In this document: positions 1 through 64,000 of the stretch, piece after piece
Position numbering within the stretch: the first letter of the stretch is position 1
Layout of the letters: each line of letters opens with the position of its first letter
NCBI GenBank assembly: GCA_023381615.1
Contig: JAMCQL010000072.1
Location: forward strand, 1-64,000
Direction: 5' to 3'
Source of the DNA: Bacteroidota bacterium
GTDB taxonomy: Bacteria; Bacteroidota; Ignavibacteria; Kryptoniales; JAKASW01
Length of the DNA stretch: 64,000 nt
The notes under the pieces: generated by a model
What the model saw: only the letters and a program-made list of their open reading frames with translations
Told to the model about the DNA's origin: nothing
Databases searched by the model: none
Program-made: the position numbers and the translations under genes

Positions 1-228
1 TGTCAAGGAGGGGACTAAGGGGAGGTTGATTCGTGGTAATCTTAGTAGACTCATCTCTCAACGTGACTTAGATCCGATGTTGATTTCTACAAGATTCTCT
101 CGTTCAGAGTCTAAATGGGTAAACTCGCCTTCACATTTGCTTTGCGAACATCGAGAAAGTATATTTTTGCTGGCATGTGGTCGTTTTTGAATAAACTACA
201 AAAATTAAACAAAAATCGGGGGACAACC

Positions 229-1371
229 ATGGAAAAATTTTTCTTTGCCACAGCAGTGTTTTTATTTGCGATCGCAGTTTCCAATTTCGCTTATGCTCAG
301 GTCGAATCTGACAGCGAAGAAAGCTCAGAATCGGTAAAGCAGCCAGCAGCAACCACGCCGCAGGAAGGACTGAAAGCCTATTCAAAATTCGATTTTGTTC
401 CGGGTGAAAACGTCATTTTCTTTGATGACTTCTCGCAGGACAATGTCGGCGATTTCCCCGCGTTGTGGAACACCAACGCTTCGGGAGAAGTGGTCACGCT
501 CAGCGAATTTCCGGGTAAATGGTTCAAGATGAAACCGGGAGGATCCTTCTACCCTGAAATGAAGGGTGTGATGCCGGAGAACTTCACGATCGAATACGAT
601 CTAGTTTATAGTTACAAAGCTGAGGCGCCGAGTTTCAGTATGGATATCTTCTCGACGATAGAGGGGGAGAGGATAGATGAGTTGGTTGCCGGCAACGGCG
701 GTGCGGAACTTCAGCTTAGCGCCGGCCAGGTCAGCCTCTTCAACTGGAAGGACAAGGAATACGGAGCCATACGCAGCATTCTGGATAACGAACATCTTAG
801 CGCAAAGAACAATCAGGTTGTCAGAGTCTCGATCGCGGTTCAAAAAGAGAGAGTGCGAGTCTATTTGGATCAGGATAAAATCTACGACATTCCCAAATTG
901 CTGTATCCGGGATTGACATACGATAGGATCAGGTTTTACTCCGGTAACGAATCCGAAGGATACACGCCTTACATCAGCAATTTCAGAGTGGCAGTCGGCG
1001 TGCCCGATATGAGAAGCAAACTTATCACAGAAGGAAAATTGGTTACCCGCGGAATTCTCTTCAACTCGGGGTCGGATAAAATCAAACCGGAATCGTATGG
1101 AACTCTGAAAATGATTTCAGATATTTTGAAGGAGAATCCGTCCGTAAAAGTCAAAATTGTCGGCCATACTGATAGTGACGGTGATGAAAAGAGTAATTTT
1201 GATTTGTCGAAGAGGCGGGCGGCGTCTGTAAAAAATGTTCTATCGAACGAGTTTGGAGTCGAAATGACTCGTATGGAAGTAGACGGCAAAGGTGAAAGCG
1301 AGCCGGTATCTCCGAACACGACTCCCGAAGGAAAAGCAAATAACAGGAGAGTCGAGTTCATAAAGCTGTAA
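229..1371 (+). CDS. OmpA-family outer-membrane/peptidoglycan-anchoring protein
   Basis: The predicted 380-residue protein begins with a signal peptide (MEKFFFATAVFLFAIAVS, cleavage near AYAQ). The middle (about residues 60-260) reads like a secreted beta-rich jelly-roll domain. The C-terminal 110 residues form an OmpA/MotB domain, seen in FNSGSDKIKPES, VKIVGHTDSDGDE and the closing NNRRVEF. In the family this domain binds peptidoglycan non-covalently and anchors outer-membrane or periplasmic proteins. The frame stays open upstream to 115, but the ATG at 229 is chosen because the signal peptide starts there. It stands alone, followed by a repeat-rich gap. The specific cargo or partner is unknown. 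Confidence 0.85.
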   Translation: MEKFFFATAVFLFAIAVSNFAYAQVESDSEESSESVKQPAATTPQEGLKAYSKFDFVPGENVIFFDDFSQDNVGDFPALWNTNASGEVVTLSEFPGKWFKMKPGGSFYPEMKGVMPENFTIEYDLVYSYKAEAPSFSMDIFSTIEGERIDELVAGNGGAELQLSAGQVSLFNWKDKEYGAIRSILDNEHLSAKNNQVVRVSIAVQKERVRVYLDQDKIYDIPKLLYPGLTYDRIRFYSGNESEGYTPYISNFRVAVGVPDMRSKLITEGKLVTRGILFNSGSDKIKPESYGTLKMISDILKENPSVKVKIVGHTDSDGDEKSNFDLSKRRAASVKNVLSNEFGVEMTRMEVDGKGESEPVSPNTTPEGKANNRRVEFIKL

Positions 1372-1847
1372 AAGATTACTTCGCAGGTCTCGTTCCCACG
1401 GTCTCCGTGGGAACGGATTCCGTGCGATATCCGCACGTGGGTTTGCTTTTAAGTCTCGGACGCGGAGCGTCTCAATTGTGGTCCCACGTTGGCAGATTGT
1501 GTGAAAAGTCCGAAAATTATGGTGGTCGCAACCTTCAGGTTGCGTTTTTGGAGATTTCTCGCAGGCATAAAGCCTGCGCCAACCAACGTTCATGGGTTTT
1601 CACACACTCTGTGGACGTGGGAACGGGGCGAAGGAAAGGAATATTTCCTAAGTTTGTCGCTTGGAAGACTTCCTTTTTTGTGCGGTGTATTCCTTAGATG
1701 TGTATGGACATCAACTGGGCGACGTGATGTCGCGTCGCCTACTATTATTCAATACTGCATTTGCTTCCTGATGAACTACGCCGACGTCGAGAGTCTTCGA
1801 ACAAGCCCTCCGCCAATGATACCTTCTAATGCTGCACTCAAATATAT
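1372..1847. repeat. Repeat-rich intergenic region with nested hairpins
   Basis: No convincing gene lies in this 476-base stretch. It holds a perfect 10-bp stem hairpin (1392-1401 with 1405-1414), present as the identical 23-mer at 58193-58215. An outer imperfect inverted repeat pairs 1481-1507 with 1597-1624. Inside it are a CGCAACC/GGTTGCG hairpin followed by a T run (1527-1549) and a GCAGGC/GCCTGC hairpin (1561-1577). The layout suggests a composite, cruciform-capable repeat. Its function is unknown. Confidence 0.75.
1527..1549 (+). terminator. Possible rho-independent terminator
   Basis: A 7-8 bp GC-containing stem (CGCAACC with GGTTGCG) around a short loop is followed directly by TTTTTG. 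This fits an intrinsic terminator on the + strand downstream of the OmpA-like gene. It lies within a repeat family, so the resemblance may be incidental. Confidence 0.35.
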
Positions 1848-2015
1848 TTAGAAGCTGAAAATGCTGATCAATAATGCGCCATGGATATTTGCGGCCACGA
1901 CAAGAAGAACTACGAGTGAAACGTTTATTAGCCGGGAATTGCGGTTCATTTTGGGTGTACTGATTAAGTACCCGAAAATTCCGAATAGAAGAATGGTTAT
2001 GAGGTCGGTAAGCAT
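1848..2015 (-). CDS. Small hydrophobic membrane protein, unknown
   Basis: This 55-residue protein starts MLTDLITILLFGIFGYL. It has two predicted membrane segments (about residues 3-19 and 29-50) separated by a short basic stretch, KMNRNSR. The frame extends upstream to 2057, but AAGGAG stands just before the ATG at 2015, so that start is used. It lies leftward, downstream of pyrG and in front of the repeat region. I do not recognise a family. Confidence 0.55.
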   Translation of the reverse strand: MLTDLITILLFGIFGYLISTPKMNRNSRLINVSLVVLLVVAANIHGALLISIFSF

Positions 2016-2120
2016 TGTGGCTCCTTTTCTTTGCTGTGCTTTTCTTATTGTTTCCACTTATAAGGAAACGTTCTCATCTATTTGCTGCGCTCCACACCAG
2101 AGCGAATAGAGCCAAGTATT

Positions 2121-3737
2121 TTACTTCTGGTTTTCCACCGCCGCTCTCACAAACTCCCTGAACAACGGATGCGCTTTTGTCGCGCGGGATTTAAGTTCCG
2201 GATGGAACTGGCAGCCTACAAACCACGGATGATCTGGAAGCTCAGCCATTTCTACAAGCTCGCCATCCGGCGAAACTCCACTGAACTTCATCCCGGCATC
2301 CGCGATTCTCTTTCTGAACTTGTTGTTCACTTCAAACCGGTGCCTGTGCCGCTCGCTTATTACTTCCGTCCCGTATGCCTGATATGCTTTCGAACCCTTT
2401 TGTAACATGCAAATGTACGCGCCGACTCGCATAGTCCCGCCTTTTTCCTTCACGCCTTTTTGTGTCGGCATAATATCTATCACGCTGTGCGCGGTCTTCT
2501 TGAACTCCGATGAGTTTGCATCTTTCCATCCGACAACGTGCCGCGCAAACTCGATGATCGCTGTCTGCATTCCTAAACAAATGCCGAAATAGGGAAGCTT
2601 GTTCTCGCGTGCATATTGAATTGCCATTATCATTCCCTCGATCCCGCGCTCGCCGAATCCTCCCGGCACAAGAAGTCCATCGACGTCGGCGAGGTGTGCT
2701 TCTGCACCTTCCTTCTCAACCTGTTCCGCGGCAACCCACTTCAGCTCAACCTTCGCGTCGTTCTCCGCGCCCGCGTGTATGAACGCTTCGCGGATGCTTT
2801 TGTATGCGTCGAGAAGCTCGGTGTACTTTCCACAGATTCCGATCTTGACTGAGTGCTTCGGATTCTTTATGCGCTCGACCAACTTCTCCCAATCCGATAG
2901 ATCGGGTTCTTTTGCCTGCAGGTTCAACTTGTCGAGAACAATTTGATCTAATCTCTGCTTTCGGAGAATGAGAGGCATTTCGTAAATCGTCTCGACGTCT
3001 CTACCTTCGATTACGGAATCAGCTTCGATGTTCGTGAACATCGCGATTTTCTCTTTGACTTCGCGGGTGATTCGCTTCGATGTTCTGCAAATCAAAATTT
3101 CCGGCTGAACTCCGATTGCAAGAAGTGACTTGACACTGTGCTGCGTCGGCTTTGTTTTTATTTCGCCGGCGGCTTCGATGTACGGAACAAGCGTAACGTG
3201 GATGTTGAGCGCGTTTTTTCGCCCGACCTTCAGCATGAACTGTCTCATCGCTTCGAGGAAAGGAAGTCCTTCGATGTCGCCGACCGTCCCGCCGATTTCC
3301 GTGATGACGACGTCGTAATTACCGTTCTCGTAAGGAGCGGAGAACCGCCTTTTAATTTCATCAGTAACGTGCGGAACAACCTGAACTGTCGCACCTAAAT
3401 AATCGCCGCGTCTTTCTTTCGAGATGACTTCGTAATAAACCTGTCCTGTCGTCGTATTGCTCGTGCGCGTCGTGGTAATGTCGAGGAACCGCTCGTAATG
3501 ACCGAGATCCAAATCCGTCTCTGCGCCGTCGTCTGTGACGTACACTTCGCCGTGCTGGAACGGATTCATCGTTCCTGCGTCGACGTTGATATAAGGATCA
3601 AACTTTTGCATCGCAACACGAAGCCCCCTCGACTTCAAAAGCAAACCGAGCGATGCGGCTGCGATTCCTTTTCCGAGCGAAGAAACCACGCCGCCCGTTA
3701 CGAAGATATACTTTATATTACGCTTTGCCAATTCCAC
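2121..3737 (-). CDS. pyrG: CTP synthase
   Basis: The 538-residue length and both domains are canonical. The N-terminal amidoligase domain (to about 270) begins [15 protein letters not shown] and carries the [19 protein letters not shown] signature. The C-terminal class I glutamine amidotransferase domain (about 300-530) has [11 protein letters not shown], the nucleophile context FGICLGMQ and the His/Glu context [10 protein letters not shown]. The enzyme makes CTP from UTP, ATP and glutamine in the cytoplasm, the last step of pyrimidine nucleotide synthesis. Its start overlaps the 3' end of kdsB by 20 nt. CTP is the co-substrate of KdsB, so the coupling makes metabolic sense. Confidence 0.97.
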
Positions 3738-4509
3738 TCCCCTTTTCTTTTGAGGTTAAACCAGTTAAAAATTCTTCGACTGCGGTGATGTCCGACGGGA
3801 CATCGACCGAGATACTGTCTTCTTCCACGACCGCCACTTTTATCCTGTAACCGTTTTCCAAAACGCGGAGCTGCTCGAGTTTCTCCGCCGCTTCGAGCGG
3901 GGTTTCTTTGAGATTCGTCAGTTTCTGAAGAAAGTCATTAGTATAGATGTAAATGCCGAGGTGTTTTAGAAACTTAAAATTCCGAAGATAATCTTGCTGT
4001 TTGACGCCTCTCAGGAACGGTATCGTGCTTCTTGTGAAATACAGCGCGTCGCCGTTTTTCGCAGCGACGACCTTCACGACGTTTTCCGAGAAAAGTAAAT
4101 CACGATCATTTATCGGAACTGCCGCGGTTGACATGACGCTGCCCGGCGATTTCAGGAGAGCGGCAACTGCGGCGTCGATCGTCTTTGGCGAAATGACAGG
4201 CTCATCTCCCTGCACATTGACAACGATGTCGGCTTTGATTTTTCTTGCCGCCGCTGCGCACCTATCTGTTCCGCTTCGCAATGCTGACGATGTCATTACA
4301 AACTTTCCGCCGAAGCTTTCGACTGCATTTGCAATTCGTTTGTCATCGGTTGCAACGTAGACTTCATCTACTTTCTTTGCTTCGCTGACCCGCTCGTAAA
4401 CGTGTTGTATCATCGGGGTACCTGCGATTAGGGCAAGCGGTTTTCCCGGAAATCGCGTCGAGCCGTAGCGGGCGGGGATGAAGGCGACGATTCTATAGCG
4501 GTCAGTCAT
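3718..4509 (-). CDS. kdsB: 3-deoxy-manno-octulosonate cytidylyltransferase
   Basis: The 263-residue protein shows the nucleotidyltransferase signature [16 protein letters not shown] near its N-terminus and NVQGDEPVI near residue 100. It activates Kdo with CTP to CMP-Kdo for LPS inner-core synthesis, which implies a diderm envelope. It overlaps pyrG by 20 nt at its 3' end. Its start lies inside the stop region of the upstream IVP gene, in an ATGA overlap. The first residues (MTDR) are encoded by the arm of an inverted repeat flanking that gene, so the N-terminus may have been redefined by an insertion. Confidence 0.95.
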
Positions 4510-4526
4510 CGGTTTTCAGTATTCAG
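4504..4526. repeat. Left inverted-repeat arm flanking the IVP gene
   Basis: This 23-base arm pairs with 4887-4909, with 18 of 23 positions complementary, including a perfect 10-base core CAGTCATCGG/CCGATGACTG. It contains the stop codon of the IVP gene and the start codon of kdsB. Confidence 0.7.
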
Positions 4527-4868
4527 TTTCTTGATTAAGGTTGCTATCATACGTTTAATCTCGACAATGTTGTCAGTCAATAGTTGATATTCGTTCTTCT
4601 GAAGGAGATTCAGGTCTTTTGCCAAAAGTACGTGGTATTCCAATTCGCTCGCGGAGCCAAAAGAGATTTGAAGAAATCTGGCGAGTTCAACCTTCCCACT
4701 TCTACCGCATCCTTCTGCAATATTTGCAGGTATTGACGCAGAAGAACGTCTTATCTGACTTGTCAGACCGTAAAGCGCATCCTTCGGAAATTTTGCAGTA
4801 GCCTTATAGATATCCAACGTCAGCTGGTGTGCTTTTTCCCAAACTTTAAGCTTTTTGAAATCCTGCAT
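4506..4868 (-). CDS. Four-helix-bundle protein (23S rRNA intervening-sequence/IVP family)
   Basis: The 120-residue protein has the family signature: a Lys/Trp-rich start (FKKLKVWEKAHQLTLDIY), LTSQIRRSSASIPANIAEGCGR in mid-sequence (quoted in part as LTSQIRRSSAS and IPANIAEG), and FLQISFGSASELEYHV. These short proteins form four-helix bundles and pentamerise; they relate to Avd of diversity-generating retroelements, but their role is unsettled. It interrupts a housekeeping run (gatC upstream, kdsB downstream). Imperfect 23-bp inverted repeats flank it (4504-4526 and 4887-4909). Its last residues, KLNTENR, are encoded by the left repeat arm. Confidence 0.88.
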   Translation of the reverse strand: MQDFKKLKVWEKAHQLTLDIYKATAKFPKDALYGLTSQIRRSSASIPANIAEGCGRSGKVELARFLQISFGSASELEYHVLLAKDLNLLQKNEYQLLTDNIVEIKRMIATLIKKLNTENR

Positions 4869-4886
4869 TCCTGCTCAACTCCCTTT

Positions 4887-4909
4887 CTGACAACTGTTCA
4901 CCGATGACT
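4887..4909. repeat. Right inverted-repeat arm flanking the IVP gene
   Basis: Partner of the arm at 4504-4526. It lies just upstream of the IVP start codon. A further run of CTGTTAACTCTTAACAGC-like words follows at 4907-4926, reaching the gatC stop. Confidence 0.7.
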
Positions 4910-4924
4910 GTTAACTCTTAACAG

Positions 4925-5215
4925 CTATTTGTCGATTACCTTCGGCACCTTGAAGAACCTTTCCGTCTTCGCCGGAGCATTCTTCAAAGCGTCTTCAGTC
5001 GGAAGCGAAGGCTTTACCACATCTTCACGAAAAACATTGTCCAGCTCGATCACGTGAGACAGCGGCTCTACTTTCGAAGTGTCAAGCTCGTTCATCTTCT
5101 CGATAAACGCAAGAATGTCGTTGAACTTCTCGGTAAACTTCACCTTCTCCTCCTCAGAGAACCGGAGCTTCGCCAGCTTTGCGATATGCTCAACGTCTTT
5201 TATTGTTACTGCCAT
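4925..5215 (-). CDS. gatC: Asp-tRNA(Asn)/Glu-tRNA(Gln) amidotransferase subunit C
   Basis: The 96-residue protein begins MAVTIKDVEHIAKLAKLRF and contains FNDILAFIEKMNELDTS and the loop REDVVKPSL, all typical of GatC. GatC stabilises the GatA-GatB transamidosome that converts mischarged Glu-tRNA(Gln) and Asp-tRNA(Asn). Two ATGs are in frame (5221 and 5215). AAGGAG lies 8 nt from the second but only 2 nt from the first, so 5215 is chosen. gatA and gatB are not in the window. Confidence 0.93.
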   Translation of the reverse strand: MAVTIKDVEHIAKLAKLRFSEEEKVKFTEKFNDILAFIEKMNELDTSKVEPLSHVIELDNVFREDVVKPSLPTEDALKNAPAKTERFFKVPKVIDK

Positions 5216-5235
5216 TGTCATATCTCCTTGAGTCA

Positions 5236-5255
5236 GTAGCTAATAGCTGTTAGCT
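5236..5255. repeat. AGCTAATAGCTGTTAGC mini-repeat
   Basis: An iterated AGCTnaTAGC word lies between gatC and the acyltransferase gene. A similar and longer run occurs inside the coding sequence of the T9SS protein at 47488-47520. Confidence 0.5.
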
Positions 5256-5957
5256 TTATTTCTTTGTATAATTCTTCTCGATGATTCCGCGCACGCGGTT
5301 CATCAACGCGATTGCGCCCTGCTTGTCGCTGTACTCTTTAACATCTATCGGCGGATCGACAATGATCGTGATCATTCCTTTCCGCAGGTCCAAGCTTCCC
5401 TTTTTCAGGATGTTATAGCTTCCCAAAATTGTCAGCGGGACAACCGGAACGCCGGCTTCGATTGCCAGCGAAAACGCACCGCGCTTGAACGGCTGGAGGT
5501 TACCGTCTTTTGTGCGCGTTCCTTCCGCAAAAAGTATCACGCTTTCACCGAGCGCGATTCTCTCCGCCGCTTTCGCAAGACTCTTCGCCGCATCTGGCCC
5601 GCTTTTCCGGTCAACCATGATGTGAGCGCGCCGTGTCGCCCAGCCGAATATCGGTATTTTTCCGATCTCTTTTTTCGCAAGGAAACGTACATATCTGTTG
5701 ACGCCCACCACGACTGCGGTGATGTCGAAAAGACTTGCGTGGTTCGACACAAAAACGTACGGCTTCGACAAATCAATATTCTCCAAACCGATCGTCTTGA
5801 CTTTGATTCCCGTAACCGCAAATACCGCCTTTGACCAGTGGTATGCCACGAATGAAAACGATTTGTTTTTTTTGTCGAATGGAATTGAGAGAAGGTAGAA
5901 CGCGGAAAAGACAATCGTCAAAACGACCGCGGTGATCGCTCCAAAAATGAATCTCAT
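5256..5957 (-). CDS. plsC: 1-acyl-sn-glycerol-3-phosphate acyltransferase (PlsC family)
   Basis: The 233-residue protein has an N-terminal membrane segment (MRFIFGAITAVVLTIVFSAF). The acyltransferase motifs follow: NHASLFD (HX4D catalytic block), FAEGTRTKDG (glycerophosphate binding) and PFKRGAF. It should add the sn-2 acyl chain of phosphatidic acid at the inner membrane. The frame is open to 6065, but ATG 5957 overlaps the stop of the M48 gene as ATGA and directly precedes the membrane segment, so it is preferred. The two genes are probably translationally coupled. Confidence 0.88.
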   Translation of the reverse strand: MRFIFGAITAVVLTIVFSAFYLLSIPFDKKNKSFSFVAYHWSKAVFAVTGIKVKTIGLENIDLSKPYVFVSNHASLFDITAVVVGVNRYVRFLAKKEIGKIPIFGWATRRAHIMVDRKSGPDAAKSLAKAAERIALGESVILFAEGTRTKDGNLQPFKRGAFSLAIEAGVPVVPLTILGSYNILKKGSLDLRKGMITIIVDPPIDVKEYSDKQGAIALMNRVRGIIEKNYTKK

Positions 5958-7174
5958 CCGTTCGCCTCGCTCATACCTTTCCCGCGAGCGGGATCTTCGA
6001 CGGGCAGCGCGGCTCTTATTCTCGCGCCAATCGAAGGATGGCTGAAGAATATTTTCTCTATCCAAGCCGGCGGATTTTCCGGCGTAAGATTGAGCTTGCC
6101 TAATTTCCTCATTGATTCCGCAAATTCCTTTTTCATTCCCGTTGTCGAAAGTGCGAACAGGTCCGCCTCGTGTTCAATTTTGCGGGAGTAGAAGTTCCCG
6201 AGCGGCATCGCGATGACGCCGAAGATTGCCAACACCAGCGCAAGAAACGGAATCGCTTCGAGATTGTACGGAAGCACGTGAAATGCGGCAGCATATACCG
6301 AATAAATTTGTGCCATGATGTAAAAGCCGATCAGGCTTGCAACCGCACTAATAGAAATTCCTTTCATCATGTGGTGCTTGACGAGATGACCAAGCTCGTG
6401 CGCCAGCACAACTTCTATTTCATCGTTGGAAAAATTTTCAAGAAGCGTGTCGCTGATAATGATCTTCCGCGATCTGCCGAGTCCGGTGAGCGCCGCGTTT
6501 GCCTTTCTTGTCTCGCGGCTCAAGTCGAAAGAAAAAACTCCGCTCATTCGGTAGCCGAACCTTTCAACGAGCGTGTTCAGCCGTGCATGGAGTTCGTTCC
6601 CCTCGACTCCGCTCGGGGTGACATTGTTCGAAAGGGGTTTCAATTTATAGAACATCGGAAGTATGACCGTCGGGAACAGCTGTGCCGCCAAAATCTGGAA
6701 AAGGAGATAGAACGCGGCGAAAAGAAGCCACCACATCTTCGGAGAATTGACGAGCAGGAAATAAAATGCGATCAGCAGGACGACTCCGATCATGCTTCCG
6801 ATCAACGCGGCTTTCAATTTCCGGATCAGCCATTTCGAAAAAGTCTGGTTGGAAAGATTGAAACGGTGTTCGACAATGAAATCGGCGTAATAATCGAATG
6901 GAAACTTGATGATTGAGAATAGGATTTCAATCGCGAAAATGAAAAGGAGGAATCTTATATAAATGTTCTGTGACACCGAAGCGAGGTCTATGAACGGATT
7001 TTTCAAGCCCGTGAACGTCAAGAGCGCGATATAAACGAGGGCCACCGAAAGGCCGACGAGCGACAGCGCAATTTTCTTCTTCAGGTAAACGTCGGGAGAG
7101 GATAAATCGGTCGGGGACAATTGGCGTGTAAAGTAGAAAAAATCACGATCCGCGAAGATGGTCCCGCTTTGCAC
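5954..7174 (-). CDS. M48-family integral-membrane metalloprotease (Ste24-like)
   Basis: The 406-residue protein has several predicted membrane helices (near residues 34-55, 68-85, 110-130 and 145-170). The zinc motif VVLAHELGHLVKHH sits near residue 260 and the downstream Glu ligand is in KIEHEADLFALS. This is the CAAX-protease-1/Ste24 type, which cleaves membrane proteins or peptides. The start is a GTG without a clear ribosome site, so the N-terminus is uncertain, although the length suits the family. It leads a two-gene unit with the acyltransferase. Confidence 0.88.
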   Translation of the reverse strand: MQSGTIFADRDFFYFTRQLSPTDLSSPDVYLKKKIALSLVGLSVALVYIALLTFTGLKNPFIDLASVSQNIYIRFLLFIFAIEILFSIIKFPFDYYADFIVEHRFNLSNQTFSKWLIRKLKAALIGSMIGVVLLIAFYFLLVNSPKMWWLLFAAFYLLFQILAAQLFPTVILPMFYKLKPLSNNVTPSGVEGNELHARLNTLVERFGYRMSGVFSFDLSRETRKANAALTGLGRSRKIIISDTLLENFSNDEIEVVLAHELGHLVKHHMMKGISISAVASLIGFYIMAQIYSVYAAAFHVLPYNLEAIPFLALVLAIFGVIAMPLGNFYSRKIEHEADLFALSTTGMKKEFAESMRKLGKLNLTPENPPAWIEKIFFSHPSIGARIRAALPVEDPARGKGMSEANG

Positions 7175-7550
7175 TTGATAAAATAAAAATGTGAGGCGTG
7201 AAAAACAAACTGAACTTAGTATTAAGGTTGCAACGGTAAAACTGGTGAGTATGACAGGGATTGTTGTCTCCTCACTAACGACAAGTCAAGGCGAACAACG
7301 GGAGACGGCAAAGTGGTAATTGGAAAAGCAAGCTAAACAGCGAAGCCTGCTGAGGAGACACAAGAAACGCAAAGCGGGGAAATCGCTTATCACATGTCCT
7401 CCTTTGCAAAGCTTGCGGTTAAATATTCCGCCTGCTTCAGAAGTTTTGTGATGTACCTGCGTTGTGTCAGCAACCTTGCAAGTAGTCCTCATGTTTGCTA
7501 AACTCTTCGTGGTTGTTTGGTATTGAGTGGCAACAAGATCGGAGAAAAAG
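7175..7550. other. Intergenic region without a recognisable gene
   Basis: This 376-base divergent region separates the M48 protease (leftward) from the MFS gene (rightward) and must hold both promoters. Short open frames show no family resemblance. A TGTCTCCT/AGGAGACA pair at about 7264 and 7350 is the only inverted repeat I noticed. No clear operator is visible. Confidence 0.4.
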
Positions 7551-8831
7551 ATGGATGAGTCACTCCTAAACGAGTCTGATAGTCTCACCAAAGAGCATTA
7601 CCGCATACTCTACATGAGCTGGGCTGGCTGGGTCTTCGATTTCTATGACCTCATGCTTTTCACTTTCCTTTTAATTCCAATCGGCAGGGAGCTTCACCTT
7701 TCAAACGTCACTCTGTCATACGTTCTCGGCGCGTCTCTGGCGGCGACTGCAATCGGCGGAATTATCTTCGGAGTCCTCTCCGACAAGTTTGGCAGGAAAA
7801 GCGTCCTTCAGTGGACAATTTTAACTTACAGCATCGGCACTTTCCTGAGCGGGCTTGCTCCGAATCTTGAGACTCTTCTCGTGTTCAGGATCATAACGGG
7901 ACTTGGCGTCGGAGGCGAATGGGCAACAGGCCAAACTTTTATCGGTGAAACATTTCCACCGAAACGGCGAGCCAGATATGCGGCGTTTATGCAGACGGGC
8001 GCGCCTATCGGAATCATCTTCGCTTCTGTCGTCGGTGGGCTGCTCGAACATTTGATCGGGTGGCGCGGCTCTTTCTTCGTTTCTGTCTTACCGGCGCTCT
8101 TGGTTGTCTTCGTGAGAAAGCATTTGCCGGAATCGGATGTTTGGTCCGCGCACAAGAGAATCGTTGACGGCGGACAATTGAGTCAAGAAACTCTGCAGGT
8201 AGAAAAATCCGCGAAATTCAAATTGCTCTTTTCGAAAGAACACAGATCGATGTTTCTGCGCGCGCTGCTTCTTGCGATCTTTTTGATGTCGGCTTACTGG
8301 TTCACCTATTCGTGGCTCCCCGGTTACCTTCACCAGCAGAGACATTTTACCATGACGAAGTCTGCATTGTGGATGATCGTTGTGCAATCGGGAGGATTTC
8401 TCGGCTACATTTCGTTTGGATTTACGGCCGACTTCATCGGTCGGCGCCCGGCTTTCACAATCTATTCATTTATGTGGGCAGTTGGACTCTTGATGACGAC
8501 GCTCTTCTGGAATGCGGTCATTGCTTATCCGGCAGTAATTTTGGCTTTCATGTTCCTCGTCGGATTTGGCACAGGCGTATTCAGCGGTTTCGGGCCTTTG
8601 TGCGCCGAACTTTTCCCAACAGGGATCCGGAACACCGCGATGGGTTCGGCATTTAACATCGCCAGAGGAATACAATTTTTTACGCCGGTAGCGATCGCGG
8701 TCGTGGCGGAAGGATATGGGCTTGCCGGCGGAATTTCCCTTGCGTCGCTCTTTGCCGTCCTGACCGGATTGTGGATTTGGAGTTTTCCCGAAACGAAAGG
8801 GAAGAAGATATCGGTCCTCACCGTGGAATAA
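7551..8831 (+). CDS. MFS transporter, sialate/carboxylate-type (SHS/MHS-like)
   Basis: The 426-residue protein has about twelve hydrophobic segments. The MFS signature GVLSDKFGRKSVLQ lies between helices 2 and 3. The stretch GGEWATGQTFIGETFPPKRR is typical of sialic-acid or lactate/pyruvate H+ symporters, and a second-half GFTADFIGRRP repeats the loop motif. It probably imports an organic acid or sugar acid by proton symport. A GTG at 7527 is in frame, but ATG 7551 has GGAG at good spacing. The neighbouring oxidoreductase and aldolase suggest a sugar-acid substrate, which is inference only. Confidence 0.85.
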   Translation: MDESLLNESDSLTKEHYRILYMSWAGWVFDFYDLMLFTFLLIPIGRELHLSNVTLSYVLGASLAATAIGGIIFGVLSDKFGRKSVLQWTILTYSIGTFLSGLAPNLETLLVFRIITGLGVGGEWATGQTFIGETFPPKRRARYAAFMQTGAPIGIIFASVVGGLLEHLIGWRGSFFVSVLPALLVVFVRKHLPESDVWSAHKRIVDGGQLSQETLQVEKSAKFKLLFSKEHRSMFLRALLLAIFLMSAYWFTYSWLPGYLHQQRHFTMTKSALWMIVVQSGGFLGYISFGFTADFIGRRPAFTIYSFMWAVGLLMTTLFWNAVIAYPAVILAFMFLVGFGTGVFSGFGPLCAELFPTGIRNTAMGSAFNIARGIQFFTPVAIAVVAEGYGLAGGISLASLFAVLTGLWIWSFPETKGKKISVLTVE

Positions 8832-9068
8832 ATTCTGACACTCAGTCGGATCATTTCAATAAAAGATTCTTTCCGTTTTGAAGAAATCGTTCTATCTCAT
8901 AGATTCTACTGAGAATTGATTTGACGAACCCAATTGTTGAGCTAGAAGTGTGGACAAGAAATCCTTCGTGGCGCCCAAGGCGCCATTTCACCCCTCCTTT
9001 TCTCTCACATGGAGGGGGTTAAGGGAAAGCAATTAGAGTTTTCGTTCACGCTTCTAAGAGGAATTTGA

Positions 9069-10064
9069 ATGAAACGAATAAAACTCGGAATAATCGGAAC
9101 CGGACTTGCGGCAAAAGATCTGCATTTGCCCGCGCTGCAGAAATTGAAGGACACATTTGAAATTGTTTCCGTAAGCAACCACACTGAGAAAAAGGCAAAA
9201 GAGTTTTCAAAACTTGTCGGCGATGTGCCGTACTTCCTCAACTATCAAGACCTGCTGAGCAATTCGAATGTTGAGGCTGTAGACATCGTGCTTCCAATTC
9301 ACCTGAATTTCAAAGTAACAAAAGATGCTCTCGAAGCCGGAAAGCATGTCATCGTCGAGAAGCCGCTTGCCTCAAATATATTTGATGCGGAACTCATGAC
9401 GGCTTTTCAGGATCGATACGAGCGTGTCATGATGGTTGCGGAAAACTACAGGTATCATCCCGTCTTCAAGAAAGCAAAAGAGATGATCGAATCGGGAAGG
9501 ATCGGCGAACCATATTCGGTTTTCTGGGACAACTTCGTCACCATGGACTCGCGAAGTAGATATGCGAAGACCGACTGGCGCCTTAATCACCAGTATCCGG
9601 GCGGATTCGTAACCGACGGCGGCGTTCATTATATAGCGGTGCTCCGCGATATCTTCGGCGAGGTGAGGTCGGGAGTCGCTTTTACGCGAAGTGTCAATCT
9701 GGAGATCGGCAAGATCGATTCGATGTCATTCCAGTTTGTTTCGGAGCGCGGTGTTAACGGAATGTTCAATACTTATTATAGCGCGAACGGTTACAATGTG
9801 AACCGGCTGATCATCCTTGGGAAAACCGGAACGATTGTCGTTGAAGGAAAGAAAATTGTTTTGAAGCGCGACGGCAAACCCGACTTGGAGGAAGTCATCG
9901 AAACCGATGGCGGTTATCAGGCGGAGTTCGAAGATTTTTATGACGCGATCGTGAACGACCGAGAACCCGTCAGCACATTTTACGAAGCGTACAAAGATTT
10001 TCAGACGATTGTGTCGGCGCTGAACTCGGCGAAGAAATGGGAAGGGCTTGCTCTTGAAGGCTGA
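9069..10064 (+). CDS. Gfo/Idh/MocA-family NAD(P)-dependent oxidoreductase
   Basis: The 331-residue protein opens with a Rossmann motif (KLGIIGTGLAAKDLHLPAL). The hallmark EKPLA occurs in HVIVEKPLASN near residue 95. A C-terminal alpha/beta domain carries GGFVTDGGVHYIAVLRDIFGE with the expected D/H pair. Such enzymes oxidise or reduce sugars, inositols or their derivatives in the cytoplasm. The substrate is not predictable. The 3' end overlaps the aminotransferase gene by 17 nt, so the two are co-transcribed. Confidence 0.9.
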   Translation: MKRIKLGIIGTGLAAKDLHLPALQKLKDTFEIVSVSNHTEKKAKEFSKLVGDVPYFLNYQDLLSNSNVEAVDIVLPIHLNFKVTKDALEAGKHVIVEKPLASNIFDAELMTAFQDRYERVMMVAENYRYHPVFKKAKEMIESGRIGEPYSVFWDNFVTMDSRSRYAKTDWRLNHQYPGGFVTDGGVHYIAVLRDIFGEVRSGVAFTRSVNLEIGKIDSMSFQFVSERGVNGMFNTYYSANGYNVNRLIILGKTGTIVVEGKKIVLKRDGKPDLEEVIETDGGYQAEFEDFYDAIVNDREPVSTFYEAYKDFQTIVSALNSAKKWEGLALEG

Positions 10065-11304
10065 GGAAAATTTCTTGGCGAAGAATCGTCATTGGAAAAA
10101 ATCGTCGAAGCTTAACGACGTCTGCTATGACATTCGCGGTCCCGTCATGGAAGAGGCGAAGAAGCTTGAGGAGCGGGGAAACACAGTTATAAAACTGAAC
10201 ATCGGCAACCCGGCGCCGTTCGGATTTACCGCGCCTGAGGAAATAATCGAGGCGGTTGCTTCTAATCTTCGCAATGCTGAAGGTTATGCAGACTCAAGAG
10301 GTTTGCCTTCCGCGAGAAAAGCCGTGATTGAATATTGCGTCCAAAAGGGAATTACAGACGTCGGGATGGATGATGTGTACCTCGGGAATGGAGTCAGCGA
10401 ACTCATCGGGATTTCCACCGAGGCGCTCCTTGATGACGGTGACGAACTCTTGATTCCCGCGCCGGATTATCCGCTGTGGACCGCTGCCGTGTCGCTCGCC
10501 GGCGGAAAGCCGGTTCATTATATCTGCGACGAAGAATCGGATTGGCTCCCCGATGTTAAAGACATTGCCCGGAAAATCACAGACAGGACGAAAGGGATCG
10601 TCGTAATCAACCCGAACAATCCGACGGGTGCAGTTTATCCGAAAGAAATTTTACAGCAGATTGCCGACCTCGCAGCTGAACACGGTCTGATAGTCTTTTC
10701 AGATGAAATATACGACAGCATACTTTACGACGACGCCAAGCATGTCTCAGCGGCATCGCTTTCCGACGAAGTTCTATTCATCACTTTGAACGGATTGTCG
10801 AAGTCGCACATGATTGCCGGTTTCAGGACAGCGTGGATGGTAATAAGCGGTAACAAGAACGGCGCATCTGACTATCTCGAAGGAATAAACATGCTTGCAT
10901 CCATGCGCCTTTGCAGCAACGTGCCGTCGCAATATGCCATTGAAATTGCGTTGAAAGAATTCCAGAACATTCATGCTCTCACGCGAGCGAACGGCCGTCT
11001 GCTCGAGCAGAGGAACTACGGGTACCAAAGAGTAAATTCAATTCCGGGACTTTCCTGCGTGAAACCGCGAGGCGCATTTTATCTTTTTCCAAAGATAGAC
11101 ACAGAAAAGTTTCATATTGTGGACGATGAAAAATTTGTTCTCGATTTCCTGATGCAGGAAAAAATACTTCTTGTGCAGGGAACCGGCTTCAACTGGCACA
11201 AGCCCGATCATTTCAGGATCGTCTTGCTTCCTCCAAAGAATGACATGGAGGTTGCCTTTGACAGGCTTGAACATTTTCTCTCGAATTATGTGCAATCGAG
11301 CTGA
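10048..11304 (+). CDS. alaA: Alanine aminotransferase (AlaA type)
   Basis: The 418-residue fold-type I aminotransferase follows E. coli AlaA closely in my reading: KSSKLNDVCYDIRGPV, LNIGNPAPFGF, YLGNGVSELI, PAPDYPLWTAAVS, INPNNPTGAVYPKE, and the PLP lysine region LNGLSKSHMIAGFRTAW. AlaA transfers the amino group between glutamate and pyruvate. The start is a TTG overlapping the previous gene by 17 nt. The conserved part begins about 18 residues later, so a downstream start is possible. Coupling to a Gfo/Idh oxidoreductase is unusual for a housekeeping AlaA. Confidence 0.9.
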   Translation: MLLKAEENFLAKNRHWKKSSKLNDVCYDIRGPVMEEAKKLEERGNTVIKLNIGNPAPFGFTAPEEIIEAVASNLRNAEGYADSRGLPSARKAVIEYCVQKGITDVGMDDVYLGNGVSELIGISTEALLDDGDELLIPAPDYPLWTAAVSLAGGKPVHYICDEESDWLPDVKDIARKITDRTKGIVVINPNNPTGAVYPKEILQQIADLAAEHGLIVFSDEIYDSILYDDAKHVSAASLSDEVLFITLNGLSKSHMIAGFRTAWMVISGNKNGASDYLEGINMLASMRLCSNVPSQYAIEIALKEFQNIHALTRANGRLLEQRNYGYQRVNSIPGLSCVKPRGAFYLFPKIDTEKFHIVDDEKFVLDFLMQEKILLVQGTGFNWHKPDHFRIVLLPPKNDMEVAFDRLEHFLSNYVQSS

Positions 11305-11403
11305 GAGACGGCCGGTGATGAAACCCGATATAGAACCAAAGAGTACAAAATCCATCCGTTGGAAAGAGTATTATTCAACCTTTAATTTATCGGAGATGAT
11401 CAA

Positions 11404-11910
11404 ATGAAATCTTCAGTTTTAATCGGCCGCTTGAAAGTGGCGGCGCTGTTCATATTCGTGTTAAGCGTTTCCATTCTGAATGTGAAATCCGTTCTTGCAC
11501 AAGAGCCGCCGATCGGCGCTCAAAATGGTGTAACATGGAGAGGCCTCGTGATCGGAACGCAGGCAGAAACGGTAACGAGAAAGACGTTTTACGTGGACGG
11601 GATGTACAACATGTCCGTTTACTGGTCGCAGCACGCGGAGTTGAAGACGGATGCCGTTAATTACAACGACGCATTTATCGGTTTGAACGTGGGAGAGATT
11701 CGCGACGGACTCGATTCGTTTTATGTCAATGACAAAAATCTTCAAATCCCGATAATTGACGCCGTTCTTGTCGTGCGCCTGCAAAATGCTCAGGTCGGAA
11801 AAGCCAAAGTCGATGAAGTAATAAAGGAGCTGCGCGAGGCAACGATAAACGGAATAGATCCGACCCGTGAAAACAAAATCTGGAGAACAAACCTGAGGCT
11901 TCTCAGGTGA
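11404..11910 (+). CDS. Secreted protein of unknown function
   Basis: The 168-residue protein has a clear signal peptide (hydrophobic core VAALFIFVLSVSILNV, cleavage near LAQ). The mature part is mixed alpha/beta with regular polar turns (FYVDGMYNMSVYWSQH, VVRLQNAQVGKAKVDEVI). No catalytic motif or Cys pair is visible and I do not recognise a family. It sits between the aminotransferase and the aldolase on the same strand, with a 99-nt gap upstream. A periplasmic location is inferred. Confidence 0.7.
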   Translation: MKSSVLIGRLKVAALFIFVLSVSILNVKSVLAQEPPIGAQNGVTWRGLVIGTQAETVTRKTFYVDGMYNMSVYWSQHAELKTDAVNYNDAFIGLNVGEIRDGLDSFYVNDKNLQIPIIDAVLVVRLQNAQVGKAKVDEVIKELREATINGIDPTRENKIWRTNLRLLR

Positions 11911-11940
11911 TTGTACCAGAATGAAAGCTGTCTGATAATT

Positions 11941-12609
11941 ATGCAAATTGAAATTCAAAAAGAAAACCTTGTAAATATATGCCGGAAGCTTGCAGAACAC
12001 GGCTTGGTTGCAGCTACGGATGGCAACGTCAGCGCAAGGTTGTATGATGGCATAGTCGTCGTCACGCCGAGCGGGAAAAGCAAGTCTGAAGTTGAAGTTA
12101 GCGACTTGATAATTGTGGATTTGGATGGCAAGATAATTTCGGGAACCAGCAGGCCGTCAACTGAATTTGCAATGCACGGCTTCATTTATAGGAAGCGGCC
12201 CGATGTAGGAGCCGTGATTCATGCTCATCCGGTTTACGCGACTGCTTTCGCCGCGGCACGTATCCCTCTCGACAAATTGGTGTTCCCGGAAGTTATCGTG
12301 GCTATCGGGAAAATTCCTCTTGCGGATTACGCAACGCCTTCTACGCAGGAAGTGGTTAAGACAATCGAACCGTTAGTCAAAGATTATGACGCGATTCTTC
12401 TCGCTAACCACGGAGTCGTAACCTACGGCGCATCTTTGGAAGAAGCATACAATAAGATGGAGAAGGTTGAGCACACGGCGAAGATCGCTTTTGTCGTCAG
12501 ACAGTTGGGCGGCGCTAAAGAACTGACTCGTGATGAGATTGAACGTCTTGCTTCGGTGAGTGAAAAGAGCTACGGAAAGGAGATAGACATCAGAAAACTC
12601 TTCCGATGA
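11941..12609 (+). CDS. Class II aldolase/adducin-family protein
   Basis: The 222-residue protein has the fold signature GLVAATDGNVSARL near the N-terminus, the zinc motif VIHAHPVYATAFA (two His) and the third-ligand region LLANHGVVTYG. It resembles L-fuculose-phosphate aldolase, L-ribulose-5-phosphate 4-epimerase and related sugar-phosphate lyases. The substrate is unknown. The frame is open to a TTG at 11911, but ATG 11941 begins the conserved sequence. The MFS transporter and oxidoreductase upstream hint at a small sugar or sugar-acid pathway, which is inference. Confidence 0.85.
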   Translation: MQIEIQKENLVNICRKLAEHGLVAATDGNVSARLYDGIVVVTPSGKSKSEVEVSDLIIVDLDGKIISGTSRPSTEFAMHGFIYRKRPDVGAVIHAHPVYATAFAAARIPLDKLVFPEVIVAIGKIPLADYATPSTQEVVKTIEPLVKDYDAILLANHGVVTYGASLEEAYNKMEKVEHTAKIAFVVRQLGGAKELTRDEIERLASVSEKSYGKEIDIRKLFR

Positions 12610-12640
12610 TTTCTCTTGGTTTCAGCGTTCTCAGATTTTC

Positions 12641-12662
12641 TTCCCAAGCTCCTGCTTGGGAA
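12641..12662. repeat. Hairpin repeat between convergent genes
   Basis: TTCCCAAGC and GCTTGGGAA form a perfect 9-bp stem with a 4-base loop. It lies between the aldolase and aminopeptidase genes, which converge. It may act as a bidirectional terminator, but the sequence belongs to the same GTTCCCA-type repeat class as 1392 and 58086. Confidence 0.55.
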
Positions 12663-12711
12663 CACGGAGTTTGCGTTCCGAAGCAGAGGCTCGGACCGAA
12701 ATTAACCTCTC

Positions 12712-14190
12712 TTACTTTTTCATCAATTTCTCAATTTCCTTCGGCTCGACCGGAACTGAATCGGTAATATTTTTATGCCCATCATCCGTAATCAAAATAT
12801 CATCCTCGATTCTGATGCCGATGTTCCAGTATTTCGGATCGACGCCGGGCGAATTCGCGGGAATATAAATTCCCGGTTCCACTGTCCACACTTCGCCGCT
12901 TCTTAGCACGCCGTTAGTCCACACATCATGCACATCCAACCCGAGGGGATGTCCAAGTCCGTGGTTGAAAAATTTTCCGTATTCATCTTTGTCTTTGATA
13001 ATTCCAAGTCTGAGCAAACCGTCTTGAATGACTTTCACCGCCTTTTGAGAAACGGTCATGTAATAATTCACGCGGGGTCTCATTGCGCTGACGGCTGAGT
13101 CATGAGCGGCGAGGACGATGTTGTAGATTTCAAGTTGAGGCTGAGAGAATTTTCCGCTGACTGGAATTGTCCGCGTAATATCAGAAGCGTAATTGTGATA
13201 TTCACATCCGCAGTCCATGACAACCACATCGCCGTCTTTCATTTGTCGCCGGTTCGTTTCGTAATGAAATATGGTAGAATTTTCGCCGGACCCGTCGATG
13301 CACGGGTAAGCCACGTACTCCGCGCCTTGCATCTCAGAGCTATACTCGAAAATTGCCTGAAGCTGGTATTCGTACATTCCCTGTTTGCAGGCTATGATGA
13401 CGGCTCTGTGAGCGTTTGCCGAAATTTGCGCCGCCCTTTCAATTACGGCTAATTCTTCAGGCGACTTCACTTGGCGCATCTCGCGGACGAGCGGAGTTGG
13501 GTCTCTGAACTCAACCCTGCTGTTGTACTGCAGTTCGGCTTTCTTTATTTCGTTTATAAATTCAAGGATGTTTCCTTCCATTCCTTCACTCGGGAGCGGA
13601 ATATAAGTTACCTTCGCGACGTTTAACGACTGCAGGAAATATTTCTTGAACTCCTTGTTCGGGAGAGCTGCATCGAAGCCGAGCGCTTCCTTTGCTCCCT
13701 GCGGTCCGAGCCGCTTTCCCGTCCACGATTCGCGTGATGGATCGCGCGGCATCACGAAGAGAACTTCCTTCGTTCGATGGACGCCGGTCGAGTCGACTAC
13801 CATTATTCCTTTCGGAGCGAGAATGAGAAGCGAGTTCGGCTCGCTGCATCCGGTCAAATAGAAGAAGTCGTCGCCCTGTCTGTACTTGTATTGCACGTCG
13901 TTGTTTCTAATCCGCTCGCTGCCGGCATAAAAAATTGCCACGGCGGAATCGCCGATCGATTTCATTACCTTTTCTCTGTTCGATTTGAAGAACGAAGACG
14001 GCAAAAGATCCGTGTCGTAGATGCCGTATTCCGGATAGGTTTTTTCCTGCGAATAACATTTTCCTGTTGAATCGATTGGTAAAATTACTCCGCCGACGAT
14101 TACCAGCAGCGAAAAGGCAGATATTGAGCAAAATATCTTTGCTCGCTTTTCGTTTATCATTCGCTTAACGAAATAAAATTTACTTGTCAT
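12712..14190 (-). CDS. Xaa-Pro aminopeptidase (M24B), exported
   Basis: The 492-residue protein has an N-terminal hydrophobic segment (about residues 17-37) consistent with a signal peptide or anchor. The N-terminal aminopeptidase-P domain follows (FFYLTGCSEPNSLLIL). The C-terminal pita-bread domain has metal ligands in VVMDCGCEYHNYASDITRT (two Asp), NHGLGHPLGLDVHD (His), VEPGIYIP (Glu) and GIRIEDDILIT (Glu). It should remove N-terminal residues preceding proline from peptides outside the cytoplasm. ATG 14190 follows AGGGGG. The gene is monocistronic by appearance. Confidence 0.92.
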   Translation of the reverse strand: MTSKFYFVKRMINEKRAKIFCSISAFSLLVIVGGVILPIDSTGKCYSQEKTYPEYGIYDTDLLPSSFFKSNREKVMKSIGDSAVAIFYAGSERIRNNDVQYKYRQGDDFFYLTGCSEPNSLLILAPKGIMVVDSTGVHRTKEVLFVMPRDPSRESWTGKRLGPQGAKEALGFDAALPNKEFKKYFLQSLNVAKVTYIPLPSEGMEGNILEFINEIKKAELQYNSRVEFRDPTPLVREMRQVKSPEELAVIERAAQISANAHRAVIIACKQGMYEYQLQAIFEYSSEMQGAEYVAYPCIDGSGENSTIFHYETNRRQMKDGDVVVMDCGCEYHNYASDITRTIPVSGKFSQPQLEIYNIVLAAHDSAVSAMRPRVNYYMTVSQKAVKVIQDGLLRLGIIKDKDEYGKFFNHGLGHPLGLDVHDVWTNGVLRSGEVWTVEPGIYIPANSPGVDPKYWNIGIRIEDDILITDDGHKNITDSVPVEPKEIEKLMKK

Positions 14191-14216
14191 CAAAGCCCCC
14201 TTGTTAGCGGTGTTGT

Positions 14217-14834
14217 CTATAGTTTTATCTTTTTTACCTCGTCTTCAAAAAATTTTTGGACGGTGATCTTATCTACCGGATTTCTCAGGAATTGAATGTT
14301 GGTATCTTCGGCGTCTTCCATGTATGTCAATTGTTCGAGGAATAATCTTGCATCAAAGTTTTTCTTGAATTTTCTCTGTGCGAGTTTAATAATACGCTCC
14401 ACAGTACAAGAGTTCTCTGAGACAATAAAAAAAATGTCAATGTAATCTTTGTATGTTGCTCTGCGACCGATTGCGTAGGCTTTTGTGGCAGCTATTTCTG
14501 GAATTTTCAAGATATTAATTCCATCAAATGTTGTCGGCTTCAAAACTAATGGGAAAGGATATGACAGAAAAGTTAGCTTTATTTTATCGATAAGAATTGT
14601 GAGTTCGTCCCTGTTGTTGACGAGAATATCGATCTCAAAACCCGATAACACTTTTTCTGCTTGAATCAGAAGTTTTTTAGAGATTTCCTTTTCGGTGAAC
14701 AAGTCAAAATCGGCCGATGTTCGGTGTGCAATTTGTAAAGCAAGTGCAGTTCCGCCAGCGAGGTAGAAGCTCTTGAAATTCTTAATTCTACTTAGAATTT
14801 CCCTTGCTTTATCGTTTAATATTTCGGGATGCAT
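14217..14834 (-). CDS. AbiEii-type nucleotidyltransferase toxin
   Basis: The 205-residue protein resembles the AbiEii/DUF1814 family. It carries FYLAGGTALALQIAHRTSADFDLF (nucleotidyltransferase GG...DxDxF motif), a central INILKIPEIAATKAYAI and the YKDYIDIFFI segment that family members carry near the middle. AbiEii proteins are toxin or abortive-infection components with nucleotidyltransferase activity. The start ATG 14834 overlaps the end of the small upstream gene by 26 nt, typical of translational coupling in toxin-antitoxin pairs. The frame is open to a TTG at 14855. Confidence 0.85.
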   Translation of the reverse strand: MHPEILNDKAREILSRIKNFKSFYLAGGTALALQIAHRTSADFDLFTEKEISKKLLIQAEKVLSGFEIDILVNNRDELTILIDKIKLTFLSYPFPLVLKPTTFDGINILKIPEIAATKAYAIGRRATYKDYIDIFFIVSENSCTVERIIKLAQRKFKKNFDARLFLEQLTYMEDAEDTNIQFLRNPVDKITVQKFFEDEVKKIKL

Positions 14835-15087
14835 ACTTGAAGTCTTTGATCCCAAGCAAAAGAGAAATTAGTTTTAAGGCAGGCGGTCGGAACTCCGTCG
14901 CCGAAGTTGTTTCGATGACTCTTTTTAGTTCCTTCCTGCCGTAAAATTTGTAAAGTTTCTTCCAGTGTTTCCACTTTCCGTAATTAATCACGTTGATGAT
15001 TATTCTTTGCTTATGTTTTTCCGCGTCCATTGCGGATAGTCTGTATGACCACAAGAAACTTTCAAATTCTCCGGGAATCTTTTTCAT
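14809..15087 (-). CDS. Small partner of the AbiEii-type gene (DUF6922-like)
   Basis: The 92-residue protein starts MKKIPGEFESFLWSYRLSAM and contains IINVINYGKWKHWKKLYKFYG. This pattern (aromatic start, then yG...w..L...Y) resembles the DUF6922 family often found beside AbiEii genes. It is probably the antitoxin or regulatory partner. Upstream open sequence (to 15270) crosses a palindromic repeat and is not counted. The family name is from memory and should be tested by profile search. Confidence 0.7.
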   Translation of the reverse strand: MKKIPGEFESFLWSYRLSAMDAEKHKQRIIINVINYGKWKHWKKLYKFYGRKELKRVIETTSATEFRPPALKLISLLLGIKDFKYASRNIKR

Positions 15088-15152
15088 CTTACATATTATA
15101 CGATAATTGGGGAAAAGTTGGAAATGTTTAAAAAACCGTTTTGAAAGAATTA

Positions 15153-15317
15153 AACCCAGAATTGTCATTAGGAAAGGGATAGCACACGGATGACACGGAA
15201 CGCGCAGATTTTCACGGATTGATTTATTCCATTTTATCTCATCTGTGGAAATCCGTGTCATCTGCGTCATCAGTGTGCTATTTCTATTTTCGCAGGCTCT
15301 AATGACAAATCCGGGTT
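15153..15317. repeat. Long imperfect palindrome (CACGGATGACAC-type)
   Basis: Outer arms pair 15153-15171 with 15299-15317. Inner arms carry ATAGCACAC, GATGACaC and ACGGAT words that recur in inverted order (15178-15215 against 15240-15285). The whole can fold into a hairpin about 165 nt long. The internal words are iterated within each arm as well as inverted. Confidence 0.8.
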
Positions 15318-15369
15318 AAAAGACGACCTGCCGCCTGCACCGGAGGCAGATCGCAATTGTGTAGAAAGA

Positions 15370-15500
15370 TACTATCCAGCAAAATCATCTTTCTGATTTG
15401 AGAAACATTGTCAGCTTTCATGACATAGAAATAGATCCCACTTGCCATGCCATCGGCTTTGAAATTCACGCCGGAATTCCAATCGCGGATCGAAAACGAG
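15370..15500 (-). pseudogene. Relic of a T9SS C-terminal sorting domain
   Basis: Read leftward, this strand encodes FSIRDWNSGVNFKADGMASG followed by IYFYVMKADNVSQIRKMILL. That matches the end of a T9SS type A sorting domain, compare SLPSGVYFYRITAGNYSSVKKMVLMK at 47310-47385. An in-frame stop lies immediately upstream (near 15506) and the terminal stop is lost. Only the last third of a sorting domain remains, so a T9SS cargo gene once ended here. Confidence 0.7.
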
Positions 15501-15655
15501 ATTTATCGACAAAACGTCAAGATACATAAGAAACCTATGTTAGCGGGGAACCCCGAGCGCAATTGGAGGTTAAATACTGTTTTTCTTTTTTCTGCAATTG
15601 AAATTTTAGCTTGTATAGCCTAAACTCAATTAGGATACATTTTCACGGACCACAG

Positions 15656-16594
15656 ATGAAAAAGAAATTTACTCCGCCGCCGAATCTTTCCATGGGAATC
15701 CTCGGGAACCTTGACAAGCCCTCGACATGCGAAACCGCCTTCGAACTGATCAAGATTCTCGAGGAGCGCAAGATCAAATTTATCATTCAAAGCGAAATAG
15801 CCGAACAGATGAAATCAAGGTGCGGCTACGATGCGGACAAGGCTGCCGTTCCATCTTCCGAAGTTCCCAAGCGCTCCGATGTCATAATCTCACTCGGAGG
15901 AGATGGAACAATTCTGCGGACTGCAAAAATTGTGGGCGAACTCGGCAAGCCGATTCTTGGAGTAAATCTTGGCAAATTAGGTTTCCTTGCAGAACTCAAT
16001 TTTGACGAACTGAGAAACAGCATCGATGAACTCTTTAAAGGAAAATTCAATCTCGAAGAGCGAACAGTTCTCAAAGCCGTCTTTCAGTCCGCAGGATCCA
16101 AAGAACAGGACGACAAGACTACGACAATTTTTGCTTTGAACGATATTGTCATTGACAAAGCGAGTTCGCCGCGCATGATCGACTTGGAAACGTACGTCGA
16201 TTCGGAGTACCTGATCACTTACAGAGCTGATGGGATTGTTTTGAGCACGCCGACGGGTTCAACGGGTTACTGCTTGTCGACCGGCGGACCGATCATTACC
16301 CCGGAAAGCCGCGTAATTGCGATCAGCCCGATTTCACCGCATACGCTTTCTGCACGGCCCGTAATAGTTCCCGATGCTTCCGAAATACGCATCGTGGTGC
16401 ATTCGACTTTCAAGCACGTTATGATCTCGGCTGACGGGCAGGTTTCCAGTCTTCTTCCTCCGCCGGCAGAGTTTAATATTTTACTCGCTCCGCATAAGGT
16501 CATTTTGCTTCGAAAGAGCAAGAATGGATTTTTCAATTTACTGAGAACGAAACTGATGTGGGGAATCGACATTAGATCGTCCGAAGGATCCTGA
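15656..16594 (+). CDS. nadK: NAD kinase
   Basis: The 312-residue protein has the kinase motif ISLGGDGTILRTAK, LGVNLGKLGFLAE, the substrate-binding ALNDIVIDK and the C-terminal STPTGSTGYCLSTGGPII. It phosphorylates NAD+ to NADP+ in the cytoplasm. The frame is open to a TTG at 15611, but ATG 15656 is preferred by position; MGILGN follows shortly after. It is followed after 14 nt by the thioredoxin-fold gene. Confidence 0.94.
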   Translation: MKKKFTPPPNLSMGILGNLDKPSTCETAFELIKILEERKIKFIIQSEIAEQMKSRCGYDADKAAVPSSEVPKRSDVIISLGGDGTILRTAKIVGELGKPILGVNLGKLGFLAELNFDELRNSIDELFKGKFNLEERTVLKAVFQSAGSKEQDDKTTTIFALNDIVIDKASSPRMIDLETYVDSEYLITYRADGIVLSTPTGSTGYCLSTGGPIITPESRVIAISPISPHTLSARPVIVPDASEIRIVVHSTFKHVMISADGQVSSLLPPPAEFNILLAPHKVILLRKSKNGFFNLLRTKLMWGIDIRSSEGS

Positions 16595-16608
16595 GGAGAG
16601 GAAAAAGA

Positions 16609-17139
16609 ATGAAAATATTTTTATGCATGATTGGACTTTTAACCTTCACGGCAATCTCGAACGCGCAGATCGTCGCGACAGATTCGATTTCTAATCAACG
16701 CATTTTGATAGGAGCAGTCACGCGTTCGGCGTTTGAAGATTCGTCGTGGTTTAAAGACAATTACTCGATGTACAATCCGACGAGTGAACTAATAGCGAAG
16801 ATCGATTCGCTCAGCGGCGGCGATTCTGTAGATGTTGTTTTTGGTTCTTGGTGCTCCGACAGCCACATGTGGGTTCCGATGTTCTTGAGAATTATTGACC
16901 GTACTGCTCTCGGCAAGCACGCAGCGTTTGTCGCTGTGCCGCGGTCGAAAGGCTGGCGCGAGCAGTTGACTCCAGGAATGAATATCGAACGCGTGCCGAC
17001 TTTCATTTTCTTTCATGACGGAAAAGAGATAGGAAGAATTGTGGAGGAACCCAAAGGAGATCTCGGCGACAACATCGTGAAAATACTCGGAGGGGAATAT
17101 AAGCCATCCGAAGGATCCCTGCCGGAACGAGTGCATTAA
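16609..17139 (+). CDS. Secreted thioredoxin-fold protein with a single active-site Cys
   Basis: The 176-residue protein has a short signal peptide (MKIFLCMIGLLTFTAISNAQ). The thioredoxin-like core contains VVFGSWCSDSHMWVPMFLRI, the cis-proline region ERVPTFIFFHDGKEIGRIVE and nothing like a full CxxC. WCSDS has Cys, but the position of the second Cys is Ser-His. Single-Cys members cannot run a classical intramolecular disulfide cycle; they may bind thiols, glutathione or metal. It lies 14 nt downstream of nadK, probably in one transcript. Confidence 0.8.
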   Translation: MKIFLCMIGLLTFTAISNAQIVATDSISNQRILIGAVTRSAFEDSSWFKDNYSMYNPTSELIAKIDSLSGGDSVDVVFGSWCSDSHMWVPMFLRIIDRTALGKHAAFVAVPRSKGWREQLTPGMNIERVPTFIFFHDGKEIGRIVEEPKGDLGDNIVKILGGEYKPSEGSLPERVH

Positions 17140-17205
17140 AATTTGTTCCTGAACTTTCTATGGTTTATATTTGAAAGTGTAAACTATGAAGGAGATGATT
17201 ATACG

Positions 17206-17454
17206 ATGCATTCAACGGCAAAAGAACTAAGATTCCATACCAAAGAACTTCTTGATTCGGTATCAAGGGGCGAAGAAGTGATTATTACGCTTCGAGGCAA
17301 ACCTTACGCTAAATTAGTCCCCCTGAAAAAATCAGGGAAGAATACAGGCACAACAAATGAATTATTCGGCATGTGGAAAGAGAGAAAAGACTTGGAAAAT
17401 GTCGGCGAATATGTGCGCAGAATGAGGAGGGAGAGATTCCGTGTTCCAGGTTGA
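17206..17454 (+). CDS. Phd/YefM-type antitoxin
   Basis: The 82-residue protein starts MHSTAKELRFHTKELLDSV and continues RGEEVIITLRGKPYAKLVPL, the prevent-host-death fold that binds its own promoter as a dimer. The C-terminal tail (MWKERKDLENVGEYVRRMR) is the region that usually wraps the toxin. AAGGAG precedes the ATG. It overlaps the toxin gene by 14 nt, so the pair is co-translated and probably autorepressed. Confidence 0.88.
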   Translation: MHSTAKELRFHTKELLDSVSRGEEVIITLRGKPYAKLVPLKKSGKNTGTTNELFGMWKERKDLENVGEYVRRMRRERFRVPG

Positions 17455-17821
17455 CACCGACGTTTTAATCTGGTACATGCGGGGGAACAAGAATGCCTAT
17501 AAGGTCATTGAAGGGCAAAACGGATTTTTCATTTCAGTGGTTACTTATATGGAATTGATCCAGGGGATGCGCAACAAAGGTGAGCTTGCAATACTAAGAA
17601 GGGCACTGAGAAGGTGGGACGCGAAAATTCTATATCTCAATGAAGACGTTTCAGCAAAAGCGATGTTCTTCGTCGAGCAGCATTATTTAAGTCATTCAAT
17701 TGTCCTGACTGATGCATTGATTGGAGCGACGGCAGTATCAAACGGATTAAAACTATTGACTGGGAACATTAGACATTATAAGATATTGAAAAACATAGAA
17801 CTAGAATCATTCAAACCTTAG
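17441..17821 (+). CDS. VapC-family PIN-domain toxin
   Basis: The 126-residue PIN protein has its acidic residues in place: FQVDTDVLIW (Asp5 and Asp7), YMELIQGM (Glu38) and VLTDALIGATA (Asp near 92). Such toxins are Mg2+-dependent RNases that cut tRNA or rRNA. The start is a GTG within the 3' end of the antitoxin gene, preceded by GAGGAGGGAG. It forms a standard module with the Phd-like gene. Confidence 0.9.
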   Translation: MFQVDTDVLIWYMRGNKNAYKVIEGQNGFFISVVTYMELIQGMRNKGELAILRRALRRWDAKILYLNEDVSAKAMFFVEQHYLSHSIVLTDALIGATAVSNGLKLLTGNIRHYKILKNIELESFKP

Positions 17822-17891
17822 ACAGAAAGAGCAAGAAGTGCATTAGAAGGTTCAGTGAGCAGGTCTTCAGCAAACAACTGATTGCCAAAAG

Positions 17892-18776
17892 ATGAACAAT
17901 ACAGTCGAAATCGTGAATGCTGACGTCATGGAATGGTTCAATCGAAGCAAGGATGTGGTGTTCCATCTTTCGTTTCTCGATCCGCCGTTCAATCAGGGGA
18001 AAGACTATAGATTCTTTGAAGATAATCTCTCGCATGAAGAGTACTGGGGATGGATAGAGAAAGTCCTTGCGGAAACATACGAGCGAACCGTCGAGGGTGG
18101 AGCAATTTATTTCATGCAGCGCGAAAAGAACACAGAATTTGTCTTGAGTGCGCTCAGAGAAACCGGTTGGTCATTTCAAAACTTGATAATCTGGAGAAAG
18201 AAGACTTCTGCCGTTCCAGTGTCGACTCGGTTTGGGAAGCAATTCCAAATAATTGCTTATTCCATCAAAGGTGAGAAGTCTCGTGTTTTCAACAGACTGC
18301 GTATTCAACCGCCGCTCCCTCCTGACTATAAGTATGACAGAGAAACCGGCATCTTCGTGACCGATGTCTGGGACGACATACGTGAGTTAACTTCGGGTTA
18401 CTTCGCCGGGGATGAAGCAATTAGATCAGAGAACGGGGAAAGGTTTCATAAACAGCAAGCCCCGATAGCATTGCTTTTGAGGATAATAATGTCGTCGAGT
18501 AATGTCGGCGATATGGTATTTGACCCGTTCGCGGGAACCGGAACGACACTTGCCGTTGCCCAACAGCTGAAGAGAAATTCGATAGGCATTGACATTGACC
18601 CAGACAATGTGAAGTTGATCCAGCGCCGGCTTAAGGAACACAGACACTCTGATGACATTTCAAAATATTTTGATTACTACAGATACACTGATGGACTTGC
18701 TTCTATACTAGGTATGGAAGGGACGCAAGATACCAATCGGCCTAAGTCCAAACAAGCTACGCTGTTTGAGAAGTGA
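17892..18776 (+). CDS. Type II DNA methyltransferase (beta class, N6-A or N4-C)
   Basis: The 294-residue protein has the catalytic motif LDPPFNQG (residues 29-36) ahead of the AdoMet motif DPFAGTGTTLA (about 213-223), the motif order of beta-class amino-methyltransferases. The C-terminal IGIDIDPDNVKLIQRRL is also typical. It should methylate the target site of the neighbouring nuclease. The nuclease gene starts the base after its stop codon. The recognition sequence cannot be predicted. Confidence 0.92.
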   Translation: MNNTVEIVNADVMEWFNRSKDVVFHLSFLDPPFNQGKDYRFFEDNLSHEEYWGWIEKVLAETYERTVEGGAIYFMQREKNTEFVLSALRETGWSFQNLIIWRKKTSAVPVSTRFGKQFQIIAYSIKGEKSRVFNRLRIQPPLPPDYKYDRETGIFVTDVWDDIRELTSGYFAGDEAIRSENGERFHKQQAPIALLLRIIMSSSNVGDMVFDPFAGTGTTLAVAQQLKRNSIGIDIDPDNVKLIQRRLKEHRHSDDISKYFDYYRYTDGLASILGMEGTQDTNRPKSKQATLFEK

Positions 18777-19604
18777 ATGTACTCGATTTATCATTTCTTT
18801 AAATCTGTTGTGGACAAGAAAGGTCAACTTCGGACTGTCGAAGACCTTCGACTTTTTCCGTTCGACAATTCTCTTCTCTCCTGTAGAAGCGACGGGAAAT
18901 TCCCAGATATCGCTCTCCGATTGAACAAGCATCGAGAAGATTTTTCGGGGGGAGAACTCATAGAGATTAAGGACAGCAAGAGCTATTCGATTCCATCATT
19001 TAATTCAACTCTTCCAACCGGCAGTAAAAAGATCTCGGAGATCGTGGGGAGCGAAAGCGATATTAAACACCAAATGGAGAAGGCGGAAGACGATATCTTC
19101 TCTTTGGTAGACAGGGATGTTTACTATTTTATCAGAGGATGGAAAAAGGGAAATCTGAAGGTATGCCTTGTTCATGGTTCATTCTTCGAAACTGTCCGCG
19201 TGGAAGAATTGATCAAAGGTGCATTCGCGCAAGTCTTGGAGGAACGACTAAAGGAAACGGGCGAAAAACTACCTGATGAGGTTAAGGCCAAGCTTGTGTC
19301 AATTTTCTCAAAGCAAAATAACTTCAAAAAAGTGAGAGATGTTCAGAAGGCATCTGTCAAGTTGAGATTCAGAATCATGACGGAAGTCAAGAGCGAGGGA
19401 AACGTTCTAAATTCTAAGCAATACCGCGATATTCTAGACAACTCGCTAAACCTGATCGTTCCATGTCATGATCTTGACGAGGAGAAGTTGCAAGATGAGA
19501 GAATGGAAGAAGTATTTGGCAAGAAAAGATTATCAAACTTGCATCGGGTGAAAGTGAAACATCCCTTGAACGGTTACTTCATTGCTTTTCAAACATTAAT
19601 TTAA
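18777..19604 (+). CDS. Type II restriction endonuclease, PD-(D/E)XK fold
   Basis: The 275-residue protein shows PDIALRL (Asp44) followed by GGELIEIKDSKSYSIPSFNS, giving Glu63-X-Lys65. This is the PD...ExK catalytic arrangement, and the conserved SFNST-PTGSK context follows. It directly abuts the methyltransferase gene (stop TGA, then ATG). The context and motif make restriction activity likely. The long charged C-terminal half presumably binds DNA. Specificity is unknown. Confidence 0.82.
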   Translation: MYSIYHFFKSVVDKKGQLRTVEDLRLFPFDNSLLSCRSDGKFPDIALRLNKHREDFSGGELIEIKDSKSYSIPSFNSTLPTGSKKISEIVGSESDIKHQMEKAEDDIFSLVDRDVYYFIRGWKKGNLKVCLVHGSFFETVRVEELIKGAFAQVLEERLKETGEKLPDEVKAKLVSIFSKQNNFKKVRDVQKASVKLRFRIMTEVKSEGNVLNSKQYRDILDNSLNLIVPCHDLDEEKLQDERMEEVFGKKRLSNLHRVKVKHPLNGYFIAFQTLI

Positions 19605-19609
19605 AGCTG

Positions 19610-19981
19610 ATGGAAATCATGAAGGTCAGTAGACATTCCACGAGTCAATCAGAGGCGAGATTTAGAGGCAACGGGTACAGATTTCGCGTGGTTGAAGACA
19701 GGGGATATTTTTCTATTGAGGCAACTGACATCGTATCATTAAGATACTCTTCAATCAATAACGTGAACGGGATTATGGCTGAATTCGTTGATGATGATAT
19801 TGACAATCCCAAGTTTGAAGATTCCACGTGGGTTGTTTCGCAAAAAAATGGTAAGAAATTGTTCAAAACTGCTATAGATATGCTGTCGAGTAAGCGTTAC
19901 GTGGAGTATTTAGAGAGATGTTTAGACGAGGATAGATGGTGGGGGGAGTGGGAAAAACGCAGGAAGAAACCAAAGCGGTGA
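19610..19981 (+). CDS. Unknown protein linked to the restriction-modification pair
   Basis: The 123-residue protein is mixed and mostly polar (YRFRVVEDRGYFSIEATDIV, SLRYSSINNVNGIMAEFVDD) and ends in a very basic tail, WEKRRKKPKR. It starts 5 nt after the nuclease stop, so it belongs to the same transcript. ATG 19610 or 19619 is possible. I do not recognise a family. It could be a control, immunity or accessory protein of the R-M system, or an unrelated passenger. Confidence 0.6.
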   Translation: MEIMKVSRHSTSQSEARFRGNGYRFRVVEDRGYFSIEATDIVSLRYSSINNVNGIMAEFVDDDIDNPKFEDSTWVVSQKNGKKLFKTAIDMLSSKRYVEYLERCLDEDRWWGEWEKRRKKPKR

Positions 19982-20034
19982 AGTGTGGCTTGATTGAAAA
20001 ACAAAAATCGTTGAGACACTCGATTTAACTATTG

Positions 20035-20925
20035 ATGCCAGTTCAAGAGAGAGTTTGGACAGTCTTAGACATAATCAAATGGGGGACTAACTATCTTACC
20101 GAGAAGGGTTTTGATGAAGCGAGGTTGACCGTCGAACTTCTTCTTGCGGCGGCACTCGACACGAAAAGATTCGATCTCTATGTGAAACACGATCAGCCGC
20201 TGAAGAGAAACGAGCTCGACAAGTTCAAGGTTCTTCTGAAAAGACGCCTTTCGCACGAGCCGGTGCAATATATTCTCGGCAGGACGAATTTTTATTCGAT
20301 TGATTTAAAGGTTGACCGCCGCGTGCTTATCCCGCGTCCCGAAACGGAAATTCTTGCCGAAGCCGTCATCGAGCATTGCAGGACCTTTCTCTCACAGAAA
20401 GAGTCGATTCGCATTTTGGATATTGGCACGGGTTCGGGATGCGTTGCAATAGCCGCTGCCCGGTTCGTAAAGAATTCCATCGTCACTGCTATCGACGAAA
20501 GTCAAGGCGCGCTCGATCTCGCAGGTGAAAACGCACAAGAGACCAGCACCGAAGAAAAAATTACTTTCAAGAAAGTGGACTTTCTGAAACTCGAAAAGAA
20601 TATTTTTGAACACGAGTTTGACATAGTTGTTTCAAATCCGCCCTATGTTCCGCAATCTGAAATCGCATCGCTCGCGCAGGAAATAAAGGATTTCGAGCCG
20701 ATTGGTGCGGTTAGCGACGGCCAAGACGGACTTACTTTCTTCAAGAAAATTTCCCGGATGGCTCCCGTTCTTCTCCGCGACGGAGGATTGGTTTTTGTCG
20801 AAACGGGATTTGATCAGGCGAAGGAAGTTGAAGAAATTTTTCTGAAGGCAGGCGGCAGAGAGTTGATTGTGAAGAAAGACCTTTCTAACATTGATAGAGT
20901 TGTCAGGGCAAGGTTTTTCAAATGA
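20035..20925 (+). CDS. prmC: Peptide chain release factor N5-glutamine methyltransferase
   Basis: The 296-residue protein has an N-terminal helical domain, LSHEPVQYILGRTNFY, RPETEILAE, the AdoMet motif DIGTGSGCVAIAAA and the catalytic SNPPYVPQSEI. PrmC methylates the Gln of the GGQ motif in RF1 and RF2. The ATG at 20035 follows an in-frame TTG at 20032. It overlaps dtd by 4 nt (ATGA). prfA is not in the window. Confidence 0.94.
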   Translation: MPVQERVWTVLDIIKWGTNYLTEKGFDEARLTVELLLAAALDTKRFDLYVKHDQPLKRNELDKFKVLLKRRLSHEPVQYILGRTNFYSIDLKVDRRVLIPRPETEILAEAVIEHCRTFLSQKESIRILDIGTGSGCVAIAAARFVKNSIVTAIDESQGALDLAGENAQETSTEEKITFKKVDFLKLEKNIFEHEFDIVVSNPPYVPQSEIASLAQEIKDFEPIGAVSDGQDGLTFFKKISRMAPVLLRDGGLVFVETGFDQAKEVEEIFLKAGGRELIVKKDLSNIDRVVRARFFK

Positions 20926-21377
20926 AAGCCGTCGTTCAGCGTGTGAAGCGAAGCGCAGTGTGGATCGGCAAAGAGTTGAACAGCAAAATCGATACAGGCA
21001 TTTTGATACTGATCGGCGTGCACGAGGAGGATACCGAAAGTGATGCGGATTTCCTTGCCGACAAATGCGCTGCGCTCCGGATATTTGATGATGGAAACGG
21101 GAAAATGAATCTGTCGGTCAAGGACATTGATGGTTCGGCGATGGTCGTTTCGCAATTCACTTTGTATGGAGATGCGCGGAAAGGAAACCGTCCGAACTAC
21201 ATGCGAGCCGCAAAGCCCGAACTTGCCGAGAGACTTTATGCGTATTTCGTTGGACGACTTGAAAATTCTCTGGGAAAAGGAAGGGTTGTGACAGGAATTT
21301 TTCGCGAGATGATGGATGTTGAATTAGTGAACGACGGTCCCGTAACAATAATTATCGAGACGAGGGAACATGATTAA
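20922..21377 (+). CDS. dtd: D-aminoacyl-tRNA deacylase
   Basis: The 151-residue length and motifs are canonical: KAVVQRVKRSAVWI at the N-terminus, VVSQFTLYGDARKGNRP (catalytic SQ-T-x) and the C-terminal NDGPVTIIIET with the GP motif. It removes D-amino acids (and Gly) mischarged on tRNA. The start overlaps the prmC stop as ATGA. The 3' end overlaps the next gene by 8 nt, so this is one translationally coupled run. Confidence 0.95.
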   Translation: MKAVVQRVKRSAVWIGKELNSKIDTGILILIGVHEEDTESDADFLADKCAALRIFDDGNGKMNLSVKDIDGSAMVVSQFTLYGDARKGNRPNYMRAAKPELAERLYAYFVGRLENSLGKGRVVTGIFREMMDVELVNDGPVTIIIETREHD

Positions 21378-22095
21378 TCTATTGTTACTTTTGACGATGC
21401 TTTCCGCCCAGGGCGGATCGGTGCATCACGTTTCCGGCGCTAACGTAACGGTCTTCTATCCGCAAAATGTTGATGCGTCCGCAGCGAAAGGCTATCTCAC
21501 TGTTCTAGACCAAATGTATTCCAACGACAGCGGCAGGCTTCAGGTTGGCACGAGAGGAACATTGAGAGTCAGGCTGTGCCGCGATGCGTATCAGTTTTCA
21601 AATTTGACGGGAGCCGATTCGATTTTTTCGCCGCTCTGGAAAGACGGCACGCTTTACATTGTCGTCGGGAATGATTTGGCCGATCCGGATTACGCATCTA
21701 AACTCGAGTCCGGCGTCATCCGGGGCATTTTAAATTATACTCACTCTAACGGTGCGCCGTGGTGGCTTATCTGCTCGGCTGCGATTTACGAGAGTGGGGA
21801 ATATAGAGATTGCACGGCGCCGCCGATTGAATCGGTCAGATATTTTGCCGACCTCGATGAAAAAATTCAGGGCGCTTCCTCAGCGACCGATCTCGCCGAC
21901 CTGTGCTTTTATCTCGGCAGCACCGGCAAGTTTTTCGATTTGAAGTTTGGCGTAGGCGCATTGGTTCAGCTCATGCGGGAATTCCAGCATGAGACTACTC
22001 TGAATGCGGCTGTGAAAAAAATCTTTCACATCGACCGCGCAGAACTTGAACGCAGTTGGCGCGAGTTCCTTGCGGGGGAAACTAAGGGGGAATGA
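21370..22095 (+). CDS. Peptidase MA-like protein lacking the zinc motif
   Basis: The 241-residue protein has a short hydrophobic N-terminus (MINLLLLLTMLSAQG) and a layout like exported gluzincin-type MA-domain proteins, ending AAVKKIFHIDRAELERSWREFL. Where active members carry HExxH and a downstream EG-x-A motif, it reads GILNYTHSNGAPWWLICSA then AIYESG. No HExxH is present. I infer a catalytically dead or repurposed member. It overlaps dtd by 8 nt. Confidence 0.6.
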   Translation: MINLLLLLTMLSAQGGSVHHVSGANVTVFYPQNVDASAAKGYLTVLDQMYSNDSGRLQVGTRGTLRVRLCRDAYQFSNLTGADSIFSPLWKDGTLYIVVGNDLADPDYASKLESGVIRGILNYTHSNGAPWWLICSAAIYESGEYRDCTAPPIESVRYFADLDEKIQGASSATDLADLCFYLGSTGKFFDLKFGVGALVQLMREFQHETTLNAAVKKIFHIDRAELERSWREFLAGETKGE

Positions 22096-22122
22096 CAACC
22101 GGGATTTTCTTGATTAACAGGA

Positions 22123-23151
22123 TTGGTCGACGGAGTGCCGGCTTCTGCGGCGCTTGCTCGAGCTTCCAGGATTCCCTTGATTAGCGCGGCAGATCCTGGT
22201 AATAATGTAAACCATGTCAATCATGGTCACGGTCACTTCCTGTTTCTGTTCCTCGATGGTGTCGGGATCGGTGAGAACAATCCGGCGATAAATCCATTCT
22301 TTTCCGCTGAACTGAAGTATTTCGGGGGGATTTTTGGGGGCATTCCCTCGAGAGAGAACGGCAGTATAGAAAACGGTTCGGCTTTCGTGCAGCCCTGTGA
22401 TGCTTTGCTCGGTGTAGAGGGACTTCCGCAGAGTGGCACCGGACAAACTGCTTTGTTTACAGGTGTCAATGCGGCACAGCTTATCGGGATGCACTTCGGT
22501 CCTTATCCGCATTCTCAGATAAAGCCTCTGCTTGAAGAGAAGAACATTTTTAAGGTTTTGAAGGAGCTCGGTGCGAATGTCCACTTTGCAAACGCATTTC
22601 CGAAACAGTTCTTCGAATACATCGAGAGCGGACACCGGAAGTTGAGCGCAACGACGCTTTCCTGCATGATGAACGGTATACCACTTTGTAACGCGGATTC
22701 TCTCCGAAGCGGCGATGGAATTTCCGCCGACATAACAGCGGAGAGATGGCATTCCGAACTCGGCTATTCGGACATTGAGCCGATGAAACCTTTTGAAGCA
22801 GGCAAGGTTCTCAGAAAAATTACAGAGAAGCATGACTTCACGATGTTCGAATACTTCCTGACAGACAAAGCTGGGCACGATAAAGATAAGGAGTTAGCGG
22901 AGAGGGTTTTGGAGACATTTGATGAGTTCCTTGGAGGAATAATGGAAGATGGAATGCTGGATCTTACGATCCTGATTTCCAGCGATCATGGAAATGTTGA
23001 AGACCTTTCGACCAAAACCCACACTCTCAATCCGTCTCTCACCGCTGTCGCGGGCGAGCATGCTGACTTCTTCAAAGGGAAGCTTCCCTCGATCTGCGAC
23101 GTGACTCCGCGGATAATTGAGTTGTTCAAAGACCGTTTCCATCAATCCTAA
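22123..23151 (+). CDS. Alkaline-phosphatase-superfamily metalloenzyme
   Basis: The protein carries the superfamily metal ligands: FLDGVGIGENN (Asp), SGTGQTALFTG (Thr nucleophile position), DKAGHDKD (Asp and His), ISSDHGNVED (Asp-His) and a final THTLNP (His). It resembles cofactor-independent phosphoglycerate mutase or nucleotide-pyrophosphatase-like metalloenzymes. The substrate is unknown. The start is unclear: no ATG is in frame near the conserved FLFLFLDG, so TTG 22123 or TTG 22177 are candidates. Confidence 0.75.
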   Translation: MVDGVPASAALARASRIPLISAADPGNNVNHVNHGHGHFLFLFLDGVGIGENNPAINPFFSAELKYFGGIFGGIPSRENGSIENGSAFVQPCDALLGVEGLPQSGTGQTALFTGVNAAQLIGMHFGPYPHSQIKPLLEEKNIFKVLKELGANVHFANAFPKQFFEYIESGHRKLSATTLSCMMNGIPLCNADSLRSGDGISADITAERWHSELGYSDIEPMKPFEAGKVLRKITEKHDFTMFEYFLTDKAGHDKDKELAERVLETFDEFLGGIMEDGMLDLTILISSDHGNVEDLSTKTHTLNPSLTAVAGEHADFFKGKLPSICDVTPRIIELFKDRFHQS

Positions 23152-23233
23152 TATTTGACGAACAAGCCGAAGTCCGCCAATTTTCCATTGTTTGCCACAA
23201 AACATGCGATTCTTAAGATTTTCTTTAACTCTG

Positions 23234-23263
23234 TGGTATTAAAATGATATCATGGTGATACCA
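23234..23263. promoter_or_regulatory. Nested palindromic operator candidate before the SPFH-Arc pair
   Basis: An outer TGGTAT/ATACCA pair encloses a perfect ATGATATCAT palindrome (23244-23253). It lies just upstream of the ribosome site GGAGG and start at 23278. The operon ends with an Arc-like DNA-binding protein, so an autoregulatory site is plausible. Function is inferred. Confidence 0.5.
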
Positions 23264-23277
23264 ACATGGAGGATGGT

Positions 23278-24152
23278 ATGAATCAGATTTCTGAACGCGA
23301 AGCCCTGCACGTGAGCGGGTTTCTCATGTTTCTAGTCGGCTGGTCTTGCTTGGCTTGTCGGTACATTTCGTTCTTGCCTACGCGCACGGGAGTGGCGCGG
23401 GACACTTCTGGATCGGAATCATTTGCTTCATTCTGTTCGCTCTTGCAATCAACGGATTCTTCGTTGTTCAACCGAATGAGGCTCTTGCGCTCATTTTCTT
23501 CGGTACTTACGTTGGCAGCGTGCGTACCTCCGGCTTCTGGTGGTCGAATCCGTTTACCGTGAAGAAGCACGTTCTTCTTCGTATCCGTAACTTCAACGGC
23601 GACAAGCTCAAGGTCAATGATTCACATGGCAACCCGATCTAGATTGCTGCGGTCGTGGTGTGGCGCGTCGTTGATTCGGCAAAAGCTCTTTTTGATGTCG
23701 AGAACTACGAAACATTTGTCGGCATTCAGAGCGAGACCGCGATTAGAGCGCTAGCGACCGTGTATCCTTATGATGCACACGAAGACGGAGGAACTTCGTT
23801 ACGTGGAAACCCGGACGATATTGCAGACAAACTTCGTCAGGAAGTCCAGACGAGGCTTCAGGTCGCCGGCGTCGAGGTTATAGAAGCTCGCATCAATCAT
23901 CTCGCATACGCTCCGGAAATAGCTCAAGCCATGTTAAGACGTCAGCAGGCACAGGCAGTCATCGCCGCGAGACAGAAAATTGTCGAAGGAGCGGTCGGAA
24001 TGATGGACATGGCGATCAGGATGCTGAGCGAACAGAAAGTCATTGAACTCGATGAAGAGAGAAAAGATACTATGGTAAACAATCTGCTTGTGGTGCTTGT
24101 CCCCGAGCAGCAAGTCAGCTCGGTAATTAACACCGGTTCTCTTTACACCTGA
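23278..24152 (+). pseudogene. SPFH/band-7 domain protein, broken by a frameshift and an amber codon
   Basis: The start MNQISEREALHVSGFLMF (23278, after GGAGG) is in one frame. The homologous continuation (LLGLSVHFVLAY..., NGFFVVQPNEALALIFFGTY) is in another, so a frameshift lies between about 23310 and 23345. In the second frame GNPI is followed by TAG (23640-23642), then [17 protein letters not shown] continues unbroken to 24152; GAG is the expected codon. The intact protein would be a membrane-anchored flotillin/HflC-like scaffold of about 290 residues. Two separate lesions suggest decay, though assembly error is possible. Confidence 0.8.
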
Positions 24153-24156
24153 AATC

Positions 24157-24357
24157 ATGGCTGAGAAGAAACGCTTCCTTCTACGAATCAACGAAGATCT
24201 TTATGCGGCATTGGAGAAATGGGCGGCAGACGATCCGAGGAGTATGAACGCAGAGGTGGAATATCTTCTTACTGATGTGATGAAGAAGGCGGGACGCTGG
24301 AAAGAAGGGAGGCAAGACACAGATGCTGCACGAACGAAGAGCGATGAACCGAAGTGA
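24157..24357 (+). CDS. Arc-like ribbon-helix-helix DNA-binding protein
   Basis: The 66-residue protein begins [20 protein letters not shown] and continues [18 protein letters not shown], the ribbon-helix-helix pattern of Arc/MetJ-type regulators. It follows the SPFH gene by 4 nt, a pairing I know from Bacteroidota-type genomes. It probably represses its own operon through the palindrome at 23234-23263. The gene itself looks intact although its partner is broken. Confidence 0.75.
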
Positions 24358-24393
24358 AACCGGGCGGGACACAAGCAGTGTCCCACTTGTGAA

Positions 24394-24873
24394 TTACATT
24401 ATGACCTGATTCTCAACGGCGTCATTGTTCATCGCCGAGACGAAACTTGTAACGCCTTTCTCACTTCCTATCATATCTTTTAAAGTGATCTTGCCGAGTA
24501 CCGCGTCGACGGCACTTTGTATGGACCGCCACAGCGACCGCGTCGAGCAGTCGATGATGTGATTGCAGATTGTGTTTGTCCCGGTATGTGAATCGCAGAA
24601 AGATGGTTCGTAAATTTTTCCGCCGAGCAGAGTGAGCACTTCTCCGATTACAATTTGATCCGCGGGACGCGCGAGCTTGTAACCGCCGGAGCGTCCGCGC
24701 GCGCTCTCGATAAATCCGCCGAGGCGTAATATCCGGAGAAGCTTCGCCACGTTTGCGGGACTCAAGCCTTCCATCCGGCTGATGTCGGGTATCGTCAAAC
24801 CTTCGGGCGTCTCGCAACTCCCGATGCGCAGCAAGCAGCGCATGCCATATTCTTCTTGTGCACTTACTTTCAT
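24394..24873 (-). CDS. Rrf2-family regulator, probable Fe-S sensor of the suf operon
   Basis: The 159-residue protein has the Rrf2 winged helix (MKVSAQEEYGMRCLLRIG, LSPANVAKLLRILRLGGFIES, RGRSGGYKLARP). Three cysteines cluster in FCDSHTGTNTICNHIIDCS, spaced like the IscR-type [2Fe-2S] ligands. It is the last gene of the sufBCD-DUF59 operon, so it likely senses cluster status and controls this operon. It starts 1 nt after the stop of the DUF59 gene. Confidence 0.88.
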   Translation of the reverse strand: MKVSAQEEYGMRCLLRIGSCETPEGLTIPDISRMEGLSPANVAKLLRILRLGGFIESARGRSGGYKLARPADQIVIGEVLTLLGGKIYEPSFCDSHTGTNTICNHIIDCSTRSLWRSIQSAVDAVLGKITLKDMIGSEKGVTSFVSAMNNDAVENQVIM

Positions 24874-24874
24874 T

Positions 24875-25195
24875 TTACATAAACCCTAATTCTAGTTTCG
24901 CTTCCTGAGACATCATTTCCGGCGTCCATGGCGGATCCCAAACAACTTCGACATTGACGTCGTTTACTTCCTTTATCTGCGCGACCCTCTCGTGGACTTC
25001 GATCGGCAGCGACCTCGCCGCCGGGCAGCCCGGTGCGGTGAGCGTCATCTTTATATTCACTTTCGGATCGTCGGTGACATTTATTTCATAGATCAGTCCG
25101 AGTTCCCAGATGTTAACCGGAATCTCGGGATCGTAACACTCCTTTATCGCGTCAATCACTTTATCTTCAAGAGCCTTTTTGTCTATCGCTTCCAT
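24875..25195 (-). CDS. DUF59/MIP18-type Fe-S assembly protein (SufT-like)
   Basis: The 106-residue protein carries the DUF59 signatures DPEIPVNIWELGLIYEI, MTLTAPGCPAARSLP (conserved Cys) and VWDPPWTPEMMSQEAKLELG. Such proteins help deliver or mature Fe-S clusters and are common in SUF operons. It lies between sufD and the Rrf2 gene in the same transcript. Confidence 0.9.
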   Translation of the reverse strand: MEAIDKKALEDKVIDAIKECYDPEIPVNIWELGLIYEINVTDDPKVNIKMTLTAPGCPAARSLPIEVHERVAQIKEVNDVNVEVVWDPPWTPEMMSQEAKLELGFM

Positions 25196-25236
25196 TTCAA
25201 CCTCTCAAAATGTGGCTCGGATATGTTTGTAAACCA

Positions 25237-26562
25237 TCATGCTTTGCCCAAAAATCTCTCGGATAAAATATTCTCAAGCCGGCTGCGCACCTCATCGATC
25301 TTAATCCCTTTCAGGACATCCTTTGCGAATGCGTAAATCAAAATCGACTTCGCCTGCTCTTCGCCGATCCCGCGCGACCTCAAATAGAACATAGATTCTT
25401 TGCTGAGCTGTCCGACCGTCGCTCCGTGAGAACACTTCACATCGTCGGCAAAAATTTCGAGCTGCGGCTTCGTGTCAACCTTCGCTTCGTCAGAAAGTAT
25501 GATGTTCCTGTTTTCCTGATATGAATTTGTCTGCTGTGCGCCTTTCCGCACCATTATTTTGCCGTTGAAAACGCCGCGGGACTTGCCGTCCAAAATACCT
25601 TTGTAATGTTCCTGGCTCGTACAGCGCGGCGAAGCATGATCGATGAGCGAGTGCGTGTCGGAAAGCTGATTGCCCGACAGCAGGTACAAACCTGCGAGCG
25701 TCGCGTCGCCGCCTTCACCTCTCAATGTGACGTTCAGGTTGTGCCGGTAAATGTTTGCGCCGAGTGAAACTGCGTGCGACTCGTAGCTGCTGTTCGAATC
25801 GAGAGAAACTTCGGTTGTGGCGACATGGTAAGCGTCGAGATTTTCCGATTGAACCTTGGTAGCGTCAACGACGGAACTTTCTCCCGCGTGGATCTCCGTC
25901 ACTGAGTTTGTGAAATAAACTCCAGCGTCAACGCTCTCGTAATGCTCGATGATTTTAACTTGCGAGTTCTTTCCGGAGATTATCAGATTCCTCGGCTGTG
26001 AAATGAATTTTTCACTTCCGTGCGAGATGAAAAGGATGTGAACAGGATCTTCGATGACGATGTTGTCGGGAATGTAAATATAAGCGCCGTCGATAGTGAA
26101 TGCGGTGTTGAGCGCGGTAAATACGTTGTCGTTGAATGTCGCGTACTTTGAAATATTGTCGTTTACAGTTCCATCGTTGCTCTTTAGCGCTTCGGCAAGG
26201 CTCCCGATGATAACGCCCTTCGGAAGAGGAAGAAGCGTTGAAAGTTCAGCCGAATAAAAGCCGTTCACAAATACAACTAAGTGGCTTCGCATTCCGCCGA
26301 ATAGGAATCTTGATATCCCTTTCTTATCCGGGAGGAGTGTCGATTTCTTATTTGCGTAAGTGAACGTGTGCTTGAGTATCGGACTGATGTCGGTAAACCG
26401 CCAGTCTTCCTGATGCAGGTTGGGGAAGTCAAGCTCGGCGAATTTGTCTATCGCCTCCTTCCGAAGTCTGTGAAAAGGCGTTGACTTCTCCCCATTAAGA
26501 TGATTCTCAAAATCTTTGAAGAGTGACAAGTACCAGTTTTTTATTTCAGAAGTCTCACTCAT
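25237..26562 (-). CDS. sufD: Fe-S cluster assembly protein SufD
   Basis: The 441-residue protein has the SufBD beta-helix core (FNGKIMVRKGAQQTNSYQEN, EIFADDVKCSHGATVGQL) and the end LSKESMFYLRSRGIGEEQA. It pairs with SufB and SufC in the scaffold complex that builds Fe-S clusters. It follows sufC after a 75-nt low-complexity gap and precedes the DUF59 gene. The order matches standard SUF operons. Confidence 0.95.
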   Translation of the reverse strand: MSETSEIKNWYLSLFKDFENHLNGEKSTPFHRLRKEAIDKFAELDFPNLHQEDWRFTDISPILKHTFTYANKKSTLLPDKKGISRFLFGGMRSHLVVFVNGFYSAELSTLLPLPKGVIIGSLAEALKSNDGTVNDNISKYATFNDNVFTALNTAFTIDGAYIYIPDNIVIEDPVHILFISHGSEKFISQPRNLIISGKNSQVKIIEHYESVDAGVYFTNSVTEIHAGESSVVDATKVQSENLDAYHVATTEVSLDSNSSYESHAVSLGANIYRHNLNVTLRGEGGDATLAGLYLLSGNQLSDTHSLIDHASPRCTSQEHYKGILDGKSRGVFNGKIMVRKGAQQTNSYQENRNIILSDEAKVDTKPQLEIFADDVKCSHGATVGQLSKESMFYLRSRGIGEEQAKSILIYAFAKDVLKGIKIDEVRSRLENILSERFLGKA

Positions 26563-26637
26563 TAACCTTCCTGTCTTCTGTCTCCTGTCTCCCGTTTCCC
26601 TTCAATTCATAATTCCAATATTCCGACATTCCACTCT

Positions 26638-27402
26638 TCATACCGCAGATACCGTCTCATCCTTCTCTTTGACCCAGTCGTAACCTTTTTCTTCGAGTTC
26701 AAGCGCGAGGTCCTTCCCGCCGGATTTCACGATCCTTCCGTTATAGAGAACGTGCACGAAATCGGGGACAATATAGTTGAGCAGGCGCTGGTAATGGGTT
26801 ACGAGAATGATCGCGTTGTCTTTCGACCGGAGTTTGTCGACTCCGTTCGCAACGATCCGCAATGCGTCGATGTCAAGCCCGGAGTCGGTCTCGTCGAGTA
26901 TGGCGAGCTTCGGTTCAAGCACCGCCATCTGCAAAATTTCGTTCCGCTTCTTTTCTCCGCCGGAGAATCCTTCGTTGACAGATCGACTCAAAAGCGTGTC
27001 GTTCATTTCGACCAACTGCATTTTCTTCTTGAGCATCGAGAGGAATTGTCCCGCGCTGATTTCCGGCTGGCCTTTGTATTTGCGGGCTTCGTTCATTGCG
27101 GTACGGAGAAACGTCGTATTGTTCACGCCGGGAAGTTCAACCGGATATTGAAACGCAAGGAATACTCCTTCACGCGCTCTTATTTCCGGCGCCATCGCCA
27201 GTAGGTCTTTTCCTTCGTAGATCGCTTCGCCTTTTGTGACGTGATATTCGGGACGGCCGGCGAGGACATTGGCAAGCGTGCTTTTGCCGGAGCCGTTTGG
27301 TCCCATGATGGCATGTACTTCACCCGCGTTTACTTTCAGGTCGATACCTTTTAGAATTTCTTTTTCTTCAACAGAGGCATAGAGATTTCTGATTTCTAAC
27401 AT
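26638..27402 (-). CDS. sufC: Fe-S cluster assembly ATPase SufC
   Basis: The 254-residue ABC-type ATPase has Walker A GPNGSGKSTLAN, the SufC-specific signature EGFSGGEKKRNEILQM and Walker B LAILDETDSGLDID. It binds SufB and SufD and powers scaffold rearrangement in cluster assembly. It sits between sufB and sufD. The 145-nt gap to sufB is filled with ATTCCA-type low-complexity sequence. Confidence 0.97.
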   Translation of the reverse strand: MLEIRNLYASVEEKEILKGIDLKVNAGEVHAIMGPNGSGKSTLANVLAGRPEYHVTKGEAIYEGKDLLAMAPEIRAREGVFLAFQYPVELPGVNNTTFLRTAMNEARKYKGQPEISAGQFLSMLKKKMQLVEMNDTLLSRSVNEGFSGGEKKRNEILQMAVLEPKLAILDETDSGLDIDALRIVANGVDKLRSKDNAIILVTHYQRLLNYIVPDFVHVLYNGRIVKSGGKDLALELEEKGYDWVKEKDETVSAV

Positions 27403-27547
27403 TCAATCACCGACCTTTCTATTATCGAGGTTGTGATCCCATTATTTTGCTGTTCCACCCTTTTGAGCAGAGTGCAAAGGGCATAGGGTATAGAGCAAAG
27501 CGTTGCGATTCCATTATTCCAACAATCCATTACTCCAATAATCCTTC

Positions 27548-28993
27548 TTACCCGACGCTTCCTTCTAAGCTCATGCTCAAAAGTCGAGTCGCTTCTACCG
27601 CAAATTCCATCGGAAGCTGCTTGAAAACTTCCTTGCAGTATCCATTGACGATGAGTCTGACTGCGTCTTCGGTGGAGATGCCTCTTTGGTTCAGATAGAA
27701 AATCTGATCGGCGCCGATCTTGGAGGTCGTCGCTTCATGCTCGACCTGTGCAGTCGGGTTGTTCATCTCAAGGTAAGGGAAGGTATGAGCGCCGCACTTG
27801 TCGCCGATGAGAAGCGAGTCGCACTGAGAATAATTTCTTGCGTTCTCCGCTTTCTTCGTGATCCTCACAGATCCTCGGTAACTATTGTTGCTCCTTCCCG
27901 CAGAAATTCCTTTTGAGATTATCGTGCTTCTTGTGTTCTTCCCGATATGGATCATCTTCGTGCCGGTGTCGGCTTGCTGCATATTGTTCGTCATTGCAAC
28001 GGAGTAAAATTCTCCGACGGAATTGTCGCCCTGAAGAATGCAGCTCGGATATTTCCACGTGATTGCCGAGCCCGTTTCCACCTGTGTCCAGGAAATTTTT
28101 GAGTTGACTCCTCTGCAAGCTCCGCGTTTCGTAACGAAGTTGTAAATTCCGCCTTTGCCGTCCTTGTCACCGGGATACCAGTTCTGGACTGTCGAATATT
28201 TTATCTCAGCATTGTCGAGTGCGACAAGTTCGACGACAGCCGCGTGTAACTGGTTTGTGTCTCTGATTGGCGCGGTGCATCCCTCGAGATAACTGACGTA
28301 GCTTCCTTCCTCCGCGACGATGAGGGTTCGCTCGAACTGTCCGGTCTCCGAAGCGTTGATGCGGAAGTAAGTTGAAAGCTCCATCGGACATCGGACTCCT
28401 TTCGGAACATAAGCGAAAGAGCCGTCGCTGAATACTGCGGAGTTCAATGACGCAAAGAAATTGTCGGTGTAGGGGACAACGGTCCCTAAATATTTCTTCA
28501 CGAGATCAGAATGATTCTGAAGTGCCTCAGACATCGAGCAAAAAATAATCCCGAGTTCGCTCAGCTTCTCTTTGAATGTCGTTGCGACAGAGACGCTGTC
28601 GAACACTGCGTCCACCGCAACGCCCGCAAGTCTTTTCTGTTCTTCGAGCGGTATTCCCAATTTTGCAAACGCCTTCACGAGATCCGGGTCGGCTTCTTCT
28701 ATGCTGTTGAGTTTCGGTTTCTTCTTCGGAGCCGCGTAGTAAATAATATCCTGATAATCTATCGGACCATATTTGACATTTGACCAATGCGGTTCCTTCA
28801 TCGTAAGCCAGTGGCGGTATGCTTTCAATCGCCATTCGAGCATCCATTCCGGTTCGTTCTTCTTTTGGGAAATAAGTCTGATCACATCTTCGTTCAACCC
28901 TTTGGGAATTTTTTCGGTTTCAACGTCGGAGACAAAGCCGTACTTGTATTCCGCGTTCGCTAATTTTTCAACGGTCAAATCAGAATTGCTCAT
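27548..28993 (-). CDS. sufB: Fe-S cluster assembly protein SufB
   Basis: The 481-residue protein is full length and shows [55 protein letters not shown] and the conserved [20 protein letters not shown]. SufB is the scaffold subunit on which the nascent cluster forms. It leads the leftward operon sufB-sufC-sufD-DUF59-Rrf2. No cysteine desulfurase or SufU is in the window. Confidence 0.97.
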
Positions 28994-29283
28994 CTCAAAC
29001 TCCTAAAACCTCTTGTTTTGAAACTCTTCTTTCCTATTCATTACAACATCAGTTTAGCTAATCTGGATTTTAAAGTCAAGATTGGAATTTGAGAGGCGAA
29101 GAATGGCCAAAATCGACTATTTTGAGCCGCTTTGCCTTGAATTTCTCCGAGAAAAGTTTCTTGAGGGGAACTATTTGAGAACTGGCAATCAAAACCCGCG
29201 AGAGTGGGGACAAAATTCTCCCAAGAACTTTTCGCGCATTGGCTTTAACTTTGTCGAAACAAAACATCAAAAGGAGCGTGGCT
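28994..29283. promoter_or_regulatory. Divergent promoter region of sufB and the S9 peptidase
   Basis: This 290-base divergent region must hold both promoters. It is AT-rich near 29021-29080. I saw no confident Rrf2 operator or riboswitch. Confidence 0.4.
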
Positions 29284-31344
29284 ATGTTTAGGAAATTCAT
29301 TCCAATAATTCTTGCACTTTTATTGATTCCAGCTTTTGTATTTGCACAGAAGCATCCCCTGACTGTCGAAGATATGTGGAAGGTCGGAAGAGTCTCCGAC
29401 CCGCAGGTCTCGCCCGACGGAAAGACTGTTGCGTACGTGATTACAAATTACAGTATGGAAGAAAACAAAGGGACGAGCGCTATCTATCTCGTCTCCATTG
29501 ACGGGAAAGACGTTAGAGAATTCAATACCGGACTCAAGTCGAGCAGCGATCCGGTTTGGTCGCCTGACGGAAAAGAGATCGCATTCGTTGGTGATGACGG
29601 AGTTGGAACGCCGCAAGTTTATGTCGAGGATGCAAACAGCGGAACACCGAAGAAGATCACAAGCATTGCGCTCGGAGCAAGCGGACTTCTCTGGTCGCCG
29701 GATGGACAGCATATCGCATTTGTGTCGGATGTTTTCCCTGAGTGTACCTCCGATTCCTGCAATGCCGCACGCGAGAATCAGCTTGAGAACGGGAAAGTCA
29801 AAGCGAAGTTATTCACGAGTCTTCCGTACAGAGTCTGGAATGTCTGGAAAGACGGAAAAAGAAGTCATTTGTTTGTTGTCGGCGCGAACGGAGGAACGCC
29901 TGTCGATCTGACTCCAGGCGATTACGACACACCTCCGATCGATCTCGGCGGAAGAATGGATTATGCATTCTCGCCGGACAGCAAGGAAGTCTGCTACGTT
30001 AAGAACACCGACAAGATGGTCGCTGTGAGCACGAACAACGATTTGTTCACCGTGAGCATAAACGGCGGCGAAGCGAAACGGATTACCACTAACAAGTCGA
30101 ACGATAATCAGCCTTTGTATTCTCCCGACGGACGCTACATTGCTTATCGTGCTCAGATGATTCCCGGTTTCGAGTCCGACCGATCCAGGTTGATGCTCTA
30201 CGATAGAGAAGTAGAAGATTCCGTTCGCGGAAAAGGGACAATCATAAACCTGACTGAAAAATATGACCGTTCCGTAGATGAAGTCGTTTGGTCGCCAGAC
30301 AGTAAGAAACTTTATTTCAATGCAGACGACGAAGGCTATCATAATATTTTCGAAGTGGATGCAGCAACAGGTAAAGTTGAGAGGCTGACCGAACATTCCA
30401 CCAACGAAGATCTGACGATCACTCCGGACGGGAAGTATTTAGTCTTTCTGCGGCAGTCGGTAACGCATCCTAATGATGTCTATAAGATGAATATTGAGAC
30501 GCGCGAAGTCACCCAGCTCACGCACACGAACGATGCGCTTCTTGCGCAGCTCGACATGAATCCGTGGGAATCGTTCTGGTTCAAAGGAGCAGGCGGAACA
30601 AAGGTCGAGGGTTTCATCGTCAAGCCGCCGAATTTCGATCCCCACAAAAAATATCCGATGGTATATCTCGTTCACGGCGGTCCGCAAGGGCAGTGGATGG
30701 ACGAATTTCATTATAGATGGAACGCAGAACTCTTTGCGTCGCCGGGTTACGTCGCAGTGATGGTTAACCCGCGCGGCTCGACAGGCTACGGACAGAAGTT
30801 CACAGACGAGATCAGCGGCGACTGGGGCGGAAAAGTGTTCGTCGACTTGATGAACGGCGTCGAATACGTTACAGAGCATTATCCGTACATCGACAAAAAT
30901 AGAATTGCCGCTGCTGGAGCTTCTTACGGCGGCTACATGATGGATTGGATGGAAGGACACAATGACAAAGGAATCTTCAAGTGTCTCGTAAGCCACGACG
31001 GACTCTATGACGCAGTGAGTGCTTTTGGCTCGACGGAAGAACTCTGGTTCCCGATCTGGGAATTCAAGGGAACTCCTTGGTCGAATCCGGCGCTTTACCA
31101 CAAGTGGTCGCCAAGCACTTATGTGAAAGACTTCAAGACACCAATGCTCGTTATACACAGCCAAAATGATTTTCGACTCGATGTGAGTCAGGGATTTCAA
31201 TTGTTCACGGCGCTTCAGATGCGCGGCGTCCCGTCCGAGATGCTGTATTTCCCGAACGAATTCCACTTTGTCGTGAAGCCGCAGGACTCGCGCCTGTGGT
31301 GGAACACAGTGCTCGGTTGGATCGGAAAGTATATAGGCAATTAA
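29284..31344 (+). CDS. Secreted S9-family peptidase (acylaminoacyl-peptidase-like)
   Basis: The 686-residue protein has a signal peptide (MFRKFIPIILALLLIPAFVFA). The N-terminal WD40-like PD40 repeats recur as VSPDGKTVAYV, WSPDGKEIAFV and YSPDGRYIAYR. The C-terminal prolyl-oligopeptidase domain has AAAGASYGGYMMDW (Ser nucleophile), LVIHSQNDFRL (Asp) and PNEFHFV (His). It should cleave short peptides in the periplasm or outside the cell. ATG 29284 follows AAAAGGAGCG. The gene is monocistronic. Confidence 0.93.
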   Translation: MFRKFIPIILALLLIPAFVFAQKHPLTVEDMWKVGRVSDPQVSPDGKTVAYVITNYSMEENKGTSAIYLVSIDGKDVREFNTGLKSSSDPVWSPDGKEIAFVGDDGVGTPQVYVEDANSGTPKKITSIALGASGLLWSPDGQHIAFVSDVFPECTSDSCNAARENQLENGKVKAKLFTSLPYRVWNVWKDGKRSHLFVVGANGGTPVDLTPGDYDTPPIDLGGRMDYAFSPDSKEVCYVKNTDKMVAVSTNNDLFTVSINGGEAKRITTNKSNDNQPLYSPDGRYIAYRAQMIPGFESDRSRLMLYDREVEDSVRGKGTIINLTEKYDRSVDEVVWSPDSKKLYFNADDEGYHNIFEVDAATGKVERLTEHSTNEDLTITPDGKYLVFLRQSVTHPNDVYKMNIETREVTQLTHTNDALLAQLDMNPWESFWFKGAGGTKVEGFIVKPPNFDPHKKYPMVYLVHGGPQGQWMDEFHYRWNAELFASPGYVAVMVNPRGSTGYGQKFTDEISGDWGGKVFVDLMNGVEYVTEHYPYIDKNRIAAAGASYGGYMMDWMEGHNDKGIFKCLVSHDGLYDAVSAFGSTEELWFPIWEFKGTPWSNPALYHKWSPSTYVKDFKTPMLVIHSQNDFRLDVSQGFQLFTALQMRGVPSEMLYFPNEFHFVVKPQDSRLWWNTVLGWIGKYIGN

Positions 31345-31378
31345 TCTCATTTCTCGTTTAAATATCGGAATAACGTTT

Positions 31379-31406
31379 GGAGGCGACATTGCGCCAAATC
31401 GCCTCC
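31379..31406 (+). terminator. Possible terminator after the S9 peptidase gene
   Basis: A 7-bp GC-rich stem (GGAGGCG with CGCCTCC, 14-nt loop) lies 35 nt after the stop and is followed by GGGCATTTCTATTT. The T tract is imperfect. Confidence 0.4.
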
Positions 31407-31417
31407 GGGCATTTCTA

Positions 31418-31603
31418 TTTCACGCAAAGGTCGCGAAGTCCAGTAGCCGTCCTCGGTGGGATAAATATCTCCGGCGCAAAGCGCGCAAAGATAAGAGTTG
31501 AGCTTTTTGCTTTGCGTACTTTCCGCGATTTGAGGCTCCGTAATATTATTGTCGGAACGATCCTTCGGAAAGGAGTGTTCCTCTTTGCGTTCTTGGCGTG
31601 AAA
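31418..31603. repeat. Long imperfect palindrome (CGCAAAG-type)
   Basis: Outer arms TTTCACGCAAAG (31418-31429) and CTTGGCGTGAAA (31592-31603) pair with small mismatches. CGCAAAG and CTTTGCG words recur in opposite orientation inside. No gene is seen in 31345-31775. The design (iterated short words, inverted as a whole) matches the elements at 15153 and 36590. Confidence 0.75.
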
Positions 31604-31775
31604 AGACTATTAAGAGTTATGCCGATCTACTCGCATGACTCCCCTGTGGAAGAATCTACTAGTAACATTTTGTTTTATCGTTCCGCGGAGAGAAATTTAG
31701 ATACGATCAGGATTGGGTGCATGTTTGTTATATTAAAACATAAGATCAGCTGTTAATAAAGTCGGAATCTCAGAG

Positions 31776-32264
31776 ATGTTTTTGCTCGATCAAAACATAG
31801 ATGCAGCGAAAGTCATACAGCTTATGCTGTCGCCGGCGGTTATGATCAGCGCATGCGGGCTTTTGCTCCTTGGTGCGAATAATAAGTACTCGAGCGTGGT
31901 AAATCGAATACGGCTCATCAACGATGAGAAGCGCCGTCTCGTTTCGAAGGCCATCGATCGCGACTTCACGCCTGAGGAAAACCTGCGTTTGGAAAGCACC
32001 GCGAGACAGTTGAGTCACCTCAATTCGCGTGCGAAGCTCGTTCGCAATTCTGTCATGAGTTACACGATTGCCGCGGCACTCTTTGTGGTTAGTTCGCTGC
32101 TCATAGGGCTGGCGTCATTCCAAGGGTTCGTTGGAATTAACTATCTTTCCACGGCGGCATTCCTCGCTGGAATGCTCATGGTGTTCGCCGGTGTAATTTT
32201 TGGCGTGCTCGAATCAAAGAAAGGTTACGATATAGTGCGACTTGAAATAACCGCGGAAGAATAG
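31776..32264 (+). CDS. DUF2721 membrane protein
   Basis: The 162-residue protein has three predicted membrane segments: VIQLMLSPAVMISACGLLLL, then a pair near residues 90-112 and 120-145. A central amphipathic stretch, VNRIRLINDEKRRLV, is characteristic of DUF2721. The function of the family is unknown. It lies 47 nt upstream of the exonuclease gene on the same strand; the 3' region has a CTTTAG...CTTTTTTTAAT-like run. Confidence 0.85.
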   Translation: MFLLDQNIDAAKVIQLMLSPAVMISACGLLLLGANNKYSSVVNRIRLINDEKRRLVSKAIDRDFTPEENLRLESTARQLSHLNSRAKLVRNSVMSYTIAAALFVVSSLLIGLASFQGFVGINYLSTAAFLAGMLMVFAGVIFGVLESKKGYDIVRLEITAEE

Positions 32265-32311
32265 CTTTAGAAAGCGGTCTTTTTTTAATTTACAAAAGTT
32301 AGGAGGCTCCA

Positions 32312-33025
32312 ATGGCTGCGGTAGTATTTGACATCGAGACTTCGGGATTTCAGCCTGAAGTGTTTGACAAAGCGCAAGTCGACTACTTAATGAAGGGCGC
32401 CGAGAAGGAAGAAAGCGAGGAAAAACGTCAGCAGGCAAGGGACGAATTGATAAAGCAATTAAATCTCTGGCCGCTGACTGCGCAGATCGTCGCAATCGCT
32501 CTTCTGAATGTTGAGTCCGGAAACGGCATTGCGCTCTACTGCGCAGATGAAGAATCGGAAGTCGAAAAGAAAGACGGCGACAACACTTTTCTTTACATCA
32601 GCGGAGACGAGAGAAAAGTGCTTGAGAAATTCTGGGAGTACATCATAAAGTTTGACGATTTCATCACGTTTAACGGCAGGAGTTTCGATTGCCCGTTTGT
32701 CATGATGCGCTCGGCGATACTCGGCATCAGGCCGACTCGCGATCTCATGGCGGGAACAAGATACCAGATGGCGCATCACGTGGATTTGCTCGAAGAACTT
32801 ACTTATCATGGAGTTACACGCAAGTTCAATCTTGATTTCTACTGCAAAGCTTTCGGCATCGAAAGTCCGAAATCGCACGGCATTACAGGATACGACATCA
32901 ACGATTATTTCAGGGGCAAGCGGTACACTGAAATTGCCGAGTACTGCATGGGCGACGTCATCGCAACGGGGCAGCTTTACAAAAAGTGGAAAGAGTTCTT
33001 ATCCGGAATAAAATGGCAGAGCTGA
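32312..33025 (+). CDS. Predicted 3'-5' exonuclease (DEDD, RNase H-like)
   Basis: The 237-residue protein shows the DEDD pattern: VVFDIETSGF (Asp and Glu), FITFNGRSFDCPFVMMRS (Asp) and YCMGDVIATGQLYKKW (Asp). It should degrade DNA or RNA from 3' ends with two metal ions. A helical insert is rich in Glu and Lys (MKGAEKEESEEKRQQ). The stop overlaps the start of the AddA-like gene by 13 nt, so the exonuclease is coupled to a recombination nuclease, and a role in DNA repair is inferred. Confidence 0.88.
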   Translation: MAAVVFDIETSGFQPEVFDKAQVDYLMKGAEKEESEEKRQQARDELIKQLNLWPLTAQIVAIALLNVESGNGIALYCADEESEVEKKDGDNTFLYISGDERKVLEKFWEYIIKFDDFITFNGRSFDCPFVMMRSAILGIRPTRDLMAGTRYQMAHHVDLLEELTYHGVTRKFNLDFYCKAFGIESPKSHGITGYDINDYFRGKRYTEIAEYCMGDVIATGQLYKKWKEFLSGIKWQS

Positions 33026-36000
33026 CAGATCAACAAAAGAAAGCTCTTGAGTTAGACAAGCACATTTCTGTAGCTGCGAATGCGGGTTCGGGTAAGACTC
33101 GCGTGCTCGTCGAGCGGTATGTTGAGGCAATCAAAAGCGGCGTCGATGTGGAACAAATTCTTTGTCTGACATTTACGGAAAAAGCCGCGCTGGAACTCCG
33201 GGAAAAAATAACGGAGCGGATCAAGCTAGAGCTTTCTGCGGCCGGGAAAAATAACAAGAATTCGAATCAATTCATCGCGCTCAAAGAAGCCAGGCGAAAG
33301 ATGCTCGAGGCAAACATCAGCACAATCCACGCATTCTGTTCGCAGGTGCTGAGGGAGTTTCCGATAGAGGCGGAGATAGACGCGAACTTCAAAGTCTTGG
33401 AAGATTTCGATGCGGCTTCTCTGAAGGAAGAAGCTTGCGATGAGGCGGTCAGAGAGTCGCTTGCGAGTGAACGAGGAAATCACGGCAAAGTTCACAACTT
33501 TCTCGTGGGAATCGGATATAAAAGAACGCTTGGCATTTTAAATGATTTGCTCGACAGCCGCGAGAAAATCGAGCACATTAAAGCCGCCGGCAAACAATTG
33601 CTGCTCGACGAAGAGGCGGTTCGGCGACATTGGACAAATTTGTCGAAAGCCGTACTTAAAGTTGCAAAGGAAAATGTCAGGTTGAAAAAAGGCGATCTTG
33701 CAGCTGAAGTAAAAACGGTGAGAGATATCCTCGATGAAAATGAAATTGAGCTTATCAATATTTTGGATGCATTGAAGATCCTCCTCGATAGGATACTCAC
33801 GGAAAAGGGTACTCCTCGCAAGAGGGAAGTGGCAATTGTCGACGGGAGCGCTTATTCGTGGGAAGATGCACTTGCAATACTTGAAACTGCTTTCAAGCCG
33901 CTCAAGGATTTTACCGGCTCCCGCATCGGCAATTCAAAAGAGTACTTAGGATTGCTAAAGACCCTTCTCAATCTATATGAAAGGAGCGCCGGCAATTACG
34001 CGCAGAAAAAGTATTCGATGGGTGCTCTCGACTTCGATGATCTGCAGATCCTCACGATGAAGCTCTTGCGAGAAAAAGAAACGGTGCGAAACGTTCTCAC
34101 TTCACGTTTCAGGCACATCATGGTCGATGAGTTTCAGGATACGAACTTCCTGCAATACGATATTTTCCTGAGTCTTCTGAATAATTTTGCAAGTGACGCA
34201 AAGCTTTTTGTCGTTGGCGATCCGAAGCAGTCGATTTACAGATTTCGTAACGCGCAGGTAGAGGTCTCGCAAAAAACAGAAGATGATTTGTCGAAGCGAC
34301 AAGATGGCACATCGCTGCCGCTGTTCGAAAGCTTCCGCATGAACGCCGATATCGCCGCGTTTGTAAACGAAGTGTTTGCAAAAGTTTTGACGAGCAGCGG
34401 CATTTTCGGAACTGTCGGGTTGTCTTTGATGAATCAGACCGAATATAAAGCGTTGAAGGCGCGGCGGCCGAGCGGGGAAGCGAATCCAATTGAGATCTAT
34501 ATTGCGGAAAACGATCAACACTCGGAATCGGGAGATGAAGTCGAAAGCAACAGCCAAGGAACACAACTGAGCGCAGGCGATCTTCAGGCGCAGTTTGCGG
34601 CTTCGCGAATCCGGCAGATGGTAGACTCTGGCGAGAAAGTGAAGGATGCCAAATCCGATGAACAACTGAGGTCCATCACTTACGGTGATATTGCGATACT
34701 TTTGAAGACCCGTTCGAAGCTTGTGCTGCTTGAAGAAGCGCTGAACGACCGCAATGTTCCGTACGTCGTTACTTCCGGAATTGGTTTTTATTCGGCGCAG
34801 GAAATCTTTGACCTTACAAATTACCTCACGTTTCTCCTCGACAACACTTCCGACATCGGTTTGCTCACCGTCCTTCGCTCGCCGCTTTTCGGAATTTCGG
34901 AGAACGAACTGTACAGGATTTCATTATCCGACGGAGAAACGCTGTTTGCCAGGCTTCTCGGTTTCTCCTCTTCCCCGAAAGCGACGGACGAAGTGAGGTA
35001 CACGGTTTCTGTCCTCGAAGAGGAAATCCAACTCGCACAACGGCTGACAATACCACAGCTGATAAACCGGATTCTCGAGAGAACGGGCTGGCTCGGTGCA
35101 TACCGGTTGTCGCCGACAGGGAGTCAACGCATAGCGAATCTCAGAAAACTTTTGAGTATCGCCCGTGAGTTTGAAGGACGCGGTTTCAATAATCTTTATG
35201 ATTTCGTCGAGCGACTAAAATATTTAAAGGACACCGCTCGCGAAGGGCAAGCGCCGGTCGAGGAAGCGGTTGATGCGGTAAAGATCATGACCGTACACGC
35301 CGCAAAGGGACTTGAATTTCCTGTGGTGGTCGTCCCTTTTTGCGACGCGAATGCCAGGAGAGGAAGAAGCTTGATCATAAACGATCAAGTTGGCATTCTG
35401 CCGTTCATATCAAATGAAGTTCCGCCGGAGTTTTCGCTCTACAAAAGATTCGAAGACATGAGTGAGCAGGCGGAAACCGCAAGACTTTTTTATGTCGCCT
35501 GCACGAGGGCGATGGATAAACTCATAATCACAACCGCGCCGAAAAAATCGGGCAGCACGACAAATATCAATTCATTCACAGATATATTGACAAAAACGTT
35601 TGATTTGTCCGCTCCGCCGGTTGCAGGACACTTTGGATTTTCTGGCGGAAAGGTATTGGTTCACGGTGCAGTTCCGCAGGTCGCAGAAAAAGCTGTTAAG
35701 ATAATTTCAAAGAATGTGAATGTCGGAGAAATATTTCTCGATTCGATACCGGCATACATCGATGGCGAAATATATTCGGCAACGCTGCTGCAAACATTTA
35801 AGCTTTGTCCGACGAAATATTTTCTGCGGTACCGCCTGGGAATGCCCACGCCGGAATCGAATATGAGGATCGAGGAGTATGCCGAATACAACGATGCGAT
35901 TCTTTCAACTGTCAGGGGCGAATTAATACATTCGACCTTACAGCAAGTTCTTTCAGTTGGTAAGACGGACGAAAGCGCGATAAGAGATGCGGCGGAGCGA

Positions 36001-36591
36001 GCGATCTCATCGGGACTTGACAAAAGTGTTGAAGAAGGAAAGAAGCAAAAGCTTCTGAACCAGATCGTTGAAAATGCAAAGAACGCGATCGGTACTCTGG
36101 GAAAGATCACGAAGCTCGACAAAGTTTACCTCGAACAGACAATAACGAGGAGATTCGGATCCGATTATCTTACGGGCACTTTAGACTTGCTTGTCGAGGA
36201 CGGGAAAGGCTTTCATGTTTTCGATTACAAGACGAACCGGCTCGACAAACCGGCGGAGAAAATTTACTCCGATTACGAAATCCAAATGAAATTCTATGTG
36301 TCTCTCTGCAGCAAGTTGAAAGCGGAGCAGAAAGAATTTGATGTTACAATTATCTTCACTCGTGAGCCGGGAAAATACCTGACAAAGGTTTATTCCGGGA
36401 GTGAACTTGAAAAGTTTGAAAGTGAATTATCAACTATGGTCGACAGGATAAAAAAGATCGAGCCTGCAGGCGGATATTTCCCATCGAGCGATGGGCTTCC
36501 CACCGTATCTCCGCACTGTGGTGAGTGCGAGTATTTTATTGGTGATGCGGAAAAAGAATGCCTGCTGAAGAGAACGATATCCCCTAAGTAG
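33013..36591 (+). CDS. addA: AddA-like UvrD-type helicase-nuclease
   Basis: The 1192-residue protein has SF1 helicase motifs (ANAGSGKTRVL Walker A, MVDEFQDTN motif II, VGDPKQSIYRFR motif III, IMTVHAAKGLEFPVVVVPF motif V). A C-terminal PD-(D/E)XK nuclease domain has RGELIHSTL and VFDYKTNRLDK. Cysteines in KLCPTKYF and CGECEYF...KEC may form an iron staple. It should unwind and resect double-strand ends with the AddB-like protein at 43090. ATG 33013 is used; the frame is open to 32986. Confidence 0.9.
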   Translation: MAELTDQQKKALELDKHISVAANAGSGKTRVLVERYVEAIKSGVDVEQILCLTFTEKAALELREKITERIKLELSAAGKNNKNSNQFIALKEARRKMLEANISTIHAFCSQVLREFPIEAEIDANFKVLEDFDAASLKEEACDEAVRESLASERGNHGKVHNFLVGIGYKRTLGILNDLLDSREKIEHIKAAGKQLLLDEEAVRRHWTNLSKAVLKVAKENVRLKKGDLAAEVKTVRDILDENEIELINILDALKILLDRILTEKGTPRKREVAIVDGSAYSWEDALAILETAFKPLKDFTGSRIGNSKEYLGLLKTLLNLYERSAGNYAQKKYSMGALDFDDLQILTMKLLREKETVRNVLTSRFRHIMVDEFQDTNFLQYDIFLSLLNNFASDAKLFVVGDPKQSIYRFRNAQVEVSQKTEDDLSKRQDGTSLPLFESFRMNADIAAFVNEVFAKVLTSSGIFGTVGLSLMNQTEYKALKARRPSGEANPIEIYIAENDQHSESGDEVESNSQGTQLSAGDLQAQFAASRIRQMVDSGEKVKDAKSDEQLRSITYGDIAILLKTRSKLVLLEEALNDRNVPYVVTSGIGFYSAQEIFDLTNYLTFLLDNTSDIGLLTVLRSPLFGISENELYRISLSDGETLFARLLGFSSSPKATDEVRYTVSVLEEEIQLAQRLTIPQLINRILERTGWLGAYRLSPTGSQRIANLRKLLSIAREFEGRGFNNLYDFVERLKYLKDTAREGQAPVEEAVDAVKIMTVHAAKGLEFPVVVVPFCDANARRGRSLIINDQVGILPFISNEVPPEFSLYKRFEDMSEQAETARLFYVACTRAMDKLIITTAPKKSGSTTNINSFTDILTKTFDLSAPPVAGHFGFSGGKVLVHGAVPQVAEKAVKIISKNVNVGEIFLDSIPAYIDGEIYSATLLQTFKLCPTKYFLRYRLGMPTPESNMRIEEYAEYNDAILSTVRGELIHSTLQQVLSVGKTDESAIRDAAERAISSGLDKSVEEGKKQKLLNQIVENAKNAIGTLGKITKLDKVYLEQTITRRFGSDYLTGTLDLLVEDGKGFHVFDYKTNRLDKPAEKIYSDYEIQMKFYVSLCSKLKAEQKEFDVTIIFTREPGKYLTKVYSGSELEKFESELSTMVDRIKKIEPAGGYFPSSDGLPTVSPHCGECEYFIGDAEKECLLKRTISPK

Positions 36592-36735
36592 TTCTAACTG
36601 AAAAAGTTAACATTACACAGAGAGTCACAGAGGAAAAAGGAGTTACACTGAGAAAAATAGATTATTTATTATCTCTGTGTCGCTCTGTGATTTCTCGGTG
36701 TGTCTCTGTGAAATGTTTTTCAGTGTGAACTAAGT
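36590..36735. repeat. Long imperfect palindrome (CACAGAGA-type)
   Basis: Left arm TAGTTCTAACTGAAAAA then ACACAGAGAGTCACAGAGG; right arm is its near complement TCTCTGTGAAATGTTTTTCAGTGTGAACTA. CACAGAG words repeat within each arm. It begins at the addA stop codon. Confidence 0.8.
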
Positions 36736-36739
36736 AGTT

Positions 36740-36866
36740 TAACCACTGGAGACACGGGGGCACGGAGAACTCAGTAAAGCGATTGCTGTGCCTTAGTCCC
36801 TTTGCATCTTTGTGCCTTCTCGCTCAATTCCTCTGTGCCTCGGTGGCTCTGTGTTTTGATTGAACC
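36740..36866. repeat. Second CACAGAG/GGCACGG-type palindrome
   Basis: AACCACTGGAGACACGGGGG at the left is mirrored by CTCTGTGCCTCGGTGGCTCT at the right, with further CTTTGTGCC-type words between. It is directly next to the palindrome at 36590-36735. A small TCCGCCG/CGGCGGA hairpin follows at 36901-36922. No gene is seen between 36592 and 36936. Confidence 0.7.
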
Positions 36867-36936
36867 AAGCAAGGCGCCGCGAAATAAGAGTAGCTGGTTC
36901 TCCGCCGCCGTCAAACGGCGGAAGGGTTCTCGGTCT

Positions 36937-37041
36937 TCACTTATCGCAGCAGCTTCCTTTGCTTCTTGATTTGACCGATCGCCGAATCAAAAATCCGGCC
37001 ACGACAAGAAGCGAACAAAGAAAGATTATCTCTGTAATCAT
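36937..37041 (-). CDS. FeoB-associated Cys-rich membrane protein
   Basis: This 34-residue protein has one membrane segment (IIFLCSLLVVAGFLI), a basic stretch RRSVKSRSK and the terminal GSCCDK. That is the layout of FeoB-associated Cys-rich proteins. Its ATG overlaps the feoB stop as ATGA, so it is the fourth gene of the iron-uptake operon. The paired Cys may handle Fe2+ at the membrane; the role is inferred. It is too short for most gene callers. Confidence 0.82.
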   Translation of the reverse strand: MITEIIFLCSLLVVAGFLIRRSVKSRSKGSCCDK

Positions 37042-39110
37042 AGAATGCTTCCAACTTGATAAACAACAAAAGCAACGACCCAAGCTATCACAAAGCTATA
37101 TCCGAGGAAAACCAGTGCAAACTTTTTTCCAGCCTCTCTCGCCATCACCGCAACCGTCGCGAGACAAGAGGTGTACAACAGCAGGAAGATCATAAACGAC
37201 AATGCGGACGCCGAAGTAAAACTCGACCTTATCACATTTCTCAACCCCGAATCTGCATTTTCTGTTTCGAGCGTTTTTATCGACGGGCTGAAGAGAGATA
37301 AGAGACTCTCCTTCACGGCAGCACCAAACCCGTTTACTTGTTCTTCAATAGCAGGCAGGAAATGAAAATCCGGCTTGTTATTGGGAACATTCACGGAGTA
37401 AATCGTTCCCATAGAACTCAGCACGATCTCCCTTGCCAGGAATGCTGGAATTAATGACGTGGAAATTCTCCAATCATTTATACCGATAGGTCTGAGGATC
37501 GGCGTAATTGCTTTGCCGACGTAAGCGGCAGCGCTGTCGGACTGATTTTTGATGCCGGGCGGTGTGTTCAGCAAAACCCAAACAACTACCGATGCCGCGA
37601 AGATCAGAGTGCCGGCTCTGTATAAAAAGCTCTTCACCTGAACCCAGACAATTTTCACGACGATGCGCATTCTGGGCATCCGGTACGGCGGGAGCTCCAT
37701 CACAAAATGCGACAGTTTTCCTCTGAAAGCGGTCTTTCTGAGAAAAAAAGCCGTCAAAAGTCCGATGAGGATTCCGCCCAGGTAAAGAGAAAATATTATC
37801 ACTGCCGGATTATTGAAGAACAAAATCGCGAAGAAGGAAAAGATAACGAGTCTTGCGGGGCAGCTCATGAACGGGATCATTGCCATCACGAGAAGCTTGT
37901 CGCGCTTATTCTCAAGAGTTCTGGTCGCGATTATCGCCGGTACATTGCAGCCGAAGCCGAGAAGGAGCGGGATCATTCCTTTGCCATGAAGACCTAACTT
38001 GTGCATGAACTTGTCCATCAAGAAAGCGATCCGCGGCATGTAGCCGGACATCTCCAACAATGCTAACATGAAGTAGATGGTGGCGATGAGAGGGACAAAG
38101 GTTATCACAAAGCCCACTCCGCCTACTATCGCTTCAGAGAAAAAACTTAGGAGCCATTCACTGGCGCCGATTTTCGTCAGCAGCAACGAGACTAATGGCG
38201 AGAAAAAGTTGTTGATCAGCCCCTCTGTCCAATTCATCAATGGGTTCGAAAAGTCGAAAGAAATCTTGAAGAGCAGGAACATCGCGAGAAGAAATATGAA
38301 AAACCCTAAGATCGGATGCAAAACAATCTTGTCTATCTTGTCGGTTATATCCCTTGCGGTTGACTTTTTTTTCTTGAGGATCTCCCTGTAGAGACCGTTG
38401 GCAAAAGCGTATCTTTCGTCTTTGATGATGCTGATTATGTCTTTCTTGTAAAACTTTTCGAGCTTAGTCTTCTCTCCATTTCTGCCATCATTCTCCGTGA
38501 GCAGCTTAAGAAGTGTGTGCTTGTCAATCTTTCCGTTGCGTCTTTGTTCCCCGATTTTGTCGAGGAACTCTTCGATTTGGTCGCCGTACTTCACAGCTTT
38601 TGGTGTCGAGTGCGCCTCGGCGGTTTCGATAATTGCATCCAATAGCTCCTGAATCCCGTCGCCATTTCTTCCGTTAGTCTTTACCACGGGAATTTCGAGA
38701 AGCTCTTTGGTATGGCTGCTGTCGATCTCTATTCCTTTCTTGTTTGCCTCATCTGTCATATTGAGCGCCACCACCATCGGCCTTTCGAACTCAAGAAGCT
38801 CCGTGGTAAGGAGAAGGTCCCGTTCAGCATTCGTGGTTTCGATGACATCCACTACAACATCGGGATTTTCCTTCATGATAAAATTATATGCGATCCATTC
38901 ATCCTCGGATAGCGGTTCGAGAGTATAAATGCCGGGCAGGTCGACGAAATGTATGTCGTAGTCCTTGTAGCTCAGAAACCCTTCTCGCTTTTCGACGGTA
39001 ACACCCGACCAGTTGCCGACTTTCAAGTTCGTCTTTGCCGCGTGATTTAAGAGTGTTGTCTTGCCTACGTTCGGGTTGCCGGCAAAGGCGACCTTGATAC
39101 TCTTCCTCAT
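37038..39110 (-). CDS. feoB: Ferrous iron transport protein B
   Basis: The 690-residue protein has the N-terminal G domain (FAGNPNVGKTTLLNHA G1, VDLPGIYTLEPLSEDE G3, LNMTDEANKKG G4), a helical GDI-like region and a C-terminal membrane part with two Gate motifs. One Gate region is PLLLGFGCNVPAIIATRTLE, the other is FLAREIVLSSMGTIY. It imports Fe2+ across the inner membrane. It overlaps feoA by 4 nt upstream and the Cys-rich gene by 4 nt downstream. Confidence 0.97.
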   Translation of the reverse strand: MRKSIKVAFAGNPNVGKTTLLNHAAKTNLKVGNWSGVTVEKREGFLSYKDYDIHFVDLPGIYTLEPLSEDEWIAYNFIMKENPDVVVDVIETTNAERDLLLTTELLEFERPMVVALNMTDEANKKGIEIDSSHTKELLEIPVVKTNGRNGDGIQELLDAIIETAEAHSTPKAVKYGDQIEEFLDKIGEQRRNGKIDKHTLLKLLTENDGRNGEKTKLEKFYKKDIISIIKDERYAFANGLYREILKKKKSTARDITDKIDKIVLHPILGFFIFLLAMFLLFKISFDFSNPLMNWTEGLINNFFSPLVSLLLTKIGASEWLLSFFSEAIVGGVGFVITFVPLIATIYFMLALLEMSGYMPRIAFLMDKFMHKLGLHGKGMIPLLLGFGCNVPAIIATRTLENKRDKLLVMAMIPFMSCPARLVIFSFFAILFFNNPAVIIFSLYLGGILIGLLTAFFLRKTAFRGKLSHFVMELPPYRMPRMRIVVKIVWVQVKSFLYRAGTLIFAASVVVWVLLNTPPGIKNQSDSAAAYVGKAITPILRPIGINDWRISTSLIPAFLAREIVLSSMGTIYSVNVPNNKPDFHFLPAIEEQVNGFGAAVKESLLSLFSPSIKTLETENADSGLRNVIRSSFTSASALSFMIFLLLYTSCLATVAVMAREAGKKFALVFLGYSFVIAWVVAFVVYQVGSIL

Positions 39111-39394
39111 TTTACCTCAATGTTCTTCGCCACGTCTGAGGTTATGACAATCCTTGAATTGTTCGTCTTTATCAATATTCCTCTCCCGAGTTTTTGCAGG
39201 ACAGTGATCTTCTTTCCTTTTCTCAGTCCCATCGCTTCGATTTTCCTTGCGATTTCGTCGGGGTTGAAAAAATCTACAATATGGGCAGCCTCGCCAACTT
39301 GAAGTTCCTTCAAGCTGGTTCGTGATGGATATGTCTTGATTGTGTCGGTCTCGACGGGTGTCCTGCCTCTTGAATGTCCGAATCGATATCTCAT
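39107..39394 (-). CDS. feoA: Ferrous iron transport protein A
   Basis: The 95-residue SH3-like protein has the pattern LKELQVGEAAHIVDFF, EAMGLRKGKKITVLQKLG and a terminal NNSRIVITSDVAKNIEV. FeoA is thought to modulate FeoB. The first 25 residues (RYRFGHSRGRTPVET) extend beyond a minimal FeoA domain. It overlaps feoB by ATGA and lies 28 nt after fur. Confidence 0.92.
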   Translation of the reverse strand: MRYRFGHSRGRTPVETDTIKTYPSRTSLKELQVGEAAHIVDFFNPDEIARKIEAMGLRKGKKITVLQKLGRGILIKTNNSRIVITSDVAKNIEVK

Positions 39395-39422
39395 AATAAT
39401 GGTCCTGGTTTTTACAGATGGT

Positions 39423-39857
39423 TTATTGATTCTTCTGGCAGTCGGGACACAAACCGAAGATCTGGTGCGAGTGAGCTACAAGTTTGAACTTGAATTTCTT
39501 TGCGACATTCTCCTGACCGGTCTCAATGGCTTCATCTACAAACTCCACGATCTTTCCGCAATTGACACATACAAGGTGATCATGGTGAGATCTTCCGAAC
39601 GCTTTTTCGTATCGCGAGCCGTGATCCTTGAGCCGGGTTTTGAATACTAACCCGCACTCTTCGAGAATATCCAGTGTGTTGTAGACTGTCGCTCTCGAAA
39701 CTTTGCTTCCGCCTTTTTTTAAACTGAGGAACAGTTCGTCGGCATCGAAGTGCCCCGTTGTGGACATTACCGTATTAAGGACTTCGAAGCGTTCGGGTGT
39801 TACCCGGTAGTTTTCCTGTCGCAGATAATCTTCAAATTTTTGTCGTGCGGTTTCCAT
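39423..39857 (-). CDS. fur: Fur-family metal-responsive repressor
   Basis: The 144-residue protein has the winged-helix region (YRVTPERFEVLNTVM, KVSRATVYNTLDILEECGLV). The regulatory metal motif is GRSHHDHLVCVNCGKIVEF, and a second CxxC (GLCPDCQ) with the first pair forms a structural zinc site. It leads the operon fur-feoA-feoB-Cys-rich. It most likely senses Fe2+ and represses iron uptake including its own operon. Whether it is Fur or a PerR/Zur-like member cannot be settled from sequence alone. Confidence 0.9.
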   Translation of the reverse strand: METARQKFEDYLRQENYRVTPERFEVLNTVMSTTGHFDADELFLSLKKGGSKVSRATVYNTLDILEECGLVFKTRLKDHGSRYEKAFGRSHHDHLVCVNCGKIVEFVDEAIETGQENVAKKFKFKLVAHSHQIFGLCPDCQKNQ

Positions 39858-39874
39858 TTGCTTTTATAGTTTAA

Positions 39875-39887
39875 ATTAAGTCTAAAT
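39875..39887. promoter_or_regulatory. Candidate metal-regulator site upstream of fur-feo
   Basis: ATTAAGTCTAAAT lies 18 nt upstream of the fur start in an AT-rich promoter region. Similar words, ATTAAG and TCTAAAT with six bases between, occur upstream of the outer-membrane protein at 40779-40797. A shared Fur-type operator is inferred. Confidence 0.4.
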
Positions 39888-39996
39888 AAGTTATCTGCCT
39901 CCAGCCTATTATTCAAGTCGGCATAGCGTCTTGTGGAATCGATGAGTTGAGAATTCCTTCGCGATGTTATTGGTTGACTTCTACCGAGATTAGACG

Positions 39997-40728
39997 TCAC
40001 AGGTCTATCCCAATTATCGCGCGGAAATTAATTGCATTAGAATTTTTTGAAACGCCGAAAGATGCTCCGGTAGTGATCCAGAACCACGGAGTTGACAGTG
40101 AGATTGTTGGTCCAACGCCGACGCCATGCAAGTCTTCGTCTGACGCTTCGTCCTCGTCGCTTATCGTCGCAAAAGTCTCGACACCGGCTCTTAGATAGCT
40201 TGCGAGTTCGTAACTAAGCCCAGCGCTTATTTCCGGAGTGAAATTGTTCCTGCCGCCGAATTCATATTCCGCAATTCCATTGACAGTCCCGTTTAATCGT
40301 CCAAAGTCTTTCGAAAGAATGAGTTTCGCTTCTGCCCGATTTGGATTTGTGAAATTCCAATCGCGTGCGTACTCAAAATAAACCATCGGATCGACAACAA
40401 AGTTATTCTTGGGAATAAGTTTGTATAAAATTTCGATCTTTGACGACTTTGCCGAGATGCTTCCTGCAGGATAATCGCGACCGAAAACCTGATACAATCC
40501 CAACTGGAATCTGTCCGTTACACCGTATTCGAGTTCGAACTGCTGCTCTAAGGAATGAGCGTTATTTGAGAGAGAGGGCGTATTGAAGTAGGAATGACTT
40601 TCTAATTCAAATTCGTTTGCTTCTTCTGTTTCGTATTGGTAATTCCAGATATAGTATCGGCCCTGCGCAAAAACGGATGAGAAAGAAAAGAGAGTCAAGA
40701 GAGCTATAAACGGTGAAAAGTATTTCAT
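39997..40728 (-). CDS. Outer-membrane beta-barrel protein
   Basis: The 243-residue protein has a signal peptide (MKYFSPFIALLTLFSFSSVFA). The rest is alternating polar/hydrophobic strands with aromatic girdles (FELESHSYFNTP, YGVTDRFQLGLYQVF, GLSYELASYLRAGVETFATI) and ends in a strand (INFRAIIGIDL), as in barrels. An acidic loop, SDEDEASDEDLHG, could bind cations. It lies upstream of fur on the same strand with 139 nt between. A link to metal uptake is suggested by context and a shared promoter word but is not proven. Confidence 0.75.
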   Translation of the reverse strand: MKYFSPFIALLTLFSFSSVFAQGRYYIWNYQYETEEANEFELESHSYFNTPSLSNNAHSLEQQFELEYGVTDRFQLGLYQVFGRDYPAGSISAKSSKIEILYKLIPKNNFVVDPMVYFEYARDWNFTNPNRAEAKLILSKDFGRLNGTVNGIAEYEFGGRNNFTPEISAGLSYELASYLRAGVETFATISDEDEASDEDLHGVGVGPTISLSTPWFWITTGASFGVSKNSNAINFRAIIGIDL

Positions 40729-40778
40729 TTTGAATTCCCGAAATGTGTTTATTTGGATGCTTTAATTTCACTATACTT

Positions 40779-40797
40779 ATTAAGACCACGTCTAAAT
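40779..40797. promoter_or_regulatory. Near-palindromic site upstream of the barrel protein
   Basis: ATTAAGAC-cac-GTCTAAAT is an almost perfect inverted repeat about 50 nt upstream of the barrel gene start. It shares both half-words with 39875-39887. Confidence 0.45.
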
Positions 40798-40885
40798 TAC
40801 GACAACCGCTTCATGTTGTCAAGTCAAAAGTTTGTCGGCATCGGACGATGGTTTTGCCCTGCAATTTCCGTAAATTTATTTATAT

Positions 40886-41785
40886 ATGAGCGAGAGCGCA
40901 CTGAAAATCTTAACACCCAAGTTCATTTCCCAGTTGTCAACGATGGAACTTCGTGCGCGATTGATCGTGGAGGGATTTCTCGTCGGAATGCATCGAAGCC
41001 CTTATCACGGTTTCAGCGTCGAGTTCGCTGAGCACAGGCAGTATTTTCCCGGAGACGACATAAGTAACATCGACTGGAAAGTTTACGGCAGAAGCGACAG
41101 GCTTTACATAAAACAGTACGAAGAAGAAACAAACCTGAAGGCGTACATTCTCGTGGATGCGAGCAGGTCGATGGGCTTCAAGCGGGACGGCGCCGTCACA
41201 AAACTCGAATATGCTGCATATCTCGCCGCAGGTTTGATCTATTTAATGATGAAACAGCAGGACGCGACCGGGCTTGCTATCTACGATGAAACGGTCAGGC
41301 GTTTCTTTGAGCCGCATCTCACTTACTCGTATATGAAACTTTTGTTGACGGAGCTGTCGGGCTTGCAGCCGGATTCAAAGACCTCCACTGCGACCGCATT
41401 GTCATCGCTCGCCGAGCGGATAAAGAGGCGCGGACTAATCATAGTGATAAGCGATTTCCTCGACGATACAAAAAGCGTGATCACTGCGTTGAAACATTTC
41501 CGTCACAGAAAAAATGAAGTTATAGCATTCCACATTTTGGATGATGCGGAAATAAATCTCGATTTTCCCGGCGATACTTTGTTCACCGACTTGGAAACAG
41601 GAGAGCGAATCTCCACGCAGGTGTCGGCTTTGAAGACGGCATACAAAAAGAGCGTGGACGGTTTCATTCATGATTTGAAAATTAAGTGTTTCGAGAACGA
41701 CATCGATTATGCGCTTCTGAGCACTTCGACACCGTTCGACAAAGCGTTGACGGCTTATCTTACAAGAAGAAAAAAGATTTTCTAA
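40886..41785 (+). CDS. DUF58 (vWA-like) protein
   Basis: The 299-residue protein carries the DUF58 core GFSVEFAEHRQYFPGDDISN and DWKVYGRSDRLYIKQYEEE. A vWA-like segment follows (YILVDASRSMGFK, LIIVISDFLDD), with the DxSxS metal-site motif. Members usually act beside MoxR AAA+ ATPases in envelope or complex assembly. No MoxR gene is adjacent here. It stands upstream of rmuC on the same strand. Confidence 0.9.
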   Translation: MSESALKILTPKFISQLSTMELRARLIVEGFLVGMHRSPYHGFSVEFAEHRQYFPGDDISNIDWKVYGRSDRLYIKQYEEETNLKAYILVDASRSMGFKRDGAVTKLEYAAYLAAGLIYLMMKQQDATGLAIYDETVRRFFEPHLTYSYMKLLLTELSGLQPDSKTSTATALSSLAERIKRRGLIIVISDFLDDTKSVITALKHFRHRKNEVIAFHILDDAEINLDFPGDTLFTDLETGERISTQVSALKTAYKKSVDGFIHDLKIKCFENDIDYALLSTSTPFDKALTAYLTRRKKIF

Positions 41786-41890
41786 TTATGCGTAAGGGGC
41801 AGACCGAATCGTCCTCCATGTCATGTGAATTGATAGGTGGAAAGCGATTCGAGATCGATTTGGAACACCGCAGTTAAACACGGAGAAAGA

Positions 41891-43090
41891 ATGGAAACTT
41901 TGATCTTAGCGGTAATTGCATTGATGATCGTCGTGATGATTCTCGTTTTCTTTCAGTTCAAGAGCTTGACGACCAGACAGCAATCTGCTTCTGAACAGAC
42001 AATGCAGCTGTTCACGATTTTCAAATCGGACGTCGAGTCTTCCGTCAGGTCCGTTTCCGATGCGGCGCGTTCAAACAGCGAGACAATAGCCAGTACTCTT
42101 CAGCTCGTCAGCAATTCGCTTTCGAAAAGCATGGAAGAGAACCGTGCCGGAACAAACGCGCAAATCAATCAGATGGCTCAGCAGGTTTCCGAATTGTCGA
42201 GCATCGTTGGCAGACAGGTCGAGAGCCTGAGAGGATCGGTCGAACAGAGATTATCGAGTTTCGAAGGCCAGCTCGGCGGCCAGCTCTCCGAGGCGAACAA
42301 ACTTTTTTCGTCGTTGAAACAGGACTTCGGCGAGCTGAAAGAGTCGAGCAACAATATGCTCGAAATAGGAAAGCAGATAAATGACCTCCAAAACATATTG
42401 AGTTCACCAAAGCTGAGAGGAAATCTCGGCGAGACACTGCTCGAAGAATTGATCAAACAGGTTATACCTCAAGGGTTTTACGAGTTTCAATATTCGTTTC
42501 GTGACGGATCGAAAGTGGATGCGATCATAAAAACCTCCGAAAGAATAATTCCGATCGACTCGAAATTTCCGAAAGATGAGTTCCAACGTTACGTCGAGGC
42601 CCAGAGCGATTCCGAAAAGAGTCTTGCTCTCGGCAGGTTTTCAAGCGTCTTGAAGAAGCAGATTGACGATATCGCGGAGAAGTACATCAAGCCAACCGAG
42701 AACACATTCGATTTTGCGATCATGTTCATTCCTTCGGAAAGCATGTACTACGAAATTCTGATGCAGGATGGCGACGAAAACGGCGCTTACAGGTACGCGA
42801 TGAAAAAGCACGTCATTCCCGCTTCGCCGAACAGCTTTTACGCGTACATCCAAGCCATAGCAATTGGACTTAAGGGGCTTCAGATCGAGAAAAACGCAGA
42901 GCGAGTGCGGGACCAGCTTGCACAACTTGAGAATTCGCTTGCAAAGTTCGACGATAATTTCGAAACGCTCGGTACGCATTTGAGAAACGCCGCCAACAAG
43001 TACGGCGATTCGCACGAAGCTCTCGGAAGGTTCAGGGAACGGCTTCAGGGAATTGCGAAAATAGATGAAGAACCGCCCCGGATAGAGTAA
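41891..43090 (+). CDS. rmuC: DNA recombination protein RmuC
   Basis: The 399-residue protein has an N-terminal membrane segment (LILAVIALMIVVMILVFF), a long coiled coil (about residues 30-175) and the RmuC nuclease-like domain with SSPKLRGNLGETLLEEL and PIDSKFPKDEF. RmuC limits rearrangements at inverted repeats in E. coli. That is notable in a genome rich in palindromes. ATG 41891 follows GGAGAAAG. Its stop overlaps the AddB-like start (TAATG). Confidence 0.92.
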   Translation: METLILAVIALMIVVMILVFFQFKSLTTRQQSASEQTMQLFTIFKSDVESSVRSVSDAARSNSETIASTLQLVSNSLSKSMEENRAGTNAQINQMAQQVSELSSIVGRQVESLRGSVEQRLSSFEGQLGGQLSEANKLFSSLKQDFGELKESSNNMLEIGKQINDLQNILSSPKLRGNLGETLLEELIKQVIPQGFYEFQYSFRDGSKVDAIIKTSERIIPIDSKFPKDEFQRYVEAQSDSEKSLALGRFSSVLKKQIDDIAEKYIKPTENTFDFAIMFIPSESMYYEILMQDGDENGAYRYAMKKHVIPASPNSFYAYIQAIAIGLKGLQIEKNAERVRDQLAQLENSLAKFDDNFETLGTHLRNAANKYGDSHEALGRFRERLQGIAKIDEEPPRIE

Positions 43091-46000
43091 TGTCGATCAT
43101 TCTCACGAAGAATTTCGAAGGAGGCGCAACTGAAAATTTCACCGCTCTGGTAAAAGAACGGGCGGTGCGCAGTTCACAAAGCGGTTCTTACGATTTTATC
43201 TATATAGTTCCGACTCGCAGGCGCGTGCGTGAATTGCAGCGCGAGTTCGTTGATGAAGTGGTATTCGGTAAGTTTCCAATTTACACGCTGGAGCTGTTCA
43301 GCCACGAAATTTTTTCGCTGCTGAAAGCCGGAAGACGGACGATCTCATCGTCCATGCAGGGAATGCTTGTGAGCGGAATAATTTCGAGCGGCGATTTCAA
43401 GTTCTTCAAGTATGCGTCGTTCCGTCCGGGTGCTCGCAGGGGAGTCGCGCCGGCAGGCACGATAAAAAAAGTCGTCGACCAGATCGATTATCTGAAAGAA
43501 AACGGGATCACGCCGCAAGACTACAAGCTAATGCTTTCGGCGTCGGAGGAATCGGAGCGGCAGAAATTAGAAGAGTTTTTGAAGATTTACTCGAGTTACG
43601 AAAACAGTCTCGGGAAAAACTTTATCGATAATGCCGGCGTGTTATCGCTGGTAAATTCGGAGCTAAAGCAGTCACAGGAGCTTATCAAGCGGCAATATCC
43701 GAATACGCTCACTTTCTTTGTCGAAGGGTTTTACAATTTCAAGAAACCCGAGCTTGAGTTTTTGAAAATCCTTTCATCGCGCAAAGAGTTCTCTTTTCTC
43801 ATTAAACTCGATTGCAGCGACACAAATGAAAATCTGTTCAAAACAATGCTTGCCACTTCCGCCGATCTTGTGGACAGAGGTTTCAAACCGCAGAAGACGG
43901 GAAACGAACCGGATTCCGACGGGAGCGCAACGCTGAAAAATCATCTCGGTTCAAATTTGTTTGCCGACAAAGAGCCCGGGACCAAAATAGACCTCAGAGA
44001 CAAGGTTTTTGTGGTGAGCGTTCGCGACAATCTCAGGGAAGCGGAATTCGTCGCGGAGAAGATCAAAGAAATAATCAAGAAGAACCCCGGCCAAGAATTG
44101 GATAAAATTTGTGTGGCTTCCTACCTCCCGCAAAATTATTCTCAAATGTTCAGAGAGGTTTTTCCAAAGTATCGAATACCGACGAACATTACCGACAGAT
44201 ACACGCTTGAGAGCAACAGTGTCGTGAACGCACTTTTGTCGTTCATAGACATCAGGATAAGCGACTATGAACGAGCGGCTCTTCTCCGCGCAATTACGAA
44301 CCGCGTTTTAACTGTCAGCAGTGACATGAATCCGAACGAAGCCGGCAGCGTTGTATATAACGCCGCGGCGATTTGCAGATTTGAAAGAGGGCTGAAGAAC
44401 TTCAGGGAAACTATAGCGGCGCGTCTCGAGCTTTACGAGAAGCTCGGCCTGTCCGAAGGTCAACGACTTGACTCGTCGAGATCCTTCGGAGAGAACACCG
44501 ATGACGATGCGGAACAGATTGCTAGGAACACTAAGACGCTGAAAGACGCACAGAGACTTTTGAACTCCATCGAGCGGAAGTTGGCGCCATTCAATCGGGA
44601 CATTTCACCGGAAGAATTCCGCGGCGCTGTCAAGTCGCTTGTTAATGATTTGAGAATCTACCAAAACATCGCCCGACTGAATGTCGAGAGGGTTTCCACC
44701 GAGATAGTTGAACGGGACGCGCGGGCACTTTCTTCATTCTTTGAAGTGCTCGATGAAGCCGTCGAAGTTGAAGTGGAAAAAGGAGGCGAGAAGCTTCCGA
44801 TTGAAACCCGGGTCGAGAACTTGAGGTCGGCGCTTTCGCTGACACGTTACAACGTCCGCCAGAAGTATGGCTACGGCGTTTATGTAACTGCGCTTGAAGA
44901 AATACGCGGGTTGGAATTCGATTATATGTTTATAGTTGGACTCAATGAAGGCGAACTGCCGGCAAAATACAATCCGGAGATTTTTCTTCCCCTGAGTACG
45001 CAAAAAGAAAACCGTGAAACACAACCGTACCTTCAAAGGCATTTGTTCTATCAAGCGGCGAGTTCGTTCGAGAAAAATCTATTCCTGATCTATCCGGTTC
45101 AGACCGACGATGTCCGTCTAACGAAGTCGTCTTTCATCGATGCCTTCACGAATATTGCGGAAGTGACTCGCATAGACAAGACGGCTGGCGAAGACGGACT
45201 GAGGAACATTTACAATATTGAGCAGCTTGTCGAGATCGAAGCCGCAGCTCCGGACTTTCACAGGAGAATTGATCCCGAGACAAACGCAGTTCAGCTCTTT
45301 CCCCCGAATTTGGAGAGATGCAAGGCGGCGGAATCTGCCAGATACAAAGGTGACAGAAACAGTGAGTTCGACGGGAAGATAACCGAAGTAGAGCTGGTTA
45401 ATTCGATCGACAAGCAGTTTGCGGATAGAGTTTTCTCCGCGGCACAAATTCAATCGCTTTCGCGCTGCGGTTTTCAATATTTTGTGCAAAGGATTCTCCG
45501 GATTGCCGAGGTCCCGGAAATTGAGACTTCACTCAGTACAATCGAGCGCGGCGCAGTTTTGCACAAAATTCTCTATAGATTTTATAATGAACTCTCAAAG
45601 ACCGGGAAGCTCGCGAACGCGAAAGACGAATTAAGAGTCTTGCTCAACATCGGACGCGAAGTTCTAGATGAACTCGGAATTCAACATGACCTTTTTGAAG
45701 TCGAAAGGGATACGATACTTGGTACGGGGAATGTACCCGGCACATTGGAATTGTTCTTGACAAAAGTGCAGACAAAACTTTCGGAATACGGCTTCACACC
45801 AGAGAAGTTCGAATTAGAGTTTGGAATGAAAAGCGGCGGCGGGAACGCGACTCTTGGCTCAGTCAAGATCGGCGATGTTGCTTTGCGGGGCAAGATAGAT
45901 CGAATTGATTCCAATTCAAACGGTCTTACGATTTTCGATTACAAGACATCAAGCCAGAACGCGACACATCAAGATGTGATCGGCAAGAAAATTTCTCCCC

Positions 46001-46413
46001 AGCTCATTCTTTATCTGGACGCATTGGACAAAATTACAAGATCGGGAAAAGCGGAAGGCTTAGTTGCCGGTGCAGCGTTCATTTCCATCAACAGGGACAT
46101 ATTGTTGAAGGCAGAGGACGGAAAGGAAGCGATTGAGTTCATCGTTAGCGATGAGGACGGAGAACTGAAGTTCAACAGGACTTATGGAAGCTTGGCAAAG
46201 ACCCGGAGCACGGACGATTATCCTAGAGCGATGAATGAGCTTTTGAAAGAAACCGATTCGTTTGTCAACAAGAAGGTTTCTGAGGCGCGATCGGGACGTT
46301 TCAATTTGACCACATTTCCCCGCGAAAAAGTCTGCAGTTATTGTTCTTACTCCGAAGCCTGCCGCATAGCACTGACGGGCGAAAGCTTTGAGACCGATGA
46401 GCCTGAGGCTTGA
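43090..46413 (+). CDS. addB: AddB-like PD-(D/E)XK nuclease
   Basis: The 1107-residue protein has a degenerate helicase-like body (IYIVPTRRRVRELQREFVDE, LEEIRGLEFDYMFIVGLNEGELP). A C-terminal nuclease domain has RGAVLHKILYRFY, FDYKTSSQNATH and PQLILYLDAL. Cysteines in LSRCGFQYF and CSYCSYSEAC can form the 4Fe-4S iron staple typical of AddB. With AddA it would process double-strand ends. It is coupled to rmuC by TAATG rather than to addA, an unusual order. Confidence 0.88.
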   Translation: MSIILTKNFEGGATENFTALVKERAVRSSQSGSYDFIYIVPTRRRVRELQREFVDEVVFGKFPIYTLELFSHEIFSLLKAGRRTISSSMQGMLVSGIISSGDFKFFKYASFRPGARRGVAPAGTIKKVVDQIDYLKENGITPQDYKLMLSASEESERQKLEEFLKIYSSYENSLGKNFIDNAGVLSLVNSELKQSQELIKRQYPNTLTFFVEGFYNFKKPELEFLKILSSRKEFSFLIKLDCSDTNENLFKTMLATSADLVDRGFKPQKTGNEPDSDGSATLKNHLGSNLFADKEPGTKIDLRDKVFVVSVRDNLREAEFVAEKIKEIIKKNPGQELDKICVASYLPQNYSQMFREVFPKYRIPTNITDRYTLESNSVVNALLSFIDIRISDYERAALLRAITNRVLTVSSDMNPNEAGSVVYNAAAICRFERGLKNFRETIAARLELYEKLGLSEGQRLDSSRSFGENTDDDAEQIARNTKTLKDAQRLLNSIERKLAPFNRDISPEEFRGAVKSLVNDLRIYQNIARLNVERVSTEIVERDARALSSFFEVLDEAVEVEVEKGGEKLPIETRVENLRSALSLTRYNVRQKYGYGVYVTALEEIRGLEFDYMFIVGLNEGELPAKYNPEIFLPLSTQKENRETQPYLQRHLFYQAASSFEKNLFLIYPVQTDDVRLTKSSFIDAFTNIAEVTRIDKTAGEDGLRNIYNIEQLVEIEAAAPDFHRRIDPETNAVQLFPPNLERCKAAESARYKGDRNSEFDGKITEVELVNSIDKQFADRVFSAAQIQSLSRCGFQYFVQRILRIAEVPEIETSLSTIERGAVLHKILYRFYNELSKTGKLANAKDELRVLLNIGREVLDELGIQHDLFEVERDTILGTGNVPGTLELFLTKVQTKLSEYGFTPEKFELEFGMKSGGGNATLGSVKIGDVALRGKIDRIDSNSNGLTIFDYKTSSQNATHQDVIGKKISPQLILYLDALDKITRSGKAEGLVAGAAFISINRDILLKAEDGKEAIEFIVSDEDGELKFNRTYGSLAKTRSTDDYPRAMNELLKETDSFVNKKVSEARSGRFNLTTFPREKVCSYCSYSEACRIALTGESFETDEPEA

Positions 46414-46427
46414 GCCTAAGGCTCATC
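46396..46427. terminator. Hairpin at the addB stop, between convergent genes
   Basis: GATGAGCCT and AGGCTCATC form a 9-bp stem, with an inner AGGCT/AGCCT pair, around the addB stop codon. It may end transcription from both sides. There is no T tract, so confidence is limited. Confidence 0.35.
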
Positions 46428-46444
46428 CGCCTCTGGAGGAGAAG

Positions 46445-47281
46445 TCAGCTTAGTTTTACAGCGACTATCTCGTTTGAGTTGCGGACGTAGATCAGTTGTT
46501 CGTTTACCGCGAAGTAAAAATCTTGCAGAGCGGAGTAGACTTTCTTATCCGCAACGTCCTCGAAGAGAATTTTCCCTTCACCATCGATGATCTTGAGATG
46601 CGAATCGTAAACCTGAACGCCCTTTTCGTCAGTTCCGGCATTCAGATGATAGCCAACAATCTCTTTTCCGGACGGCGATTTTATTACCGTCGGTGTCTTT
46701 GCATCGGGGGGAATTAATCTTTTCAAAACAGCAGCACTTGCCGAGTCGGGAGTTTCTTCTAACTCTTCAAAAAGACTCGGAAGGATGAAGTCATCTTCAG
46801 GCAACGAGAATGATAATTCTTGTGCCCGCGTGTCGTCGGCAGAGAAAACCTCCCGTTCCTCCCCGGTTCTGTAATTTAATCCAACAATGTCTTCCGACTG
46901 CAATGTCCTGCGCAGCCCGTAGACAACATCGTCAATGATATTTAAGTAGGACAGCTCGTGATTTTGCCAGAGCGGCTTGCCGGTAAATAGATCGACTGCA
47001 AAGATTTTTCCCGGTGTTGGCATGTCCGGTTTCACGAACTGCTGAAGGAGGAGCACATCGTTGTATATCTTGTTTACCGTCACCCACCATTTCTCTTCGA
47101 GCTGGAAATTTTGCCAGAGAGAAGAGCCGGTTTCAATGTCTAAGCCGGCAAATTCAGTAATCTTGTTGTCGGTGTCGCGGAGTTCTACTGCGAGAACTCC
47201 GCTTCCCGGAAGTAACCGCCAGACTTTTTTATCGCTTCGAAATGTCCATGTGGGTGAAAGACGTTTCCTGAATAGCTGCAT
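46445..47281 (-). CDS. DUF4905-like protein (PQQ-type beta-propeller features)
   Basis: The 278-residue protein has no signal peptide. It contains repeating strand motifs with a Trp (GLDIETGSSLWQNF, AVDLFTGKPLWQNH, GLNYRTGEEREVF) and VWRLLPGSGVLAVELRD. This resembles DUF4905, known mainly from Bacteroidota, and beta-propeller PQQ-like repeats. The function is unknown. It follows the T9SS gene by 25 nt on the same strand. Confidence 0.65.
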   Translation of the reverse strand: MQLFRKRLSPTWTFRSDKKVWRLLPGSGVLAVELRDTDNKITEFAGLDIETGSSLWQNFQLEEKWWVTVNKIYNDVLLLQQFVKPDMPTPGKIFAVDLFTGKPLWQNHELSYLNIIDDVVYGLRRTLQSEDIVGLNYRTGEEREVFSADDTRAQELSFSLPEDDFILPSLFEELEETPDSASAAVLKRLIPPDAKTPTVIKSPSGKEIVGYHLNAGTDEKGVQVYDSHLKIIDGEGKILFEDVADKKVYSALQDFYFAVNEQLIYVRNSNEIVAVKLS

Positions 47282-47306
47282 TTATTTACTATTAGGACAA
47301 ATGTCG

Positions 47307-49766
47307 TTATTTCATCAGCACCATCTTCTTCACGGAAGAATAATTCCCCGCAGTAATTCGATAGAAATAGACTCCACTCGGCAAGCTGCCGGCATTGAAT
47401 GCTACGGAATGATATCCGGCATTCTGTTGCCCATTAACCAATGTTGCCATCTCTCTGCCAAGTACATCGTACACTTTCAACGTAACGTAGCTATTAGCTG
47501 AAAGCTGATAGCTGATAGCTGTTGACGGATTGAACGGGTTTGGATAATTCTGATTCACAGCAAAAGTTGTGGGTGTGTTATTTGCGGGCGAAGCAATTCC
47601 TGTCGTCAGATCGATTTGCCAGGCTCCTCTGCCATGCGTTCCAACTCTGAGAGTGTGCGATGAGTATTGAATAGCAATGTCATCGACAACTGAATTCGGC
47701 AAGCCGCTGCCAAATTGCGACCAAGTCGCGCCGTTATCGGTTGATGCGTAAACGCCCGCATAAGTGCCGGCGTAAATGTTTGCGTTCAGTGAATCGATAC
47801 AAATAATCTTTGTCGGAACATCAGCGAAGCCGTTCCCGGTAGAATCGAGAGGCGTCCAAGTGTTTCCATAATTGGTTGTTCTGAGTACGTGGGAATGACT
47901 CGGAAGACCACTTAAGATTGCCGCATAAGCGACGCCTTTTTGCGTAGGATCCGCAGTGATGCGCGCAAAGTTAGCGCCCGCAGGGAGGTTGCCCGAAATA
48001 TCGTTCCAAGTACCGCCGCTATCTGTGCTTATAAAAAGAAACGCCGTGCTAGCACCTCTATAACCGCTAAGGCCCGCGTATATCACACTGTCCTGGACAG
48101 GCGAGATTGACATAGTTGTAACAAGCCGGGTTGAGGATTCCAAAACTTGACTTACCGGAGTCCAATTGCTTCCAGCGTCAGTTGACTTGTAGATTCTGTT
48201 TGTTCCAGTGTAGAGGATGTTGTCATTTTGCGGGTCCATGACATACGGCGTTAACCAGTAACCGTCCTCGGTTATTCCTGTCGTGATTTGAGTGAACGTC
48301 GCTCCTCCGTTTGTCGATTTTTGGAGACTGCCGTTCACGTATTCCGTATAAATGATATTTGAATTTTTCGGATCAATTAAAACATATCCACCATCCCCGC
48401 CATATATTTCGTTCCACACCAGAGACGGTTGGGTGTTCTTTTGAGTTCCGTTGTCCTGCGTGCCGCCGACCGAGATCGCTGAATTATTTTGGTCCGCATC
48501 GATGGAATAAAATTGTATTGTCTGGAGATTTGTGTTGCAGTCTGTGAATGAGCTTCCGCCGTTCCCCGTTTTCCATACGCCGCCGTCGTTGCCGATGTAA
48601 AAAGCAGAACCATTTCCATTTGCGAAAGCAATCGCGTGCTGGTCGACGTGCACGGTTCCGCCAGTGTAGCCTTTCGTCAGGTTTGTCCATGTTTGTCCGG
48701 CGTTGGTCGACTTCCAGAAATCTATTCCGCCCACGTAGACCGTGTTGGAATTAGTTGGGTCGACAGCGATGACGTTGTTGTACCAGCCCTGCCCACCGCC
48801 GAAATCTGTTTTCGATGAGACAGATGGAAGAACCGTCCAGTGAGCGCCGGCGTCCGTTGTTGTATAAACGCGGTTGGTGTCGGATGAGCTGTTGTTTGGA
48901 TTGGTCCCGTTTATTGCGGCATAAAGAACCTGTGGATTGCTTGGCGAGATTGCCAGCGAGACTCTGCTTATCTGAGTTGAAGGCGGAAGTCCGTTTTGAA
49001 GATAACTCCACGTTGCGCCGCCGTCTGTTGACGTATGGATTCCGTAAGAAGTGCTGTCATATGCAAATGACGATCCGTAAGCAGCATAAACCGTGTCTGC
49101 GTTTGTCGGATCGACGACGATGTCATCAACTGCGCCGCCGCAAAGATTAAGTTCGGTCCATGTTGCTCCGTAGTCTGTTGACCTGTAAACATCCCAGAAA
49201 CCTGCGGCGTAGACAACATTGCTGCTGGATGGTGCAACGACAATCTTGCTCGTGTAGTAAAGTCCGCCGCCACTTGGCAGGGTCATTGGTGACCACGATG
49301 CTCCGCCATCGGTTGACTTAAAAATTCCGGCGCCGGGGTAACCGTCAATGTTGAAGTTCAATTCTCCTGTGCCGTAATAAACCGTGCTTGGATTGTTCGG
49401 ATCCAACGCGACAGCTCCGGACGAGAGTCTCGGGAAATTGTCCGTCAAAGGAGTCCATGTCGTTCCGCCGTCCATCGATTTCCAAAGTCCGCCATCCGCG
49501 GCGGCGGCGTAGACAACGCTTGAATTTGTCGGATCGACTGCGAGTGAAGTGACTCTTCCCGACACATTTCCATAATAGGTGCTTTGCGAGGGCGCGGGCC
49601 CGAAAGCTACCCACGATGATGATTGGGTTTTGAAAAGTCTTCCGGCGGGGACATATGGTGAAGATTTGAGTTCCCAGAGATATGGTTTCTTCAGTCTGAT
49701 CGCGCCGCGATCCTGGGCTTGTGCAAATCCGACGATTACAGCTAAGAGCAGTATAATGCTTTTCAT
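47307..49766 (-). CDS. T9SS-exported BNR/sortilin-like repeat protein
   Basis: The 819-residue protein has a signal peptide (MKSIILLLAVIVGFAQAQ). Many copies of the BNR-type repeat follow, a STDGGATWSYLQNG-like word with VVDPTNADTVYAA between, consistent with 7- to 10-bladed propellers. It ends in a T9SS type A sorting domain (NQNYPNPFNPSTAISYQL, LPSGVYFYRI, KKMVLMK). It should be secreted and fixed to the outer surface. An AGCTGATAGC-type mini-repeat lies inside the sorting domain's coding sequence. The following small secreted gene overlaps it by 4 nt. Confidence 0.9.
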   Translation of the reverse strand: MKSIILLLAVIVGFAQAQDRGAIRLKKPYLWELKSSPYVPAGRLFKTQSSSWVAFGPAPSQSTYYGNVSGRVTSLAVDPTNSSVVYAAAADGGLWKSMDGGTTWTPLTDNFPRLSSGAVALDPNNPSTVYYGTGELNFNIDGYPGAGIFKSTDGGASWSPMTLPSGGGLYYTSKIVVAPSSSNVVYAAGFWDVYRSTDYGATWTELNLCGGAVDDIVVDPTNADTVYAAYGSSFAYDSTSYGIHTSTDGGATWSYLQNGLPPSTQISRVSLAISPSNPQVLYAAINGTNPNNSSSDTNRVYTTTDAGAHWTVLPSVSSKTDFGGGQGWYNNVIAVDPTNSNTVYVGGIDFWKSTNAGQTWTNLTKGYTGGTVHVDQHAIAFANGNGSAFYIGNDGGVWKTGNGGSSFTDCNTNLQTIQFYSIDADQNNSAISVGGTQDNGTQKNTQPSLVWNEIYGGDGGYVLIDPKNSNIIYTEYVNGSLQKSTNGGATFTQITTGITEDGYWLTPYVMDPQNDNILYTGTNRIYKSTDAGSNWTPVSQVLESSTRLVTTMSISPVQDSVIYAGLSGYRGASTAFLFISTDSGGTWNDISGNLPAGANFARITADPTQKGVAYAAILSGLPSHSHVLRTTNYGNTWTPLDSTGNGFADVPTKIICIDSLNANIYAGTYAGVYASTDNGATWSQFGSGLPNSVVDDIAIQYSSHTLRVGTHGRGAWQIDLTTGIASPANNTPTTFAVNQNYPNPFNPSTAISYQLSANSYVTLKVYDVLGREMATLVNGQQNAGYHSVAFNAGSLPSGVYFYRITAGNYSSVKKMVLMK
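47488..47520. repeat. AGCTGATAGC mini-repeat inside a coding region
   Basis: AGCTATTAGCTGAAAGCTG is followed by further ATAGCTG units in the part of the T9SS gene coding for ISYQLSANSYV. Similar words occur in the noncoding stretch 5236-5255. The reading frame is preserved. Confidence 0.55.
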
Positions 49767-50161
49767 CTGTTGACTCCTTGTGGTTTATTTATTCTTTTAT
49801 TCCCTTCGACATTCACCGTGAAAATTTTTTTGTGAATTTTGCCCCAGTATGAAGTCAGGTAAAGCGTGTGCCGCATTGATCCGACAGTCAGACCCGTTTC
49901 CCATGTGAGCCCGTACCATCTTCCTTTCAATTTCAGGTCTTTTGTCAGCGTGTATTCTGGCAAGCACATCTGGACCTCTGTCGAATCCACAGAAGCGCTG
50001 CGGAGTTCGTAAGGAGAATTCACGAGCAGCTTAATTACAGCATGACCAACATTAGGCATTTGTATAATGCTGAGCTGCGTCAGAGCTTTTCCATTATAAT
50101 AGAATATTTGCGGCTCCCTTGGCAATACTAAGAGAACAAGCAAAGCAAAAATAAAATTCAT
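49763..50161 (-). CDS. Small exported protein, unknown
   Basis: The 132-residue protein starts MNFIFALLVLLVLPREP, a likely signal peptide, after GGAGGAGAAAA. The mature part has beta-rich segments (QLSIIQMPNVGHAVIKLLV, YGLTWETGLTVGSMRHTLYL) and no recognised family. It overlaps the T9SS gene by 4 nt and is upstream of it in one transcript. A role with the secreted repeat protein is possible. Confidence 0.65.
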   Translation of the reverse strand: MNFIFALLVLLVLPREPQIFYYNGKALTQLSIIQMPNVGHAVIKLLVNSPYELRSASVDSTEVQMCLPEYTLTKDLKLKGRWYGLTWETGLTVGSMRHTLYLTSYWGKIHKKIFTVNVEGNKRINKPQGVNR

Positions 50162-50393
50162 TTTTTCTCCTCCGGAGATTGACTTATTATAATTATTTGC
50201 GGCAAAAAAGCAAATACATTTCATCACCCTTATATTCCCGGAGATCGAAACACCAGCGGGTCTCTGGCAGGAACCAGTTTCTGGGGACAATTTGTGGTTA
50301 GAAAAAGGACTTGCATTTTCAGAAGAGTTGGTATTACTTACTCGGCACGAAATCGGTAAAAGGCGTTAATTTTGTTGAAATGGAAGGGTTCTG

Positions 50394-51386
50394 ATGACCA
50401 AGGTTGAACTTGAGGAAACACTTGAAAAGCTAAAATATCTTGATGTTCCTATCTGTGAATTGTCTACAAAGATCAACGGCACATTTCTAAGACTTATAAA
50501 GCAAGTTGAAGCGGAAGCATCCAGAAAAGAAATAAGATTCCGTCCCGAGTATTATTTGGGAACCGGATGGGGATGCGTCAACAAAAGCATTTCGATCGAG
50601 ATCCCGTTCTGGTTTCAGAACGAAACTTTGATAGGAATCGAAGACGAGATGGCTTATGACGGCGTCGAGAATGAAAGTGAAATCAAGATGGGGCTGCGGC
50701 ACGAATTCGGCCACGCAATAAATTATGCATATAAATTGTATCTCGATCCGGAATGGAAAAGCATCTTCGGGAATTTCAATAAAAAGTACAGAGACAACTA
50801 TCGCTTCAATCCATGGAGCAAGCGTCACGTAAAACATCTTCCGGATTATTATGCGCAGAAACATCCTGACGAGGACTGGGCTGAGACATTTGCGGTGTGG
50901 CTGACGTCTGGGAGCAACTGGCGCCGTGTTTACGCAAAGACACCCGCTTTGAAAAAGCTTCTTTATGTAGATAAAAAGATGGGCGAGATTGCAGGTGAGG
51001 AGCCGTTGAATACCAGAGTCAAGCGTGATGTGCCTATAGAAAAAGTCAAAATGACCATCAGGGAATTTTACGGCGCCGATTACGAAGACGTCGGTCCGTC
51101 CGAGCAATTGCTGGAAGACGTGGACGCGATGAAGCGAATTTTCCCGAACGGTTTTCACAGCAAAAGGAACTTGCGTGACGCGTGGAAATTGGTGCACAAA
51201 TATTCTCCTCTGATCATATCAAAGCTTTCGGAAGAGTTGAACGTTCCGCACCACTCCGCGGGGAGAGTCCTCCGCGTCCTCGAAAGCATCTGCAAGACGT
51301 ATGATCTGAAGACTCGTCAGGGAGACGAAGACGAGAAGATAATTGCGATGTCAGTTTACCTCTCGAAGAAATTCAGTCAGGATTAA
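50394..51386 (+). CDS. Putative zinc-binding metallopeptidase
   Basis: The 330-residue protein has HEFGHAINYAYKLY near residue 103 and a downstream acidic helix DWAETFAVWLTSG that probably provides the third zinc ligand. The C-terminal part (VPHHSAGRVLRVLESICKTY) looks like a helix-turn-helix. It lacks a signal peptide, so it is cytoplasmic. The family matches uncharacterised putative metallopeptidases. It lies 5 nt upstream of the YggS gene. Confidence 0.75.
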   Translation: MTKVELEETLEKLKYLDVPICELSTKINGTFLRLIKQVEAEASRKEIRFRPEYYLGTGWGCVNKSISIEIPFWFQNETLIGIEDEMAYDGVENESEIKMGLRHEFGHAINYAYKLYLDPEWKSIFGNFNKKYRDNYRFNPWSKRHVKHLPDYYAQKHPDEDWAETFAVWLTSGSNWRRVYAKTPALKKLLYVDKKMGEIAGEEPLNTRVKRDVPIEKVKMTIREFYGADYEDVGPSEQLLEDVDAMKRIFPNGFHSKRNLRDAWKLVHKYSPLIISKLSEELNVPHHSAGRVLRVLESICKTYDLKTRQGDEDEKIIAMSVYLSKKFSQD

Positions 51387-51391
51387 GTCAG

Positions 51392-52099
51392 GTGGGAATT
51401 GCGGAAAATGCTGCGGAGATAAACCGGAGAGTTTCGCAAGCACTATTAAGATCGAGCGACCCGTCGCGTGAAGTGAAACTGATCGCCGTATCAAAAACTT
51501 TCCCCGCCGAAAGAGTTCTGGATGCGATTGACGCCGGACTTTTTAGGTTCGGGGAGAATCGCGTGCAGGAGCTTGTCTCCAAATCGGAAGCGCTGAAGAA
51601 AAAGAAAATCGAGTGGCATTTCATCGGCCACCTGCAGACGAACAAAGTAAAAAAACTTCTCGACGTTCCTACTAAATACATTCACTCGATTGACCGGATG
51701 GAAGCTGCAATTGAATTGGAACGACAGTTACAGAAGCGCGGGGAGTCGAGAGATGTGCTGGTCGAAGTGAATATGTCGGGCGAATCGAGCAAGAGCGGAG
51801 TTGAGCCTGACAAAGCGATAGAGCTAATTCGCGCGCTCACGAAAATTGAGACGATAAAAGTCAAAGGTTTGATGACGATAGGTGCGCTGACGGAAGATAG
51901 GAAAGCGGTGAGAGACTGTTTCGTAAAACTCCGCGAGATTTTCTTGCGGGTTCGGGAAGAAGCAATTGACAAAGTTGAGATGGCCGAACTTTCGATGGGA
52001 ATGTCTGGCGATTTCGAGATTGCAATTGAAGAAGGGGCGACGATGATTAGGATAGGCACTGCAATTTTCGGAGAGAGAACGAAAGCTGCCCAAAACTAA
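51392..52099 (+). CDS. yggS: YggS-type PLP homeostasis protein
   Basis: The 235-residue protein has the family motifs LIAVSKTFPAERVLDAIDAG (PLP lysine), RFGENRVQEL, WHFIGHLQTNK and ELSMGMSGDFEIAIEEGAT. YggS proteins hold and distribute pyridoxal 5'-phosphate. The start is a GTG directly after the metallopeptidase stop, so the pair is coupled. Confidence 0.95.
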   Translation: MGIAENAAEINRRVSQALLRSSDPSREVKLIAVSKTFPAERVLDAIDAGLFRFGENRVQELVSKSEALKKKKIEWHFIGHLQTNKVKKLLDVPTKYIHSIDRMEAAIELERQLQKRGESRDVLVEVNMSGESSKSGVEPDKAIELIRALTKIETIKVKGLMTIGALTEDRKAVRDCFVKLREIFLRVREEAIDKVEMAELSMGMSGDFEIAIEEGATMIRIGTAIFGERTKAAQN

Positions 52100-52261
52100 A
52101 GTTGGGTTTTGGATTTGAGTCAGTAAAACAACAAGAAAAACACAAAAAAGTAGAATCCGATTCTGAATAGGATTCTACAATAAGCTCCACCTTGTTTCTT
52201 TTCACCTGCGGTTCTAAATTTTCGGGCACACCAACCTTGGAGCGATGATGGAATTTCCGAA

Positions 52262-52320
52262 GGTCGACCTACGGTCTCGTAGAGATGACTCCCGACGGGT
52301 CGGCCTACGGCCTCGCAGAG
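52262..52320. repeat. Imperfect direct repeat (two 23-base copies)
   Basis: The copies at 52262-52284 and 52298-52320 share 20 of 23 bases (GGTCG-CCTACGG-CTCG-AGAG). They stand 36 nt apart in the intergenic sequence upstream of the enoyl-CoA hydratase relic. Confidence 0.7.
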
Positions 52321-52350
52321 GGTCATCGACGACTCGTCGAGATCCTGTGG

Positions 52351-52611
52351 ACAAAAATATCATTCTTGCCAAAGAAGATTTCCGCCATAGGCGGACAATA
52401 ATTCAACTCAATCGTCCGGATGTAATGAACGCCTTGAATCGCCAGTTGATGAGTGAGCTTTCTGTGTGTATCGAAGAGTTTCGAGCTTTCTTTGAAAGAA
52501 GGGTTGGAATTCGAGAGGAAGAATTTCTACATGCTGTTTTCAACCGAGGACCAAAAGGAAGGAATGCGAGCGTTTGTTGAAAAACGCAGGCCGCAGTGGA
52601 AAGGTAAATAA
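52351..52611 (+). pseudogene. Enoyl-CoA hydratase pseudogene with internal deletion
   Basis: The N-terminal part reads DKNIILAKEDFRHRRTIIQL then NRPDVMNALNRQLMSELSV in one frame. The C-terminal part reads GLEFERKNFYMLFSTEDQKE, then GMRAFVEKRRPQWKGK and a TAA in another. The two are joined near 52485, so about 180 codons, including the oxyanion-hole and catalytic segments, are missing. A small TCCGCC/GGCGGA insertion sits in the N-terminal part. It is a separate family member from the intact gene at 53397. Confidence 0.8.
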
Positions 52612-52630
52612 TTTTTCCGGTGAAAAAGAG

Positions 52631-53404
52631 ATGAAACGAAAATTCGATTTTATAGTGAAATCAAAAAACGGCTCGATAATCTTCGAGGACGAAAATATTA
52701 TTGTGATAAATAAGCCGCCCAATCTTCTCGTCCTTCCGGATAGGTACAATCACTCGCTTCCGAATCTGTACAATATGCTGAAGGAAGAATTTGGACAAAT
52801 ATTTGTGGTCCACCGGATAGACAAGGAGACAAGCGGTGTGATTGTCTTTGCGAAAGATGCTGAGACGCACGCGGCGTTGAACTCTCAATTTGAAGAGAGA
52901 GAAGTGGCGAAGACTTACGTTGCGATAGTCGTTGGCACGCCGACGGAGGCAGAAGGGAAAATCGACGCACCTATTTCCGAGAGCCAGACGCATCCGGGCG
53001 TGATGAAAGTGAACAGCAAACACGGCAAGCCTTCGGTTACAAATTATAGAGTTGTGGAAATGTTTGATGGCTACGCGCTTGTTGAAGCAAGGCCAGAGAG
53101 TGGACGCATGCACCAAATAAGAGTTCATCTTGCCTCGATTGGACTTCCTGTCATGTGCGATAAAGTCTACGGTGACGGGAAGCCGTTCTTTCTCTCGCAG
53201 GTTAAATCACGCTACTTTTCCGAGGGGGACGAGAAACCATTACTTTCACGAACCGCGCTTCACGCCGAATCGATTTCATTTGTTCATCCGACAACGAACG
53301 AGAATGTGTCTTTCACCGCAGAATTACCGAAGGATATGCGCTCTGTATTGAATTATTTACGAAAATTCAAGTCGCAAAAAGTAGCAGCTTTCGAACATGC
53401 CTGA
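52631..53404 (+). CDS. RluA-family RNA pseudouridine synthase
   Basis: The 257-residue protein has the motif VVHRIDKETSGVIVFAKD with the catalytic Asp, plus IVINKPPNLLVLP and RMHQIRVHLASIGLPVMCDK. It converts uridine to pseudouridine in rRNA or tRNA; the target is not predictable. ATG 52631 is used. Its end overlaps the enoyl-CoA hydratase start by 8 nt. Confidence 0.9.
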   Translation: MKRKFDFIVKSKNGSIIFEDENIIVINKPPNLLVLPDRYNHSLPNLYNMLKEEFGQIFVVHRIDKETSGVIVFAKDAETHAALNSQFEEREVAKTYVAIVVGTPTEAEGKIDAPISESQTHPGVMKVNSKHGKPSVTNYRVVEMFDGYALVEARPESGRMHQIRVHLASIGLPVMCDKVYGDGKPFFLSQVKSRYFSEGDEKPLLSRTALHAESISFVHPTTNENVSFTAELPKDMRSVLNYLRKFKSQKVAAFEHA

Positions 53405-54176
53405 AATTGAAACTATAAAAATCGAAGTTGAGAACGGAATCGGCAGACTTACATTGAATCGTCCGGACTCGCTCAACGCATTCAACGAGGAAATGACAGG
53501 CGAGATTCAGTCGGCGCTCAAGAGTTTTTCAAACGATGAAAATGTCCGCTGTGTTGGCATCACTGGAAGCGGGCGGGCGTTTTCTGCCGGACAGGATTTG
53601 AAGGAAATTGCGCCGGGTAGATCGTTTTCGGATTTCTTGAAGCGGCGTTATAATCCGATCATAAAACTCATTACATCTATGGAGAAACCTGTCGTCGCGC
53701 TCGTCAACGGAGTTGCCGCCGGCGCGGGAATGAGCCTCGCGCTTGCTTGCGATTTCAAGATTATGAACTCGAATGCAAAGTTCATCCAGGCTTTTGTTAA
53801 GATCGGGCTCGTGCCGGATTCGGGCTCAACATATTTTCTTCCGCGGCTTGTCGGATATACAAAGGCATTCGAGCTTGCTGCACTCGGAAATGAGATTTCG
53901 GCGGAAGAAGCGCTGAGCTTGGGAATTGTCAACCGCGTTTACACCGACGATAAATTTCTTGATGAATCCGAAAAAACGCTCGCGCTTTTTTCAAAAGGTC
54001 CCACTAAAGCTTATTCGCTCATAAAAAGAATGCTCAATTATTCTTCAAACACTTCACTCGAACAGAGTCTTGAATACGAGGCTTACATGCAAGAAATTGC
54101 CGGTCGGACGGAGGACGCCCAAGAAGCCGTAAAAGCTTTTGTTGAGAAGCGTCCGCCGGTTTTCAAAGGGAGATGA
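53397..54176 (+). CDS. Enoyl-CoA hydratase/isomerase (PaaG-like)
   Basis: The 259-residue crotonase-fold protein has GRLTLNRPDSLNAFNEEM, the oxyanion-hole segments RAFSAGQDLKEI and VNGVAAGAGMSLALACD, and the expected C-terminal VKAFVEKRPPVFKG. The residues around VGLVPDSGS (here IGLVPDSGST) resemble PaaG-type isomerases. It hydrates or isomerises an enoyl-CoA. It is followed by the oxygenase-like and dehydrogenase genes, so the three make one beta-oxidation-like module. Confidence 0.9.
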   Translation: MPEIETIKIEVENGIGRLTLNRPDSLNAFNEEMTGEIQSALKSFSNDENVRCVGITGSGRAFSAGQDLKEIAPGRSFSDFLKRRYNPIIKLITSMEKPVVALVNGVAAGAGMSLALACDFKIMNSNAKFIQAFVKIGLVPDSGSTYFLPRLVGYTKAFELAALGNEISAEEALSLGIVNRVYTDDKFLDESEKTLALFSKGPTKAYSLIKRMLNYSSNTSLEQSLEYEAYMQEIAGRTEDAQEAVKAFVEKRPPVFKGR

Positions 54177-54195
54177 TTTTGCCTGCGAGGCAAAA
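54177..54195. other. Perfect hairpin between the hydratase and oxygenase genes
   Basis: TTTTGCCT and AGGCAAAA form a perfect 8-bp stem with a GCG loop, directly after the hydratase stop codon. It may act as a processing or attenuation element that sets expression of the oxygenase and dehydrogenase genes. Confidence 0.4.
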
Positions 54196-54233
54196 ATGCG
54201 GCGGAGGAAGCTGAGGAGAATCGTCGCACAAAG

Positions 54234-55139
54234 ATGGAGAGGAGGAGAATTGTGGCGATAGAAAGCGATGTCCCGGTACGGAATTTATCGAGACTGCCCG
54301 ACGAGGAACGCGAGAAACGGATGTGGGAGAAAATTCAAAAGGGAGAATCAATAGAGAGCCCGGACGAGATGAGCGACGACTATTTCCAAAATCTTGTCAA
54401 TCTGATGCTTCAGCAAGCCGATTCCGAACTCGCCGGTGCGTTCGGTTACGTGCAATGGATAATGCAGGCGCCGACGACTGAAGAAAAACTCGCGGTTGCA
54501 AACATAGTGAAGAACGAGGTTCGCCGCGCGCGTGCAATATACAGACTTCTCGAAGACCTCGGCATCGATGCCGACTCACATGTTGCAAAACATGATTACA
54601 CTCTCCGTCTCGACTTGAAGTCTGACGAGTTGAAAGACAAGCGCGCGGCTGACGACAGGCGCGTGAATATTTTTTATTATCCGATAGACACATGGGCAGA
54701 TTTCGTGATGTTCCGGTTCTGCGTGGACCGCGGCGCCGGACATCAACTGGAGGATGTTCGCAAGTCCACTTACGGTCCGTGGAAAAGAGAAATCGAGCGC
54801 ATCTTCAAGGAAGAGATGATGCACGTGAACCACGGCGATTACTGGGTGAAGAAAATGGCGTTCGATCGTTCTACGAAATCGGAGATACAAGCAGTGTTGA
54901 ACAAATGGTATCTGCGCACGATGAATATTTTCGGAAGACCGAAAACTCATCGCAACCAGATCTACAGGAAGTACGGGCTTAAGCTGAGGGATAATGACGA
55001 AGTGCGAAAAGGATTTTCAGAAGAAGTCAGGTTGAAATGCAGCGAGTGGGGACTCAATCTCCCCGATTGGAAGCCCGAATGGAAAAAAATTGTCCAAGGG
55101 ACCCCTTTCGGGGAAGAAGACGGAGTCATATCAGGCTAA
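54234..55139 (+). CDS. PaaA-like diiron oxygenase subunit with one altered metal ligand
   Basis: The 301-residue protein aligns by eye with E. coli PaaA: QADSELAG (Glu65), WIMQAPT, KNEVRRARAIY, FYYPIDTWADF, the Asp165 helix and KEEMMHVNHG (Glu194, His197). PaaA is the catalytic subunit of phenylacetyl-CoA epoxidase. Family ligands are all present except one. The first ExxH (DEAGH in E. coli) reads Glu95-Val-Arg-Arg98, so a His ligand is Arg. No paaB, paaC, paaD or paaE is present. It abuts the dehydrogenase (TAATG). Activity may differ or be absent. Confidence 0.8.
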   Translation: MERRRIVAIESDVPVRNLSRLPDEEREKRMWEKIQKGESIESPDEMSDDYFQNLVNLMLQQADSELAGAFGYVQWIMQAPTTEEKLAVANIVKNEVRRARAIYRLLEDLGIDADSHVAKHDYTLRLDLKSDELKDKRAADDRRVNIFYYPIDTWADFVMFRFCVDRGAGHQLEDVRKSTYGPWKREIERIFKEEMMHVNHGDYWVKKMAFDRSTKSEIQAVLNKWYLRTMNIFGRPKTHRNQIYRKYGLKLRDNDEVRKGFSEEVRLKCSEWGLNLPDWKPEWKKIVQGTPFGEEDGVISG

Positions 55140-56344
55140 TGAAAGCAGTGGGCATTGCGGGTACGAGCACCATGGGTGCAGGTATTGCCATCACTTTCGC
55201 TCGGAGCGGATGGGATGTGCTGCTGTACGATGTTTCGAAAGAGATCGTCACGCGGTCGCTTGAGGTCATCAGCACGGAATTTCAGCGCGAGGCTGAGAAG
55301 GGAAGGATCAAACCTGAAGATGCACAGGCGTCGATAGCACGCATCCACCCGCGTACAGAGCTTTCCGATTTCTCCGAGGTGCATTTAGTGATTGAAGCGG
55401 TTACCGAGAATTTGAGCGTAAAAAAGGACGTGTTCGCGGAGCTCGATAAAATATGCGCGCTCAATGTACCGCTGACCTCGAATACTTCGAGTTTGTCTAT
55501 CGGCGCGATCGCGAACGGTTGTTCCGGTAGAAACAGAATCGCAGGGCTGCACTTCTTCAATCCAGCTCACAAAATGAAACTTGTCGAGGTGATAAGGACC
55601 GATTTTCTTTCCGAGGAAGTGCTGCTTGAACTCTCGCAGATTGTGCGGCAGATCGGAAAGACGCCGATCGTTGCGCGTGACACGCCTGGATTTGTGGTCA
55701 ACCGCTGCGCCCGCCATTTTTATCTCGAGCCGCTCCGCTTTTTGTCGGATCGGATCGGAAGCATCGAAGAGATTGACTATGCTTTCGAGTCGGCGAATTT
55801 CCCGATGGGACCGTTTAGGCTGCTTGACTTGGTTGGCATTGATCTAAACTTTCTCGTCTCGAAGTCGATCTATGAGCAATTTTTCCACGAGCCTCGATTC
55901 AGACCGGTCATCCTGCAGCAAAAGATGGTGGAGTCGGGACTTCTCGGCAGGAAAACGGGAGCTGGGTTCTACAATTACAGCGAGAAAGTGCCGCATGCTG
56001 TCGTAAAACTCGAACGGCGGGACGCTTTCATTAGCGAGACTCTTCGCGAAATGGCGCACAAGATTTCTGAAAGACTCGATGTAAAGAATCCACTTAACGG
56101 CAGTCAGCAGCTAATACTTGCACGAACAATATCAACGATAGTGAACGAAGCATATTTTATGTTGGAAGAAGGAGTTGCGAGCGAAGAAGACATTGACCTT
56201 GCAATGAAATTAGGAACAAATTATCCGAAAGGCCCGCTGCAGTTTTCGGAGTCAATTGGAAAGTATTTGATCGCAGAGTTTCTCCAGATTATGCGTCGTG
56301 CTTATGGCGATGCCTACCGGCCAAGCCCTTTGTTGTCATACTAA
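55139..56344 (+). CDS. 3-hydroxyacyl-CoA dehydrogenase (PaaH/Hbd-like)
   Basis: The 401-residue protein has the NAD motif VGIAGTSTMGAGIAITFAR, the signature GLHFFNPAHKMKLVEVI and PGFVVNRCARHFYLEPLRFL. A second C-terminal dehydrogenase domain (TIVNEAYFMLEEGVASEEDI) is fused, as in PaaH-like enzymes. It oxidises 3-hydroxyacyl-CoA with NAD+. It starts on the last base of the oxygenase gene stop (TAATG), so the two proteins are made together. Confidence 0.92.
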   Translation: MKAVGIAGTSTMGAGIAITFARSGWDVLLYDVSKEIVTRSLEVISTEFQREAEKGRIKPEDAQASIARIHPRTELSDFSEVHLVIEAVTENLSVKKDVFAELDKICALNVPLTSNTSSLSIGAIANGCSGRNRIAGLHFFNPAHKMKLVEVIRTDFLSEEVLLELSQIVRQIGKTPIVARDTPGFVVNRCARHFYLEPLRFLSDRIGSIEEIDYAFESANFPMGPFRLLDLVGIDLNFLVSKSIYEQFFHEPRFRPVILQQKMVESGLLGRKTGAGFYNYSEKVPHAVVKLERRDAFISETLREMAHKISERLDVKNPLNGSQQLILARTISTIVNEAYFMLEEGVASEEDIDLAMKLGTNYPKGPLQFSESIGKYLIAEFLQIMRRAYGDAYRPSPLLSY

Positions 56345-56356
56345 AAGGAGATAAAG

Positions 56357-56887
56357 ATGCATGCGAATCGTTTGTCGTACTTTCTTGTTCTTCTCTTTTC
56401 CTCAGCCGCGGCAGCACAGCCTCAAATAATTCATTTCAAACAGTTGCAGCAATTTCTTCCGCAAGGTGACTATGAAACTTATACTTGCGGAAAACCAACC
56501 GGCGAGACCGCTTCGATGATGGGCTTCTCCACATCATGGGCGCAGGTGATTTACCGTTACTCGACCGATTCAATCAGCAGCACAATATCGGTAAAGATTA
56601 CAGACATGCTGAACATACCCTCTTACATGTCGGTATCCGGCGATGTCGATAAGGAAACCGAAACGGGTTATGAAAAAACTGTCCTGTACAAGAACATAAA
56701 AGTGCTTGAGACTTTCGACAGCACTTCTCAGGAAGCCAAGCTGCAGCTTCCTTTCGCGGACAGATTTCTAATCGAGATCACCGGCAACAATATTCCCGGC
56801 ACAAAATCACTTTATGGTCTGCTTGACAAAACGAACCTTGAAGGATTGGACAAATCTATCCCCCCTGCCGGTTCTCAAAAGAAATGA
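56357..56887 (+). CDS. Secreted protein, unknown
   Basis: The 176-residue protein has a signal peptide (LSYFLVLLFSSAAAAQ). The mature part is beta-rich with a repeated KITDMLNIPSYMSVSGDVD-like pattern and no Cys pair. AAGGAG precedes the start, 12 nt after the dehydrogenase stop. I do not recognise a family. A membrane or surface role is inferred only from export. Confidence 0.7.
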   Translation: MHANRLSYFLVLLFSSAAAAQPQIIHFKQLQQFLPQGDYETYTCGKPTGETASMMGFSTSWAQVIYRYSTDSISSTISVKITDMLNIPSYMSVSGDVDKETETGYEKTVLYKNIKVLETFDSTSQEAKLQLPFADRFLIEITGNNIPGTKSLYGLLDKTNLEGLDKSIPPAGSQKK

Positions 56888-56937
56888 TTTCAGGAATTTC
56901 GACAATTGTCAGATTAAGTTAATCAAGGAGAGAACAA

Positions 56938-57423
56938 ATGAACTGGTTTGCCGTATCGTTATTTTTTCATTTAATCGGTGTAGGAATGATCTTCACGGTT
57001 CTAATCGCCGGACCGATCATAGAAGCGAATTACAGGTGGGAGAACGACTTAAGAATGAAACAGCACGCTGCAAAGTTATTGCGGAGCGTCGGGCTCCTTT
57101 CTCCGTTTGGTGCGCTCGTGCTTGTGCTCAGTGGAATTGCGAATATGGTTGTAAAGAACATCACTTTTGCAAATCTTTTCGGAAGCGCGGCGTGGCTCGG
57201 TATGAAGCTTATACTTTTCATTGTTCTGCTCACAATCGGAATGACAACGAGTCCGAAAATTGCGAGACAACGCGCGATGCTGCTCGAGCAGATGAACCAG
57301 CTTAATCCGCCGGAAGACGTTAACGACAAGATGTCATCTCTCAACAGCACGCAGACAATTTCCTTTCTTGTGCAATGGATACTTGTCCTATTGATTTTAC
57401 TTTTAACTCTTTTCAAACCTTGA
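56938..57423 (+). CDS. Four-helix integral membrane protein (DUF2269-like)
   Basis: The 161-residue protein has four predicted membrane segments (MNWFAVSLFFHLIGVGMIFT, then about residues 51-70, 85-103 and 137-158), with a His in the first helix near the start. The arrangement recalls DUF2269 and related CopD-type proteins. AAGGAG precedes ATG 56938. Its function is unknown. Confidence 0.65.
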   Translation: MNWFAVSLFFHLIGVGMIFTVLIAGPIIEANYRWENDLRMKQHAAKLLRSVGLLSPFGALVLVLSGIANMVVKNITFANLFGSAAWLGMKLILFIVLLTIGMTTSPKIARQRAMLLEQMNQLNPPEDVNDKMSSLNSTQTISFLVQWILVLLILLLTLFKP

Positions 57424-57529
57424 AATTATTCTACAAAGATTTTTACCCTCATCCTCGACGGGCAAGGGCAAGTGTAAGTAATAGCCAAAGATGAGTCTGA
57501 AGAACTTAAACTTGTAAAGGAGTTGTAAG

Positions 57530-57997
57530 ATGAATTCCAAGACAGCCGCGTTACTTCGTAAATATGAAAATGCGCCGGGCGAACTGATCGAGTCGGTCAA
57601 TGGTTTGTCGGATGCGGAACTCAATAAACGCCTTGCGCCGAAAAAATGGAGCATCAGGCAGCAAGTTCACCACCTTGCCGACGCAGAAGTGAATTTTGTT
57701 CAGAGGATGAAAAAGATCATCGCGGAAGAAAATCCGCTCATTACTCCTTTTGATCAGGACAAATGGGCGGCGAAATTTTCATACGACAAATCTCCGGTGG
57801 AAGGTTCCGTCGCGCTTTTCTACACACTGCGTGCGTCGATGGTGCCGGTGTTGAAAAAGCTTAGCGACAAAGATTTTATGAGAACTGGCGTCCATGCGGA
57901 GAACGGGAAAGTGACTTTGTTCGATATCCTCGAGCACGCGGTTGAACATACAGAACACCATTTTAAAATGATCGAAAAAAGTAAAAAGAAAATTTGA
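57530..57997 (+). CDS. DinB-family protein
   Basis: The 155-residue four-helix protein shows KKWSIRQQVHHLADAEVNFV near the middle and HAVEHTEHHFKMIEK at the C-terminus, giving the three His of the DinB metal site. Members include bacillithiol or thiol transferases and many unassigned proteins. AAGGAG lies shortly before the ATG. Substrate unknown. Confidence 0.85.
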   Translation: MNSKTAALLRKYENAPGELIESVNGLSDAELNKRLAPKKWSIRQQVHHLADAEVNFVQRMKKIIAEENPLITPFDQDKWAAKFSYDKSPVEGSVALFYTLRASMVPVLKKLSDKDFMRTGVHAENGKVTLFDILEHAVEHTEHHFKMIEKSKKKI

Positions 57998-58305
57998 AAT
58001 TTAAATATGAGATAAATCTCAAATTACAAACTTCAAACAAATTCCAAATAATACTAGTGTAGTGTCTCGTAAATGTCTTATACTCGTTCCCATGCTCGGA
58101 GTTTATCCCTGCCCTTGGCGGGATGGGAACGCAATGCTGGCGCTCCGCGCCCGATATCGTTGCCATTTTCTTGCGCGGAGCGCAAAATCTGTGTTCCCAC
58201 GGTCTCCGTGGGAACAAGAAGAAAACTTAGGCAGCCCGCCGCGGGCGGGTCGCGGACTTTCACAATAATGATGTTGCAGCCTGACAACCTTTTCAAGGAG
58301 AATTA
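57998..58305. repeat. Intergenic repeat cluster (GTTCCCA type)
   Basis: No gene is seen. CGTTCCCATGC (58085) pairs with GGGATGGGAACG (58119-58130). GCGCTCCGCGC and GCGCGGAGCGC pair around a short spacer. The perfect 23-mer hairpin 58193-58215 is identical to the one at 1392-1414. A CCGCC/GGCGG hairpin follows at 58235-58250. Confidence 0.7.
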
Positions 58306-59328
58306 ATGGGAACGAAAACAATTTTGATAACCGGCGCGAACGGAGAAATCGGGCATGGACTCATTTCACATTTTGCGGAACATGATGGGGTAAAAGTAGT
58401 TGGGGTCGATCTCAATCCGCTCGACGACACCACGCGCACCAAATGCTTCAAGAGTTTCACGGGCGATATCTTAGACAAGAGATTTCTTGACTCGCTCTCG
58501 ACGGGTTTCGACTTCGACAGCATTTATCATCTTGCTGCTCTCTTGTCGACCCGGGCCGAGCGCCAGCCGACCCTTGCCCACAAGGTGAATGTCGATGGGA
58601 CACTCAATCTCCTCGAGATGACAGTAACGCAGTCGCGATTACAGGGAAGAGAGATCAAGTTTATCTATCCGAGTTCTATCGCGGTTTACGGACTTCCCGA
58701 TCTTCCGACAAAACACAAAGTCGGGAAGATAAAAGAGGAAGAATGGACCGAGCCGAGAACGATGTACGGAATTAACAAGCTTTATTGCGAGAAGCTCGGA
58801 AGGTATTACACGCATTTCTACCGTCAGCTCGATGCTGAGCCGATGGCGGGATATGTCGACTTCCGCGGTGTGAGATTTCCGGGACTTATAAGCGCCCTCA
58901 CTCTTCCCACCGGCGGGACGAGCGACTTTGCTCCGGAAATGGTTCATCAGGCAGCCAAGGGAGAACCATACACATGCTTCGTTAGGGAAGACACGACAAT
59001 TCCATTCATGGCGATGCCGGATGCGATCACCGCGCTGCTTAAGCTCGATGCCGCTTCGCGCGAGAAGCTCGGAAGGGAAGTTTACAACGTCGGTTCGTTC
59101 AGTCCATCCGCAAGCGAGCTCAACAATCGGGTCAAGAAGGCGTTTGCGTCATCAGATGTGAACTTCAAGCCTGATTTGAAAAGGCAGGCGATTCTTGATA
59201 GCTGGCCTGAGGACGTTGACGATTCCGAGGCGCGGAAAGATTGGGGCTGGAAACCGGCGTACGGTTTCGAAAGGGCGTTTGAAGAATACCTGGTACCGGC
59301 GGTGACGAGGTTTTACATGTCGAAGTAA
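58306..59328 (+). CDS. NAD-dependent epimerase/dehydratase, L-threonine 3-dehydrogenase-like
   Basis: The 340-residue extended SDR has ILITGANGEIGHGLISHF, the YxxxK pair in MYGINKLYCEKLGRYY and STLLSTRAER-like (AALLSTRAER). The C-terminal GGTSDFAPEMVHQAAKGEPY and FMAMPDAITALLKL are features of the threonine dehydrogenase (UDP-glucose 4-epimerase-like Tdh) group. It would oxidise L-threonine to 2-amino-3-ketobutyrate. AAGGAG precedes the ATG. A sugar-nucleotide substrate cannot be excluded. Confidence 0.8.
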   Translation: MGTKTILITGANGEIGHGLISHFAEHDGVKVVGVDLNPLDDTTRTKCFKSFTGDILDKRFLDSLSTGFDFDSIYHLAALLSTRAERQPTLAHKVNVDGTLNLLEMTVTQSRLQGREIKFIYPSSIAVYGLPDLPTKHKVGKIKEEEWTEPRTMYGINKLYCEKLGRYYTHFYRQLDAEPMAGYVDFRGVRFPGLISALTLPTGGTSDFAPEMVHQAAKGEPYTCFVREDTTIPFMAMPDAITALLKLDAASREKLGREVYNVGSFSPSASELNNRVKKAFASSDVNFKPDLKRQAILDSWPEDVDDSEARKDWGWKPAYGFERAFEEYLVPAVTRFYMSK

Positions 59329-59682
59329 GACAACGGAGACAGGAGAAGGGAGAAAGGAAAAAGGAGGACGGAAAACGGAAACTGGAGGCTGGGGACGGAA
59401 AGCCGAAAGCGGGTAACACCTTCTGATGGATTACGAAAGCGGGGTGATTTTTGTTGATTTCAAAAATATGTTGGTCTATATTTCGGCAAGGATATTCGGT
59501 CAAAAGAATCGTGAAAGCTATTATGATTGCGTGTGCGATGAACTCATGTGGGAGGGGATCAATAGCGTCTAAAATAAAGGCGCCGCAGGAGAACTGGGGC
59601 AAGGCTGAAAGCCCAAAGGTTCCCGTGGACCGGAATACTACTTCTCAGAAGAATCCTTCGGATATAATTGGGAGAGTCGGTT
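59329..59682. other. Intergenic region with polypurine track
   Basis: Right after the SDR stop is a G/A-rich low-complexity track (59336-59400) made of GGAGACAGGAGAAGG-like words; its complement style also occurs at 26572-26605. A possible 48-residue open frame is listed separately. No other gene is seen. Confidence 0.5.
59426..59572 (+). CDS. Possible small ORF or gene fragment
   Basis: This 48-residue frame begins MDYESGVIFVDFKNMLVYIS and ends CVCDELMWEGINSV. The composition is protein-like, but there is no clear ribosome site and no family is recognised. It may be a fragment of a larger lost gene at the edge of the CRISPR-Cas locus. Confidence 0.25.
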   Translation: MDYESGVIFVDFKNMLVYISARIFGQKNRESYYDCVCDELMWEGINSV

Positions 59683-59724
59683 ATGTTTTTTGCTCATTCG
59701 GAAAATGAAAAAGGAAAGAATTGA
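59683..59724 (+). pseudogene. Relic of a cas3 5' end
   Basis: The 14-codon frame reads MFFAHSENEKGKN and then TGA. AHSENEKG is the N-terminal motif of the intact cas3 downstream (FYAHSENEKGERHEL). At nucleotide level 24 of 28 bases match (59692-59719 versus 60841-60868). The relic is cut off exactly where the next gene begins (TTGA overlap). Confidence 0.7.
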
Positions 59725-60776
59725 AAGCGATAGTACCCACAGTCCCAGCTTCTGTCTGGAAGGAACTCTACTCTGCTGCACAAAAATTCAACTCCCTTCA
59801 GCCGTGGAATATCCTTGACGACAGAGATCTTATTTGCGTTCGCAACCCATCAAGCGGTGAAACGGGATTCGGCGGCGTTATGGGAAGCGGCGGCGAGCTT
59901 TTCGGATTCGTTCTGTACCGCGAGGCGGAAGGATTCCATATCTACCGCCGGACGATCCAGGGAGAGATTGACCGGGAAAATGACGACCTCTTTGAGATGC
60001 AGAATAGTCTGAATTTTGAACTCGGCCCTCGCAGCAATATGATGCCCGAGGACTTTGCGGTGATGAAGCAGCTGGATCTCTCTTTCAAGGGGAAGAATGC
60101 GTGGCCTGAGTTCAGGAGCATGGTATCGGGATACGCGCCCTGGTTTCTGACGGAGCCCGAAGCACGCTTTCTGACGCTCGGCATTAACGCGGCATGCTGG
60201 CATCACGATCGCGTGCAGAGAGGCGAGGTTGGAGAATCGATTCGAGATGATGAATGCCTCATGTACACTCCCGTCGAAGGATCCCAGACGGAGTTTCGTT
60301 CGGAGTGGGAGCCGCTGCCCGTGTATGAGAAGAAACCGTTGAAGCCGCCGGTTTTGAATTTAGGTGTGATCAGCTCGATCAAGGCGAAGAAGCTGAAGCC
60401 CGACTCGGAGTGGGAAGCGGATGCGTTTTTCCTTCCCATGCCTGTCATGGACCGTGACCGGCCTTATTTTGCCCGGACCGCAGTGGCATGCCAGCAGGTA
60501 TCGGGGTTTGTGTTCGACATGATCACGGCCTCCCCGGAAATCCCGCAATATCAATTGCTGGCGGACACGATTTGCTCGTCCATAGAGAAATCCGGATTTA
60601 AACCGGATGCGATCTTCGTCAGGAATGAGGAGTTTGCATCTGCCCTGGCGCCGTTGTCAAACGTGCTCGGGATTCAGGTGCGCAGCCGCAAGAATCTCTC
60701 TTCGATTGAAATGCTCAAGGAGTCGATGCTGAGCTATATGATGGGTGAAGAGAAGGGGCGGAGAGGGAAAAGATGA
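59721..60776 (+). CDS. DUF7309/DUF6930-like protein in front of cas3
   Basis: The 351-residue protein starts with TTG after AAAGGAAAG. The N-terminal half (FNSLQPWNILDDRDLICV, GFGGVMGSGGELFGFVLYRE) resembles DUF7309. The C-terminal half (RPYFARTAVACQQVSGFV, AIFVRNEEFASALAPLSN) resembles DUF6930. Family names are from memory. It has no signal peptide or membrane segment. It lies 28 nt before cas3 and directly behind the cas3 relic, so it looks inserted at the front of a type I-C locus. Function unknown. Confidence 0.7.
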   Translation: MKAIVPTVPASVWKELYSAAQKFNSLQPWNILDDRDLICVRNPSSGETGFGGVMGSGGELFGFVLYREAEGFHIYRRTIQGEIDRENDDLFEMQNSLNFELGPRSNMMPEDFAVMKQLDLSFKGKNAWPEFRSMVSGYAPWFLTEPEARFLTLGINAACWHHDRVQRGEVGESIRDDECLMYTPVEGSQTEFRSEWEPLPVYEKKPLKPPVLNLGVISSIKAKKLKPDSEWEADAFFLPMPVMDRDRPYFARTAVACQQVSGFVFDMITASPEIPQYQLLADTICSSIEKSGFKPDAIFVRNEEFASALAPLSNVLGIQVRSRKNLSSIEMLKESMLSYMMGEEKGRRGKR

Positions 60777-60804
60777 TTGTGGTTGTGAGAATAGGGGAAG
60801 ACAG

Positions 60805-63018
60805 ATGAAAACGCTTCAAAGCAAATCGAACGCGTTCTACGCTCATTCGGAGAATGAGAAAGGTGAGAGACACGAGTTGAAGGCGCACCTCCTGCAAACA
60901 GCAGAACTTGCGGAATCGTTTTCGCCAACAGAGAAGTTTCGACGCTTGTTCTATCTTGCCGGACTTCTTCACGATGTCGGCAAGTTCCAGGATGGGTTTC
61001 AAAAATATATGTTCGAAGGAGGCAAAAGGACTCCGCACGCAGCTGTCGGGGCGTTCGTTGCCAAGTTGTTGGCTAAGCAATATTTGCCTTTGCAGTTTGC
61101 GATTCAGGGGCACCATTCAGGGATGCCTGATAACTCAGAACGAAGCGCCAATATCGAGGACTACGAGGAAAATGAAGATGGAGTGAACATTCTATCTGAA
61201 AGATTCAAAGAGGCTTTTCCTGCGTTCGTCGTTCCGGAAATTGTTCTCCCGAAGAAGGACTTCCTGTTGGCTGAATGCGTAACGCGTTTCCTATTCAGCG
61301 CGTTGACAGATGCGGACTGGCTGGATACCGAACATCACTTCGACACGGAACGTACGGAAGCCAGAATGGGTCAAAGACTTGACCAGGATGGTTTGTGTGA
61401 ACTGTTACTCGAGAAACTTGAGAACAAATTTCAACAACTTCCGACTGAAGGAAAGATAAACGCACTTCGCACAAAGGCAAGGAGTGACGCAGCAGCGCAT
61501 GCCGAAGAGAATCCGGGATTTTTCTCCTTGCAATTGCCGACCGGCCTGGGAAAAACACTGACATCTATGTACTGGGCGCTGTTGCACGCAAGACATAACC
61601 ACCTGCAACGTATTATGATGGTTCTTCCATATGTCAACATCATTGACCAGACAGCAAAGGTATTGAAAGAGGTTTTCGGAGAGGATGCGGTTTTGGAACA
61701 CCACTCCGGACTTGTCGATGAAGATGGAAAGAAGGACAAATATGACGAAAGTGATGCCAGCGACGACAGAGAACTATCCAAGCGATTGGCTTGTGAAAAT
61801 TGGGATTCGCCGATCATAGTAACAACATCTGTCCAATTCTTTGAGTCCCTGTTCAGCAACAGACCGTTTAAGTGCAGGAAGAACCATAACGTTGCGGAGT
61901 CTGTGGTCATCTTCGATGAAGTTCAGACTCTGCCCAAGGAATATGCCGAACCCATAATCATGATGCTTAAAAATGTGAGCGCACTTGCGAGGACATCTTT
62001 TCTGTTTTGCACGGCCACGCAGCCGGCATTTATGAAGCGTGATGGTTTCGATGGAATCGAAAACATGTGCCCGCTTATTGCAAAGCCAGAGAAGTATTTC
62101 AAACCGACGCGACGGGTGAACTACGAATTGTTGAATGGACTTGAGGAAGTGCCGCTTGACAGGGTTGTAAAAGAGTTGAGCGAAGAGACAGGATCATTTT
62201 TGGTAATTGTTAACACGAAGAGCGTTGCACGGGAGTTGTTTGAAGAAGTCAAACAATTCGACGGATACGACAGGTATTACCATCTATCAACGGCAATGTG
62301 CCCCCATCACCGAAAGAAAACAATCGATGCCGTCATTGAAGACTTGAAGAACAAAAAACGCATCGCAGTTATATCAACCCAATTGGTTGAAGCAGGCGTG
62401 GATTTCGATTTCCCGTGCGTGTACCGCGCTATTGCGCCAATGGATTCAGTTATTCAAGCCGCGGGCAGATGCAACCGGAATGGAAAGTTAGAAGAGGGCA
62501 AGGTCGTCATTTTCAATTTGGAAAAACACGAAATGCCGGATGTGACATACCAGGCGTGTGCCTCTTTTGCTGCAGGTATTATTAAAGACGACGTGAACAT
62601 TCTCTACGATGCCAGCTCATTTGAAGAATATTATAAGCAGGTTATCGGGCTGTTCGTGAACGCAGACAAGTTTAAGATTACGGAGAAAAGAAAAGGATTC
62701 GATTTCAGAGAGGTGTGCGAGAGCTTTAGGTTCATCAATGAACCGACAACTTCCCTTGTCGTTGAGAAGTACGCCGAGGGAGAATCTTTACTTGAGGAGG
62801 TCAAAAAATTAGTGGATGCGGAAAGAATCACTAAAAGAAAAATAATTAACAGAGGTCACTACAGAAGACTACAGCAATTTTGTGTGCAGGTATATCCGAC
62901 TTTTCTAAGAAGTTACAATGACCAGATTGTCCCGTTGAACGATACGATCAGAATTTATACCGGAAATTACGACGAAGATTTTGGTTTGTCTCCGAAGGAT
63001 GTTGAGACGGTGTTTTGA
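60805..63018 (+). CDS. cas3: Type I-C CRISPR helicase-nuclease Cas3
   Basis: The 737-residue protein has an N-terminal HD nuclease domain (LAGLLHDVGKFQDGF, QGHHSGMPDN) and a SF2 helicase (LPTGLGKTLTSMY Walker A, VVIFDEVQTLPKEY, FCTATQPAF, and STQLVEAGVDFDF/AAGRCNRNGK late motifs). Cas3 is recruited to Cascade-bound targets and degrades them 3' to 5'. ATG 60805 follows AGGGGAAG. The frame is open to 60745 without support. It leads cas5c and cas8c. Confidence 0.95.
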   Translation: MKTLQSKSNAFYAHSENEKGERHELKAHLLQTAELAESFSPTEKFRRLFYLAGLLHDVGKFQDGFQKYMFEGGKRTPHAAVGAFVAKLLAKQYLPLQFAIQGHHSGMPDNSERSANIEDYEENEDGVNILSERFKEAFPAFVVPEIVLPKKDFLLAECVTRFLFSALTDADWLDTEHHFDTERTEARMGQRLDQDGLCELLLEKLENKFQQLPTEGKINALRTKARSDAAAHAEENPGFFSLQLPTGLGKTLTSMYWALLHARHNHLQRIMMVLPYVNIIDQTAKVLKEVFGEDAVLEHHSGLVDEDGKKDKYDESDASDDRELSKRLACENWDSPIIVTTSVQFFESLFSNRPFKCRKNHNVAESVVIFDEVQTLPKEYAEPIIMMLKNVSALARTSFLFCTATQPAFMKRDGFDGIENMCPLIAKPEKYFKPTRRVNYELLNGLEEVPLDRVVKELSEETGSFLVIVNTKSVARELFEEVKQFDGYDRYYHLSTAMCPHHRKKTIDAVIEDLKNKKRIAVISTQLVEAGVDFDFPCVYRAIAPMDSVIQAAGRCNRNGKLEEGKVVIFNLEKHEMPDVTYQACASFAAGIIKDDVNILYDASSFEEYYKQVIGLFVNADKFKITEKRKGFDFREVCESFRFINEPTTSLVVEKYAEGESLLEEVKKLVDAERITKRKIINRGHYRRLQQFCVQVYPTFLRSYNDQIVPLNDTIRIYTGNYDEDFGLSPKDVETVF

Positions 63019-63106
63019 TCATTGTCAGGGCAATCATTTCTGATTGACCTGTAATTAAATGACGGGCAGGAATGCCTGTTTGAATTGACCTAACAAAGGA
63101 GGGCTT

Positions 63107-63847
63107 ATGGGTGATAACACGGTCCAGGTGAAGGTCTGGGGTGAGTTTGCCTGTTTCACGCGGCCAGATCTCAAGGTAGAACGAATGACTTATCCGTGCA
63201 TGACGCCTTCGGCAGCTCGCGGTGTGTTGAATTGCATTCTCTGGAAACCGGAGTTTGTCTGGCATGTCCATCGAATTGTCGTGCTCAAGCCGGTGAAGTT
63301 CGCCTCGGTCAAGAGAAATGAGATCAATTCTAAGCAGGGGGTTAATCCAATATATGTCGATGAGGTCGATTCCAAAGGCAAGCCAAAATATCGTGCGCAA
63401 CGCAACAGCATTATTCTCAAAGACGTCGCTTATATCATTGAAGCCTCGGTTTATCAGAAAAAACCTGACAAGAAAAACCCACCCAAGAAGTACGTTGAGA
63501 TGTTTAACCGGCGAGTGAGAAAGGGACAATGTTGGAGAAGGCCATTCTTGGGAACGCGCGAGTTCGCGGCAGAATTTTCTATGTCTGCTGAGGATGATTT
63601 TGAGAGAAGAATCAAAGAAGATATTCCCGTCGGCAGCATGTTTCTCGATATGTGGTACGACGATAAAGGCGTGCCTATGCCGAAGTTTTTCTACGATGTT
63701 GCGGTGAGGGATGGGATATTGGACTGTTCAAAGGAGTATGGACAGATTCTCACTAGTACCCATCAGCGCGGCAAGCTGCCGGATTACCAGTCGCTTACAA
63801 TCCATGAATTGAACCGCGCCGAAGAAGCTGCGAAGGAGGAATTATGA
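63107..63847 (+). CDS. cas5c: Type I-C crRNA-processing protein Cas5c
   Basis: The 246-residue protein has VKVWGEFACFTRPDLKVERM and YPCMTPSAARGVLNCILWKP, the RAMP-type signature of Cas5d, and KGQCWRRPFLGTREFAAEF near the middle. In type I-C systems Cas5c (not Cas6) cuts pre-crRNA. AAAGGAGG precedes the ATG, 88 nt after cas3. The stop overlaps cas8c by ATGA. Confidence 0.95.
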   Translation: MGDNTVQVKVWGEFACFTRPDLKVERMTYPCMTPSAARGVLNCILWKPEFVWHVHRIVVLKPVKFASVKRNEINSKQGVNPIYVDEVDSKGKPKYRAQRNSIILKDVAYIIEASVYQKKPDKKNPPKKYVEMFNRRVRKGQCWRRPFLGTREFAAEFSMSAEDDFERRIKEDIPVGSMFLDMWYDDKGVPMPKFFYDVAVRDGILDCSKEYGQILTSTHQRGKLPDYQSLTIHELNRAEEAAKEEL

Positions 63848-64000
63848 TTCAGGAACTCGTTGAACTTTCAGGCACGGTCAAGAGAAGATATCCCGGTGAG
63901 ATGCTTGAACATGATGCCCTGGATAAGGTGCCAGTCTCCATAGATTGTGTAATAGACAAAGAGGGAGCCTTTAAGCAATTCATAGTCCACGAAAAACAGC
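63844..64000 (+). CDS. cas8c: Type I-C Cas8c (Csd1), partial
   Basis: The first 52 codons read MIQELVELSGTVKRRYPGEM and continue DKVPVSIDCVIDKEGAFKQF, typical of the Cas8c N-terminus. It runs off the window end. It overlaps cas5c by ATGA. cas7c, cas4, cas1, cas2 and the CRISPR array would be expected beyond the edge, but are not visible here. Confidence 0.85.
   Translation, partial: MIQELVELSGTVKRRYPGEMLEHDALDKVPVSIDCVIDKEGAFKQFIVHEKQ

Follow-up and report, generated by a model that had tools for sequence, protein, structure and literature searches.

A solitary PaaA-like oxygenase gene with an arginine at an iron-ligand position is probably a recently disabled family member

A gene in the draft genome of a Kryptoniales bacterium of the phylum Bacteroidota (GCA_023381615.1, contig JAMCQL010000072.1) encodes a protein that resembles PaaA, the catalytic subunit of phenylacetyl-CoA 1,2-epoxidase, and carries an arginine at the position of one of the histidines that bind iron in PaaA. 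The initial annotation offered three answers to what such a protein does: a CoA-thioester oxygenase of a new, single-subunit kind, a heme-free variant whose chemistry has changed, or an inactive structural subunit. We analyzed the gene in the window, i.e. the whole stretch of 64,000 nucleotides at positions 1 to 64,000 of the contig, and compared it with its relatives in other genomes. The reading we favor, at a probability of roughly 0.77, is that the window gene belongs to a family of solitary PaaA-like diiron oxygenases and was disabled recently. The features of the locus are collected in Table 1.

Table 1. Positions of the PaaA-like gene, its altered sites and its neighbors within the window.
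Feature	Position	Strand	Remarks
PaaF pseudogene	52353..52608	+	two remnants in different frames; ~500 bp deleted
RluA-type pseudouridine synthase	52574..53404	+	PF00849; position kept in 11 loci
PaaG-like isomerase/hydratase, intact	53397..54176	+	41% to E. coli PaaG; best NCBIfam match TIGR02280 PaaG
PaaA-like gene	54234..55139	+	PF05138; 301 aa as listed, GTG 54252 likelier start
Asn94	54513..54515, AAC	+	Asp in every relative; DExRH to NEVRR
Arg98, at iron ligand His75 position of E. coli PaaA	54525..54527, CGC	+	His in 22/22 relatives
In-frame 21-nt insertion (VQGTPFG)	55092..55112	+	7 residues, found in no relative
PaaH-like 3-hydroxyacyl-CoA dehydrogenase, 401 aa, intact	55139..56344	+	PF02737 + PF00725
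Conserved 176-aa module protein	56357..56887	+	no family match
161-aa membrane protein, conserved in module	56938..57423	+	weak CopD similarity, below cut-off
DinB-family protein, conserved in module	57530..57997	+	profile match
Site of aldehyde dehydrogenase gene in intact relatives; absent here	57998..58305	+	no orthologue genome-wide

Profile searches placed the window protein in the PaaA_PaaC superfamily (PF05138, E 1e-39, 136.8 bits against a gathering cut-off of 28.5), whereas its scores fell below the cut-offs of the three more specific models, namely PaaA (TIGR02156, 121.9 bits vs an equivalog cut-off of 280), PaaC (TIGR02158, 53.5 vs 133) and BoxB (TIGR03225, 22.4 vs 499). It is 27% identical to E. 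coli PaaA across 260 aa and its best match in the PDB is PaaA (E 2.7e-18), in agreement with the likeness along the gene that the initial annotation had reported. AlphaFold predicted the PaaA fold both for the window protein (pLDDT 83) and for the orthologue from genome G010 (pLDDT 87), and structure searches with the two models returned PaaA chains first, followed by Sulfolobus SSO1313, PaaC and BoxB; the best PDB structural match of the window model was PaaA (Foldseek E 2.8e-12). Translation probably begins at GTG 54252, six codons downstream of the listed start, since the Met-Met of the relatives corresponds to Ile-Val in the window, just past a GGAGG motif.

The iron ligands of E. coli PaaA are E42, E72, H75, D126, E155 and H158 (PMC4498308), and their aligned counterparts in the window protein are E65, E95, R98, D165, E194 and H197. 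Five of the six ligands are therefore kept and the sixth, His75, is replaced by Arg98, exactly as first annotated. PaaA also contains a lysine bridge formed by K68 with E49, E72 and D126 (PMC4498308). The window protein lacks this bridge, with I91 and Y72 at the positions of K68 and E49, and the same residues are replaced throughout the family, K68 by Ile and E49 by Tyr (Cys in one member).

The initial annotation had also stressed that none of the other Paa epoxidase genes is nearby, and this holds for the genome as a whole: the 94% complete draft, in 86 contigs, contains a single PF05138 protein and no PaaB, and its matches to PaaE and PaaK all lie below the curated cut-offs. A full Paa epoxidase gene set at another site, which the initial annotation had raised as making the module less novel, was not found and is rejected within the limits of this draft, on whose completeness the gene absences reported for this genome rest, so that they are not absolute. 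Exactly one PF05138 protein was present in 11 of 13 genomes of the genus, and PaaB in none of the 13. Outside the genus, eight of the nine genomes searched encode the solitary protein either alone (seven genomes) or together with one weak homologue that groups with BoxB, and genome G062 has three weak additional matches. With the PaaE and PaaK models, the Kryptoniota-type and Vampirovibrio-type genomes tested gave only weak matches below the cut-offs; close PaaK homologues were present in one Blastocatellia genome, G062. Haloarchaeal plasmid matches were rejected as solitary members, having PaaB- and PaaC-like neighbors. The control genome of Sulfolobus acidocaldarius contains a PF05138 protein and lacks a PaaB match; together with the solved SSO1313 (4mud), it may represent a further PaaA-like protein lacking the full complex.

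We compared the window protein with 22 distinct relatives, 10 of them in the genus and 12 in other lineages of Bacteroidota, Cyanobacteriota and Acidobacteriota. The orthologues in the 10 other genus genomes are 66-81% identical over the aligned stretch, and orthologues at 53-63% come from Blastocatellia, from Sericytochromatia- and Vampirovibrio-type Cyanobacteriota and from one genome labelled Chlorobiales. The family is rare: among sampled genomes it was present in 4 of 396 for the phylum of the window genome and in 5 of 386 for that of the cyanobacteria. All 23 members (window protein and 22 relatives) fall in one clade with a support of 100, and a PaaG/PaaH context is common to the genus and the Vampirovibrio-like genomes. 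The clade lies outside PaaA and groups with BoxB-type proteins (support 92), a placement that is tentative given the long branches. A search of the open-licence literature returned no paper naming this family.

The gene context of the relatives points to the reaction in which they may take part. In genus clusters, a PaaF-like gene (45-47% identity to the E. coli protein) is followed in order by RluA-type, PaaG-like (37-42%), PaaA-like and PaaH-like (35-37%) genes, one small gene, often a PaaJ-like thiolase gene (53-55%), two further small genes and an aldehyde dehydrogenase gene. The pseudouridine synthase, which all through the genus separates PaaF from PaaG, is an unexpected operon partner. 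Vampirovibrio-type clusters consist of an EthD-family protein, a further crotonase, PaaF (42-45%), PaaG (47-53%), the PaaA-like protein, a split PaaH and PaaJ (59-61%). The further crotonase (L045:5449-6312 and its equivalents in L041-L044) had no NCBIfam match at a strict limit and by eye resembles the ring-opening BadI/MenB type. In Blastocatellia the neighbors are different, namely a LysR regulator and aldehyde dehydrogenases together with a phenol-hydroxylase-like protein, a LigB-type dioxygenase, a ferredoxin and the thiolase. The cluster at L038:6356-16484 and L039, in which HpaE/StyD-like aldehyde dehydrogenases occur alongside a 4Fe-4S ferredoxin, a LigB-type dioxygenase, a further diiron-hydroxylase-like protein (PF02332) and, in L039, a DHDPS-family aldolase, looks like an aromatic ring-cleavage route with a different layout. 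In the phenylacetate pathway, the substrate of PaaG is the epoxide made by PaaA. Because a PaaG-like enzyme repeatedly pairs with the solitary oxygenase, the analogy suggests an epoxide as the product of the latter as well. The intact family would probably act as a stand-alone CoA-thioester oxygenase, and its targets are probably CoA-linked aromatic rings.

Among known systems, PaaA (TIGR02156; PDB 3PW1, 3PVR) shares with the intact relatives its fold, length and ligand set, as well as gene neighbors of the PaaF, PaaG, PaaH and PaaJ type. However, the solitary family lacks PaaB, PaaC, PaaE and PaaK and reads DE[VIM][RN]H where PaaA has DEAGH, and the window copy is one ligand short. Benzoyl-CoA 2,3-epoxidase, BoxB (TIGR03225; PDB 3PER, 3PM5), has the same ligands and the tree grouping in its favor, and like the solitary family it works without a PaaC-like structural subunit (PMC4498308). 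It differs in length (about 475 aa vs about 270 for the solitary family), sequence similarity is weak, and no boxA or boxC genes were found in the solitary clusters, whose open reading frames gave only generic ferredoxin and crotonase similarity. PaaC belongs to the same PF05138 family and has lost ligands in E. coli and in several other PaaC proteins, as has the window protein, but the tree puts the latter on the side of PaaA and BoxB, and a catalytic partner is missing. A role as a PaaC-like structural subunit is rejected on these two grounds; from the third proposal of the initial annotation, the inactivity survives as the best fit, while the structural role falls for want of a catalytic PF05138 partner in the genome.

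Comparison with the relatives also showed how unusual Arg98 is. Each relative has His at this position, within a DE[VIM][RN]H motif, and all relatives possess the six diiron ligands, so that Arg98 is rejected as a conserved family trait; the initial annotation had named this outcome as the mark of a private mutation or read error, and private it is. The changes D94N, P74Q and M164V and the seven-residue insertion are likewise confined to the window genome. Four of 76 family-invariant columns, defined on the other 18 proteins aligned, are broken by the window copy (P74Q, D94N, H98R and M164V), compared to 0 or 1 in most congeners. No second copy of the 21-nt insertion was found within the window, and its origin as a copy of a repeat is rejected on the basis of that search. 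We consider Arg98 a private change in what is probably a recently disabled gene, lending no support to new chemistry, and it would most likely abolish iron binding at one site.

Next to the PaaA-like gene, enoyl-CoA hydratase-type and 3-hydroxyacyl-CoA dehydrogenase genes are present on both sides, as initially described. The PaaG-like product scores 268 bits against the TIGR02280 cut-off of 345. The PaaH-like dehydrogenase is 36% identical to E. coli PaaH, with full-length orthologues at 73-81%, and its start overlaps the stop of the PaaA-like gene (TAATG), the mechanically assigned start at 55037 being wrong. The module as a whole is nevertheless breaking up. PaaF is reduced to an N-terminal remnant (52353-52481, residues 4-43) and a C-terminal remnant (52468-52608, residues 211-257), the latter overlapped by the listed start of the RluA-type gene, which is probably too early. 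Orthologues of the aldehyde dehydrogenase and of the PaaJ thiolase of the module are absent from the whole assembly. The gap of the missing aldehyde dehydrogenase contains, at 58000-58300, the hairpin-like short repeat TTCCCACGGTCTCCGTGGGAA, which may be an element remaining at the deletion site. Further downstream, a large open reading frame (60745-63018, + strand) has HD-type and helicase-like stretches and by eye resembles a Cas3-type CRISPR helicase-nuclease.

The decay appears to be recent. The 3' remnant of PaaF is still 85% identical to an intact orthologue, with 5, 6 and 26 differences at the three codon positions, a third-position bias as between intact orthologues, and the break is therefore taken to be recent. 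For the PaaA-like gene, a two-ratio codon model gave an omega of 0.067 on the window branch (95% range about 0.03-0.15) compared to 0.043 in the background, a non-significant difference (2 dlnL 1.1), and omega = 1 was rejected for the window branch (2 dlnL 17.9); synonymous sites are near saturation, so these omega values are rough. The models were custom-written, and in the two-ratio fits only the foreground parameters were free, the others keeping their one-ratio values. With a branch omega far below 1, a long-standing pseudogene is rejected. Since the codon models show purifying selection across most of the branch, the simplest reading is that the gene was functional for most of it and was lost near the tip. 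Related modules are losing genes too. In the congener G001, PaaG, the PaaH-like dehydrogenase and the small genes are kept and the PaaA-like gene is deleted; the gap between PaaG and the PaaH-like gene is ~150 bp and ends in the scrap EIEEEGVIAS, which resembles the C-terminus of the PaaA-like protein (locus L081, G001:C29:8000-26000, near 8019-8162). Genome G003 has a broken PaaF, lacks the aldehyde dehydrogenase and the thiolase and breaks 12 invariant columns, and in G009 PaaF and the aldehyde dehydrogenase are fragmentary and omega is 0.20.

Some observations count against a disabled gene: no stop interrupts the 301 codons of the frame, the branch on average remains under strong constraint, and the adjoining PaaG- and PaaH-like genes are both intact. 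Together with the translational coupling to the PaaH-like gene and the good predicted fold, they would suit a repurposed pseudo-enzyme that has lost the diiron site and kept another role, for example as a scaffold or in CoA-ester binding for its PaaG- and PaaH-like neighbors. We regard this as unlikely: the state is seen in no other member, the module is losing genes in the window genome, G001, G003 and G009, and G001 retains PaaG and the PaaH-like dehydrogenase without a PaaA-like protein, showing that these neighbors do not need it. An assembly or sequencing error would be conceivable in a draft of this fragmentation, both motif changes being single transitions, but it is very improbable in view of several separate private changes, a clean in-frame insertion in a gene without frameshift, and the 500-bp deletion in the nearby PaaF. 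Least probable of all, by a little, is that the protein still works as an oxygenase through a changed metal site, whether with Arg98 not acting as a ligand, with a mono-iron or Mn center, or with novel chemistry. The five remaining ligands and the clustering of D94N and H98R in one shell, with M164V adjoining ligand Asp165, could be fitted to this reading, but it is disfavored by the restriction of Arg98 to a single genome out of the family, by the loss of its ring-opening dehydrogenase and PaaF partners and of the thiolase, and by the lack, to our knowledge, of any precedent for Arg at the His position of a carboxylate-bridged diiron site.

For a recently disabled family member, the following sequence of events can be proposed. 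In the intact relatives, a stand-alone diiron protein would oxygenate a CoA-thioester with O2 and with electrons supplied by a reductase, probably giving an epoxide; the ring would be opened next by the PaaG-like isomerase and the aldehyde dehydrogenase, and beta-oxidation would be completed by PaaF, PaaH and PaaJ. In the window genome, the first His ligand has changed to Arg and the second-shell Asp to Asn, an internal deletion has truncated PaaF, and neither the aldehyde dehydrogenase nor the thiolase is left. The window protein should still fold without forming a functional diiron site, and the pathway should be inoperative; the loss of iron and activity, and likewise the substrate and chemistry of the intact family, are what we infer. 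The proposal of a new single-subunit CoA-thioester oxygenase thus fits the intact relatives, with their six ligands and solitary clade, but not the window copy with its lost ligand. At slightly less than even odds, the intact relatives represent an undescribed stand-alone CoA-thioester ring oxygenase, a PaaA-like and BoxB-related diiron enzyme of one subunit that feeds a PaaG-PaaF-PaaH-PaaJ route without PaaB, PaaC, PaaE or PaaK in Kryptoniota-type Bacteroidota and non-photosynthetic Cyanobacteriota, the window copy being a natural loss-of-function example.

A 2026 survey found PaaA and PaaC co-retained in all 825 ligase-bearing proteomes examined and described them as an inseparable marker pair for phenylacetate degradation that seldom occurs where the ligase context is missing (PMC13186573). 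The solitary clade breaks this pair rule, and its members will consequently be misannotated as phenylacetate epoxidase. The family also offers a compact single-subunit system in which to probe the purpose of PaaC and of the lysine bridge. The window copy itself serves as a caution: a metal-ligand change in one draft genome can represent gene decay, which comparison with relatives reveals at once.
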